From: Quercus robur
Taxonomy: Eukaryota; Streptophyta; Magnoliopsida; Fagales; Fagaceae
Direction of reading: 5' to 3'
Assembly: GCF_932294415.1 (NCBI RefSeq)
Contig: NC_065536.1
Coordinates: forward strand, 59,917,354-59,981,353
Length of the DNA stretch: 64,000 nt
Numbering within the stretch: position 1 is the first letter of the stretch; every line of letters starts with the position of its first letter. Positions 1-64,000 of the stretch are shown here, piece by piece. The notes beneath the pieces are model-generated. The model was not told where the DNA came from, did no database searches, and worked only from the letters and a program-made list of their open reading frames with translations. The translations under genes were made by a program, and so were the position numbers.

Positions 1-245
1 CGGTTCACCCTAGTCACCTTTGATCTTGTATTTCTTTCTTTTCAGGCCTTTCAAACAACCTCTAATCCATTGAAGCCCGGAGCTTTCGCCTACTGATTTT
101 CTGTATATCATCAATTTTAATACACCATTTTACAATACATTCTACATTACATTTTATATTCTTCAATTTCATACATTAAAATAATATATACAATACATTA
201 AAATAATATTTAACTAAAAACTCAACAAACACAACCTAGGCCGCG
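1..245. other. AT-rich flank without a recognised gene
   Basis: Low-complexity AT-rich DNA with loosely repeated segments around 'acaatacatt' and 'aaaataatat' (about 140-220). No coding signal was found. The last five bases, CCGCG (241-245), are the left target duplication of the solo LTR that follows. Confidence 0.5.
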
Positions 246-959
246 TGTACACACAATTTTCATAAAAGATAAATCACATGGTCACGAAATAGTGTAACAA
301 ATAATCAATTTTTATTGATTTGTGTATATGTGAGTACAATACTCTATATAAATCTTTACAATAAAAGAGTATACTGAATTCCTCTAATTCGATCTCCAAG
401 AAACTTTACAATCCAAAGGGGCTATGAAACTTGATTTTGAATCGTGCTTTGATGTCTCCAAGTTGAATGAATAGTTGAACGTACTTGATTTAATGCGAGG
501 GCCGTTGGCTTGATCTCGAACTAGATTAAAGGAGAATCCCCACTTTGATTTGAAGAAGTATGAATAGGTCTTGATGAACAATGGAATTCTTGTAAACTTT
601 AGAGACAACTCTCTATTTTGGCAGAGTGTCAGTAGGGTTTTATCTCTAAGTGTTTGTGTCTTTGCTCATATGAGAAGTCTCTATTTATAGGCAACTCAAT
701 AGTATTTAATTTGGAATTTTCTCTCAGCATTTATTAAGAGTTAATTATGAATTTAATTTGGTCTATCATTTAATAAGAACTTTTTATATAGGTCTTTTCT
801 TCTGACGTTGCCATATAGCTTTCTTATTTGATATTGCCATGTGGCTTGATTTCATTTGCTGATCGTCCACCTCGTCAATGGGAGATTAATTTGATCACAA
901 ATATTTTATCATGAACAATCGGACGGTTGTAAATACATCATAAAATTTTAATGCCTACA
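246..959 (-). mobile_element. Solo LTR (714 bp) with CCGCG target duplication
   Basis: The plus strand starts TGTACACAC and ends GCCTACA, and the segment is flanked by a perfect 5-bp duplication CCGCG (241-245 and 960-964). Read on the minus strand it begins TGTAGGC and ends GTGTACA, the TG...CA ends of an LTR. A minus-strand TATA box, TATAAATA (682-689), sits about 270 bp from the start, and the remaining 440 bp would be R-U5. I see no second LTR, primer-binding site or polyprotein beside it, so it is most simply a solo LTR left by LTR-LTR recombination. The small open frame at 384-608 lies in R-U5 and is not a gene. Confidence 0.75.
682..689 (-). promoter_or_regulatory. TATA box of the solo LTR at 246-959
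   Basis: TATAAATA on the minus strand, in the context CCTATAAATAGAG. It gives the element's orientation and separates U3 from R-U5. Confidence 0.5.
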
Positions 960-964
960 CCGCG

Positions 965-1765
965 GCCACCCAACAACCACCGTCACAACTACCTACCACC
1001 AACCAACAGCCACCACCACACAACTACCACATCCTCCACAACTCAAAAGAAACTCTAATGCAAAAAACCACACAACAACATCTAAACCCACCTTCAAATC
1101 CAAACCCACTACCACAAATTGAACCACCGAGACCAATAATATCAGCCACTACACCCCAATGAAAATCAACCATAATGACCAAAATAACCCACAACAACAA
1201 CCCCAAAAAAAAAAAAAAAAAAACTACCACCACAAACAACCACTAACTCACTGCATTCACTTCTCAAAATCCATCCAAAAAAAAAAACCCAACAAAACCA
1301 TTAACTCGCCGATCTCGCCGATCAATAGAGAGAGATCTAGTGGCGTGGGTGTGGCCTGGTAAGGTGGAGGCATGGAGAGGTGACTGGTGGAGCAAGGTGG
1401 AGGCGAAGCGGGTGGACGGCAGGGCAAGGTGGCCGACAAGGCAAGTTGGAGGCATAGCAGGTAGGCATCAAGGTGAGGTGATCGACGTGGTGAGGCTAAG
1501 GTGTGAGTGAGAGAGGAAGAGAATGAGAGGTTGATACCCAAGGTATAGAGATGAAAAAATATGTGAAGGGAGAGAGATAAAAGATTAAAAAAAAAAAAAA
1601 TTTAGCATTGTGTCCGTACCGTTCCAAATTTGGAACGATATTGTTCACCTATGCTAAATCTTTTAACATTTGGAACATTTGATGTGATAGGTTTTTGGTG
1701 TTTGGTGTTGGCGTCCAAACGCCAAATATTTGGCATTTGGCACACCTAATGCTAATGCTCTTACA
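965..1765. other. Strand-asymmetric block (C/A-rich, then G/A-rich) ending in a MITE-like terminus
   Basis: About 965-1290 is almost free of G on the plus strand (runs of 'caccacca', 'caacaac'). About 1330-1560 is the reverse, G/A-rich with few T and C ('ggtggagg', 'gaggtga'). An A19 run lies at 1206-1224. The block ends with a palindrome, CGTTCCAAATTTGGAACG (1620-1637), and a terminus 'cctaatgctaatgctctta' of the kind seen at ends of plant MITEs. I could not find a matching left inverted terminus, so its class is open. The open frames on both strands are products of low complexity. Confidence 0.4.
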
Positions 1766-2777
1766 TGCAAGTAGTTTGTTTTGATATAAAATGTTTTTAG
1801 GAAAATATTTTACACATTTTACTATGTTTGTTTTGTTTTACAAAATTTGGTGACCTATAAAACTCAAGCAAGAACATGTAAAATGTTTTACACTCAAACA
1901 AAAGGGTAAAACGTTTTACATATTCCTCTCAACCTGTCTCTCGCTTATCTACTATTGCTAGAAGCCATCTTGCACAACTAGACAAAAGATCGCCAATCGG
2001 CACCATCATTAGTACCGTACACTTGAAAATGTTTTCACTACAAATATTTTACATGTAAAATATTTTACGTGTGAGATATTTTACTTCGAAATAAACGGAG
2101 TATCGCATGACCTTTTATAATAAGTTATATGACTTTTTTAAATAGTACATGTGAATAGTTTTATAAACTATCATATAATGGGTTGGGGGATATTTTAGAG
2201 GAAACTTTGTCCATTTTATTAAGATAATTCAAATTTTGAGTACATTATCCCCTAAAACGACTATAAAATAAGTATGAAATTTCCCATTTTTTTAATAATT
2301 TGATAGTTACAATAGTGGAGAATGAATTATTTGAAGATATATTCGTCGGAAATACCAAATAATTTATAAGACTCTTGACAATAATGTAATTTTTTTAAAC
2401 CAAATATCATTCATATAATCTTACTTAACATGAGTAGCCATAAACCTTATCATGATTTTATTTGTTGCTGTACTAAAGAGACCTCTCAATTTCTAGGATC
2501 ACTGAAGATCAAATGAAGCTCATTTAAAAGATGACCATAAAAGACAACACACTATCCCCATTTTACCTTAAAAAGTGTCACGTCAACAATATTTTTATAA
2601 CACTTTCACAACAAATCTTAAATGGTAAGTTATTATTGGTTCTAATTTAAATTGACCACTAAAATTACTTTTTTGTCCATCAATAACAACATGTCATTTC
2701 CGATTTGTTGTGAGTGTGTTATAGACATATCATTTCTTATTCTACCTTATTTGAGTAAACTTAAAATTTCCGCTTTC

Positions 2778-2833
<56 letters not shown>

Positions 2834-3075
2834 GTATTTTATGACATTGGAGAACTTCACTCAAATTATTTGCACATCACAAAGTATATTGTACAACTAT
2901 CTTTACTATTAATCAAACTCTTACAAACAATTGACTTTATCCATCAAAACCAATTACCAGGTAATCCAAGAGCTTTTCACCCCTACAAGTAGTTTGTTAC
3001 TTTCAAATATTACATCAAACACCCCAACCTCAAGGGCAAATCTAATCGTAGCAATTGCCCCTAGATATGAGAATG
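1766..3075. other. AT-rich intergenic DNA
   Basis: No gene recognised. Around 1790-2100 the motif 'aaaatgttttac' / 'gtaaaatattttac' recurs in both orientations, suggesting a decayed inverted-repeat element. A TA microsatellite is noted separately. Confidence 0.4.
2784..2836. repeat. (TA)n microsatellite followed by (TATG)n
   Basis: An uninterrupted TA dinucleotide run passes into four TATG/GTAT repeats. Confidence 0.9.
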
Positions 3076-3080
3076 CAATC

Positions 3081-3898
3081 TATAAGGACCTGATTTGAGA
3101 TCCTAGCCCAAGTTATGAATGAACTTAGGCCCAAAAAGCCCAAAAACAATGAATTTGTAGAGAAATGGGTTGGAAAACTAGGCTATAATGAATTAGACTA
3201 ACTAGAAAATATGTTTAAAGGAGAAAAGGATGTGTATGAACAGGTTTATAATGAATAAAATCATCATCAGCAAAGTCTGAGGAGATATGTTCTTATGTAT
3301 TTTTTTCAAGTCTGATTACAAAGTCAGTTCTAGATGCTACAGTAATTTTCCCTCTCTTTTTTCGATCCCCTAGTCTCATTGCCCCCTTCTTCTTTTATAC
3401 TGTTTCCCCATATCATCTCCACCTTCCATATGCATGCCCGATGGTTGGTGTTGATACTTGTCCCATCTGCACCTCCCATAAGTCTTCATGTAGCAGCTGT
3501 AAGGCTAATAATCACTGTTCAGGTATCACATCCACATTAATGCGGTCAGAGAGTTAGCTGTAATGCATTTAATGCGGTGGTAACAGCTTTCTCTTTAGAT
3601 ATTTTAGGACTTCTCCCTTTCCTATGTCTCTGCCGCGCCTATTTATATTGACCAAACTTCCTGAAACGTTCCCCTGAATAATGGATCACTCCTCTTGACC
3701 TCAATTTCCATTAGCCGATGAGGTATTTATCCTCGGAAAATCCTCCTAGGCCATTATGACCAAAATCAACTTCTTCATTTACTAACACAGTCTCTTTTGT
3801 CAAAGATTTTTCCTCCTCGAACGACTCCTAGTCCTCGACTTAGGCCACAGGTCCAATATACAAACAGATACTAGACCCCTGGGCCCAATGTCCCTACA
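3081..3898 (-). mobile_element. Solo LTR (818 bp) with CAATC target duplication
   Basis: A perfect 5-bp duplication CAATC (3076-3080 and 3899-3903) flanks a segment whose ends mirror each other: plus start TATAAGGAC, and minus start TGTAGGGAC. The expected TG at the plus start reads TA, which a single G-to-A change explains. On the minus strand a TATA box (TATAAATA, 3640-3647) follows about 250 bp of U3 that begins TGTAGGGACATTGGGCCC. There are no coding domains. Its ends resemble those of the solo LTR at 47985-48741, so the two may belong to related families. Confidence 0.65.
3640..3647 (-). promoter_or_regulatory. TATA box of the solo LTR at 3081-3898
   Basis: TATAAATA on the minus strand within AATATAAATAGGCGCG. 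Confidence 0.45.
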
Positions 3899-3908
3899 CA
3901 ATCAATTA

Positions 3909-3913
3909 AAGCC
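3909..3913. repeat. Target-site duplication AAGCC (left)
   Basis: It matches AAGCC at 14215-14219, directly outside the two LTRs of the Ty3/Gypsy element, which defines the insertion borders to the base. Confidence 0.9.
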
Positions 3914-4553
3914 TGATGGGGAAGTGGAAAATTAGTCCAACTCCGATTCGTCCAAAGGCATCGTCCAGAGCCAATAGAGCAGGTTGGACCAAGAATCACC
4001 CCAGAAGAATATAAAATGTTCATGGAAGATGATATTACTCTTGATCAGTGAAGTCTCCCATGGACGATAAACTCGTCCATGGACGATCATCAGATGTCCA
4101 AGGACGACCAGATCATCATACACTAGACGGACAAACACACAACACTTAGAAAACTTTCGACTCTCTATAGCGGTTACTAAACCCATAGCTATCGCCATGA
4201 ATCCCTCAAATGAGTTAACTTCCGTTAGCGGTTACAACTTTAGTAGCCATTGAGGAAGTTAACTCCAGACTCATTGGCTTCCACAAATCTTGGGGAGGTT
4301 ATTGGACAAATAATTGTCCCCAGGATCTCTATATAAAGGACCGGTCTGAACCCGAGAAAGGTAAGAACTTTCTGAGACTTGACTCCCAAAAACTTGGAAC
4401 TTCATTCCTGTGAGACTAACTTTGCCATCGGAGGGGATTTGGCCGGTCTTCTCCGGTCCCCTTTTTTGACAGCGTTTGCTTTCTATAGGCCTTCCATCGC
4501 TTAGTAGCCCACCGAAACCAGAACATCCAACTTACTGATTCGAAACGATATCA
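3914..4553 (+). repeat. 5' LTR (640 bp)
   Basis: It starts TGATGGGG and ends CGATATCA. U3 holds several GGACGA/TCGTCC hexamers, including the 14-bp palindrome TCGTCCATGGACGA (4073-4086). A TATA box lies at 4330-4337. The copy at 13565-14214 aligns along its full length. Confidence 0.95.
4330..4337 (+). promoter_or_regulatory. LTR TATA box
   Basis: TATATAAA within CTCTATATAAAGGACC, about 415 bp into the 5' LTR. The identical motif is at 13991-13998 in the 3' LTR. It places the U3/R border near 4360. Confidence 0.75.
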
Positions 4554-4555
4554 GT

Positions 4556-4564
4556 TGGCGCCGT
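4556..4564 (+). promoter_or_regulatory. Primer-binding site, tRNA-Asp-like
   Basis: TGGCGCCGT begins two bases after the 5' LTR. It is complementary to the 3' end of plant tRNA-Asp (...ACGGCGCCA). The following bases (CTGTGGG) depart from that tRNA, so the match is 9 nt. Confidence 0.7.
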
Positions 4565-4619
4565 CTGTGGGAAGAGAGAGATTGTTTTGCAACTTTCTTT
4601 TCTGCGACAAAAGGTTAGG

Positions 4620-6011
4620 ATGGTTAGGACTAGATCGAGGGCCACTAGCCCAGGCCGTCAGGGAAGCAGAGGCACTTCAAGCGATCCCGAACGCGATCGC
4701 CAATCTACACCAGCCATGCAGACATCATCTGTTCAGCATGTGCAATCTATAGCGGCTGCAATGGCGGAGTTGACTCGCCAAAACCAAGAGTTAAGAATGG
4801 AGATCAATCAGAGAAGACAGACACGTGAGGAACGTGAAGGAGGCGGACAAACACAAGGTCATGGTGATAGAGAAAATACTGAGATTGGAAGTCAGTTAAG
4901 ATGCACCACTTCACGGACGGTACCACACTTGAAAGAAGAGATGGACCAAATGAAGAAAGTCATGGAGGAAATGAAGGAGAACATGAGGAGGACGAATCCT
5001 ATAGAAGATCTGGTCCACAGAACTGACTCTCCCTTTACGGCTTCCATCAACGGTCATCCTCTACCATCAAAATTCAAACTGCTTTCCCTGGATTCGTATG
5101 ATGGAATGCGTGACCCATTTGATCACATTGTTACTTTCAAGACAACGATGCACCTTCAAGGGGTCCCTGATGAAATCATGTGTAGAGCCTTCCCTACCAC
5201 CCTTAAAAGCCCGGCACGAGTTTGGTTCAGCAAAATACCCCCAAGTTCTATAGGTTCTTTCGAAGAGTTAAGCAAATTGTTTGTTAACAATTTCATTAGG
5301 GGACAGAGACACAAGCGTTCTTCGTCCAGCTTGTTGACCATAGAGCAAGGAGAGAATGAAAGCCTGCGGTCATTCATCACTCGCTTCAACAGAGAAGCCC
5401 TTAATGTGGACGAGGTAGACGACAAGTTTCTATTGGCGGCCTTCCATAACGGGATTAATTCTGATCTATTTATCCACAAGCTATATGAGAAGGAGCCTCA
5501 AACCATGGCTGAGCTCGTCCATTCGGCTTAGAACGTCATGAATGCAGAAGATGCGATCATAGCCAAGAAGAGGAAAAGAACTGAAAGGATGGAAGCGCAC
5601 CCAACACGCCACTCAGAACAAGGCCCTCGTCCAAAGAAGGGGCAGACGGAAGATAAGAAGGAACGAGATAACAGAAAGACAGGTCCTTTAGGAAGAAGCC
5701 AGAACTACACATCCTTGAACGCTCCACTTGATCAGATGCTCATGCAAATCAAAGACGACCCTTCTCTAAAATGGCTAGAGAAGATGAAGGGAGATCCCAA
5801 TAAGCACAATAAGAGTAAATGTTGTCGCTTCCATAGGGACCATGGGCATGACACAGATGAATGTTATGACCTGAAGCAGCAAATTGAGAATCTTATTAGA
5901 CAAGGAAAGTTGAGGCACTTCGTTGGAAGGGATCATCAAGATGAGAAGTTGAAAGGAAAAAATGGAGGAATCATCCCAGCCCCCACTAGGAAAGATAAGG
6001 ATTATCATTAG
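4620..6011 (+). pseudogene. gag of the Ty3/Gypsy element (one stop, then frameshift)
   Basis: The first ATG after the primer-binding site is 4620. The predicted order is a basic N-terminus (VRTRSRATSPGRQ), a short coiled coil (about 4935-5000, EEMDQMKKVMEEMKE), and a retrotransposon-gag domain (about 5040-5520). TAG at 5529 interrupts it, then the frame continues with a basic linker and a zinc knuckle of the CX2HX4GHX4C form (5820-5862, CRFHRDHGHDTDEC) typical of the Tat lineage. The frame runs out at 6011. The continuing pol reading is displaced and enters near a run of six A (5957-5962), so a one-base indel there is the simplest explanation; programmed shifting cannot be excluded. The TAG fits a CAG-to-TAG transition. 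Confidence 0.85.
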
Positions 6012-8560
6012 AGGAAACTCAATGGGGCAATCTTCCAAGTCAAAGAAGACATATCTCAAAGTGGTACAAAACTTCCAACTCTCTGGACGATCACCAAGGA
6101 CGAGATCAATGGACGAGCCGACCATTTCCTTCACCGACGAAGATGCTGAGAGGATCCATCACCAACATGACGATGCAATTGTCATTACCCTGCTTATTGC
6201 AGATTATACAACCAAGAGAGTGTTAGTTGACAATGGAAGCTCAGCAGATATATTGTACTACCCTGCCTTCCAACAGATGAGACTTAGGCAGGATCAACTT
6301 CGTCCAGTATGTTCACCATTGATAGGGTTCGAAGGAATGAAGGTATAGCCCGTAGGCACCATTACATTACCAGTAGTGGTAGGGTCATACCCGCAGCAGA
6401 TAACTAGGGAAGTTAATTTCCTTGTGGTGGATTGCTCGTCTTCTTACAATGCCATTATTGGAAGACCAACTCTGAACAGTTGGAAGGCGATAACATCTAC
6501 CTACCATCTATCAGTAAAATTCCCTACGGAGTACGGGATAGGGCAAGCACAAGGAGATCAGTTGGTAGCTAGAGAATGCTATTTAGCCATGATGGCTTTG
6601 GACAAACAAGTGCAGACAATGAGTATCGAGGAAAGAAGGGTTGTTGCAGAGCCCACAAAAGTACTGGAAGATATTCTTTTGTAAGAAGATGATCCCGAGA
6701 AATTCACCAGAATTGGAACAGGTATGAAGGAAAAGGCAAGAAAAGACCTCATCCAGTTCCTAAGAAAGAGTATCGATGTTTTTGCATGGAGTCATGACGA
6801 CATGCCAGGAATCGATCCAAGTGTAATCACTCATCGATTGAATATGTACCCTTTTTTTAAGCCTGTTCATTAGAAGAAAAGGGTGTTCGCCCCTGAACGG
6901 GATAAGACAATCAAGGAAGAGGTTCAGAAATTGACCACGGCACAATTTATTAAGGAAGTCTATTACCTGGATTGGTTAGCCAATGTGGTGATGGTGAAGA
7001 AAGCAAATGGCAAGTGGAGAATGTGCGTAGATTTCACTGATTTGAACAAGGCTTATCCCAAGGATAGTTATCCTTTGCCACGCATTGATCAATTGGTACA
7101 CTCTACGGCTGGCCATCAGTTGTTGAGTTTCATGGACGCCTTCTCAGGATATAATCAGATAAAGATGGACGAAGTTGACCAGGAAAAGACCTCCTTCATT
7201 ACCAGCCAAGGCTTGTTTTGCTATAAGGTGATGCCCTTTGGTTTAAAGAACGCAGGGGCAACGTATCAAAGGTTGGTTAATCACATGTGTCGTCCACAGA
7301 TAGGACGGAATGTAGAGGTCTATGTCAACGACATGCTTGTGAAGAGCATAGACAAGGGAAGCCATTTGGACGATTTACAGAAAACCTTTGAAACACTTAA
7401 GCGATATAAGATGAAATTGAACCCAAGTAAGTGTGCATTCGGAGTATCATCGAGGAAGTTTTTGGGGTTCATGGTTTCGCAAAAAGGAATTGAAGCGAAT
7501 CCAGATAAGATCCAAGCCATATTGGACATGGAACCACCGAAGAACATCAAGGAAGTCCAATCCCTCACTGGACGAGTTACTGCTTTGAACAGGTTTGTTT
7601 CAAAAGTCACAGACAAATATTTACCTTTCTTCAAAGTCCTCAGGAAGGCATTCGAATGGACGGACGAATGTCAAAAGGCCTTCCAAGACCTGAAGGACTA
7701 TCTCACTACAGCTCCATTATTAAGTCTGTCTGTACAAGGAGAAGGACTGTACCTGTACTTAGCGGTGTCTCCACATGCTGTAAGTTCAGCTTTAATCAGA
7801 GAGGAAGGGAAAATACAAAAACCCGTGTACTACACTAGCCGAGCACTCAGAGGAGCAAAGGGAAGGTACCCACTTATAGAGAAGTTGGCTTTTGCACTGA
7901 TAACAGCTTCTATAAAGTTAAGACATTACTTCCAAGTTCATGTCATCAATGTCATGACGGACCACCCGCTCAAGAAGGTAATGAATAAGCTGGAAGCTGC
8001 AGGACGGCTAATTCAATGGGCTGTGGAACTTAGTGAGTTCGACATTTGATACCAACCGAGAAATGCAATAAAGGCTTAAGCCCTAGCAGATTTCATTGCA
8101 GAGTTCACTCCGAGTTACGAAGATCTTGGAGAAAGAGAGTACAATAAAAAATGGGTCGTCCATGTAGATGGATCGTCTACATTGCATGCTGGAGGAATAG
8201 GAGTTGTTTTGCAGTCACCAGAAGGAGACAAATTAAAGTACAAGGCTCGTTTGCAATACCAAACTACCAATAATGAAGTGGAGTATGAGGCCCTTTTAAA
8301 GGGGTTGGAGTTGGCTAAGTCTGTAGGAGCAGACTCAATACTTGTCTTGGGAGACTCTCGGTTGGTCATAGGCCAAGTAAATGAGATGTGTGAAGCCAAG
8401 AAAGACAGAATGAAGAAATATCTAAAGAAGGTAGTGCGCCTTGTGAAAAAATTCAAAGAAGCTGATTTCATTCAAATCCCAAAGGAAGAGAATGTGGAAG
8501 CAGATGTTCTGGCAAAGGAGGCATCTGCGAATGAAGTAATGGACGAGTTGGATGCAGTAC
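5962..8560 (+). pseudogene. pol, first part: protease, reverse transcriptase, RNase H, archaeal-type RNase H
   Basis: One reading frame with six internal stops (6346 TAG, 6682 TAA, 6871 TAG, 8047 TGA, 8077 TAA and none in between); the five listed are all the stops before the aRNase H. Protease is at about 6200-6350 with VLVDNGSSADIL at the active site. RT spans about 6960-7560 with LLSFMDAFSGYNQI and VMPFGLKNAGATYQ. Its catalytic box reads YVND instead of YVDD (codon AAC at 7327-7329), a G-to-A change that should abolish polymerase activity. The RT-linked RNase H (about 7620-8110) starts YLAVSPHAVS and lacks the usual first catalytic Asp, as expected for Tat elements. The second RNase H (about 8150-8530) keeps D (VDGSS), E (NEVEYEAL), D (LGDSR) and D (EADVLAKEA). 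Confidence 0.9.
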
Positions 8561-8589
8561 AATACATGCCTAGTATAGACCTTCTAGAG

Positions 8590-9853
8590 ATGCTGCAAAT
8601 AGAGGGTGATGAAAATTGGATGACCCCAATAGTGTCATACTTGAAGAACGGAAGGCTTCCAGAAAAGAAGGACGAAGCTAGGAAGCTCAGGGTCAAATCA
8701 GCCAGATACATACTTATGGACGAAGTGTTATGCAAAACAGGTTTTTCCCAGCCTCTCCTAAGGTGTTTGGCTCCGGACGAGGTAAACTACATATTGAGGG
8801 AGGTTCATAAAGGAGCATGTGGTAACCATTCGGGAGCCAGATCACTCGTCCATAAAGTCATCCGTAGCGGATTCTATTGGCCAACCATCCAAGCTGATAT
8901 TAAGGCATATGTTAAAGTATGTGATCAATGTCAGCGCTTCAACAACATTCCTAGACAGCCAGCAGAGTATCTCACGCCAATGATGACCCCTTTGGCCTTT
9001 CGCGCAATGAGGATTGGACATTTTGGAGCCCTTTCCAACTGGAACTCGGCAAATGAAATTTTTGGTGGTAGGAATAGATTACTTCACAAAATGGGTGGAA
9101 GTCTAACCCTTAACAAAAATTACACAACAGAATGTCAAGAACTTCGTCTAGAAGAACATTGTATGTAGATTCGGGGTACCTAGGGTATTAGTGTCTGACA
9201 ATGGACGACAGTTTGATAATACACCTTTCAGGGAATTTTGTGAACAGCTTAGAATAAAGAACCATTACTCCTCACCCTCCCACCCACAGGCCAATGGCCA
9301 GGCGGAAGTAGCAAACCGATCCTTGTTGAAGATCATCAAGACTCAGCTCGAAGGGGCAAAGGGAGTATGACCGGATGAGTTACCAAGTGTTCTGTGGGCT
9401 TACAGAATGACAGTGAGAACTCCAATAGGAGAAACTCCTTTTAAACTAGCCTATGGAAGTGAGGCAGTTATATCGGCAGAAATACATATAACGAACCACA
9501 GGGTGAGGAAATATCAAGCTGAAGAAAACGAAGAACAGCTCCGTCTTAACCTCGACCTTATGGACGAAGTCAGGATGGATGCAAAACAGAGAACAGCGAG
9601 GTACAAAAATCTTATGGCAAGACAATATGATGCCATGGTGAAACCCAGGCGCTTCAACATCGGGGATCTCGTCCTGAAGAGGATTACCTTGGCAACAAGA
9701 AACTCGGCCTACGGGAAACTGGGGCCAAATTGGGAAGGACCTTATAGGGTTATCAACTGCAAGAGGCAAGGATCCTACTATTTGGAAGTTTTGGATGGAC
9801 GGAGGCTGGAACACCCTTGGAATGTTGAGCACCTAAGGAAATACCATCAATAA
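8590..9853 (+). pseudogene. pol, last part: integrase (frameshifted, four stops)
   Basis: The N-terminal zinc-binding HHCC module (H-X-K-G-A-C-G-N-H ... CDQC, about 8800-8940) is in the same frame as the RNase H domains. Near 8985-8993 the frame shifts by one, and the catalytic core continues with stops at 9008 (TGA), 9104 (TAA), 9149 (TAG) and 9368 (TGA). The D, D and E residues are still readable: GLDI (about 9011-9022), VSDNGRQF (about 9194-9217) and GQAEV. From 9371 to 9853 the C-terminus is open, ending in GPYRV and a final HPWNVEHLRKYHQ. The TGA stops replace expected Trp codons and TAG at 9149 also fits Trp. No chromodomain follows, consistent with a non-chromoviral Tat element. Confidence 0.9.
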
Positions 9854-9855
9854 AT

Positions 9856-11008
9856 GCTGACTCTTGACGAAAGTGACCACAGACAAGATACCTGGATGAG
9901 CGGAAGTATTCTCATGTTTGTTTACTACTACTACGTGTTTTAAGTATTTCAATAATCCCCTAGAAAGTACATTAGTGTTTTCACTTTTGTGCTATTCATG
10001 GACGAGTTGGGTTGTATTTTTAATTCCCTAAGGCACTAGCTCACGAGCATGTGCCATGCCTGTGGACGAATGTTTACATAAGTTTGGATTTTCAGATATA
10101 TATATGATGTATTTTCAAGTATATTGTGTGGGAATCCTTTATTTTTGTATATTCATTCAGAATGATCCACAAAAAAACATATAAGCATGGACGAATGAAA
10201 TCCTTGGACGCAAAGATGTATCGTCCATAAGCTTCCCTCAAAAGGAAAAATGAAACAAGGTACATCCGTCCAAAGCTTAAGACGAGATGAAACCTGAGTT
10301 AAAATGAAACAAGGTACATCCGTCCAAAGTTTAAGACGAGATGAAACCTGAGATGAACAAGATATATCCGTCTAAAGCTCAAGACGAGATGAAATCCGAG
10401 AAATGGTCATCCAAAACATGGACGAACAAAGATTGCAAAAGCACAAGCCCATAAATGAATCTAACCAGCGTAACAATCCATTGCATGGACGAGAAATTGC
10501 TGGGAAGTATTATCAAGGACGGAAATATGGTCGTCCCTAAATTTGAATAATGAATAAAAGACTAACCTAAAAGGAAGTCATTCATAGACGAACAGTACAT
10601 ATAAAAGGATTCAATTTGCTCTATTTCGGTGATGTAATAAAAAATTCACCCTTATACTCAAGACGAGGCAAACTGAATTCTTGGGTGGACGAACCACACA
10701 GCCACAAAAATGATATGAATAATGAAAATAAAGTTTCATACATAAAGCTGGAAATGTATGTATTCAAACACAATGGAAGGTGAAAATAGAAAATATTCAT
10801 TTGTTCATGGAATTTAAAAAGGGTGGACGACCCACGTCCAAAAAAAAACCCTTTAGTTGTGAAAATAAAACTAAATGTAAAACTCGTCCATAATCTTGGA
10901 CGAGACAATTGTACTTACATGAACTTGAATGAAAAAAGTAAAGAACAAAGCCCAAAACAATGGGCACTTCCAGATAAAAGTAAAATAAATTTTCTAAGGA
11001 AACTGCAA
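9856..11008. other. Post-pol spacer of the Ty3/Gypsy element
   Basis: Non-coding DNA between the pol stop and the 3' end of the antisense gene. It contains a 54-bp tandem repeat (10247-10400) and dense GGACGA/TCGTCC hexamers: 10000, 10064, 10189, 10221, 10420, 10487 and 10531. The short open frames on both strands overlap one another and carry no recognised domain. Confidence 0.7.
10247..10400 (+). repeat. Tandem repeat, 54-bp unit, about 2.9 copies
   Basis: Units at 10247-10300, 10301-10354 and 10355-10400 (last one shortened). The first two are nearly identical. Each contains 'tccgtc[ct]aaag' and 'aagacgagatgaaa'. Confidence 0.9.
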
Positions 11009-13234
11009 TCACTTGGGCAAGCTAGTCTTGGGGTCGTCCCGGGTGACTTCAGTATTAGCATCGTCCATTATGTTGACGTCCTCAGAACTCGTCTGCAACA
11101 AGGAACTTTCAGTAGCAAAGGGAAGCTTGAAAGAATTGAAGTCCAAGTCAGGATATGCCTCCTTAGCATCAGCACGAAAGTCCTCATAGCCAACTGCATA
11201 GTGGCTGTCTAGACGATTTTTGTACTCGTCAGACTTTTTAAAGGCTGTAATGGCTTCTTCACGTGCTTTCTCTAAGGACGAGGCAAACTCTGAGACTTGT
11301 CCTTCGAGATGGACGATACGGGTATCCTTCTTTAAGTTATCAGCTTTAAGCTCTTCCACCTCGTTCTTCAACTTCGTCTCACTTCCTTGTAGACGATTAA
11401 AATCCTCGGTCAACCTAAGGACCTCCCCCTTTTTGAGTAGAACTTCATTGTTTAGCTCCTTAACTTTGTCTTTAGCCGTCTTAGCCTCTGTAGCAAGCTC
11501 CTTAGCTTGGCAGGTTGCTGTATAAAACTTTGACATAGCCTGCATGTGGACGAAAGGGAGTTAGACATCCTATTCAAGTTAAAAAAATTTTACACACAAG
11601 GACGGGGGAAAGACTTACCTTAAAAAGATCATGGATGCCAGAACGTTCAAATTCCTTCACTGACATGTTGTAGCATTCATTAACTTCACGCTCAGTGACA
11701 ATTCCTTTGAACGTCCACCATGCATAACCCTCGTCCAGAACCAGATTGGAAGGATGATCAGAGGGCTCCGATGAACTAGGCTTGCGAGAAGCTTTGGGTG
11801 GAGGGGGAGGATCAGTCTGGACGAGATGGATTGTTTGGACGGGCTCCACATCCACGAGAGGGTTGTCCAAGTTCACTGTCGGAGGTGTAAACTTGGGGAC
11901 CTTGGGAAGGGAAGTCTTACCAAGCTTTTGCTTTTTAGGGCCTTGATGACTAGGTAGGTCGTCCAGGTCCACGACACTGGAAATTGACTTAGACTTCCTC
12001 TTCCTAGCCTGGACGGAAGCCACTTGGACAGTTGGGGGTGCAGCAACATCCTCGTCCCCACTAGTCACTGTTTTCTCTTTGTTTTCCCTCATTGTAGTTA
12101 TCCCTGTGACGAGGAAAATCAATAAAAAAAAAAAAGGGAAATGAAATAAATTGGACGATACTTACTTTGACGAGTAGTCTCCTCGTGACTAAGGTTCTCT
12201 GCAGTAGGCACTAGGCCGAGTCCCTAAGTTGCTAGATGACCGAGATTTACCAAATCGTGGAAAGTTCTCCCAGGGAAGGTACGAACCACGTCTATCCGAT
12301 CCAAGTAAAATTTGTCCAAGCGTGGACGAACAACAGCTGCATCACCAAGAGAAAGAGTTAGACGATTGAAAGATAGGAAAAAAGTAAGGAGAAACGAAAT
12401 AAAATGGAAAGAAAACATACCCTCAGGACGAAGACGACCTAGAGGGCTGGTAAAAGGTGGGAAGGGGGGATTACCCATATCAGCTGGGTCCCCAGCCCAA
12501 ATTCCAGAAATAATAAAAAATTCTTTTTTCCAAAACCGGTCAGACGAGCTACGACCCTTAATTAAACTGTAATAAGAGCCCCTGGACGAGAACTGATAAA
12601 AACCAGCAGATTTCTTGATCTCCGAGGGCTTATAACAGTAAAGGAACTCGTCCACCATAATCGGACGGTTCCCTTCTAGTGCCTCACGCCATAGCACTTG
12701 CATAGCGACTATCGTCCTCCAACCATGGGGGTTGAGCTGGTTAGGTCTAATACCCAACCTTTGGAAGAGGTCTCTGTAGAAAGAATTTAGAGGAAACCTA
12801 AGACCAGCTAAAAGGTAAGAAGTGTATACCCCTAAACCAGAGGAAGGAGAACAACACCATTCTCCAGCCTTGGGTAGACGAGGGTTAAGCTCTTTAGGAA
12901 TTTGATATGTATCTACAAGAGTTTTTAACTTGGCAGCATCTAAAGTGGGTGCCACCTCTAGGGCACAACTATAAATGACGTCTTCCTCGTCTTCTTCCTT
13001 GTCTTGAGGAGGGCTAGATGGCTGTCTGGACGAGCTAGCCCCAGATCCAGAAGTCATCCTACGTTGTAGTTCCTGAAATTCCTCTAAGGGAATGCCAGGA
13101 ACCCCGGACAAGTAATGCTCGTCTGAGGAATCACTACAGGACGAGCTATCTACATTATCCTCGCTACCCTCACTCCCAGAGGAACCGTCCTGGTACTCGT
13201 CTATCTCCCTCTCTATACTACTAGACGAAGACAT
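11009..13234 (-). pseudogene. Antisense four-exon gene of the Ty3/Gypsy element (about 666 aa, one premature stop)
   Basis: Predicted exons on the minus strand: 13234-12421, 12336-12166, 12103-11619 and 11539-11009. Introns of 84, 62 and 79 bp start GTATGT, GTAAGT, GTAAGT, end TGCAG, CACAG, TGCAG, and are T-rich. Exon phases 1, 1 and 0 close perfectly. The protein begins MSSSSSIEREIDEY with an acidic serine-rich stretch. A central domain (about residues 90-270, e.g. LRFPLNSFYRDLFQRLGI) resembles the plant 'putative gypsy type transposon' family. A Lys/Pro-rich linker with KRKSKS follows, then a coiled coil (exon 4, KVKELNNEVLLKKGEVLRL). A single TAG (12226-12224) in exon 2 breaks it, and reading continues in frame beyond. 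Antisense extra ORFs are known in Tat elements; function is unknown. Its own promoter motifs lie upstream (see 13371-13495). Confidence 0.75.
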
Positions 13235-13370
13235 GGTTGAAATGTAAAAAGATTTAAGATGAAAACCTAAAAAGAAAGAGGAAATACCTGATAGAACTAG
13301 GACGAGACTCTTGGACGAGATGACAGAAGGGAAAATGAGAGGAAAGTAAGGGGCATGAAAGAGAATGCAC

Positions 13371-13378
13371 TATTTATA
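13371..13378 (-). promoter_or_regulatory. TATA box of the antisense gene
   Basis: The minus strand reads CCTATAAATAG, about 135 bp upstream of the antisense ATG (13234) and inside the element but outside the LTR. A start site near 13345 would give a leader of about 110 nt. Confidence 0.6.
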
Positions 13379-13425
13379 GGCCCCAGCAACAGGGTCAGTG
13401 AAACGACGTTCGCCACTCAAAAATT

Positions 13426-13435
13426 GACACGTGGC
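13426..13435 (-). promoter_or_regulatory. G-box/ABRE, proximal copy
   Basis: GACACGTGGC (minus strand GCCACGTGTC), a canonical CACGTG G-box bound by plant bZIP and bHLH factors, 48 bp upstream of the antisense TATA box. Confidence 0.55.
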
Positions 13436-13485
13436 GGTTCCTTTGGGAAACGGGATCGACATGACTAGCCAACCAACAGCTTCGC

Positions 13486-13495
13486 GACACGTGGC
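13486..13495 (-). promoter_or_regulatory. G-box/ABRE, distal copy
   Basis: A second exact GACACGTGGC, 60 bp from the first. Two identical 10-mers in a 70-bp interval are unlikely by chance, and the arrangement looks like a functional promoter for the antisense gene. Confidence 0.55.
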
Positions 13496-13550
13496 TCACA
13501 AAAAAGTGAAATCTTATTAAAATCACAACAATATCCTGGACGACCCTTTG

Positions 13551-13560
13551 AACAAAGGGG
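13551..13560 (+). other. Probable polypurine tract
   Basis: GAACAAAGGG, four bases before the 3' LTR. It is short and interrupted, but it is the only purine run at the expected site. Confidence 0.45.
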
Positions 13561-13564
13561 CAAC

Positions 13565-14214
13565 TGATGGGGAAGTGGAAAAGTCCAACTCCGATTCGTC
13601 CAAAGGCATCGTCCAGAGCCAATAGAGCAGGTTGGACCAAGAATCACCCCAAAAGAATATAAAATGTTCATGGAAGATGATATTACTCTTGATCAGTGAA
13701 GTCTCCCATAGACGATAAACTCGTCCATGGAGGTCGTCCATGGACGATCATCAGATGTCCAAGGACGACCGGATCATCATACACTAGACGGACAAACACA
13801 CAACACTTAGAAAACTTTCGACTCTCTGTAGCGGTTACTAAACCTGTAGTTATCGCCATGAATCCCTCAAATGAGTTAACTTCCGTTAGCGGTTACAACT
13901 TTAGTAGCCGTTGAGGAAGTTAACTCCGGACTCATTGGCTTCCACAAATCTTGGGGAGGTTATTGGACAAATAACCGTCCCCAGGATCTCTATATAAAGG
14001 ACCGGTCTGAACCCGAGAAAGGTAAGAACTTTATGAGACTTGACTCCCAAAAACTTGGAACTTCATTCCTATGAGACTAACTTTGCCATCGGAGGGGGTT
14101 TGGCCGGTCTTCTCCGGTCCCCTTTTTTGACAGCATTTGCTTTTTGTAGGCCTTCCACTGCTCAGTAGCTCACCGAAACCAGAACATCCACCTTACTGAT
14201 TCGAAGCGATATCA
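13565..14214 (+). repeat. 3' LTR (650 bp)
   Basis: Aligned to the 5' LTR it differs by about 23 substitutions, a 3-bp deletion near its start, and a 13-bp tandem duplication of TCGTCCATGGAGG (13721-13733). The 14-bp palindrome TCGTCCATGGACGA is at 13734-13747. It is followed by the right target duplication AAGCC (14215-14219). Confidence 0.95.
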
Positions 14215-14219
14215 AAGCC
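14215..14219. repeat. Target-site duplication AAGCC (right)
   Basis: A perfect copy of 3909-3913. Confidence 0.9.
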
Positions 14220-14648
14220 CATTGGTAAAATTTATTATATCTTCTCGTTAGACTATGCACTTAAATATTATAATTAATACAAATAAATTATTACTATAAG
14301 TTAAGTGATTTTATGGACTCTATAAAATTAGTGACATTTTAGAGATATTATATACACCTTGTAAATTTAAGTGTTAATTGTTAAATAAATTAAATTTGTG
14401 TTTTATTAGGGTTGAAAGCAAAGAGGTCCTTTTAACATGGGTCTTTATCAAAAGTAATTTTGTGTTATCAAATTGACTCTTTTTTATTTATTTATTTATT
14501 ATAATAACGTAATTGACCTTTCTCCTACTCAACTTTCTTCATTTTATTGCCTGATTGACCTTTTTTATTATAATTAGGGTTGGAACTCTATAATAATAAT
14601 AAATAAATAATAATCTAATAAAGTAATTGTAAATACCACACGAGGTTC

Positions 14649-14689
<41 letters not shown>

Positions 14690-15640
14690 CACATGGGTTT
14701 AAAAAGTCAAGTTATAGTTGAAAAAAACTCATAGCAATGTGAATCTTTTTTAATTTAATGTTATTTATTATATTGTTGGTTTTAGTTCCAATAAATTTCA
14801 TTGTCATATTAATAATACGACAAATTTTGACTATAAATTTAGTTGTAGTCTAAGTCTACAAATTTTCACTAAAAAAAATAAACATAATTACATATTTTGA
14901 AAATCTAACTATTAGATTGCATGTTCTTAACACATATATCAAATTTCATGTTAATTAGATATTATTTACTATTCAATTCATACACTTATTTTTTATGCAT
15001 AATTTTAGATCACAAAAACTTGAAATTTAAACATCTGATTGATGATATAACTAGTAATCTTTGATCTTCTGGAAATTTTGCAAAGATAGATAATATAAGA
15101 AAAAAATTGTAATCCAATTATGGAGTTATTAAAATTTGTGTCTAATTAAAAAATATTAAGTGGAATTATAGTAAGTACGAGTCCTTAATAATAACTAGCC
15201 TCATCATACGCGTTTTGTGCATGCAATGAGGCTGGCTAACTTGTCGTTCCGCCTTAGGAACACTTATTTAAGAGGAACTTGGGGTAGTTTTTTTAATAGG
15301 AACATGAGGTAGTTTTTTTAATAGGAACATGGGGGTAGTTTTGGTTGTGTACATGAGGTAGTGTGAAGTTTTATAGAACATGGGGTAGTTTTATAAACAT
15401 GGGTAGATTTTTTTTTAATAAAAATTGTTATCAATTTACGATTTTAACTTCATTTTTATGTTTTGGAAATAAAGATAAGTTAATTAATTTAAAGATATTT
15501 TTGAAAAGAAAAAATAATAATTTTTTAAATCCTCTTAATATACAGAGATATAAAGATAAAGTAATAAAATTGATAATTTTTGTATTCTCAATTAACAATT
15601 AGTTGAAAAAATTCAATCGCTTGGGCGGTTGGCTGTAATA
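14220..15640. other. AT-rich intergenic DNA with a TA microsatellite and a degenerate tandem repeat
   Basis: No gene recognised. An AT/TA microsatellite lies at 14651-14682. Between 15271 and 15410 a unit of about 25 bp is repeated about six times with variation, each containing 'acatg[ag]gg[gt]agttt'. Short AT-rich open frames are not supported. Confidence 0.6.
15271..15410 (+). repeat. Degenerate tandem repeat, about 25-bp unit
   Basis: Six imperfect repeats of a unit like 'aggaacatggggtagttttttta'; later units are shortened. Confidence 0.75.
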
Positions 15641-16140
15641 ATCTTTCGACGTGAAAGGGACGCGATGCCGTTGCGCGTGGTGTATATTAGGTAGGCAGCA
15701 CAGTAGCAGAGACGAGAAGAAACTTCAGAGAGAAGTTTTATACTTTATTTTATTTCTTTCAACGGCGTCGTTTTTCTGCTTGGGACCCTTCGCGTTGCCG
15801 TAAAATTTCTGTTGCTAACGTGGGAAAGTGGTTTCGAAAATTGTTCTACGCTCCAAAAGACGACGTGGTGGACTGGGCGAGAGCAGTTCACGACGTACAC
15901 GACGCGCACGTTAGATATTTGTCTCCAACCTTTTAGGAGGGTTGGATGGGATTGGAAATTCAATTTTCATTGTGAATTTTGCTCAAATACCAACAAACAC
16001 AATGCCAAGGAAACATCGCAGGCTAGCAATTTTTTTGGCTTATTGATTTGCTAACTTGTAAACCGTTTATGCCATTGATTTGCTTTGTTGCCAAAATAAA
16101 AACAAGGTTGTGTCATGTCTGTCAATTTATGATGTTTCAT
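15641..16140. other. CpG-rich island without a confirmed gene
   Basis: About 15640-15920 is clearly richer in G, C and CpG than its surroundings ('aacggcgtcgttttt', 'cgacgtacacgacgcgcacg'). One plus frame is open from 15691 to 15936 but lacks an ATG. It may be a decayed first exon, a promoter or a transposon fragment. I assign no function. Confidence 0.35.
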
Positions 16141-16150
16141 TTCAAACTAA

Positions 16151-16350
16151 GTGTGTGTTTTGATACCAATGAAAAATTAAAATTATTTTACTATTTAGTT
16201 TATTTTTACTATTATTTATGGGTCTTACTGAACTTTTTAGTACTATTCATGGACCCTGTTGTACTATTTCAACTAACTTTTACCTTTATTTACAGTATTT
16301 TCAGTAATAATTTTTCAATTTCAACAAAATAAACGATATCTATATAGAAC
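16151..16350 (+). mobile_element. Degraded MITE of the 'GTGTTTGGATA' family, copy 1
   Basis: The start 'gtgtgttttgatacc' and the end 'caacaaaataaacgatatc' are imperfect inverted versions of each other. The interior contains 'tactattcatggaccctg' and 'tacagtatttt', shared with copies at 30744, 42428 and 45648. Confidence 0.55.
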
Positions 16351-16955
16351 TAAGTATCATTTATTATATATGAGATGTAAGCCTATAATGAAGTTCTAAA
16401 AAGAACCACCTGAAGTCAATTCCAAACAATTTGGCTTATAAATATTTTGACAGACGTGATTAAGACCGTACTGATCTTAAATGGGTCACTTACCTGATGG
16501 AAATACTTTGGGAATGATTAAAATATGAGAAATGTTAGAAATGTGACGTGCACAACATTTTTATAACAAATTTTAAGTAATAGATTGTTACTAATTGTTA
16601 TTGGTGAGTTAAAAAGTAATTAGGTCATTTCTAAAAAAAAAAAAAGTAATTTAAGTGATAGGTTCAAATTAGAACTAGTAACAATTTATCATTTATGATT
16701 TTTTTTTTAAATAGTTTCAACCCATGACGTCCGCTCCTGATAATAACTTTTTATCATTAGACCAAGGCACCAATCGGTTTTGGTGTAAATGGGGATTGAA
16801 CCCCAAATCTCTTATTCAACCATAAAAAACTTTATTGTTGAGCTAATTGTAACTCATTTTATCATTTATGATTTGTTGTAAAAGTATTGTAAAAATGTTG
16901 CGGACCGAACACTTTTTTTAAAATAATGTCATACAATAAAATAAAATAAAAAGTA

Positions 16956-17216
16956 TTCCCTCCATCCCACTTTTTTTGTCATTTATTTCATTTTGAGATG
17001 TCCCAAAATATTGTCATGTTTCTAAAAATAAAAGTCATTAATTTATTAATATTCCTATTATACTCCTATTAATTTACTAATTCAATTTTTTGATAAATTT
17101 TTTTAAGGATAGTTTTGGAAACTTATACATTTTTAAAAGGTGGACAAGACAATAAATGATGTTCCCTTAAAAAATTTGACTTTTCAAACATGACAAAAAA
17201 AGTGGGACGGAAGAAG
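16956..17216. mobile_element. Stowaway-type MITE (261 bp)
   Basis: It is flanked by TA (16954-16955, 17217-17218). The ends are inverted repeats: 'ttccctccatcccactttttttgtc' against 'gacaaaaaaagtgggacggaagaag'. CTCCCTCC-type termini and a TA duplication identify a Tc1/mariner-derived Stowaway MITE. Confidence 0.9.
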
Positions 17217-17429
17217 TATTGTTTTAGTCCTTGCATTTTGGGATCACTGTCAGTTTGATCTCTACATTTTTATAACAATCAATTTAGTCCATGTTATATT
17301 TAATATGCACTCAATTTAGTTCATACTGTTAAGGCGTTAACTCATTAATGAAAATTGACTACAAGTTAAAAATAATATCGATCAAATTGACTGCTACAAA
17401 ACTGTACTTTCTAAATTATTTTTCTTTCT

Positions 17430-17463
17430 TTCTTTCTTTCCTAAGTTGAGAGAGAGAGAGAGG
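17430..17463. repeat. CTTT and GA microsatellites
   Basis: (TTTC)n followed by (GA)n, about 200 bp upstream of the SHW1-like start, probably in its promoter or 5' UTR. Confidence 0.7.
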
Positions 17464-17621
17464 AGCTTGTTATGGACTTCATGTTGACCCTCAACACAGC
17501 TCAAAACTAAAGGGCTGAATTAGTTCTTTACTGGGTTGGGCTTCATCACTGTCTCCCTTAACCCTTTCTTCTTTTGTAAGTAGTTGGGCTAAAAACCCAG
17601 CCCAAGAACACATACTGAAAA

Positions 17622-17765
17622 ATGGTAATGCCACTTGCAAATCCTAAAGCTAATGGCAGGAACAGCAACATTATCCTCGTTGATCAACCTCAACGTCACA
17701 CCCCTCCACTCCTCGCTCTCACCGTCTGCACATTTTCCATTACCACACCACATCCAAACCCCTAG
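17622..17765 (+). other. Upstream ORF overlapping the SHW1-like start (47 codons)
   Basis: ATG at 17622, with a second in-frame ATG at 17628, opens a frame that overlaps the main start at 17653 and stops at 17763-17765. The ATG at 17622 has a purine at -3 and G at +4. If the transcript begins upstream, scanning ribosomes would meet this frame first, so it could lower translation of the main frame. Confidence 0.4.
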
Positions 17766-20657
17766 TTTGAAGCCCAACATAATCAGCAATATTTGTCACA
17801 GCAAGGTCTCTCTGTCCCTCTCTCTTTAACATGCACACACAGACACTATAACTCAGTTATTAGGAACTTGGAGTTTGACTCTGTGTGTGTGTTTTTCAGC
17901 TGAACAGTAGTGCAGCTAGTGAAGTGGAAGCTGAGGAAATTGATGGAGATTTCTTCTTCGAGGGTGATCATGGGGTGGTAGAGGATGATGAAAGTGATGA
18001 GGAAGATACAGAAAGCAGTGTTGATTTGTTAATAAGGTTCTTGCAAAGCATGTTAAAGAAAGTTTCCAAGCGTGCCAAGAAGGCTTCTCGCTCTGTTTTG
18101 CCGGCCCAAATACCGGCTCAGCTGGTAATTGTTCTCTATTTGAATCTAGACTTCTCCGTTGGAAATACTAGGAAGTGTGAATTGATCTAAAGCTCATTGG
18201 CTTTGAGTTTTGTTTAGTGTTCGTTGTACTTTTAAGTATGTATTTTCAAAGTTACATATTTTTATCATTTTTTATTGCTCTTATGTCTTAATAGAATTTT
18301 TAAGAATTAAAGGGAACGGTTCAGTCACGTACCTCTAGACACCATGAAGAAACATGAATAAATTAAACGCAGTAGTGCGTACTCGGCACACAGTTCATCA
18401 GGTCACCCTCAAGAGAGATAAAAGGGTTGACCTAACCTAATGAACATCCACCTATCATGGATATATCAGAGTTAAAAAGTTCAAACCTTACATTAATTAA
18501 TTAGAAGGGGCACAAGTCCAATAGAAACAAGTTGTATGTACCAAGTCAACTACTGATCAAATGATCCCAACAACATACTGATGGGTACTCAAGGCATCTT
18601 AACTTAGTTACATTCAATCCATTTTTACAAAACAAAAGCTCCAATTAATGGAAGAACAATTCTTATAGAATTAACATATATGGCTGGTTATATTGGGCAG
18701 TCTAATACCTATTGAATTACTGGCATTTTTTTTTGGGGATGCTGCCGGTAAATTTTAGCGCCCTGATCATGAGGTAGGATTTATGCATAAATTGATGCAT
18801 GCAAATAGAGGAATGTTAAGTGCAGGGTGAACAAATGAACACATAAGGGTATTGTTCAACTGTGACGTGCATTATGTGAGCATATGAGGTAAGTATCTGG
18901 TTTATTGACTGCATTCACTTGTGAGTTGTTATGGATGCATATGGCTTGGGTTTGCGAAATTAAAACTCAATTTGTTGACATAGGCACTTGTTGTCAGACT
19001 GTTGACATGAATACTGGAACCAAAAGTTCTTGAGTTGGGCCTAAATTTAGGAGACTAACTGAAACAAAAAGGATAAACAACCAGCACAGTACCCCCAAAC
19101 TAAAAGCAGCATGGTAATACTAACACCTTAAGAAACAGAATGAAATCTTTCATCTACCACATAAACCTCTATTTTGGATGGTTAGTAGTACTTCTATAAG
19201 ACCCCAGTCTAAGTCTATAATCATCTCTAATTATTTGTAGAACTCCTTCGTCGTAAGGACTTTACCATTACGCACTCAAGCACTTTTTGTAATTTGCATC
19301 CATGAATGGTAAAGAGTAGCATCCACTGCCAGTTTGCTGAGGGTTACTTTGAGGGTTTCACCTTTCAGCTTGTGAATACCCCATTGCAAGACATGTATCC
19401 AGCTATAGGCTCCTTTAGCAACCACATCATTTACCTGCTGCCAATTAATTCTTAAAGAGTAAACGAACACTAAAGTGCAGATAATAATGACCTTGCATTT
19501 GACTCCTGCAAAAGACACACAACAAACCCCCATTGTATCCCCATTTATTAGCTAACTTTCCTCCAGTGTAGAATCTATATCCTTCACTAACAGCCTGCAT
19601 ATGAAAGATTGTTTAAAGATTGCTGCGGGAAAAATCTTTAAAACAATGATAATTTTATATTCTAATCTTGCATCGGAAATCAGGTGTCTTTTGCAGTTGA
19701 TGGCGTTCTACTTTTGGCTTCACTTTCAATTGTTAAAGCACTTCTTGAGGTATACCTTTTCCATAACTAGATTCGAATAGTTAAATCCCATTAACTGTTT
19801 TATGCGTTCAGCAAAATACTTTCATGTATGGATATGAAATCAGTCATTATAAGGTTATAACATTGTCACAATTATTGGATATGTTGAAATCTTTTGATGA
19901 TGGAACAAGCTCTTAAATATGCTCCTTTCCTTACCTAACATTATTTTTGTAGGGGATATTACACAAAATAATGATGGAAGAACAATGTCCATACAAAAGA
20001 TAAACAGAAAATAGATAACTTGGAGGCACAATATCATTTTCCTTAGATAATATTTGCCCTTACACTATTGTTACTAAAGGGTTATCGCAAACTTGTCCCA
20101 GGGTACAACCAAGTTGTTGGATTCAACGGATAGTAATTCTGGAGAATAACCACAGAATTTCTTATGTTTCTTTGTAACTTATTATTTTGGGGAGATAGAT
20201 TTTTTTTAAGTGAACATAAACTTCTCTTTATACTCATAGGGTTATATTTCACCAAAAGGCACGTATGGAGAGTTAAAATATTTCATAAAACCGTTTACAA
20301 TGCTTGAAACATTTTCAAACATTCAAAACAGTTACTGAAAATTCTGTAGAAAATATAGTTTTACAAGTCTCGATCGATCGAGAGTTCTTTTCAATCGATC
20401 GAATGCTCTTTTCGATTGATAGAACAGGAATCGAGCATCGATTGAAATAAACAGAGACTTCAGGATAGATTTCCTTATCATTTCGATCGATCGAGCAAAA
20501 ACTTCGACTGATTGAAAATACCGAATTTCGAATTTTCACTTAGAAAATTCTAGAATTTGAATTTTCACTTTATCAACTTTATGAAACAATATTCTCCAAA
20601 CTCAAATATCATTATTTTAACTTATCCATGTATATACTTATATATACAACAATTTTC

Positions 20658-20689
<32 letters not shown>

Positions 20690-20990
20690 TATATTTTTAA
20701 CTTTAAAACATGTTTTCCACAATTCAAAAGCAATTGAATAATTTCCCAGGTAGACTTATTCTTAACCCAGCTGTCTTCAGCATTCTGAATCGACTGATTA
20801 CTGGACATGTTGTGATAGATGAAAGAGCAGACAACTGACAAGTTATTGATTGCAGGTGGTCTGCACTCTTGGAGGCACTGTGTTTGTGGTGATCCTGTTT
20901 CTACGTGTGATTTGGGCCACCATTTCTTATTTCCAATCAAGTGGCAATAATTTTAACCAGGGTGGAAGTTCTTTTGCTACAGCACAGTAA
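17653..20990 (+). CDS. SHW1: SHORT HYPOCOTYL IN WHITE LIGHT 1-like protein (192 aa, four exons)
   Basis: Exons 17653-17805, 17900-18124, 19684-19749 and 20856-20990, all phase 0 with GT-AG borders. The start is the first ATG in frame. Residues 1-51 are Ser/Thr/Pro-rich with few acids, like a plastid transit peptide. Residues 52-100 are strongly acidic (VVEDDESDEEDTESS). A basic helix follows (SMLKKVSKRAKKASRS). Exons 3 and 4 encode two hydrophobic segments (about 128-147 and 150-172), so the product is probably a membrane protein. The order acidic stretch, basic KRAKKASRS block and hydrophobic tail is what I associate with plant SHW1, described as a regulator of seedling photomorphogenesis. 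The name is from memory, the exon model from the sequence. An upstream ORF overlaps the start. Confidence 0.7.
18300..19680 (+). other. Intron 2 of the SHW1-like gene (part)
   Basis: Intron 2 runs from 18125 to 19683. Nothing in it looks coding. The minus-strand frame at 19276-19533 has no recognisable domain. Confidence 0.5.
20368..20517. repeat. Cluster of TCGATCGA-type palindromes in intron 3
   Basis: The palindromes CTCGATCGATCGAG (20369-20382), TCGATCGA-like 20393-20401 and TCGATCGATCGA (20482-20494), with diverged copies between them (tcgattgat, catcgattga), are spaced by short A/T-rich linkers. The density is far above background and suggests a degenerate tandem or inserted repeat. 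Confidence 0.6.
20657..20693. repeat. (TA)n microsatellite
   Basis: A TA run with one ACAT interruption, in intron 3 of the SHW1-like gene. Confidence 0.85.
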
Positions 20991-22696
20991 GTAACATAAT
21001 TTTCACTATTGGTGGAAAGCACTCTTTTTTCTGAATTTCCTCACAGAATGGCTTTGAAAGCTCTCTCTCTACAAAATGCTACATGACTACTACAACATGT
21101 TCAACCTTTTCATTGTTGCCTCCAGTTCTTGTGTAAATGTGAAAGGAAGTGTAAAATTGAGTAGGAAGCGATTCAAACTGCGCACTATTTTATTTGTTAG
21201 TACAATGGTTCATTTACCCTCTTTGTGGCTGATCCACTTCAAATGCATGACATTGCGAATTTGTGACAGAATTGTGCTCACTGAGCTCATGCTCAACTTC
21301 ACCCAATTAACCAATTTTGGTTGATGTGATTCGTATGGTGCTAATGAATTAGCCAAGGAGGCAAGGACACACTAGGCAATTGCAGAAACTACCGTTAGTG
21401 TCACATTTTGCTTGAGCTCATTGTTCAACAATTCAACTGTGGGGGAAAGCAAAAGAAAACAGAGAGATGTGTTTTGTGGGGGGGGGGGGGGGGGGGGTGG
21501 GCTCTTGGGGTGGAGGAGTTGCAATATGATTCATGAATTGATCATTTAAAGGTGGTGTTGCAATATGAATTGATCATTTAAAATCTTGTTATATATCCGA
21601 CAACATGGATGTGTCTGTTAAATGGGTAATTTTCGGCTTCTATTCCTGTTACACCAAACCCTTGAGGAATCCCCTTTTCATGGTCTATACCCTATACTTT
21701 GGGGTCATTTTGTGTATGGTATCCTGTGGGGTGTCAAAGTGCAGATTTCACTGAACCAGCACATTTTGATTGTGGAGTAGTTTGAAAGAAAAGCTCTTCA
21801 GTTCACATGTTACTCCTAGCTCCTAGTGCCTTGCTTGTTACACCAACTTAATTCTCCCTCCCCAACAATCATTTCTTAACAATAAATTAGCGTACTCCAG
21901 GGTTATATTTGTTTTCCTACAGAAAATTAGTTTCATATTCGCTTTCAGCATGATGATTGAGAAAAAAAAACCAGTCTAGCAGTTTAAAAGGTCATTTTAC
22001 CTAAAGTTGATTCCACACACAATAGGACGCTAAAGACATAGGTTTCATAAGATAGATTCTGCATAAAAGCAGATTCCTAACATCAACAATATTCCTATTA
22101 TTCGATGTGTTTGTACTGCATAATATCATCTTTATCTTCGAGAAAACCAAAAAGAAAATCTTCAGCAAAAACTCAAGCTAAACCTTTTAACATGAAGGAA
22201 AAATCCTATTTTAGGAACTCGGTTGGGACCTCCAAAATGCATAGCATTAGACTTGCTTAATTTATTAAAGGATACAGCTTCTTAACAAACAGCATGTTAT
22301 AACAAGGTTTACACAATGTAAGCATTAGAAATTCTGAACAAGCAACATTCTTTAACAAGAACAATACTTGTTCTAAGAGGTTATGTTTGGGTATTAGTAC
22401 AGAGACAATGGTGAAGCCTGCTAAAAGATATATGAAGGAAAAGAATTGATATTCCAACACACAAACAAACGGAGTTTGTTCAGATGGTAACTTAAAGCAG
22501 TCTTACAGAAAGCAACCAGAGCTCCATGCCTGATGTGTCTCTTTTTGATTTAACATATTGTGGTATACGGGTTGTATTCTTTGACAACTACTGAAGGAGT
22601 AAGCATTGCCTCTTAATGCTTTTATTACCAATCAACAAGGACTTTTTGTTGTTTTTGGTTTCCCTTTTCTTTTGGTCTGAATGAGGACTTCATAGA
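20991..22696. other. 3' region between the SHW1-like and bHLH79-like genes
   Basis: The two genes converge here. The beginning is probably the SHW1-like 3' UTR. A run of about 21 G (21477-21497) is notable. No further gene is supported; open frames such as 21076-21324 have no domain and no splice context. Confidence 0.5.
21477..21497 (+). repeat. Poly-G run
   Basis: About 21 consecutive G followed by TGGG. Such tracts can form G-quadruplexes and are often mis-sized by sequencing. Confidence 0.8.
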
Positions 22697-24930
22697 CTAC
22701 GTTGTTCTTTCAAAACCACCACCAACCTGCATGTGCAACCACTCTGGTGATGAACTGCGGGTGTACTCCCTTGGGGCTTGTGAACCAAATGCCATGCCAG
22801 AAGTATCAAATGTCTGTTGACCAAACTGAAACACCGACTTATTTTGTTATAAGAGTCACAGTTCTTGGAAAAAGAGGAAAAACTATTATCAATGAATAAA
22901 CTAATAGTGAATTAAACAAATAAATAATGCTCAACCAACCCATTCCTAAATTCTATTTAGAAAAATTCCATTCCGATGAAACTGACCAAAAGTTCCATCG
23001 GGAATTTGCAAAATCAAAAAAAGTGACATGACCATTTAAAGCAGACACATATGGTGCATGGTTCAGCTAGAGTACATGGATTTATTCTTTTAGAGAAAGT
23101 AAGTTGTAATTCAAAGGGTTAAAGAAAAGAAAACAAGCTCTAGTGCATAATCTGATACATCAAAAGCAACATAAAAGACAATTTGCAAGTAAGAAATCGA
23201 AAATGTTATACCTTACTCTCATTCCAAGAGAAATACATTATATAGAGGATTAAAATAAACTCCAATATCTGTACATATAATTAGGACTTACATCTTTAGA
23301 AGGAAACACTTCAAGTCCAGGGGTCATTCTTGTATTAACTGCTTCTAGCTTCATTGACAAGAACTGTAAAATCCAGTAAACTTTTATAAGGCTCAACTTC
23401 AGATTTAGTAAGCGAAAGAAATAACAGTTAAAAGTACAACAATTTAAATCAATCAAAGGATTCTTACCTCAACCTGATGCTGTAGTGATTGGATGTAATT
23501 TATTATCTCATCAAGGACCAGTGCTTTTCCAATAACCTGAATTTAAAAGCCTATCCAGTGAACAGTCTTTCTGGCAAAATACCATATTAAAAGGAAACTG
23601 AACATAAATATCAAAAGCCAAAACAACTGATACAGAATATACAGTAACAACTAACAAGTCTTTTTGGCCATACAAATAAATAGCTTAAGATGAAATGGAA
23701 CTTAAACTTTACAAAAACTTTTTCACTGTACACCGTACAGAACATCTATTCTAATGAACTAGAACCTGATTGGCAAATTAGAGAATGATTAAATTTCAAG
23801 AAATACCAATACCATACCTTATTACAACCCGGGACTAGATCCTGGAGAATTTTCATCCTCTCACTTATCTTTTCTCGTCTAGCCTGTCCACCAAATGAGT
23901 CTAATCAGCAAAACTCGTTCAATAGCTATATATGCAATCAACTGTTAACTGCATCAATTTCCACAACTAACTCTACCATGATTGTGACTTATACATGTTT
24001 GTTAATAATAGATTGTGTCATGTATCTAGATCTTAACCTGCCTTATGTCAATGTCTTGGCCATTACACTCACTTCAAAGAACAATTAAAATCACAACTTT
24101 ACAAACAGTAAAATTAAAGAGGATTTCAGTGAAATTACTCTTTCTGCTAAACTGTGGCTATCAGTAGCTTGACCCCTTCTTGCTCGTACATGGATGTAGT
24201 CTTGCTTAGGCGGCTCCGGCGGGGTCTGAGTATTCTGTTCCACATGCTTGCCTGAACTGGGTTCTGTCTCAGCTTTTGAATCAAGATTCTCGTCTCCACT
24301 TCCTGACGTTTTCAGCCGCTTTCCCTCACTATCATTCTGCCCCAAAAATTTAGCACCCAAAAAAAATATTAAAACCCATCTTCACCAATTTCATTACTGA
24401 ATAAAAACAAATTTCATGGTATTTCAAACATAACTATCTACTTTCAAGTGTTTTTAATCTCTACCATTCCTTATAACAAACAATAAGGACAAAAACCAAG
24501 CTTTAGTCCCAAACATTTTTGGGTCCACTAAGATTGATTGACTACTAAATTAGTAACTAGGAACGTTTTGAGATCAACAATCAATATCATTGAATCAAAT
24601 TCAAGATTTGTGTTCATAGAGATTTAATGGCAAAGCTACAAAGAAATTTTTTTTCATGAAATTTGAAGCAAATACCGCGCCATTGGAGTTGGAAGAATCG
24701 TCCTCCAAATCACGCCGCTTCCTCGACCCACCGCCATTGCCACCTCGCTGGTCCAAACTCATCGGATCGTTACCCGAAACTTCCCGATTCGTCGCACCGT
24801 TTACATCGCCGAACTGAGGCCTCCTCAGCCCCATCACCATTCCTCCACCGCCGCCATTCATCGGCGGAAGCTGCCAGATCTCCGCCAAGTTATACGACGA
24901 CCCTTCGTTCATCATCGCCGGCGGATCCAT
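22697..24930 (-). CDS. bHLH79: bHLH transcription factor, bHLH79-like (262 aa, six exons)
   Basis: Exons on the minus strand: 24930-24676, 24336-24139, 23883-23818, 23536-23468, 23363-23292 and 22825-22697. All are phase 0 with GT-AG borders. It starts [19 protein letters not shown], the conserved start of this subfamily. A Gly-rich part and [12 protein letters not shown] follow. The bHLH domain is residues 137-195: [20 protein letters not shown], then [13 protein letters not shown], helix 1 to PGCNK, and helix 2 [19 protein letters not shown]. His-Glu-Arg at the expected basic-region positions predicts E-box/G-box binding. [13 protein letters not shown] extends helix 2. The C-terminus [17 protein letters not shown] is typical of BEE/CIB-like subgroup members. 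It is nuclear, binds DNA as a dimer, and is about the size of its Arabidopsis relative. Confidence 0.88.
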
Positions 24931-25520
24931 TCTGAAAAGTCTTTTTCACATTTATATATAAACTCAACTTAACTAAAAGTAACTAACTTCAAAATCTCCA
25001 AAGCAAAAGCAAAAGCAAAAGTGTTGTTTTTTAAAATTCAGTTGCTTTTTGTGTTTTGAGAAGTAACTTTCAAAGAAAAAAGAGAGAGGAGCTGAAAATA
25101 ATAAAAGGGGTCTTAGAGTTTGAAGCTGGAAGTGTTGTTGTGTGTGTGTGTGTGTGTGTGATCTCCTTAGACAGTGGAGGTTGGTGCGCACAGTGTTGGG
25201 TGTTTTGTGTGTCCACTACCACTCACTATTGAGAGACAGAGACCTCGGGAGTAGCAAACAAAAGTCACTTCCAGTGAGTTTTTCTCGGAGGGTCCAGTGT
25301 CCAGGTCCAGCCACTTTCTCTCTCTCTCTCTCTCTCTTCGCTCTGTGTTTTGCTTTGTTTTCCTCACTCTCACGTGCACCTCCTCCTCTCTCTCTCCACC
25401 GTTCGATCAATCTACACTCACTAGTCAATTATATCCGCTTTCACATTATCTTACTCACAGCGTACAATGTGAGAGAGAGAATATATACATCTGCAACGCA
25501 ATTGGGGGAATGATGTAAAA
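24931..25520. promoter_or_regulatory. 5' UTR and promoter of the bHLH79-like gene
   Basis: It holds (GCAAAA)n at about 25002-25020, a (TG)n run at 25137-25160 (CA on the sense strand) and (TC)n at 25316-25336. CT/GA repeats in leaders are common in plant genes. The open frames on both strands here are microsatellite products. Confidence 0.5.
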
Positions 25521-26551
25521 AAATAAGATGGGACCGGGTACACAACCATATTTAGAGTTTCGGGCAAAGAGGGTAGGGTGTCATTATAATCAAATAGAAA
25601 ACGCTAACTTAATTGCATCCTATCCAGTTTTAATTCATAAAAAAAAGGTTCGACTAACGAATACCGAATGCCCTATTACGATCGAGCTAATTTTTATTGA
25701 CAGCCAAGCAAGTTTTTGTCAATAAATCTATATTTTAATTAAATGTACTCTTCTTCTCAGTTCTTTCTTATAGAGGTGTGATCCAAATCCGATAAATGTT
25801 TTCTCAAAGAATGTGAATGTCTACGGGCACCTATTAACAAAAGCTAAAACAAAATTCATTTCTTGTTAATATTTTATCTTTTGCATCTAATAGTGTATTG
25901 ATGTGACACTCGATGCGTATTTAGATTAATATTTAATTTAAATCATGAAATGAGTTTATTCTAACACGGCACCAAATTCAACTTTTTTTATATAATTAAA
26001 ACTTAGGTATAGTGTTTGATGTGTAACGAATTAATTATATTAAGTTTTCCTATTAAATTTAATTTTTTAAGAAACAAGCAGACAAGAGAAAGGAAAATGA
26101 GTTAGCTATGCATTTGTATATAATTGAAGAGCTTAATAGTTAATTCACTGATTTGTATTGTATCTTTTCTATATGTTTGATGCAATGCATGATATCATCT
26201 CTACTAGTGAAATTCAACATACACAAAAGTGTTTTGTTTTTTCGTTGGTCCTAGTGAATAAAGGAGGCGTGTTTGATTAACGTATGATTTAGTTTCAGTT
26301 AATCATTGTTATGATTGTGATGGATGTATGAGCGGTCAATTTATTGCAAAGGTTAGAGATAATTGACAAGCCTGAGAAAAAATATATATTATTCGAAAGA
26401 GGAAGAAGGCCCACCGTTAATGGCCCGGTGTTGACGTGTTTGGAGTATTCCAAAATATATCGATTTCGTGAACAGAAAATATTGTTTCCCAAATTTAACT
26501 TTTTAATAAGTTCCCAATAGCTAAATTGATAAAAATACTTGTGCAGTTACT

Positions 26552-26592
<41 letters not shown>

Positions 26593-26863
26593 CTTGTACA
26601 GTTTTACACCACAAGTTTTAATCTATAAACAAATACTTTCTTATGTTTGTAGAGAACAAAATTGGACATTATCGCGGAATCTATTCTATAATTATTTTAA
26701 AAATATTCATGCGAAGTTTTATAGATATTGATTTAAAAAAAAAGAACGAATAGAAAATTGAAAAAAAAAATCATAATAAGATTAGAAATCCATTACAGTT
26801 CATAAAATCATACACATATATTTTAATTACTATATGACTCATTAAATAACTTAATTAATTCAT
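25521..26863. other. AT-rich intergenic DNA
   Basis: No gene recognised. A TA microsatellite lies at about 26558-26589. The rest is A/T-rich without clear repeats. Confidence 0.5.
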
Positions 26864-27231
26864 GGGCAAATTACAACTTACCTACTTATAGTTTGGCCGA
26901 AATTTAAATTGCTTATCTTTGAGTTGAAATTTGACATTTTACCCACCTGAAGTTAGTTCAGTTAGAGTTCTGTAAATCATATCGGTTGAAAACATGACTA
27001 AATATGTAATTTTGCTCAACTTTTATGTCTTTCTCCTCCAAAAATATAAAAAACATAAAAATACAAGATCAAAAAGAATCCAGCGGAACACTTGCATTAG
27101 GGGATTTCAAATCACAGGTAAACAAATTAAATTTCAATCAAACCTCAAGTGAATAAAGTGTCAAATATCAAATCACACGTAGACAACTTAAATTTCAGCC
27201 AAACTACATGTGGATAAGTTGGAATTTGTCC
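26864..27231. mobile_element. MULE-type MITE (368 bp) with a 9-bp target duplication
   Basis: The perfect 9-bp duplication TTAATTCAT (26855-26863 and 27232-27240) flanks terminal inverted repeats of about 80 bp. The left end is GGGCAAATTACAACTTACC; the right end, reverse-complemented, is GGACAAATTCCAACTTATCC, and both continue with 'tagtttggc[ct]gaaattta'. The 9-bp duplication and long TIRs indicate a non-autonomous Mutator-like element. Confidence 0.88.
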
Positions 27232-27240
27232 TTAATTCAT

Positions 27241-29084
27241 ATGACTATTAAAAAGGTGAGGTTATTAATTTAATGCCTATTTAAATTGTCACAGGTTAGA
27301 CGAATTTTCCTCCAGAGAAATAAATTATGTTCAACTCTCTTTTTTTTCTTTCAGTTATTTCTTAAAAGTGCAGACATTATCATGTCAACTCAATTTTCAT
27401 ATAATTCCTTTCATTTTTTTTATGGGGTGGGGGGTGTTGAGCACTCCATTGTTTGGTATGCATCAATTCTTCAAAAAAGTTAGTTCCACTTGGTTAAGTG
27501 GTATAAAATCAGATTGTACCATCATAATTTATGTGGGATGAAGTAAAAGGGACATGGGGATGGGTTGTTAATCTTCATGGACCCAATGATCCCTCCATTG
27601 GTTTTTTCCTGTTTAAGAAGAGGAATTGGCCTTGAAATGTTACAACAAGTTGGGTGTTCTAATTCATTTCCTATGTAATATTTAAATGCAACCTTAGAAT
27701 CTATTGGTAGATATAATCAACATTATAATTAATTAATTACCGCTTAGAGTTTTTTTGGTTCCACTCACAACAATTGTCTCGTTCTTTTTATAGAGAGACT
27801 TGGGCTCTCTCTCTCATTTTAATAGTACTCCTTAATGAGAAGTGTGGTTTATTCCTTTCTCTTTTTTCTTTTTTGCTTTTAATGAAATGTTTGAACACGG
27901 TAATTATTTACAACCCGTTCTATCGTTTAACCATGATGAAGGCAAAACTAAGGACTTGTATGGCGTGACTCATATTCTTAATGTAAAATTGGTAAAGTCT
28001 ATTATCATCAAATAAGAGATTTGAGATTTGATTTCTGCCTACACCAAAAACCAATTGGTGTCCTGATCTGATGATAAAAAGCAATCATAAAAAACGGATG
28101 CTATTGATTGGAATTCTTTCTTAAAAAAAAGCTTTATATATCTCTAATAGTTCCCCCACAGTCTCAATGTATTGCAATGTGATGCTTTTAATTCTTGGTT
28201 GGCATCTTCTACATGAATAAATCATGTTAGTTGACCTTGGTTAGCATCAAATGCCCCCATTAATTATGTGCTTGCTAATCTACTTTAGGCTACAAAGCAT
28301 GCACTTAATGATAGGCCTCCAAACAAAATTCAACTTAATTAGCTGCTGCCAAACAAAATGTAGGTGTATTGCATTTAAACATAGGCCTAAACCCTAAAAT
28401 GATGAGCTGCAATTATTCACATTTTCTTAGTCCAGCTCAAAATAATAGTAATATACTATTTGCCACCCCAAAATAAGTAAAACAACCTTCACAGAAAGTC
28501 ATAACCCTTTTTTTTTTTTTTTTTTTTGAAGATAAGTCATAACCCATTTGGCCATTACAAATTTATAGAAAGAACATGTGACATTGATTTTATTACTCAC
28601 CAAAACTTGGAATTGAAAATCCCACGTGCAAATAGAGGAATCCATGAATTCGTCTATATCCTTATTTTCGGTAAAATAAGATTCATTATTTTCACATGCA
28701 CATTTCAACCACAAAGTGTTTTGTCAGCTTAACAAGTACAGAAAATGTTGGCCACAGGACAGTGACTTTTCACACTTTTTGATTAGGACGCAAATCTCAC
28801 GTGCTTGGCCTAGGGAAATAATTTTCCATACGTTGACTTGGAAATACCACAATAATCAACAATAGCAAAAGAGAGTCATCAGTGATACACATCTTGTGAA
28901 ATTATGAGAGTAATTCGTTTATTGAAGTCCCTTTTTCTCTCTTATTATGTGCTTATAATTAAGATTAATGACCTTAATTAACTTGTTGGTCCAAATGAAT
29001 TATGTGTCTTTGTATACTTTGTAGGATAACATTTTGAACAAAAAGTCTATTTAGAGTTCATCTATATCTTCAACTTTTTTTTAG
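27241..29084. other. Intergenic DNA without a recognised gene
   Basis: It contains poly-T (28507-28527) and A/T-rich sequence. No exon-like frame with splice signals was found on either strand. Confidence 0.5.
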
Positions 29085-29930
29085 AAGAGTTCGAATTTGG
29101 TAAAGATATGGTATAAATTCATGTTTTACACTATTTAGTAAATGATTGTCACATCACATTTTACTTAAAATTCAATACATCTTACCACACCTAATAACAT
29201 CTCAATAAACTCTTAATTTAGTTGGATTTATATATGGGTATTAGGGTTGATTGTGTATGGTTGAGCTTATTCTTAAATATATAATAAGATGATGTGACAT
29301 ATTGAGATAGGAGAGGTAAAATATGGGTTTTACACCATATCCTTACAAAATTTAAATCTTTTTTTAGAATTGTTTGATACTTTGATTATATTTGAGTTGG
29401 AATTTAGTAAGGATAGGGTGTAAAACAAGAGTTTTACATCATTCAATAAGAAATTGACACATAAGTTTTTTATATTTAAAAGTTAATACATCCTACCACA
29501 CCTAATAATATTTCAAAAAACTTTGGTTGGGTTGGATTTTCAGATAAATATTATAATTGATTAGGTGTGGTTGTGTCTATTATTTAATGATTAAATTCTA
29601 TTAAGATATCCAATCCCAACATACCATATCATGATTATATTACATATTAAAGAATAGACATAACCATACTCAATCAATTATAATACCTATTTCAACTGTA
29701 AATTTATTGAGATGTTATTATGTGTGGTAGGATATATTAAATTTTAAATAAAAAGTTGATGTGACAATCCCTTGTTGGATGAAATAAAACATGGGTTTTA
29801 TACCTCATCTCTACTAAATTTGAAACTCTTTTTTAATATGTGATATAATGATGTGACATGTTGGGTTTAGAGAGTGTAAAACTTGAGTTTTATACTACAT
29901 TCTTATAGAATTTAATTTTATTATGTTTAT
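29085..29930. mobile_element. Foldback MITE cluster with nested inverted units
   Basis: Unit 1 (about 29086-29365) starts 'gaatttggtaaagatatgg' and ends with its inverted match 'ccatatccttacaaaattta'. Unit 2 starts near 29390 ('gaatttagtaaggataggg') and ends near 29925 ('acattcttatagaattta'). An inverted copy (about 29640-29830) mirrors the first 200 bp of unit 1, including 'taccacac[ac]taataacatctcaataaa'. So one ~200-bp sequence is present at least twice direct and once inverted, with shorter end copies. Confidence 0.75.
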
Positions 29931-30743
29931 AGATTTGATTAAGTGGTGATTTTTAAAAAAAAAAAAATTAAATTTTTATAAATATTTTGATTGATGCCCA
30001 TGCTACTTTTAAGAAGTAAAGTGTTTCGACTTGCACAATTGGTGACAGTGGTAAATGCAAAACGCCCCTTTGTCAAATAGTGATGATGGATAAAAAAAAT
30101 GATTATGGTCATGCCGACCTTGCCATTTCTACCATCAAATTTAGTTAGGCATGTATAATCACTAGAAAGTAGATTGCTTCAATCTCAAGAAATAACATAC
30201 AAAATCAACTCATGCGAATTGAATAGGACCCTATTTCAACACATGTGAAAAATGTTATGATAAATTCGATAATATGTCCAACCCAATGCAATATAGATAT
30301 GGTTGCCAACAAAGCAAGGGGAGTTTGGTAATTGTATATATTTTTTTTAAACCATGCTGGGAATTTTAGCATGTGGGTTCAATCATGGTTCACTTGTTCT
30401 AAAACTACAGGCGCTGAATTCAAAAACTTTCTAGCAATTTCATTTTTCCATCAAGCTATATATTGCTGTATGATTTATGACAATGCAGCATGTCATGTGG
30501 TGAATTAATAAAAATGGTAATGTGACCTACTGTCCACTTGCTAGCTTTGGTTTAATATATACTAGCCACACTGTAGTTTCATGGCAATATTTGCTTGTGT
30601 CATGGAATATTATCATCTGGATAGGGAAGAGCTGGTGTGGTGTGACACTATGTTTGAGCTCGTAACTATTTACAAGTTGACAAATAGTGACATGAACATG
30701 ACATGACTTCTACGAGGTTAATTTGAGGAAGGTGATTAATATA
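29931..30743. other. Intergenic DNA without a recognised gene
   Basis: A/T-rich, with A12 and T9 runs. Nothing coding was seen. Confidence 0.5.
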
Positions 30744-31041
30744 GAGTGTGTGTTTGGTACCTGAGTTTTGCTTTTGCGTTTTGCGTTTTGCTTTTTTTTT
30801 TTTTTTCTTCACGCGTTTCAGGGGACAGGAGTACTGTTCAGTACTGTTTGGCCATTTTTTTTTTGACATTTCTGTCCATCAGTGGGCTGTATACTGTTCA
30901 TGGAGCCACAAATTTCATTTTTTATCAATTTTTTCATTAAAAATGAGTCTCACAGCATTATTCACACATTTTAAAATTATTTTGCTACAGTGTTTTTAGT
31001 TTTCAGTTTCAGCAAAATAAATTCTATCCAAACACACCCAG
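30744..31041. mobile_element. MITE of the 'GTGTTTGGATA' family, copy 2
   Basis: It starts GAGTGTGTGTTTGGTACC and ends 'tctatccaaacacacccagag', so the ends are inverted repeats (GTGTGTTTGG / CCAAACACAC). The interior has 'gtactgttcagtactg', 'tactgttcatggagcc' and 'ttttgctacagtgtttttag'. The short open frames inside are not genes. Confidence 0.7.
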
Positions 31042-32832
31042 AGTCTTATCTTCAAACTTATTTTTGGAAAGGTTGATTTTCAGACTCAAACCTACATCAT
31101 GGGTACCACTTTAGATGGAAGGACTTTGCCATTGGACTAAGACCCAACCTCTAACTCAAAGAATACGAATATCGATAATCTAAGTGCTAACATTTGAATT
31201 AGTTTTTTTGGTAAAAAAAATGCAATTATAATCATTCCAAGGACTGAAGGGTAGAGGTTGATTTACTTCCGGGTTTGTGCCATATGAATGATAATTGCAC
31301 TCTTAGACTCAAACCTAACCCAGGAAAAACAATTAAGCTGCAACAAACTTCACTCGCATGAAAACTCTGTAATTCACTTGATTAATCTCTTCTTCTCCTA
31401 CCATCACCATCAATAAGCCAGCAAAAAAGAAAAAGAATGATGTTACACAGCATGAACTGGATTATACAGTGATTGACAATGACGGATGTCGGCTCCATCA
31501 AGCTCTTAAGCGAGAGTTTCTAGGTATATGCACTATAGTCCTCCCAAGTTCAATCCAGTGAGGTGTCCAGGGTCCTCTTTCTGGTAAAAGGATCATCGTT
31601 GTTTGAAATAGATCCAACTCATGATTAGGAATAAATATTACAAATCTAAAAGTGTATCTAGTGTCACATTAATTAAATAACGCGCTATTATGTACACTTT
31701 TAGATCTAGAAAACAAAATCTTAACCATAAAATGAATTCTCTCCATGAAACCCATGCATATTCAAGGATGATAAGCAAGAAAATTAATTGGTTTAACATT
31801 GAGTTAGAGTTCCTATGAATAATTTTGTCAAGTTCATAGAAGCTCAGCTAGTTGTGCAAACAAGAAAATAGCAGGTGCTTTGATGATCTTCATTAAACTT
31901 GATTTTTTGGCTGCCTTTTCTTTTACTAGATAAGTTCAGCTTTAGCCAGAAACCATATCATAATTCATACATAGCTAATGGAGATGAGCAACATTAGAAA
32001 TAGGGAGTTTTGGGATCAAGAACTTTGATTACTTGAATGGCTCATATTTTTACAGGATAAAGCAATGGCCCCAACTTATTGGAATGCAGTATGTATATGA
32101 TTTGTGACAGGCTGCCAGCAGAAAGGTAGAGGATTTAATGGAACTAGGGACCTCAGTTTTAGTTTTAGAGAGCTAAAATGGCCCCCCTATATGGACCCTC
32201 AGAAACCAATAATTTGAAGATTGTGTCATTGTAATGGGGTTTTACGAACCAACCAAGCAAGCATCTAGAATTCTAGCTACATAGATCTGTCAACACAAGC
32301 TGTAAACCGTGTTGCTCTGGAAGATGAGGGAGATCCATCTTTGCCAGCCAGCTTTAAAAAGGACACAGACAGGGAACATATATGATAAGTTATTGGACAC
32401 TCGACTGTGACACTAAGTACCCTTTGAAACATTGATTTTGAAATTCAAATAGGCTGTATTATCAAGTTGGAACAAGGGAAAAATAAGTCAATGTCATTAA
32501 TATGAGCCATGGCTAGACATGAGATTAGACTTGAGTGGCATAACTTGAACCTGAAGGCCTAAAGGCTAAAAGCCTTGTAACATTGAACCGTTATCTTGGG
32601 TTTATAGATGACAATGTGGCGAGATAGGACAGAATTGTATCATGGTTGCCATATCCCTTCTTCGGGTTAGGGAAAACTTGCTCAGGATAGGAGTAGGTAG
32701 GCTAGAGGTATTTTGTCATTCTAAAAAAAAGTGAATCTAATATTATTGATGAGAGAGAGAGATTTTTCTGAAATAATAAAAGAATATTATAAATAAAACA
32801 TTTATACAAAAAATATTAAGTTTTATAAAATT
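31042..32832. other. Intergenic DNA without a recognised gene
   Basis: The sequence around 31440-31570 is slightly richer in GC but shows no sustained open frame. No RNA gene was recognised. Confidence 0.45.
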
Positions 32833-33474
32833 AAAAAATATTCTATAATATATATACATACAATCAAGGTGAGGTGGGGTGAGATGGGATCTGTGAAAAA
32901 CTTGTCCCCAACTGGACAATAAAAATTATCTTCTTTGCCCACTCTATGGAGTGAGCCTCTCATAGTACATGAACCTCATGACCTTGTGAAAGACCGGTTC
33001 TATATAAGACACTTTCTCTCTTGATAGCGTTTTAGGATAGGAAGGCGCATACAATGTAGAATGGATAAAGGGGTATGAAGCCAATATACTCATGTCCAAA
33101 TTATATCATATCATAACACAATTGAAAGGTTAGAGATGAAATTGAAATATATTGTATAGGATAGAGATTAAAAACATAATTTACCCATTTAAAAAATATT
33201 CAATAATATATATACATACATTCAAGGTGAGATAGGGCAAGACAGGATCAACGAAAAACTTGTCCCCAACCCAACAACAAAAATTATCTTCTTTGCCCAC
33301 TCTATGGAGCTAGCCTCTCATAGCACATGAACCTTATACCCTTGTGAAAGACTGGTTCTATATAAGATACTATCTCTCTTGATAGCTCTTTAGGATGGGA
33401 AGATGCGTGTGACATAAAATGGGTAAAGGGGTATGGAGCCAATAAACTCATGTCCAAATTATATTATATCATAT
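32833..33474 (+). repeat. Direct duplication, two ~284-bp copies
   Basis: Copies at 32833-33116 and 33191-33474, separated by 74 bp. They share 'aacttgtccccaac', 'attatcttctttgcccac', 'ggttctatataaga' and 'catgtccaaattatat', and are close to 90% identical by eye. 'ggttctatataaga' has a TATA-like core, so the unit may be a fragment of an LTR. Confidence 0.85.
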
Positions 33475-33992
33475 GATATATGATATATTATATAATAAAA
33501 TTATTTTCCACTCTATAATAATGCCAAAATGACATCTTTTTATATATATATATTTATTTGTTTTATATACATATATATAAATGGAGGTGAGAGGATTTGA
33601 ACATTGGATGTCTTCTAATAATTAACATAGTTACTAATTTCTAAGGGAAACTCTATTGCTAGACCTTCAGGAAAATTTAAAGGGAGTTTCATTATTCAAT
33701 TTAATTATTTTATAATCTTTGAATTTCTTTTATATAAAATTTTAGTCTTAAAAGGTGTTTTTTTTAATATAAAAATTGAGTCTTATACATGGGCATTTAT
33801 CATGTAATTTAAAGTATTTTTATTCTTCAATTTTACTATATATTTTTTAATTCAGCTTTTATATTATTAAAATATTTCTTTTGTTGTGTATCATAGTAAA
33901 ACAATAATACAATCCATAGAAAAAAAAAAAAAAAAAAAGTACAAGAGCAATATTATCGGGGTAAATTGGAAATTTGAATCAAATTTGTTTAA

Positions 33993-34002
33993 TGGCGGGA
34001 AA
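33993..34002 (-). promoter_or_regulatory. E2F-type site
   Basis: TGGCGGGAAA (minus strand TTTCCCGCCA), matching the E2F consensus TTTCCCGCC found in plant S-phase promoters, about 170 bp upstream of the coiled-coil gene. Confidence 0.5.
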
Positions 34003-34090
34003 AAACAGTTTGTGCCCTTCAGCTTCAAAGGACAGCCATTCGAAAACTTTGTCTTGGCAATGGCGGTCATGAATTGAAAATTTGAGATTA

Positions 34091-34099
34091 AAACCCTAA
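34091..34099 (+). promoter_or_regulatory. Telo-box
   Basis: AAACCCTAA, a short interstitial telomere motif common near transcription starts of plant growth and cell-cycle genes, 72 bp before the ATG. Confidence 0.45.
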
Positions 34100-34170
34100 A
34101 CGTTAACGAAAGCAAATTTCCAGAAGAAGAAGAAGAATATCAATCAGACCCATTTTTGAAAAGGCAAAAA

Positions 34171-34353
34171 ATGGAGTTACTTAAATTGTCTAAATTCAAG
34201 CTCCAGCTTCAAACCCTAATCACCGAATTTCGAGAGCTTAAAGTGCGATTCTCTCTCTCTCTCTCACTGTATTCTTAATTTTTTTTTAAATCTTTTAATT
34301 TTGTTAATCTTTCAGGAAAGAGAACGCTCAGCCACAGAGCAACTTCGTCTTCT

Positions 34354-34390
<37 letters not shown>

Positions 34391-37300
34391 CTGGGTTTAA
34401 TAATCAATTCACTTCCAATTCAAACGTTGAGGTTTGTTTTTTTAACTTTCTGGGAAAATTTGGATTTTGGTGTTTGTTTGGACACAGAAACAAAAGCAAA
34501 CAGAGGAAGAATATGGCAGAAAGTTACAGGAATTGCAAGCAGAGTTAGCTTCCTCCAATGAACAGCGGCAAAAGCTGGAGAGAAAGGTTTGCACTCAACC
34601 TGCTTGACGAAATGCCCGTGATAAAAAATGTAAAGTTATTGTTAGTAATAGGATTTTTCTTTTAATAGGTGAGTTATCTTCAGAATGACAATGCTTTGCT
34701 CGAGAACAAGCAAAAGGAATTGAAGGGAACTATACAATGCTTACTTCAATCGAAGGAAAGTTTTGTGAATGCTTATGAGGTTTGTAATCTGTAATCCTCT
34801 ATATAATGGGTTTTAATAATGATGGTGATTAGTTTTCTTAATTATAGATATTTTTTGTGGAGGAGGAGAAGAAGTGGGGTAAGTTAGTAAAAGAGTGGGC
34901 GTGGATCGAATTTGGATTTTAAGAAAGGGGGATGGTTGAAAGTGATTGAAAATTCATATGAAGATGTTAATTTGATTGATTGTGGTGTTGGTGTTGCCCT
35001 TTTGGCTTAGTGTCAATGGCATATAAAGGATTGACTTTATGAGGAATTTGGTCTCGTGTAGTGGTCCGGTGTTTGGGCATTGAAGTTGTAGGTGAATGTC
35101 CTTTCATATGAAGAGTTATATTTTGATAATGTAGTGCGTAACATGTTTGTTTTCTGATCGGGGATTGGTCTGTAGTCCTAGTTTTCGTCGCGCTATGATG
35201 TAGATGGGGATATAGCCTCTGAAGCGTCTACTTACAGTTATAGTCGGCCTTCTCTTGACCTGAACTCTTGTATAGGTGAACTTGTTTTGTTCAATTCTTA
35301 GGAAGAAGAAGGATCTACTGGGCATGGTAAGGCTCCCTCAATGGTAACGCGATATAGCCTTTTAGGAGAATCAGCTCGCCAAGTTGACAAGGAGTCTGCT
35401 TGTCAATTTGACGGGTTGTTTACTGTCAGGCCTATATGTTAACATACGAAAAGATCCCCAACCACTACCAGACAGGCGAGCAATGCAAGGTTGACCTTCC
35501 TACTTTTGCAGCAACTAATTATTGTTTCAATCTTTATATTTGAGCTTCAAAGTTAGGCTTGTTGCTTGTTACTTCTTGCTGTTGGTCCTTTGCATGAGTT
35601 AACATTATAGTCTGGAACTTGACTTTGGAAGATAAATAAATACTTTGTTTGAACCTTATGCTCCTATTTACATTGTTCTGAAACTCTGTGGTGCTCAGTG
35701 CATAGATGCTACCCATATACTCCCTCCATCTCCTTTTTCCTTGTCCCATAATGTCCGCCTTAAATTTAAAAAATAAAATAAAATAAATGAAAATTTCAAA
35801 TTTTCATATTCAATAATTCTCTCTTTGAAATTGTTGGAATAATGGTTAAATGATTAAATCCACTATTTCATATAAGCTTAAACTTTTGGAACAAATGTTA
35901 TTTTGTCATGGTATTAGAGCATGTGGTTCCAAATTCGAACTTTGTGTCCATTCGACCTCTCATTTAAAGATAAAATTTCAAGTTTGGACCCCATTTATTG
36001 AGAAGAATTTGGGTCCACATGCAAGGCCTATACTTTTGCGACAAGTGGTAGTTTTCATAAATATGTCCATTATGTAATTTTCAAACCATCAGTGGTATAA
36101 GAGTACTTTAAAGAAAAAACAAACAGTAATTTAGTTGTCATGTCTCCTTTAAATTTATGCTTTTTCCTGCATTGGGATGGACGGAGTATTTGAGAAGGGA
36201 TCAAGGGATAAAAATTTATGCCGAGCATTCGGAGAGGTAGAATGCGATGTAAATATTACTCTGAAGACTAGTAGTGATGTATGAACCAATCATCATTGTA
36301 ATTATTGTATCTGAATGCTATTCTGAAAACTTCATCCTATCAATGCGTATTCAAGAGACATATTATTCTGATGTCATAATTATGTGCAGGAATCCACTTG
36401 TGAAATGAAACGTTCAATTGAAACCAGAGATAGAAAGCTCACTGTCCTATCTGAGAAGATAAACTCACATTTATTATTATTTGATTCAATAGAGAAGGAA
36501 GCATTTTCTATCAAGCATGTTGTGAATGATGTGCAATGCCTTTTGAATGAAAAAGAGGAAGTAGGCAAGTAGCTTTCTGAACTATTACTTATTCCAGGTG
36601 TCTGTTCATTTTTAGATTTTGACATAGGCCACTCATGATTTCATGAAAGTTGCAGTATCAGATTCCTTTTTAACTTTGTCTGCCGTATTCAGTGGCTGGC
36701 TTAAGGAGCAAACTGGATAAAGTCTCTACATTTGAAAAAGTTTTTGTTGGTAATTCTTTATACTCGTTCACTTGACTGAATTTGCTCTTCACTAATTATT
36801 ATAAGATGTACCTGTGTGTGTGTCTGTGTATATGAATTTTAACCACATTTTTATGCATATACATATGTATGTTGTGTCTGTCACATCATATTTGTGTGTG
36901 CGTGTGCATGTTACTTTAGGTGAACTTTCATATCGTACTATTCTAGAGTGTATTTCATACATCAACTATTTGGACGCTGCCATAATGCTCATAAATTAAT
37001 TTTCACTATTATAGGTTCACCTAGTACTTGACTTGTGGACAAAAGTGCTGTAATCCTATTATAATTTGTTAGGTCTAGAATTTACACCATTTACTCTGTT
37101 TCTTGTAGGGAAGATCCATTACCTGGAAAATAAACTGAAAAATGATGAGGATGAGTTACGAAGAAAGGATAGAATAATTTCAGAGCTAGAAGCACATCTG
37201 GAGGCAGAAAGAGCTAGCAAAAATTACCAAACTCAAATAGAAGAGATATCCGTACCACTACTGAGGATTCATGTGTTTATTGATTGATAAGAAATAACTT

Positions 37301-40295
37301 GCACTTTCAGCATAAGGTCTACTTTATGAGTTTTTTTTGTCTTAACTGGCCAAACCTTCAGAAAACCCTCTCAGCAAAGGATGTGGTCATACAGAATTTA
37401 GTATCTGAAAAAGAGGTATGAATTATAGATTTATTATTCTTTCTTTTTGCTTGTCTATGCTTGTTGGTTTTCTAAACTTATTTTAAGTTTCCAAAATCAG
37501 GCATTGCATTCTGAAGTTGGGAGTTTAGGCATTATCTTACAGAAGATTCAGGAAACTGTTACCAATATGAATCAAGAGGTTAGTAAAGGGTCTGATTTTG
37601 ACACAGAATATTCTAGTCTTTATATTTGAAGCTGTCATATATTTTGCTCTTAAGAAACTTTCCAAAGCCATCGTGATTTTCATTTTAGATTACAAAATAT
37701 TGTACCGATTGTGTCTATTAGGCCAGAGGGCATCCACCTGTGGTTAAAAATATTTTGGCAAGTAATGTAGGGAGTATTTCATAACATGATGGTTCTTCAT
37801 AAAACATAGGGTTCAAATTTGTCCTAAAATTTGTCTAATATCTTAAGTTCTGCTGTGGTCTTAAAATTATTCTGCCAAAGCATTTAAATGCCACAGTTAT
37901 TAGTGGTAATCTTGTCGATCTATGTTACATGTGATATTTTGTTTAATCTGTTTAAAATTTAGTAGTGTCTTGTAATGCCTCTAACAACCTTTGGTTATTT
38001 TCTTCCTCATAAATTCCCAGTGAATGCCTTGTGTGTGTGTGTGTGTGTTCTTTTAGGTTTTCTCTCTGTTGTTACGGTAAGTTCTTTTTATGCTCCTTTT
38101 GCCCCCCTTTGCTACCTCTGTGAACTATCTTCAATTCTCATGCCAGGATAAAAGGGTTTTCTCATCAATACTTGAATGCCAAGAAAGATGCAATATAATT
38201 GTGACAAGGGATGATAATAGGTAAGGTACACACACACATATATTGTTATCGTTCATGTTTTGAGTAGTGGAGTACTTCCAAATTTAAAACTTATTAGCAT
38301 GTGATAGCAAAAAAACTATCTTTATCCCTGTCTGGGATCTAGACAAATTAGCGTATTCATCCAATGGTCTCAATTTAGGTTTTCCTGGTTTAGCAGAAAA
38401 AAAAAAAAAACAAAAACGGGGTGATCCTGGCCTAGTTGTTTTATAGTCACAACCTTGAATTTCAAGCAATTAAAATGGCACCCTCTACCCCCACAGAAAT
38501 AACCTTTTAACATGTGTAAATGATTCTCGTATTCCTTAAGTGGGCATGGGTGCATGTGCATGTACTCCATAGTTCCATTCTCAAGCTCTACCCCAAGATA
38601 CAGATTATATATCCTGAGAATAAAATAAAAGTATATTCTTGTGGGAGTTTTCAACAATGGTGCATGCAACTCAGACCCAAACAATCGGGATAATCAACTA
38701 CTATTCTCTTTCCCTTTGATAGCTAGATTGTATTCTTAATGTGATACATATTGAATTTGTCTTATCAGGACTGAAGATGTGCCTCAAAGTAATATTGAAA
38801 AATCTCCAAGTAAGGCATCTGAGACAGGCTCTGCAGAAAATACAGGTTTATTCTGTCTACTTTCAGTTGTGTGTCCTGCTTTAAGGCCTATCCATAAAAG
38901 CTGAGTATATTAACAAATATTCATGTCAACTACCTTATCATATATTTTGAAATATGTGGTGTGTGTGTGTGTGTGTGCGCATCTAGCTATATTTAGCAAA
39001 AAAGAAGCAAGAATCAACTTGTGAGTAAGGTAACTTAAGCTTGCTATCTTGCTGATACTGTGGTAGGAAATGACATGCTGCTAACCTAAGGAAATCTAGG
39101 AGAATTAGGTTTTATCGAGGGAGATTCTTTCTTTCACATGTATCCTTTTATACATTAATCTGTTATGTGATTTGCTAGGCTACTGTTGTTTCTGAAGAGG
39201 CACTGGATTTTTTGAATTTATAAAAATGATATCCTTTTTATGATCTGGTTTTTTTTAAGTTCCATGGTGGTTGTATTAGGAATGTACTTTGTTCCTATAG
39301 TAGCAGAGGAAAAATTCATCTATAATGGAGCAGCACCCATGTACAATATTACTAAAATCAAAAGCCACTTCAAGAATCATAGAAATTGGTCAAATGTATG
39401 CAATTAATATTTTAAATGAAGAATTAGTCTCATTTCATGCCATGTAAAGTACAAAATGTTGAGTGCTTTCAATGGCATTGCCAAAGCACCTACATACATA
39501 ATGCAGATTACCACAAGACACTGCAAGTTAAAATTGATGCACACATGCATTCCCTTGTGGTTTTATGTATGGAAAAAGTTTAGCTCCAAACCGGTTTGGA
39601 GCTATGTTCCTCCAACTCACCGTGTGGCGATTGAAGAGATCATCCATTTGTAGTTTTAGTCACATAACTTTTTTAATGAGTCATGTGATTTGTTTAAACT
39701 AGTTTGGAGCTAAACTTTGTTCTGTATAGATCTTTAAAGAATGCCTAAGACAAGCATCATTTCTTAATATTTTGATGCAGCTTCACCTCTATGTGATGAG
39801 TACAAAGAAGTTGCTGAACCCTTACGAGAGAACAATAACAGTAACTCCTGTTTGTCAGAGGCAAGTGGGTTGTTTTTTACTAGGCTGCAGATTCAGAAAC
39901 TCATAATTTGGTGACATGTTAAAAGAAAAGTATGGTATTATTATTACTATTTTTTTTCGTAAAGATTCATTGGACTGTTTGCCTGTTCTCCACAGTCAGC
40001 CTGCTCAGAGCCTCAATCCGCAGCTAATTTTCTAAGCATCTCTGTAAATGATGGAAAGGTATAGAGATAATTGATATTATGGTCAAGATGCAGAGCTATT
40101 TTCATGGAATTAACAAATTACTTGAAAGAATACTTAACTTGATGGAATATTTCAACACTTCAAACCTGTTCTAAGGCACCTGATGTCTAGTTCTGCATCC
40201 TTTTGTATGCATAGGAAAACCACACAAGGTTGGCACAACGTTTAGATTCTGAGTGCTCAACAACCCAAGCAGAAGCCTCAGAAGATCCAGGTTAG
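34171..40295 (+). CDS. Coiled-coil protein of unknown function (about 402 aa, 14 exons)
   Basis: Exons: 34171-34242, 34316-34360, 34488-34586, 34669-34779, 36390-36564, 36693-36749, 37109-37251, 37362-37415, 37501-37578, 38147-38220, 38769-38845, 39781-39860, 39996-40058 and 40215-40295. All phases close. Introns 5 and 12 are GC-AG. It starts MELLKLSKFKLQLQTLI. Residues 1-300 are almost continuous heptad-rich coiled coil (QKQTEEEYGRKLQELQAEL; EKEEVVAGLRSKLDKVS). The last 100 residues are polar, Ser/Glu-rich and probably disordered. There is no signal peptide, membrane segment or catalytic motif. E2F and telo-box motifs upstream suggest expression in dividing cells. I do not recognise the family. 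The C-terminus is uncertain: reading on after DP gives a stop at once (40293), while splicing to 40803 would add about ten residues. Confidence 0.75.
35720..36186. mobile_element. Stowaway-type MITE carrying an LTR/PBS-like insert, in intron 4
   Basis: The left end 'ctccctccatctcctttttcc' and right end 'attgggatggacggag' are Stowaway termini flanked by TA (35718-35719, 36187-36188). Inside, 'tgttggaataatggttaaatg' and 'cttaaacttttgg' are typical of Copia-class LTRs, followed by 'tggtattagagc' (35909-35920), one base from the initiator-Met primer-binding site TGGTATCAGAGC. So a TRIM- or Copia-LTR fragment seems nested in the MITE. Confidence 0.7.
39573..39722. mobile_element. Small MITE in intron 11 with a perfect 24-bp palindrome
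   Basis: The ends 'aaagtttagctccaaacc' and 'aaactagtttggagctaaacttt' are inverted repeats. The left end itself contains the perfect palindrome TAGCTCCAAACC-GGTTTGGAGCTA (39581-39604). Confidence 0.7.
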
Positions 40296-42427
40296 GTTCT
40301 TATGTCATGTTGTAACATCATTTCATTTTCAATTGTGTCAACAATATTCTGGCAAGTAAGAAGATCTTCATAAAATTGAGGAGCACAAAGTATGATGAAG
40401 TAATGGCCTTTTAAATATGACAATGTATAGATAATTCCACCTGGCACTATCATATCCAAAAGCCTTTTATACGCTTAACATTCTTTGGGACTCAGTTTCC
40501 AGAAGAACAGTAATAATTATTTCATGTATTGGATATATCATATATGCATCCTCCTTTAAGAGGAAGGATGTATATACCCATTGTATGTGCTGCGTATGTT
40601 CTGCTTTGGGACTGCTATATGTTTCTTGACATTCAAGTACTAACTATTTCATACCATAAACTTAATTGGACCGGGTAGTTAGGAAAATGGTGAATTAGGC
40701 CCAATTTGCTTGATTTTTGGGCTGTCCAAAGCTATATGTGGTTTGCAATTAAAGCATTCGTTTCTTTGGGTAAGCTTCAATTCTTACCTCTTTTGTCTTT
40801 AGCTTTGTCAGACCTCACATGGGCTCCCCGCTAAAGCTGACTTTTTCCAATTTCCATCTCTTAGCCATGAAAGTGTTTGGCTTGTGCTTCGCATTTTCTT
40901 CGTTGAACACAACTTTGTATGCATTAGAAATTTTGAATGGATATTTGCCAATAAAAGTCAACCTAAGAGAATCAGCCCGGTCCAAACTCCAAAATGTGGT
41001 AGATGAATTAAGCGGCTATCAGAAAATGCAAAAATTCAATCATGTTAACATCATCATCAATGTGTACAAAGCCAATTCGGCCAATTCTTTTGCAGGCCTA
41101 GTGTGTTGTGGTCCTATGAAAAAAGGGATCTTTCTATTGGCTTTTTTGGGTATTTGCAGGCACACCACAGAGTCAATCTAAATGTGCGGTTGCCATTTGC
41201 AGAATTGACACATCCAAAAATCGTAGAACCCTTGGTAATTTAATTAGCGGTTGGCCAATTTTAAATAATTTAGTTGTACGAATATAGATAAATTATATGT
41301 ATTCATTATTAAAAGAAGAAGATAAATTATATGTGGCAAATGCTTAACAGATCACTTACTACGGTATTAATTAATTTCTAAACTTCCTTTAATATGAATA
41401 TTTTTGGAGGGTCAAAGATACAAAAGACGAGAATTTGATTATTATAAATAATAATTAAAAAATAATAATAAATTTTTTTATGGTAGATTTTTTTTTAATC
41501 AAGAGACAAGTCACAAGAGTACATAACTGCCAGCTAACATCAATATAAGAAGTTTAATTAAGAGAGAATAAACCATTATTTTCATATAAAAGTAAAATAA
41601 AAAGAGAGAGAAAATAAACCATAAGTAAGCATCCACATCCGGTTTTTCATTTTAGATTTTCTCTAAAAAATGGCTACTGTTGTAGCAAAATTTCACCAAA
41701 AAAAAAAAAAAAAAAAAAAAAAACCTTCCACACCTAGTTGTTTATCATTGTTCAAAATTTTTTGCAAAACGTTACAGTATTCTATAGCACTTGTAAGTTG
41801 TAAATCTGTTATGTTCTTTTTCTATTCACTCTCTCTCCTCTGCTCTTTCATCAAATCTGCTGTGACTAATCTGGCTGACGATGGGTCATTGAACTTTGGG
41901 CTGTTGTGGGTCGTTGACGTGGAGGTTGCGGTCATTGAGCATTAGATCCATATGAATCTTATAATACATTTTAATTTATAGAGGTGCGGTGGCAGTTTGT
42001 ACCAGCGGGTTGTGGTAAGAGTACTCGAATATATGGCTCGACCCGAACCATTTTAGTCTTTTTAATACAAAACCTAAGGGAGAAATAAAAAGGAAAAAAA
42101 GTTTTTTTTTTTTTTTTTTTCCCTTTTGTTTAAGGTAAAAGAGATATAACCTTAGAGTTTCAATAAAAAATTTATTAATATAACTATTACATTTTTAAAA
42201 AAATTATTCAACTATATTTAGAATTCAAAATTATGTTAGATAAAAATTATATTTATTTATAAGTTAAAATGCAAAATTGACCTTCTAAGTTTCTTCATAT
42301 TTTATTTCAGTCATCTAATTTTGCTTTCATTTATTTTAATCTTCTAAATTTTAAATTTATTCAATTAAAGTGTGTCGGCCTGATAGGAACACATTTATAC
42401 TAAATACTAACAAAAAAATATCATGCT
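40296..42427. other. 3' flank of the coiled-coil gene and intergenic DNA
   Basis: A plus frame at 40819-41181 is open for 120 codons but has no recognised domain, and homopolymer and repeat-like sequence surrounds it. Poly-A lies at 41698-41722 and poly-T at 42103-42120. No other gene is supported. Confidence 0.45.
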
Positions 42428-42605
42428 ATGGGTCTATTTTGATATCGCTTATTGCTGAAAATAAAAAACACTGTAGCAAAATAATTTTTAAATGTATGAA
42501 TAGTACCGTGAGACTTAGTTTTAAAGAAAAAATTTGTTGAAATTCATATTTACGAGTCCCATAAATAATATACAAGACCTATACAAAACGCCAAACGCAA
42601 TTGAA
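42428..42605. mobile_element. MITE of the 'GTGTTTGGATA' family, copy 3 (degraded)
   Basis: It contains 'ttattgctgaaaataaaaaacactgtagcaaaataa', the inverted form of the end of copy 2, and 'atgaatagtaccgtgagac'. It ends 'aaaacgccaaacgcaa'. Confidence 0.55.
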
Positions 42606-44142
42606 AATTTCATTCTTAGTGTTATCTAAACTCACACTATATGCATGTCGTGTTCACGGGTCATCATGTATAGTTTAATTATTAGAGATATTTATATATA
42701 CACGTGCTATGAAATTCTCAACCATACAAGAGGTATCATTTATGCGTGTGCTCTTACCAAAATTAACTTTTCTTTTCTTCTTATCGTCCTTTCTTTTGAA
42801 GGCAATATTGTTTTTATCTGCGAATTTAGTAGTAGTAGTTGCAATTTTGTCTCAATCTTCTGAAAGAGGCAAAGAAAGACGGTGCGCATAGCTGGCCTAA
42901 AAGAAAACAATTTTTTTTTTGGATTCCCAAACCTCTCCTGGGCAAAACCCCGCTATTAGCTGGGAAAGTGTGCAGCTTTTCCTGTACGGTACGTGAAATG
43001 ACAACTTCCCCTACCGACGCTTTAATAATGTTCACGGTCAAATTTGGCTGCAATTATTTATTCTACCCATTTCTTTGTAAACTTTGATCTTTGAATTTTT
43101 TTCGAGAAGGGAATATTTCTCTATCTTTTTTGGGCATAGGCAATGAGAACCTAGCAATAAAAAAGTTTAATATATGTAAAACATTATACATGAATGTAGA
43201 TAGTAAATGTTTATTTAAAGAAGTCAATAGAGCCATCATAACGTGTCATTGTAGGCATTAAGAAAACTAGGTTAAAGTCTTTGACTCTTTGGTTTGAATC
43301 TTGCCGTTGACACATGCAAGTTTATAATTTTTGAGAATGTTGGAAGAGATAACATTTTTGGAAAGATTTAATTGAAACTTTAATACAATGCATAATCACT
43401 CACACCACTTAGCTCAAAATATTAATTCTAATAATTTGAGTCCAATTATGTTATTTTTTACCCATTGTACAAATTGATATTTGAAAAATGAATAAAACTA
43501 CTATAGTCTTTAATTAAAAAAAAAAAAAAAATCCTTTAAGCTCCTTATTTTTCCTCTGTGCGAGACTTCCATTTATTTGCGTACGCTCAATAATTTATCT
43601 TTCATGTGTGAGTCATTGTCTCTTTGTGGGATTAAAGACCCCTCTCTTGTTCTAGGCTCTTGTACACCATCCATGGGAACATGTGTCAACCATCAAAGGT
43701 CTAACACTAGAAACTTTAGGAGACTCACATTGAGCCCGCTTTAGTTATATTAATTCCTCAAGTTTCTTAAAGATTATTCTAATAATAATTTATTGCTTCA
43801 ATCAATAAAAAAATTGAAAAAAAATAGTATCCTGTGACATTATTAAATAAAAGCAATTTACCTAAAAATAGATAATAGTGGAGAAATACTTGCTTGATGC
43901 ATAAACTAGGCCCATCTAAACTTTTGAATTTTTTTTAGATACACAATAAATTTTATATATATTATATTCACTTCATAATAATTGTTATTTATCATCAAGC
44001 TGAGACACCAATTAAATTTTGATATAGTCAAGTTTGAATGTCAAATTTTTATTTAATTACAAAATTTTTTACCAACTAAGCTTATTGTTTTGATAAAATT
44101 ATAACTTTCTTTATTTATGAGAAGTTTAATTTGAAGCATAAG
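42606..44142. other. Intergenic DNA without a recognised gene
   Basis: A GC-richer patch (42870-43060) carries overlapping open frames on both strands, none with a recognisable domain. The rest is A/T-rich. Confidence 0.45.
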
Positions 44143-45105
44143 GCCATGTTTGGATGGTGAGTGATTGATATCTCATCACTCATCACCCAAAAATCATCAC
44201 TCAAAACTCATCACCCTATAACTCATTTTTTATCACTTGAAAATTCCCAACTTATACCTAGTTCTATTTGGCCTTTAAACTCAGTTGAGTTTTCATTCTA
44301 AAAACTCAAAAATCTCAACTTTTTTTGGGATCCACAGACTGACTTGGTGCAGAAGAAATAGAACATCAAACCCAGCACCCAACTGAAAAAAAACCATTAC
44401 CTTGCAAATCACAAAACATCAAACCAATCCACCATAGCAGATCCGACCATTCACACCGCCAACACTTTCAACACCACAACAAATTACAGTATAAAGCTTA
44501 GAAAGAACTAAAAGAGGGAAAAAAGAGAAGAGAAAAGATCATGAAGAGTGAAGAAAGAAAGAAAGAAAAAGAAGAAAAAAGAAAAGAAAAAAGAAGAGAA
44601 ACCAAGCTCAGAAACCCAGTGAAAAGGAATGAAAAAAAAAAAAAAAAAAAGGAGAAACCAAGCCCAGACCTAGCATGAATGAAAAAAGAAGACAACAAGG
44701 TGATGATGAAGAGCACAAAAAATCAAAGAACAAAGAAAAAAGAAGAAGTCTGGTATGATGAGAGAGGAGAGAGGCATGTGAGTAGTGTAGCTGTTGGTAG
44801 AGTGTTGGAGAGAGCAAAAGGTTTGGGGTGGATTTGACTATTCTCTGCTGTAGGCCCATGTGTTTCTTAAGAAATTACCAAACTGCCACCATTACTTAGT
44901 TTTCATGACTTAAAAATACCAAAAATTTGTTTTTAATTTCCATTATTCATCACTCAATTTAGTAAGAATTGAGTGACAAAAACAAAAAATCTAAACAAAT
45001 TCAAACAAGTGTTACTTTCATGGGATCCACCAATTTTAAGCTATGAATATGAAAATTCAGTGAAAAGGGATGAAAGCAACCAAATTCTAAAAACCTCCCT
45101 TGATA
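44143..45105. other. Probable transposon with an ATCACTC repeat and a long homopurine tract
   Basis: The start 'ggccatgtttggatggtgag' is like many plant MITE termini. 'atcact[ca]' repeats follow (44176-44220). 44508-44760 is almost pure A/G on the plus strand. Near 44948-44975 is a hairpin 'cactcaatt...aattgagtg'. I could not define the right end. The poly-Phe/Ser frames on the minus strand are products of the purine tract. Confidence 0.4.
44508..44760 (+). repeat. Homopurine tract (A/G)
   Basis: About 250 bp with very few pyrimidines, including an A19 run (44634-44651) and GAAA repeats. 'agaaaccaagc[tc]cag' occurs twice. Confidence 0.75.
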
Positions 45106-45170
45106 GCCTTGCTCATAGGTTTCCACACCCAATCAGCTCGTTCAATGCTGCTATATAAATATAACAACAA

Positions 45171-45206
<36 letters not shown>

Positions 45207-45647
45207 CATTGAATGCTCTGACTAATTAATTACATTATGAGCTGATTAAAGATTTAAAGACAGTGAAGAAGTTTTTTTTTTTTTTTTTTTGAGAAGAAGA
45301 CAGTGAAGAAGTAGTACTGAATGATAGTAGTAGTAATTAGTTTATCAGAGGCTGTACAGCGTTGAACTAAGAAATGTGGAAACGTGAAGTATGGGCATTG
45401 GCCAGAGAGCCAAAAAGAGAGCATTAATGAAGTAAATAAATGCTCTCTCGTAAAAGGTGTACCCCCAGTGTGTGGGCTGCAGTTACTTCCTGGCTGCTTT
45501 CAATGGTATCTATTTTGCATTTAGAGCAACCTAATGTATGATTCTCATGCGCCAGATGATCCATCCATGGATTCATGTCTAGATTGGTAGCAGAGTACGA
45601 CACTCAGTTATTGACCATTGGAAACCTTTTTTTTTTTTTTTTAATAA
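45106..45647. other. Intergenic DNA with homopolymers
   Basis: Poly-A of about 32 nt (45172-45203) and T20 (45273-45291). The segment 45550-45620 has a diverged copy at 46528-46600. Confidence 0.5.
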
Positions 45648-45893
45648 AGAATGTGTTTAGATATTCTTTTATTTTACTGAAATTGAAAAATTATTTCTGA
45701 AATTACGGTAAGTAAAATTATTGTTGAAATCACTATAAATAAAAATAAAAATAAAAATTAGTTGAAATAGTATAGTGAAGTCCATAAATAATAAAAAAAA
45801 GTATAGTGAAATCCATGAATAGTAGTAAAAATAAGCTGAATAATGAAAATTTTTTAATTTTTCATTTCAATCCTAACACACATACAAAGTGTC
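45648..45893. mobile_element. MITE of the 'GTGTTTGGATA' family, copy 4
   Basis: Starts 'aatgtgtttagatattc' and ends 'caatcctaacacacatac'; the ends are imperfect inverted repeats. The interior has 'tagtgaa[ag]tccat[ag]aatag' twice. Confidence 0.6.
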
Positions 45894-46110
45894 AACTTAT
45901 AATGATCCTCCAGATAATTGTTCTTTAGACTATTTATTTAGATTGAAGAGTAAGACAATGCAGAGAAAAGTAGAGTATAATTAGTCAAAATTGGTCTATT
46001 TTTGGTTAAATCTATCATTTTTTTTTTTTTACAGAAAATTCTTAAGTACTCCTGAAATATGGAGAAATTATACTTTCTCTTCTCACATTCATGGTGGACC
46101 TTATTATGAA

Positions 46111-46395
46111 TTTAATGAATAGACTCCTCCATTAATGTAAGAGGAGGGATCACTATTTTCCGTGCTCCAAGACTATTTAAAAATTACTCTCTCTCTACTC
46201 CCCCTACCTCCTCCCTCAATCTAAACGTGGACCAATTGGTTTTTAATGTAGGCGAATATCAAATTTAATGAATAGACCCCTCCATGAATGTAAGAGGAGG
46301 GATCACTATTTTCTATGCTCTAGGAGTATCAAAAAATTACTCCTTTACCTCAATCCAAATAGTGACCAATTGATTTTTAGTGTAAGCAGATATTA
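46111..46395 (+). repeat. Tandem duplication, 153-bp period
   Basis: Copies begin at 46111 and 46264, both 'tttaatgaatagac[tc]cctcca', followed by 'tgtaagaggagggatcactat' and 'gaccaattg[ga]tttttagtgtaag'-like text. Confidence 0.8.
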
Positions 46396-46470
46396 AATTC
46401 AAGTTATTTTATTCCACAATAAGAGACCTTATTAATTGAATTTACTTAATTTGCACTTTTTTTTTTTTGG

Positions 46471-46710
46471 AATTTAATTATTCTGGATCTATGAATTATG
46501 GGTGGATTTTTCATTCCCTTTGCGTAACAGATGATCCATTGATGAATTGATGTATGGATTGGTAGCGGAGTACGACACTCAATTATTGACTGATGGGGAA
46601 TTCTCTTTTCTTTTGGGTTTTTTTTTTTTTTTGGGGGGGGGGGGGGGAATTTAATTATTGCTAATATATGGACTATGGGTAGATTTCCCAGGCCCTTGCA
46701 TAACGTTTAA
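46471..46710 (+). repeat. Diverged duplication around 'gaatttaattatt...gggt[ga]gattt'
   Basis: Segments 46471-46528 and 46648-46706 resemble each other. Between them lies a T18-G16 homopolymer junction (about 46617-46648). Confidence 0.6.
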
Positions 46711-47984
46711 GATTCGTCCGTGAGATAATTTTGCGACTGTTATGACACACCTATGACATTATTTGAGTTTTCAATTAAAAAAAAAAAAAAAACATCTTTT
46801 GAGATTTTTTTTTTTGGAAAATTCAATAAATAAAAATGGGGGATTCCAGATTTGAACTCTAAATATTCTTTTTGAAAATATCAATAAGTGTCAACCAATT
46901 AAGCTATAAGAATTTTAACAAAATTATTTGAGATTAAAGCAAAAAAGTTAGTTAGTTAGTTATAACATTGAAAGAAAATAAAATAAATTATATAAGAAAA
47001 AAAAATATAAAACTAATTATATTTCATTAGGTGTAGTGTAATAAGATTTTCAATTAAATTTAAACACATAATTGTATTACATCTAATTGTCCTTAAAAAG
47101 ATAAATTTGAAAATGTTTCATTAATCAATACAAGCAAGTATTTGAATTTAATCAAGGAACCTATAAGATACTAAGATTTCTATTGCAATAAAAATGATGT
47201 TATCTTTTTAAATACTAATAATTAAATTCAACTATGTGTTTTCTAGTCAATACAAAAACCCAGTTGAATTTAGTTGGAGAACCAATGGTATACAACACAA
47301 GAAATTGTACCTAAGTTTTAACCTTTATTATTACTAGCATATAACCCACACAAACCCTTGAATGCATTTAAAATTAAACACAATTTTTATTATAAAAATA
47401 TAAATAATTAGTCAAATTATTATTTTTTTTAAAAAGCATGTAACATATGCATACATATGGATAAATTTAAAATTAAACATAATTTTTATCTTAAAAATAT
47501 AAATAATTAGTCAAATTATTATTTTTAAAAAAAGTAAACGTAATTAGTCACATATTAAAATTCTTACCTAAATTTAATACTACTTATAATTATTTTTTTT
47601 TCTAATTTTTAATAAGATAGAACGTGTGTGATCTTTGTTGTGTGGTGATTTTTATTGAGTATATGTGATTGGTTTTTTTTTTTTTTAAATAAAATTTTTA
47701 TAGTTCATTAATATTAGATTGTTAGTATTTTACAATCATTAACTCACTTGGCACAAACATTAAAAAACTTAAGTGGACACATAGCACAAACTTAAGTGGA
47801 TAATTATGGTGTGGTTCTCAGATAAATTTAGACACATGATGCAAAATTGTATTCTAATTTTAAATTTTAATTGAAATTTCTTTGAGTTTTTCCTATTAAT
47901 ATATATTAGTTTGTAACCTCATGTGTATGTATAAATACACTTAAAGATATACAATAAGATGCATAATATAATTCTTATATATAT
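46711..47984. other. AT-rich intergenic DNA with a ~97-bp tandem duplication
   Basis: 'aaattaaacacaatttttat' and 'aataattagtcaaattatta' (47370-47436) recur at 47468-47532. No gene recognised. Confidence 0.55.
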
Positions 47985-48741
47985 TGTAGGGACACAAAAT
48001 CTTCAGCGGCCCATCAACGTTGTTGGGCTCGCGCAAGGAAAATCCCTCACAATGATATTTGTAGAGAGTGGGCTTAAAAAAGGCCAGCGTTGGGTCGCGG
48101 GGCGGCATCTCGGGCCGGACTACAGGCATACCGACATGAGGAAGAGCTTCGGGCTGGATATTCAGGCCCTTCAATCTTGTATCTAGGAGGATTTGGCTCC
48201 TCGGATATGATCCGAGGCGTGAGGGCGCTGTTCCCGGTCACCCATCGATGGGATTTTAGGTGATGTCCGGCGTGTCTTATCCAGACCCTCACTTTCATCA
48301 AGTCTTTCTCCAGAAGCCAGATGGGAGTCTTCTCTTTGGTCACATAACATTCTCTTTTATACTAGCCTACGTTAGTTGTCCTTCGTCCACGCGTAGGGTC
48401 GATCTTTCCGGGACAGATATCTGTCCCATCAGTCTAGTCCCAAATTAGCTGGAGATGATCCATAAAGCCTAAGATCCCGGCTCTGTTAGGGGCAGTGTCA
48501 TGTCAAGGAAGGGTATTAAGGACTATTTCCATGAGATATTTTCTGACCTCTCAAGCTCGCCTGTATCCCATTTTCGTCAGTGGGGTTCTGGGCTTTCCGA
48601 GGACGAAGTGGTCCTCGGACGTGTCTTTGAGCCATATCGAGCTCACTACTTTTGGGCTTGGGCCTTGGCCTCCTTTAGTTTGGGGGCCTGTGGACTCCCT
48701 ATAAGTGAGCGAGCCGGGCCCATAGACTCTTGGGCCCCACA
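47985..48741 (-). mobile_element. Solo LTR (757 bp) with TATAT target duplication
   Basis: It is flanked by TATAT (47980-47984 and 48742-48746), although the site is AT-rich, so this is weaker than the other two. On the minus strand it begins TGTGGGGCCCAAG and ends GTGTCCCTACA. A strong TATA box, TATAAAAG (48356-48363), follows about 380 bp of U3. It is much richer in GC than its flanks. It includes two hairpins: CCGAGGACGAAGTGGTCCTCGG (48598-48619) and CCTCGGAT-ATG-ATCCGAGG (48197-48215). The open frames on both strands within it show no domain. Confidence 0.65.
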
Positions 48742-48746
48742 TATAT

Positions 48747-48943
48747 AATTTAAATACTATTGATAACTATTTTTATATTCTGTTAACTCTTTCAAAAGTC
48801 TTGTAAGAATATTATTAGGTATAAAATGTAAATTGTTCATATTTAATTATTTTTATTACTTCTTATTTTTTGTTATTGTGAAGTACTTTTTTTTATACGA
48901 TTCATTTATTCTAGACTCTTTAGTTTTTGTACTCGATAACTCA

Positions 48944-48976
<33 letters not shown>

Positions 48977-50038
48977 ATGTACTCAGTAACTCACTTGGAT
49001 GAATATTTATGATGTGATTCCACATTTGATTTTAAAATTAGAAAATAAAACTCTCTTAAAATAAATAATTTAGGACATATGGTGTAAAATTGGACTCTAA
49101 TTTGAAATTCTAATTGAACTTTTTTTGAGTTTTGCCTATTAATATATATAAATTGGAAAAATATACAAATTTTCACATGGTTTTCTTGTAATACATGAAA
49201 ATTTTAAGTTTTTAGTATAACACAACCCTTTTGGAACTGTCTAGTTATTTTTCTAAAGGTAGAGATAGACAAGAAGATATCCAAACCTATTGATCCTTGA
49301 GGTGATTGCCTCAATTTTTTACAGCCTCTCCATAAGGACCACAACTCGGTTGTGGCTACTTATCTCTCCTATTATTGCATATACAGAAGCCACAACTCGG
49401 TTGCATATTTTGTTCTTTCAATGTCTTTTATGTAGGCCAATTCTCCAGCTCACAATTTGGCTGCGTGGGCCTTCTATAATCTATATTATATTTAGGCTGG
49501 AACCATCCCTATTTCTTATCTTTTACCCTTCCTCTCTTTTGTTTCAATAAAAATTCAGTTTTCGGAATTTAAAAAAATGGGATTTAGTCTAGCTCTAGCC
49601 TCCTAGGCCCAGCATTTGAGGCGGCTAGCACGATTAAGCAATTTGACTTAGAATTCAACAAAACATGATTTTCCGTGTGGGTGACGATTGATGCAGAACC
49701 ATAAAATGTCAGAAAGTGACCACTTGATACAGCATTACAGAAGGTCTAAACTCTAAAGTATCACTGTATCAATAAGTCCAAGGAGCCCAGTACACAATAA
49801 CATAATTGTTTATGAAGTCATAATAATAATAATAATAATGGTGGGTGTCTTTAAAATAATTGTTAATAAATTATAATAAAAAATTTTTGGTATTACTTTT
49901 ATAAGAAATATAAAAAGTTGTTAATAAAATTAATTATTTTATAATTTTTTTTATAAGGTAACATATTATAATTATAGTAGGAGATTTATGTGAAAGTGAT
50001 GTTATATCAATCACAATTTATCATATCAATAAGTCGAA

Positions 50039-50082
<44 letters not shown>

Positions 50083-53000
50083 GAAAATGCTAGTATACGA
50101 TTATGATGGATGATCATATCATAACATGGTGAACCCTCGTGCATACAATAACCTTGCATGGTAGATGAGAATCATTACGATAAAAAAAATCGATTTTTGG
50201 GTAAAGTTTTAACTTTTGGGTTAAATATATTTTTGTTCATTAAGAGATGTGTGTACTCACAAAAAACATAATTGTTACTTATGTGTTCACCCCTTAGACA
50301 AGATTGTAATCCATAAGAACCAATAGAAAATTGTTGTGTTTTTATCATTACTTGAATTTTTTAAAATTTTATTTTATCCATCAAAATTTATATATTAATT
50401 TTGTGACATGCCAAATCACTGTTATTATCATTCTATTTTATAGATAAATATTGGAGGACAGGAAAGATGAAGTTTGAATCATAGACATGTGGCGACATAA
50501 ATGATATCATTACTATTGTCATTTTGAAAAATGAAAATTACCACTTGTTGTCATTGTTGTTTATCCTTGACTGGAAACTTAGCCATCATGAGCATAAATT
50601 CTATAACATCATTGATTATTTAAAAGTTTGGAAAAATAAATATAATATTTTTGTCTCACAAAGTTTTAAACTTTATTGTTGCCTCTCGAGCGATGCGTCG
50701 CTATATGAATTTGGATCCACGTTGTTGCAAGACAGGGCCCTTGCCACTTCATGTACACCACATTAATAGCAGCTGTTTTGTCAACATTAATTTGTAGATC
50801 TCGCCTAGATTAAATATATGGAGGAATAAAAAAAAAAAAAATTACGGCATGCCATTTTAAAAAACCTATTTAATTGTTGGTACATGATACAAAATCCTAA
50901 TAGCATAGTGACATAGTCTAGAATTAAGTATGAATATTTTTTTGGGTTAACTTATGGGGAAAATTAACATGGTTCTCCCCCACATTCTATAATGTGATTG
51001 ATTTTATTTTTTCAAAAACATATCATCCATAACTAAGCTAATTATTTTAGAGAAGAAACTATGTATGATGTGCTTGGTATTCCATGTGTGACCTCTAAAA
51101 ACCCTTATCCATTAATAATGTTAAATAGTAGTACTTATTTCAATATGTTTGTGTATTGATACGGCCACTTACTCTATCATATTAGCATTAATTGCCCTCA
51201 TCAACTGCCATCCCTTTTTACTAAATAAGCCATCATTGTACATTATTGGGCAAAGTAATTTAGAAGCATGTACCCTCAATTGGCCTTAAGGAATGGTACA
51301 TTAGTAGGACCTCTCCAAATTAATTTTTAGGGAATTGGTTACCAACCCCCAATCATAAACCCTATAATTGCCCATTTTCACATGAATAAAATTACATTTT
51401 TTCCCCCTTCAACCACTGCTACACTATTATTTTTCTAGAATCTCTTCACTTACTTTAACCTTCGAAGTGTCTCCGATCAATCCCACTTGTTGTTGGTTTG
51501 AAGCTAGAAATAGGTTGTTTCACCTAATGAATTTCTCTACTCATCTCACCACCTGCTTTAGTCAAAGTTCTTGGCATGGTTCATTTTTTTAGAAATTCTC
51601 CCTTACAAATTTTCATATCATTTTTATTATATTTAAATTATGAGGATAAACAATTTCTAAGGTAATTTCACTATGCATTTCTGAAAAATTAAACATTTAT
51701 TTATAATTATAAGAATGGTTCTATCTTGCCACACACGCCATCAACATTTAAACAAATATGAATTAACACTATTTATTACCTTAAGTATTGCGCAAGTTCT
51801 CAACTCAATTGGTATCTATTAAAAATAGTAATGATACTATAGACTTTTAAGATAGAGCTATAATTGATTTGTAATTTGAGAATGAACATAGACGTTTCTT
51901 TCAATTCCTTTTTTATTCCTCAACATGACCAATTAGTGTTATTCTTTACATTGTCTTATCATTATTTCATTCCCAAAACTCTCTTTACCCTCCACCGAAC
52001 AATTGACTTGTCTTCATTATTCTACACGCAGCACAAAATTTTTGACTTATTCGGTTCACAACATTGTAAGTTTCTTTCAAACACACACAACTTATTAGTG
52101 GGAATCAAACAAGAAAAGAAGAAGTCATTTTGGGAATATTATTATTATTACATCATTTACTATATTGCTAAAAATACACATCCACACACAAATAAGGAAT
52201 AAGTTAATAAATATATATAGCAAACACAAGCTGCACAAACTTTCATTTCCTTTACGTTTTTTGGGCTAAAGTGACACGTTTTTATTTTTATTTTTTTTAT
52301 GGTAGGTGAGTTGTTTGGAATAATATTAATTTAGAAGAGAAGAGAACTCCCCTGAGTGTTGACAAATATTCTCAGTTACCAACCATTGAAAAAAAAGCAG
52401 CATTTAGGTAAAGCCCACTTCACGCAAGCTCGGTTTCATTATTATTCACATACTTACAAATTTGATAACATAATTGTTTTTATTGATGTGACTGGTTTAT
52501 AGCACAAAAATTGGATTAATTATTGTTAAAATAATGTTAATTCAATAAGAATTTATATAAAAATTATATATGTTGTGAATATTTTTATGTCTTAATGAAT
52601 AGAATACTATTTTATTGACTAGAAATACCTGTACAAAATACAATAATACCAGCAAACACCTAAACACAACATAGTATTCAAACTACTTCTCAACTAAGTC
52701 ATTACTCATTGGAGGACCCATACAAAATTACAAACCAATGCATAAGAGTAACATCACAAACCCACCAATATACTTTACTTTCTTTTCATACCTTCCTAGA
52801 CTGAGTTCTCTCCAAACAAACTCTTCAAACTCCCATTTTATATTTTTATTGAACATAGATTTTGATAAATCCACCAATAAATTGCATTTTCTATACTTAC
52901 AAAATTTTAAGAAAATAAAAAATTAATAACCATATCATTAGTTAAATGTTTAAATTTTAAGTTTTTGAAATCTTAAATTATATATATAAAAAAATTAATT

Positions 53001-53324
53001 TTTGGATCAAATAGTAATTATGTGATACCCTAATTTGATTGACTATGTGTGTTATGTGGGTGTGTAATGAGTTTTACATCGGGCATACTGGGTAGATTTG
53101 GGTTTTAGTCTCAATTATAACTAGTCTTTTTTAAGTATAGGCAAGTGTAACTAAGTCGTTATAGTAATTAACATCTGATTTGAACCTAATTTTACATAGA
53201 TTTTATTTTAATAAGAAAATTATAATTTTATTAAGATGAAGACAAAAACATTATATTATGACTCAATGCTAACTTAATTAGAATAAAACTAGATATATAT
53301 ATATATATATATATATATGTTTCT
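48747..53324. other. AT-rich intergenic DNA
   Basis: No gene recognised. It contains poly-T runs (48944-48972; 50041-50077), a threefold 'cacaactcggttg' motif (49340-49470), and a TA run at about 53292-53319. Open frames are AT-rich without domains or splice context. Confidence 0.5.
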
Positions 53325-54770
53325 GTATTCACATATTCTAGATTTCCTAAGATACTCTACCAATAATTTTTTTTAAATCCTAACCACTATTTTATGATTT
53401 AAGGGTCTAGATTTTGCCATGTTAGCATTCCATTATCAATACTCTTAAAATAATAAAATAATATTGCAAACAAAACAATTAAGATTATTGTTAGTGGAAT
53501 GTTGCAAGGTTGTCAAAATCGGGATATTATGTAGGATCGTTAAAGGTATGTGAGATCGTAAATCGGAGGATCGGATTGTGAATCGTAAAATCCTACATAT
53601 TTTCAGATTTAAAGCAAAAAAACACATTGATAATGACTTTGTATGTTGAATAATCATGTAAATTATAAATTCACCCATAAAAAAACTAAGATTTGCATCA
53701 TATAATGTAATTTGCATGTCATATATCACTAAGTCTATATTAACAAAACAAATATATTTAAGTTTTGACCTAATGTATCTAAAAAGTTCAATAAATGTTT
53801 AATTAACAACCAAATACCAAAATATTTATCAAACATATGAAAACTATTTTCCAAGTTCTAAGTTTCAAGTTTGAAATCCAAAATAAGTTAGCAAATGGAA
53901 ACTAGTTAACTACAATATGAAATCCAAAAGCAAGATGAATATTAAGGTGAAGTGAACATTTAATTAATTTTATTTTAAGGTTCTTATAACCACCGTTCTA
54001 AATTCCTAATCATCATCATCCATTTCATCATCTATGTAGACATTATATATTTGTATATTAGAGCTGCAAAAGATATCAAGATACAATTTCACACTCAACT
54101 ATTTAAGTTATACCAATCAGCTACAATTAAAGAGCATGCTCAAAAAAATTAATTAATCAATATAAAAATACAAGCATAACTGATAAAATTATATATAAAA
54201 AAATATTTTAGTAATATTAGAACACAAATTATTATTTTGATCAAACAAATTTAACAACATTATAACTTAAAAGGCAATAGAGCCAACATCAAATTCTTCA
54301 TTTAGAAATGATAAAACATTCCTTTATTTTGATTACAAGTGAGCTAGAAACTAAAAAACATTTGCTTAGCTTAACATAATTTTATAAAAATAAAATAAAA
54401 AGTCATACCATCACAATATGAAAAAAATAAAAACCCTTAAATTTTCATCAAAACAAAAAATTTTATCCCATAAAAAAAAAAAACCAAAAATTTATATTTT
54501 TGGTAGGATCAGTAGGATCTCATATGATTTTATGATCTTATACGATTTTACGTACGATCCTACCATTTTTACGATCCTAGTGCGATCCTAAATGTTTTGG
54601 TGCAGTGGAATCATAAAATCATGCGATCCTATGATCTAGATTGCGATTTTGACAATCATGGAATGCTGACATGGCAAAATCTATATCATTAAATAATTAA
54701 AAAATGGTTAAGATTTAAAGAAATCAATTTGATAAAATACTCTAAAAAATCTATAAGATCTGAATCCGTT
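53325..54770. mobile_element. TIR element (about 1.45 kb) with a second TIR element nested inside
   Basis: Outer TIRs of about 105 bp: left 53325-53432 and right 54658-54770 share 'agattttgccatgt[tc]agcattcca', 'aaatc[ct]taacca' and 'tagattt..taga'. Inner element about 53508-54658: its ends are GGTTGTCAAAATCG and CGATTTTGACAATC. Just inside both inner ends, 'ggatcg[tc]' / 'cgatcc' is repeated many times, as subterminal repeats of hAT-like elements are. No transposase frame is visible, so both would be non-autonomous. Confidence 0.7.
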
Positions 54771-56106
54771 ATAAAGATAAAAAAAAATCCAATTCAATGA
54801 TTAAAATTTCAAGATACATGTCCACGATAAATTCTCAAGGTGTGAATATTTTTAATCAAATTTTATCCCTCCTAAAATTTCATTTTCCTTTTTAAAGTTT
54901 TTTCTCTAATATATATATTTTTTGGTTGTAAAATAAAAAACCTTGTAATCAGTAAAAATGACATCCACAAGTTGGCCGACCTCCTCATAATAGATGGTCT
55001 AGCTAGGCAAAGCTTTTTTGCCCAGACAAAAAATTTTGGACAGGTTATACAAACATAGAATCATCATAGATAATGAAAAATTGAAAAAAGAGATACATTA
55101 TAGTTGTACAAGACACAAACACACACACATTACGTCAAAAAACTGTGTAACATCAATAACATCAGCAGCAACAACAACGTTAGGTCAGGTAGTAGTTGCT
55201 AGCTAGCTATCTACTAGCAGTATATAGAAAGAGTACAACATTTTGAACGAAGCAGGTCCACGAAACTCAGTGCCAACACACACACACACGTTTGCTTAAC
55301 CATTTCTGCGCCCACGTGGCATATTCATTTCACACCCTGTGGGTCCCACCTCCCACTATTGGCAAATGCCTATTGCTAAATAGTAAAAAGGGCAATTCTA
55401 AGCCTTTTTAATTGCCCTTTTCACGCTGCCAACACCAACAACAACAATAAATAAAATAAAATAAAGAAAGATTGCCATTGCTCATTACTGCATCATCAGG
55501 TACCTCTCTCTACACCAATGTAGAGAGAAAAAAACAACAACAATTTCTATGCATTTTTTCATACGGAGAAAATCTAGCACTGTAACATTTTATGCCACAA
55601 TTCACTCTAATCCGGTAAGTTATGAGTTGTCGAGAAAAAGTGATTAACAGATACGATAGATAGACTGTGAGTAGTTGAGAAAAAATAAAGATAAATGATG
55701 ACGTAAAAATAATGATTCTAGAACTTATTTTTTTCATAACTGTTGAGTTTACAAATTGCTGTGGCGCAAAAATAATGGATATAGAATTTGTTCTTTTTAT
55801 ATTTACTTGTTTTTATCTATATTTATTTTTGATATTATCCTTTTGATTTATTTACCAATAATGACATGCCAAGTGCCAACTGAGTGAAAGTTTTTTTATA
55901 AAACTTAAAAGACAAAATACAACATTTGGTTTTTTCTTTTGAGAACCCAAATAATAAAAGGAAGAGAATTTCACAAGCGGTAGCTTAAAGCTTTAAACTC
56001 TCTCTCTTTCTCCCACTTCAATTTACTATCTTCCTCTAGAATTGTTTATATCTTTGTGTTGAAGATAATGGTGGTGGTTGCAGATTGATCTGAGAGAGAG
56101 AGAGAC
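54771..56106. other. Upstream region of the DUF1336 gene
   Basis: Intergenic DNA without a recognised gene. TATAAAA (55898-55904) is a possible TATA box, and a GA repeat (56091-56105) abuts the start codon. Confidence 0.4.
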
Positions 56107-59100
56107 ATGGGGGCGTGTGTTTCCGCGCCTGAAGGGTGTGTTGGTGGGAGATTGAAGAATAGGAAGAACCGGAAAAGGAGGAGAGTAGGAGGACTCAAAC
56201 AAAAGGTCCCTTCTCGTTTATCTGAGGGATCACTGGACAGGGTTGATAGGTCTGCACCATCTGATAGATCCTATGCCAACCCCACTTTCCAAGGTTTCAT
56301 CTTTCTTCCTCTCTTTATGTTTTTGTTTTTTCTTTCTTTCTCTAGAATGGTCTTTGGTATAAGTTGTGGGATAACATGAAGAGCAGGTGGTGTTTTTAAT
56401 TATTATTATATTGATAAATTTAAGATTTTTATTTTTGGGTTTGTGTTTTTTGTGTGGATTTGTTGGTGGGTTATGTTGTTGGACATTTTCTTTTGTTGGT
56501 TTTGTTTTATGGTTTGGGTTATAGAAGGTGTGTTTTGGATTGCTAAGAGTACAGCTTTTGGAAATTATGTGAGTCTGCTAATCTGTTATAGCATGAATGC
56601 ACACTTGTTTTAAGTGAGAGAGAAAAAAAAAGTGGCATTTCTTTACAAAAGTGACTCAATTATTGAGTTTTGTGATGATAGGATGCTGGGGTAAAGTACA
56701 CGTAAATTATTAGTTGGTTTTCTTCTGTTTTGAGCTTTTATGCAAAGAAAGATATTTCTTTATGTGGGGTTTTGATCTATATATTACAAGAATAATCTTG
56801 GTTACCTCAAGTTATCTGCAATTTTCTTTACATGCAACTTTGTTGGTAAGCTCAGAAAGTTGAGGATAAGTTTGAGTTGCTTTTTGTTAACATTGGTAGT
56901 TGAATAGAATGTGGTTGATTAAGAGGGGGATAGATTATATTTTTTGAATTGATCAGTGATCCAGATGGAAATTTTATGAATTTGATTGTTCTTGACAGCT
57001 GGAGGAGATAAATCACTTTGTCCTTGATTCTTAGTTTACTGGGAGATTAGCATACTGATTTTTAGCAATTGTACCCTGATAACTAATTGACCTCAATAGG
57101 GGACTTTGAGAGTCCATTTCTAGGTGAATTGATGTACCAATCATAGGAAATTTTCTTTTGCAGATATAATAATTGTGAAAGCCCTCCATGTATAACCATA
57201 TTGCATTTGGTTTGAGTTGTCTCAGTGCTAGTTAATGTGCCAAGAACTGAAAATGGTATTTTGCAAGGGTTATGAACAAGACAGCCTTGCAATTTGATAT
57301 TGTTGTGAGAGATGGCTTCTGTAACTGGATTTTTAGGTCTGAAGTTCAATGTGCTTGGATCAAAAAGCAATATGGTTTGCCTGTCTAAGAGACTGTGCAT
57401 TGAAGTTTTTGAAATGCTAACAGTAGTTCTGGTCAAGTGGCAAATGAACTTTCGATATTGGGCATGTCTATAGGATAACCATAGGAGTGACTGTCCTATT
57501 AACTGAATATCACAGAGCTTCCTAATTATGGAAAGAAAGCTGTCATTGGAGGTTTGCTAAGTAAACGGCTAAGAATATAAATTTGTTTTTCACTGACAAT
57601 GTAACATGAGGTGTATAATCTAGAAAGGTGGACCTTCTCATGGATTTAAGGCTTGCAGTGATTACGTTATCAAAGATGAAGACCTGGAACATTAGGGGAA
57701 CTTGCGAGAAATATGCAGTGTATAAAGCTTATTGACTTCTCCAATAAATCTGCTTTATCAGTCGCATTGAAGATATTGGAGCATAATCTTGCTTGTTATT
57801 CTTCTACTTTCTTTGTTCTGAAACTTTTGCCATTTTTTGAACATATGATGAATTAGGAGCCAAAATTTCCCTGAAATACTAGTCTAGCTTTGGCTAACCA
57901 TGTAATTAAGCATTGAATTCTCAAATTATGTGTCACTGTGATTTTCTTATATCATTCCCCTGATTCTGTTCAATATGATGACAGGATCAGGACAAGTTGA
58001 AGAGGCATGGTTTGATTCAGCTGCAATTCTGGAGTCTGACTGTGATGAAGATTACCAAAGTGTTGCAGATGGTATGATTTTGTAGATACTTAGACTCAAA
58101 TACAAATGAGGATTATTTTCCTTCGCTTTCTGATAGAAGAGATATGTTTATATTTGACTTATGCATACCAATGATATCTGCAGATGTGTTATCTCTGAAC
58201 GGCTTTGAAGGTGCATCCGTATCAAGTATTCCATCTCTGAGAGATGCCAATCATTGGGACCATAATCTCAATAACCATCATACTTATTCCACCAATCATA
58301 TGCAGAAACCGGGGGATTTGTCAACAGGGAATTCTGCACTCGACTCTGTTAATGAGCTTTCTAGATGTGGACCTTCAAATGAAGCAAACCATCCTGTGTA
58401 CCTTGATGAAGTCTCCTCGTCTGTGGATGGAAGTCCTGGCAAGGAGGCAGGAGTGTTAGATAACTGTGGGATTCTTCCAAGCAACTGCTTACCTTGTCTT
58501 GCATCCACTGTTTCTTCAGTTGAAAAGAGAAGATCATTAAGTTCTAGTCCGCCAAGTTCGAGAAAAAAGGCTTCCTTAAAGCTTTCCTTCAAATGGAAAG
58601 ATGGAAATGTGAATGGCCCTCTATGTGAGTATTGAGATTGTCAAATTTTGACACATTAGTTTCTTATGGATACAAACATAAATGGACCTCATAGAAAATC
58701 CAGCTTTACATCATCCCTAAAAAAAAAAAAAAGCTTTACATTGGGAGAATATAAGTAGAATTTAAATAGAGTGCAGTTTATCAATTTTGGTTTAGCATTT
58801 TCGTTCTACTAGATTGATGTGTGGTCATTCCAAATCCTTCTTCCTCCAAATAATTCATATTGATATTGATGGTGGTAATTTACACACACACACGCACACA
58901 CACACACTCACACGTGTATATTGTGGTGCTCAGTAGTAGTATAATTACATGGCATATACACAAGTAAATGCTTTCAGAGAGAAATATAAAACATGTGTAA
59001 GTTGAATAAGTTTAATTAATTATTTCTTTGTATGATTACAGTTTCCTCGAAGATGCTACTGGAAAGGCCAATAGCAGGTTCCCAAGTACCTTTTTGTCCA

Positions 59101-60672
59101 ATAGATAAGAAAATGCTTGATTGTTGGTCACATATTGAGCCAAATACTTTCAAAGTTCGAGCTGTAAATTATTTTAGGTAAGACTGTGAGAACACAGTAC
59201 TCAATTGTTTTATATATGCATAATTACATGGCATATACACAAGTAAATGTATACATATTAAAATAGTGATTGTACAAATGCAAGTATGCTCTTACACTTA
59301 AAGTTTACAAATCCCCATAATGAGACTTCATGTAAACGTAGTTGGATCTCTTATAAATAGAGTTGTTGCAATGCTAAACTATTTATTGTGGAAATCGGCC
59401 TTTTGTGTGACAGGGACAAGAAGAAGGAGTTTGCTTCTAATTATGCTGCATATTATCCCTTTGGTGTTGATGTATTCTTATCTCAGAGGAAAATAACTCA
59501 TATAGCTCGTTTTGTGGAACTCCCCTCTGTTAATTCTTCTGGAAACCTCCCTCCTCTTCTCATTGTAAATGTCCAGGTATACCTTTTTTCTACTTTTGAT
59601 TGTTCTCCATGTTGTATGAACATGCTGGTAAGTGTTTGTATGTGTCATTTGTCTTTTTAGTAGTTAGAGGGTGGAGATTAGCTTAAAAATTCTAAGTATC
59701 TTGACACCTGTTGTTATGTATGATATCCAATGCCTTTGCTGGCAGCCCAGCTTGTGTTTTCAAGAATAAAAGTTGTTTTATTTGGGAATTGTGGTCAAAA
59801 AATTGAGAAATGTAAGAATTTTGAATTTGTGAAATATATTTTACCATCACAGGGTAAACTTTTTCCCCTTGAACATGATTTGAGCCTTAAACCTATCTAA
59901 TCATCCCTGTAACATGAGGCAAGACCCATAAACCGATATGGAAAATATATCTTGCTTGCTTTATTAGATGTTGTCCCACCTCTTGAGAGCTTGAATTTTT
60001 ATACTTCAGGTGCCAAAGTTGCAACTTCTTTCATTGTCCCCCTCCCTTCTTTTTGATAAGCAAATTCTCTCATCATTATCCTATTTGTGATTGATTGGTG
60101 AGGGTCATTAATGCAGATACCTCCAGTTCATAATGAAATTAAATTGTGCTTGCATTCTACTAGTTATAAACTAACAATTTAATTTGTCAAAGCCCTAATC
60201 CTTTTATTTGGGCCTGGCATAAAAGCCATTTTAGTCTCCTAAAGAGTTGTGCTGAGTCCTCCTCTCTCTCTCTCTCTCTCTCTTTGTTTTCTTTTACTCT
60301 TGAAAGACAGGAAGGCAATTTTTTTTTATTTAACTTTCTGATTCTCCCTCCCTTGTCCTTCTTGTGCCTTTAAATTGAGCCTATGCTCTAATTCTCGTTG
60401 GGAAAAATTAATGGTTTTTATTGCATACAAGCAAACCATATTTGACTGTCTCTCAATCTTTATTTATTTATATTTTCTAAACTTTTGAATTTTGTTTGTT
60501 ATCATCACGTCTCAACATGCTCAAATGTGTTTTTCTCATTTATGTATTTCATGTTTCTTGTCTGGTTAGCTAGCATTTCAAATTAAGGACCCATAAAGCA
60601 CATTTTCTTCATAAACTTTACCTAGGCATTTTTCTTGAGGCTTATAGAATTTTCCTTTTTTTTTTTTGGTGG

Positions 60673-60704
<32 letters not shown>

Positions 60705-62239
60705 CCCTGTACATTCTGATACCGGCCTTTCTACAGGTTCCATTGTACCCTACCACAATTTTTCAGGGTGAAACTGATGGAGAAGGAATGAGTTTTGTAT
60801 TGTACTTTAAGCTTAATGAAAGTTACGCTAAGGAGCTTCCATCCAATTTTCAAGAAAATATCAGAGTAAGAAGGAGCATTTGTAACTTTGCATTCTAGTC
60901 TGGTTTCTTCTTATAATGATAAGATAAACTCTATGATTTTCACATCAATGCACTCTAGTTATAACTTAATGGTCTCATTTTTCACATCATAATCTGTTTA
61001 ATAAAAGGCACGTTGCAATTTTCCTATGGTGCCTATCTGTCTGACAACATATCTTCCCTGTTTTGTGTTTGATAGTATTTTAAAAAATTAAAATGGAAAA
61101 GCGAAGTAATCAATTCTTTCTGATTATCTATGTTTCCATTGTTTCACATCCATGCTTTTTGCAACAGAGGTTAATGCACGATGAAGTTGAAAAAGTGAAA
61201 GGGTTTCCTGTTGATTCAATTGTACCCTTTCGGGAAAGGTTGAAGATATTGGGCCGTGTTGCAAATGTGGAAGATCTTCATTTGAGTGCGCCAGAGCGGA
61301 AGCTTATGCAGGCTTACAATGAAAAACCTGTTCTTTCACGTCCTCAACATGAGTTTTACTCGGTAAGTTTGCATCCAACCAACTATATTGGTTAATAGTG
61401 AGTTCATTCTAATTTAATTCTCTTTTAAATGAATGGTTTTTTTCTCTTTTAAAAAGGTTTGAGTTTATCTTAAAAAAGTGTCAGAATTCAATATCATTAC
61501 ATTTTTTTACTTACTGATACAATTGTTTTTAACGACTCTACAATGTTGGTGTGGCAATGATGTTGCCATCTATTTCATGATCTTGCATATAATAGGCCCG
61601 CATTATGACAAGATATTTATAGCAAGCAAATTCAGTTGTAGATTTCATGGAACATACTGTAGTGTTGAAAAAGACATCCTTTAGTGTTGAAAAAATCCAT
61701 TGTGTTCTACATAACAATTAATGAGTCAAATGTGTGAGTGCATGTGTGTTTTACACAATATCTTAATTTATTCTATTTGTTTTATGTTGCAATGTTTTCT
61801 TCAAAATCTATTTGAGCAACCAAACGACATTGGATTACAAAAGATTACCTCTACGTTTCCCTTCTTGGTTACAGGGAGACAATTACTTCGAGATTGATTT
61901 GGATATGCACAGATTCAGTTATATCTCTAGGAAAGGGTTTGAAGCATTCCTGGACAGACTAAAGATCTGCATCTTGGACGTTGGCCTCACTATTCAGGCA
62001 ATTTTTTTTCTCTATAATGAAATTTGTCTCCCCTGTAAAATATTTTCTTTTTATAATACATTATCCTAATTTTGCTTTTGGCTTTCTGAGTGCTGTGCTA
62101 ATCTCTGCCTTATCCGTGGATTCTAAAACAGGGAAACAAGGCTGAAGAGTTGCCAGAGCAGATCTTATGTTGTATACGACTAAACGGAATTGACTACATG
62201 AATTACAGGCAACTGGGGAATAATCAGGAGCCCCTTTGA
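56107..62239 (+). CDS. DUF1336 / EDR2 C-terminal-domain protein, CW14-like (522 aa, nine exons)
   Basis: Exons: 56107-56293, 57985-58071, 58184-58624, 59042-59177, 59414-59576, 60737-60865, 61168-61362, 61875-61997 and 62132-62239. All phases close; intron 8 is GC-AG. It starts [14 protein letters not shown], where Gly2 fits N-myristoylation and Cys4 palmitoylation, so membrane attachment is likely. A Lys/Arg-rich block follows ([17 protein letters not shown]). Residues 90-240 are Ser-rich and low in conservation, ending [20 protein letters not shown]. The DUF1336/EDR2-C domain is about 250-505, with motifs [67 protein letters not shown] and the ending [20 protein letters not shown]. Relatives such as EDR2 bind lipids and restrain cell death; that role is inferred. 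There is no START or PH domain here. Confidence 0.88.
56294..57984 (+). other. Intron 1 of the DUF1336 gene (1.7 kb)
   Basis: No exon-like frame on either strand. The minus-strand frame 57083-57436 shows no domain. Long first introns in plants often carry regulatory signals, but I see no specific one. Confidence 0.5.
58889..58918. repeat. (CA)n microsatellite in intron 3
   Basis: CA repeat with CG interruptions. Confidence 0.8.
60653..60705 (+). repeat. Poly-T tracts before exon 6
   Basis: T14, then T27 shortly upstream of the 60736 acceptor, forming an extended polypyrimidine tract. Confidence 0.8.
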
Positions 62240-62898
62240 AATTATTACAATTACTAAAACAATGTAAGGCTTAAAGGTTAAAATTAATAAAGGCTAATTT
62301 TAGAGGAATTCTCTTATATTGTGTGTACCTGTATAAACTCTTGTACTCTTTAATGATTAAAGATCCTGACTGTGAATCACAGCATGAGTGGAAGCAAGTA
62401 CTGCTCCAATTGAGGTTGAGAAAATGACAAGATTCGCATAATATGGTCAGGTCATGTGCAATGGAGATTGAGTAATGCACTTGTGAGAAAGAGTTAGAGT
62501 TGAGGGAGTAAAAAAGAGGTAGTTGGAAGTCTAAAATAACATGTGTAGAACTGGTGAAACAGGATATGTTGAGTATGGTGTTAGATAGGAAAGAATCTTG
62601 AGTAGACTGTGGGTCAAAAGTGTATATACTCACTCCATACAATTTCGCAAATGGGAAAAAAGCACTCAGATTCCTATCTTCGCACTTGAAGCATGGGGAA
62701 TTTAATATTTAAGTGCTAAATTACTTGTCTTTCCTGATGCAATGCAATGCATATAACTTGGTACATTAGTCCTGTGCCCTTGGCCTTCTACAGAAGGACC
62801 AAAAGTTCCAAATATATCTTTAAAATGGAGAGTATATACATAGACTCAATTTGAGAAACAATCATAGGTTCTACTTCTTGAGTAATCAAGAATTTAAC
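62240..62898. other. Convergent intergenic space
   Basis: 660 bp between the DUF1336 stop and the LRR gene stop, presumably both 3' UTRs. No other gene is supported. Confidence 0.6.
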
Positions 62899-64000
62899 TC
62901 AAAACCTCGGCTTACAAGGAGTAAGAGGCTTCCCACATAAACCTTTGTTCCCAGAGTAGGAGCTCTCAGGAAAGTTAATTAGGGGTTCTCCCACAGGGAT
63001 TTCCCCCTCCAGTAGATTATCTGATAAGTCCAATTCCTTGAGATTTCTCAGCTCCAAAAACCCAATTGGTATTTTACCAGTGAAGTGGTTTTTCTGCAGC
63101 TTCAGTGTTTCTAACAAGCTTACATTTGCTAGAGCCTCTGGCAAGTTGAAGCTTAACTCATTGTAGCTCAAATCCAAACTTTGCATGGATATCATTCTTG
63201 CTATAGTCATTGGTATTCTGCCTTCCAAGAAGTTGTGTGATAAATTAAGAAACTGAATCCCACATTGTGCTCCCATACCAATTTCTTCAATTCCTCCTGA
63301 AAAGCTGTTATCAGAAAGATCAATGCACGTTAGTGATCCATCAGGAAAGCCTTTTCCTATCTCGAAAATCTGATTTATGGGGCCTGTTAACTTATTTGAG
63401 TGGAGATCAAGCACACCCAAATCTTGCAAACTTGTAACTGTGTCAGGAATATTTGACACGAGTGAATTCCCAGAAAGATTTAACAAGTAGAGCTGAGTGA
63501 GGCTTCCAAGCCATGCTGGAATGCTTCCACTGAGATTGTTAGCTGATAAGTCCAGTTCCTGTATCGGACTCGGAGTTGTTTGCAAGAACTCTGGAATTTT
63601 GCCTTGGATTCCACATCCCGCCAAGAAGATCTTGGAAAGAGATGGCAGTTCTGCCAGCCACTGTGGAATAGTGGAGAGTTCTAAACTGTTGAATGAAAGA
63701 TCAAGCGTTTGAAGATTTTGGAGTAATGACATCTCATGAGGCAATGGTCCTTGAATCAAATTATGAGAAATACTCAAGAGAATAAGCTGAGAAAGTTGAC
63801 CAATTGATGTTGGTATTTGGCCAGATAACCTGTTGCCACCAAGATATAGCTCTGTCAAAGCTACTAAGTTCCCCAAACTGGAGGGAACTGCTCCACTAAG
63901 GTTATTATTTGCCAGAGAAACTCTTTGGAGGGAGACCAAATATCCAAAGCTGGGTTGTATCTTTCCACTCAGACTGTTATTATGCAGTCTTAGAAAAGCA
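62899..64000 (-). CDS. Extracellular leucine-rich-repeat protein, 3' part (cut by the window end)
   Basis: Open from the window edge to TAG-side stop at 62899, 366 residues visible. It contains about 13 plant-type LRRs of the form LxxLxLxxNxLxGxIP (e.g. LTELYLGGNRLSGQIPTSIG; LQTLDLSFNSL). It ends after SSYSGNKGLCGKPLTPCKPRF with no membrane segment or kinase, so it is a secreted LRR protein or a short receptor-like protein, resembling the DRT100/PGIP-like or FEI-less LRR families rather than a receptor kinase. The NxGLCGxPLxPC C-terminal cap has paired cysteines. One uninterrupted exon is seen. The first in-frame ATG visible is not a true start, since LRR sequence (LRLHNNSLSGKI) continues upstream to the edge. 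No frameshift or stop, so it is probably functional. Confidence 0.85.
   Translation of the reverse strand, partial: AFLRLHNNSLSGKIQPSFGYLVSLQRVSLANNNLSGAVPSSLGNLVALTELYLGGNRLSGQIPTSIGQLSQLILLSISHNLIQGPLPHEMSLLQNLQTLDLSFNSLELSTIPQWLAELPSLSKIFLAGCGIQGKIPEFLQTTPSPIQELDLSANNLSGSIPAWLGSLTQLYLLNLSGNSLVSNIPDTVTSLQDLGVLDLHSNKLTGPINQIFEIGKGFPDGSLTCIDLSDNSFSGGIEEIGMGAQCGIQFLNLSHNFLEGRIPMTIARMISMQSLDLSYNELSFNLPEALANVSLLETLKLQKNHFTGKIPIGFLELRNLKELDLSDNLLEGEIPVGEPLINFPESSYSGNKGLCGKPLTPCKPRF

Follow-up and report, generated by a model that had tools for sequence, protein, structure and literature searches.

Does the strand opposite to gag and pol in an oak LTR retrotransposon carry a real protein gene with introns and, if so, what might the product of such a gene do? 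The window (the whole stretch of 64,000 nucleotides of Quercus robur DNA that was analysed) contains an element that raises both questions (Table 1). Our answer to the first is that the region between pol and the 3′ LTR very probably holds a spliced antisense protein gene of four exons and three introns of the spliceosomal type. The answer to the second is more tentative, and centers on a short DNA word that is dispersed over the element.

The two LTRs of the element are 94.0% identical (23 mismatches and 2 gap openings over 654 columns), and the sequence AAGCC, which we take to be the target-site duplication, is found on either side of the element. Both gag and pol lie on the plus strand and are interrupted in this copy. 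The stretch from pol to the 3′ LTR (9854-13563) is 3.7 kb long and contains three frames of at least 150 codons, all on the minus strand; no plus-strand ORF of at least 150 codons occurs in it. Judging by its structure (LTRs, gag-pol and target-site duplication) and by the antisense TRP28 gene located between pol and the 3′ LTR, we classify the element as a probable Retand-type LTR retrotransposon. Retand is part of the wider Tat group, in which, as the sequence-only reading had noted, antisense extra ORFs are known; the name that recent work gives to elements with antisense TRP28 ORFs is Retand. Retand elements are known for such ORFs (PF04195) (PMC11963269; PMC7264820), and the 3.7 kb between pol and the 3′ LTR fall inside the published Retand range of 2.9-6.6 kb (PMC11963269). 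Beyond the element, two frames at 57083-57556 and 58078-58635 (157 and 185 codons) have no Pfam match at E<=0.1.

Table 1 Features of the window element and of its proposed antisense gene (positions are those of the window)
Feature	Position	Strand	Details
Whole element	3913-14214		10.3 kb; flanked by AAGCC target-site duplication
5′ LTR	3913..4553	+	Pairwise comparison with 3′ LTR
gag region	4539..6011	+	Two open pieces, each running from stop to stop, the first with PF03732
pol region	6874..9853	+	Interrupted; RT, RNase H and integrase pieces each in an open frame of their own
Tandem array	10247..10403		54-bp unit x 3.1; CGTCCA (2), GACGA (3)
Exon 4	11009..11539	-	531 nt; predicted coiled coil, C-terminal tail, stop codon
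Intron 3	11540..11618	-	79 nt, phase 0, GT..AG
Exon 3	11619..12103	-	485 nt; basic linker
Intron 2	12104..12165	-	62 nt, phase 1, GT..AG
Exon 2	12166..12336	-	171 nt in most copies; premature stop at 12224-12226 in window copy
Intron 1	12337..12420	-	84 nt, phase 1, GT..AG
Exon 1	12421..13234	-	814 nt; acidic Ser-rich N-terminus and TRP28 (PF04195) domain
TATA-box-like TATAAATAG	13370..13378	-	Candidate antisense-gene promoter; 144 nt upstream of ATG
3′ LTR	13564..14214	+	Pairwise comparison with 5′ LTR
Dispersed TGGACGA words	3913..14214	both	50 in element; core GGACGA 66

The exon coordinates that had been proposed from the sequence alone were exact, and all three introns have the GT-AG borders claimed for them. 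It was also correct that intron 1 is divisible by three and free of stops, and that the frame is kept only if introns 2 and 3 are removed. The joined exons measure 2001 nt from the ATG through the stop, in agreement with the proposed frame of about 666 codons, but that frame is not open, as codon 309 is a stop in the window copy. PF04195 (Transposase_28) scores 25.8 bits in exon 1, which is 0.4 short of the cut-off of 26.2, and 30.7 bits in the model of the Q. lobata homologue. The structure model of this homologue has predicted helices at 478-586 and 588-612 that suggest a C-terminal coiled coil. The “gypsy type transposon” domain, basic linker and coiled coil named in the sequence-only reading recur in copies and relatives. 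The structure models are of low quality (mean pLDDT 60.8 and 60.5), no solved fold was found to match them, and they are too weak to back DNA binding by TRP28.

We compared the gene with other copies in the same genome (786 Mb, 42 contigs). A DNA search gave at least 44 matches, and 40 of 562 candidates were scored; the alignment consists of the window and 39 further copies. In 22 of these 40 copies, all six splice dinucleotides are canonical. For introns 1, 2 and 3, the donor is GT in 38, 38 and 40 copies, and the acceptor is AG in 34, 36 and 32. Of the 18 lost acceptors, 14 now end in CAA. Two copies have a joined frame without interruption, so intact copies of the gene exist; the other 38 are interrupted, frame-shifted or partial. 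None of the 40 copies has lost an intron. The sequence-only reading had argued that introns can survive here because the antisense strand is not the replication template. The argument is sound: with reverse transcription limited to the sense RNA, the introns would not be lost, and their presence in all 40 copies offers a natural marker for the copying of sense RNA alone.

The exons of the window family evolve as coding sequence under purifying selection. After four partial or rearranged copies were dropped, diversity among the remaining 36 was 0.085, 0.066 and 0.159 at codon positions 1, 2 and 3, and 0.117, 0.218 and 0.167 in the interiors of introns 1, 2 and 3, whose lengths drift among the copies. 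Indels divisible by three make up 52 of 77 in exons versus 32 of 118 in introns (35 copies against the window, the same four dropped, with an inherited indel entered once per copy); this contrast has a Fisher p of 3e-8 when indels are treated as independent. The median dN/dS of 630 pairs is 0.232 (range 0.12 to 0.96). Its mean drops steadily from 0.535 at dS<0.10 to 0.226 at dS 0.25-0.40 (the bins hold 510 pairs), which points to selection in the source lineage followed by neutral decay after insertion.

Conservation extends beyond this family. A search of the genome with the PF04195 profile (150 scored of 4149 candidates) led to a TRP28 tree of the window and 31 other loci, of which two (L074 and L078) are a single locus and were counted once. 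The tree has three clades: A, which includes the window, B and C. Locus L078 is a clade-B element of 9.8 kb with LTRs that are 98.5% identical. Its TRP28 region is 30% identical to that of the window, versus 73% for the RT-bearing piece of pol. The antisense gene of L078 has exons of 844, 180, 392 and 513 nt that join into a complete frame of 642 open codons, and the intron phases (1, 1 and 0) are those of the window. In this gene, the intron-3 acceptor that closes the frame is an AG 22 nt downstream of the AG tabulated first, which does not close it.

Splice sites were surveyed at 21 independent clade-B loci, with L048 left out. Intron 1 has GT in all 20 loci with sequence and AG in 19 of them, intron 2 has GT in 21 of 21 and AG in 19 of 21, and the intron-3 donor is GT in 21 of 21. 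Six of the eight clade-C loci were examined by eye (L050 and L060 were left out). L063 and L065 have the complete set of three GT-AG introns; at L064, L055, L071 and L051, one or two of the three are seen. The phases of L063, derived by hand from coordinates, are again 1, 1 and 0. The four-exon architecture with phases 1, 1 and 0 occurs in two further TRP28 clades of the genome.

These data bear on whether the antisense transcript might work as RNA, by forming dsRNA with the genomic RNA or by giving rise to small RNAs, with the frame being incidental. Regulation through dsRNA was raised for such antisense transcripts by Vicient and Casacuberta (2020, PMC7264820). We regard this as very unlikely for the oak gene, given the constraint on codon positions, the frame-keeping indels, dN/dS well below 1 and introns whose phases are conserved at about 30% TRP28 identity, which together call for selection on a protein.

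Gene models in other Fagaceae give a third level of comparison. The Q. lobata model P0001 (644 aa, 85% identical) and the Castanea sativa models P0009 and P0011 (47-48% identical) are contiguous across all three junctions, which read LRPEA|V, RRR|I.TM and HDLFK|AMSK or homologues of these. Models of the clade-B type (P0124 in C. sativa and P0125 in C. dentata) are also contiguous across the junctions. The models that disagree do so in particular ways: P0002, P0003, P0005 and P0020 skip stretches beside a junction, the second donor of P0133 (Q. robur, clade-C type) is a different one, and the third junction is not clear in a Fagus model (27-29% identical). In the ORFs P0008 and P0017 (on contigs of 1.9 and 4.7 kb), the frame continues across intron 1 and ends within intron 2, which is the behavior expected of unspliced DNA. 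Automatic spliced models are already in the databases as uncharacterized proteins, so what is new is the description of the exon structure and not its presence in the databases. Conservation of splice sites and phases, which the sequence-only reading had proposed to check, thus turned out favorably on three levels: within the family (40 copies), in a TRP28 family that is 30% identical, and in the Fagaceae gene models.

The stop in the window frame and the 38 copies that are broken or partial could suggest chance frames flanked by chance GT-AG words, with no gene at all. At the level of sequence, this idea is refuted by the conservation among copies, dN/dS, the other clades and the gene models, and we give it practically no weight.

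Four predicted oak proteins (P0144, P0148, P0151 and P0155) fuse exons of the TRP28 gene to unrelated host domains. They are probably annotation joins, and possibly cases of exon capture.

The antisense gene might itself descend from an intron-bearing host gene that was captured and later became a gene of the element, in which case it may still act on host targets. Capture is discussed in PMC11963269, and three intact introns imply entry by a route other than a spliced sense mRNA. By name, however, no host family stands out among the 22, 32 and 120 listed of 174 proteins, most of which are unnamed; the host-domain fusions look like annotation joins; and there is no TRP28 similarity outside elements according to PMC11963269. 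We consider such an origin improbable.

A candidate promoter of the gene is the TATA-box-like word TATAAATAG, which is almost invariant amid more variable neighbors (column diversity 0 to 0.056 in 36 copies). No TATA word was found in the 498 nt separating the LTR from the ATG of L078. Among five clade-C loci, two have none within 500 nt and three have AT repeats only, 411-468 nt upstream. The promoter word is therefore not conserved between clades.

Published Retand TRP28 ORFs resemble the oak gene in being antisense, in their position between pol and the 3′ LTR, in the Transposase_28 domain, in the length of that region (about 3.7 kb in oak, within the published range) and in a tandem array there (PMC11963269). 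They differ in that they were located by ORF Finder (PMC11963269), whereas the oak gene is divided into four exons by three conserved introns, and its element has a dispersed word. The word “intron” is absent from the main text of PMC11963269, and the two occurrences of “splic” belong to its reference list. A search for antisense and spliced transcripts is called for in PMC7264820, and a 2025 review of host factors (PMC12786077) brings up additional ORFs but no introns in antisense genes. Among the titles and abstract openings of the top-ranked papers, we found no report of introns in antisense TRP28 genes. Antisense TRP28 ORFs are the defining trait of a plant retrotransposon lineage that is widespread. 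Should splicing be the normal state of the gene, surveys based on ORFs may have covered only about the first exon, and the full product, with its TRP28 domain, basic linker and coiled coil, would become a definite object to express.

We now turn to the dispersed word. The commonest 7-mer of the window element is TGGACGA, with occurrences on both strands; the other 179 CG-containing letter permutations of this word average 1.17 each. The density of the core GGACGA is 6.4 per kb in the element versus 0.1 per kb at 14300-64000. With dinucleotide shuffles, LTRs, coding stretches and spacers are all enriched, on both strands. GGACGA lies above every shuffle in each stretch of the element tested (the 5′ LTR stretch was set as 3934-4372, shorter than the actual LTR) except 4373-4538, in the final part of the 5′ LTR, where no GGACGA occurs. 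The split between sense and antisense strands is 41 to 25, and words are also present in introns 2 and 3. The 36 copies have 18 to 38 GGACGA each in 3.6-3.9 kb, mostly at common positions. The related word TGACGA is not in excess in the window, with 0 in the gag-pol ORFs.

Synonymous-codon shuffles, which hold the amino-acid sequence and codon usage constant, give a mean of 3.9 GGACGA (max 10) for gag-pol, where 17 are observed, and a mean of 3.6 (max 10) for the antisense exons, where 15 are observed. Since both counts exceed all 1000 shuffles, the signal belongs to the DNA and not to the encoded proteins. A 3-kb piece around a PF08284 match, probably a Gypsy pol of another kind, is free of all four NGACGA words. 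The controls consist of shuffles, permutations of the letters, the part of the window outside the element and this one 3-kb piece. Against them, the GACGA-core word is enriched to a degree for which neither base composition nor the encoded amino acids account, and DNA-level selection on the dispersed word is likely.

A comparison of words over a full related element covers one such element, L078, which has 37 TGACGA and 23 GGACGA in its 9.8 kb. Its gag-pol lies above all 1000 synonymous shuffles for both words; TGACGA occurs there 13 times versus a shuffle mean of 4.5 and a maximum of 12. In its antisense frames, TGACGA is above all but 2 of 1000 synonymous shuffles, and an excess of GGACGA is not clear, being reached by 69 of 1000. 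Between the sense and antisense strands, TGACGA splits 26 to 11 and GGACGA 12 to 11. The aligned gag-pol pieces contain 17 words in the window and 18 in L078, only five of them at a shared position, and all three codon phases are represented; the places have therefore turned over, and the density has stayed. A tandem array in L078 (its positions 3593-3936) holds five TGACGA at 66-bp spacing. Both elements have their arrays in the spacer from pol to the antisense gene, and the units hold each element's own GACGA word.

Of 30 TRP28 loci, 25 have a GACGA-core word in their list of top hexamers, and in 24 it is ranked first; none is among those listed for L048, L052, L054, L058 and L068. GGACGA outnumbers TGACGA in the window (24 to 3 in the counts made for the clade comparison) and in all eight clade-C loci. 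In the 22 independent clade-B loci, TGACGA is ahead in 17, tied in 3 and behind GGACGA in 2. The word preference tracks the TRP28 clade, a pattern that plain descent would also give. The word might be a more important finding than the gene structure.

What could read these words? We propose that the antisense gene would be transcribed from its own promoter beside the 3′ LTR (TATAAATAG), spliced and translated, and that the product, with its basic linker, would go back to the nucleus. The coiled coil of exon 4 would make it a dimer or oligomer, and the TRP28 part would bind GACGA words on the DNA of the element. The many sites would lead to high local occupancy on the element alone. The bound protein might then keep the element transcribable, by anti-silencing or activation, like VANC on VANDAL DNA. 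TRP28 is predicted to contact DNA (Vicient 2025, PMC11963269). Binding of the word by the antisense protein, which we suggest by analogy, is a tentative idea with somewhat less than an even chance of being right. We give nearly an even chance to the whole chain of a spliced antisense gene, a selected word and a protein that binds its own element, in which the link of protein to word weighs most. The GACGA word is at any rate a concrete candidate target for the antisense protein, with a function that can be tested by one binding assay.

The words could instead serve a host factor, another protein of the element or an RNA, with the gene still being real. Host binders might be bZIP factors of the TGACG type, and the TGACGA of the related family includes TGACG. 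The lean to the sense strand (GGACGA in the window and TGACGA in L078) could be explained by a role in RNA, and the predicted structures give no support for DNA binding by TRP28. However, the GGACGA of the window is no TGACG site, and TGACGA has no excess there. In addition, words are on both strands of LTRs, coding stretches and spacers and also occur within introns 2 and 3 and the two tandem arrays, which double-stranded DNA fits better than RNA. We see a role of the words apart from the antisense protein as a serious possibility, if short of an even chance.

If the antisense protein does bind the word, the closest functional parallel would be VANC of the VANDAL elements (Hosaka 2017, PMC5735166), where family-specific short words also occur, often in tandem repeats. 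Pairing of protein and word is reported for VANC (PMC5735166), and is only proposed for the oak element. VANDAL elements, unlike the oak element, are not LTR retrotransposons. The words of VANC21 are mainly non-coding and have one orientation (PMC5735166), whereas oak words are also in gag, pol and the antisense exons. Binding and loss of methylation have been shown for VANC (PMC5735166) and are hypothetical for the oak protein. The parallel would be one of functional likeness, not of membership. A fuller version of our proposal is that the spliced antisense protein of oak Retand reads a family-specific GACGA word across the element and prevents silencing, as an independent counterpart of VANC in an LTR retrotransposon. 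This version would add that words evolve inside the element's own genes. Taken jointly, we think it rather unlikely.

Other known systems share single properties with the oak gene. HBZ of HTLV-1 is spliced and is transcribed from the 3′ LTR. We know of no homology between HBZ and the oak antisense gene. HBZ, which is named in PMC11963269, resembles the proposed gene in being an antisense, nuclear, regulatory gene of a retroelement. In maize, the Grande element has gene23 (Gomez-Orte 2013, via PMC7264820), an accessory gene in antisense orientation that lies between pol and the 3′ LTR. It has a promoter of its own and a nuclear product, both of which are only inferred for the oak gene. Ogre is a plant Ty3/Gypsy element with an intron; that intron is on the sense strand, between protease and RT, and is removed from a subset of transcripts (PMC6317226), whereas the oak introns are antisense.

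Two smaller observations concern the word. Retention of CpG within it is barely higher than at other CpGs. In clade C, the top hexamer of L050 is GACGAT (ATCGTC), with 21 in 3.2 kb versus 3 to 7 in close relatives.
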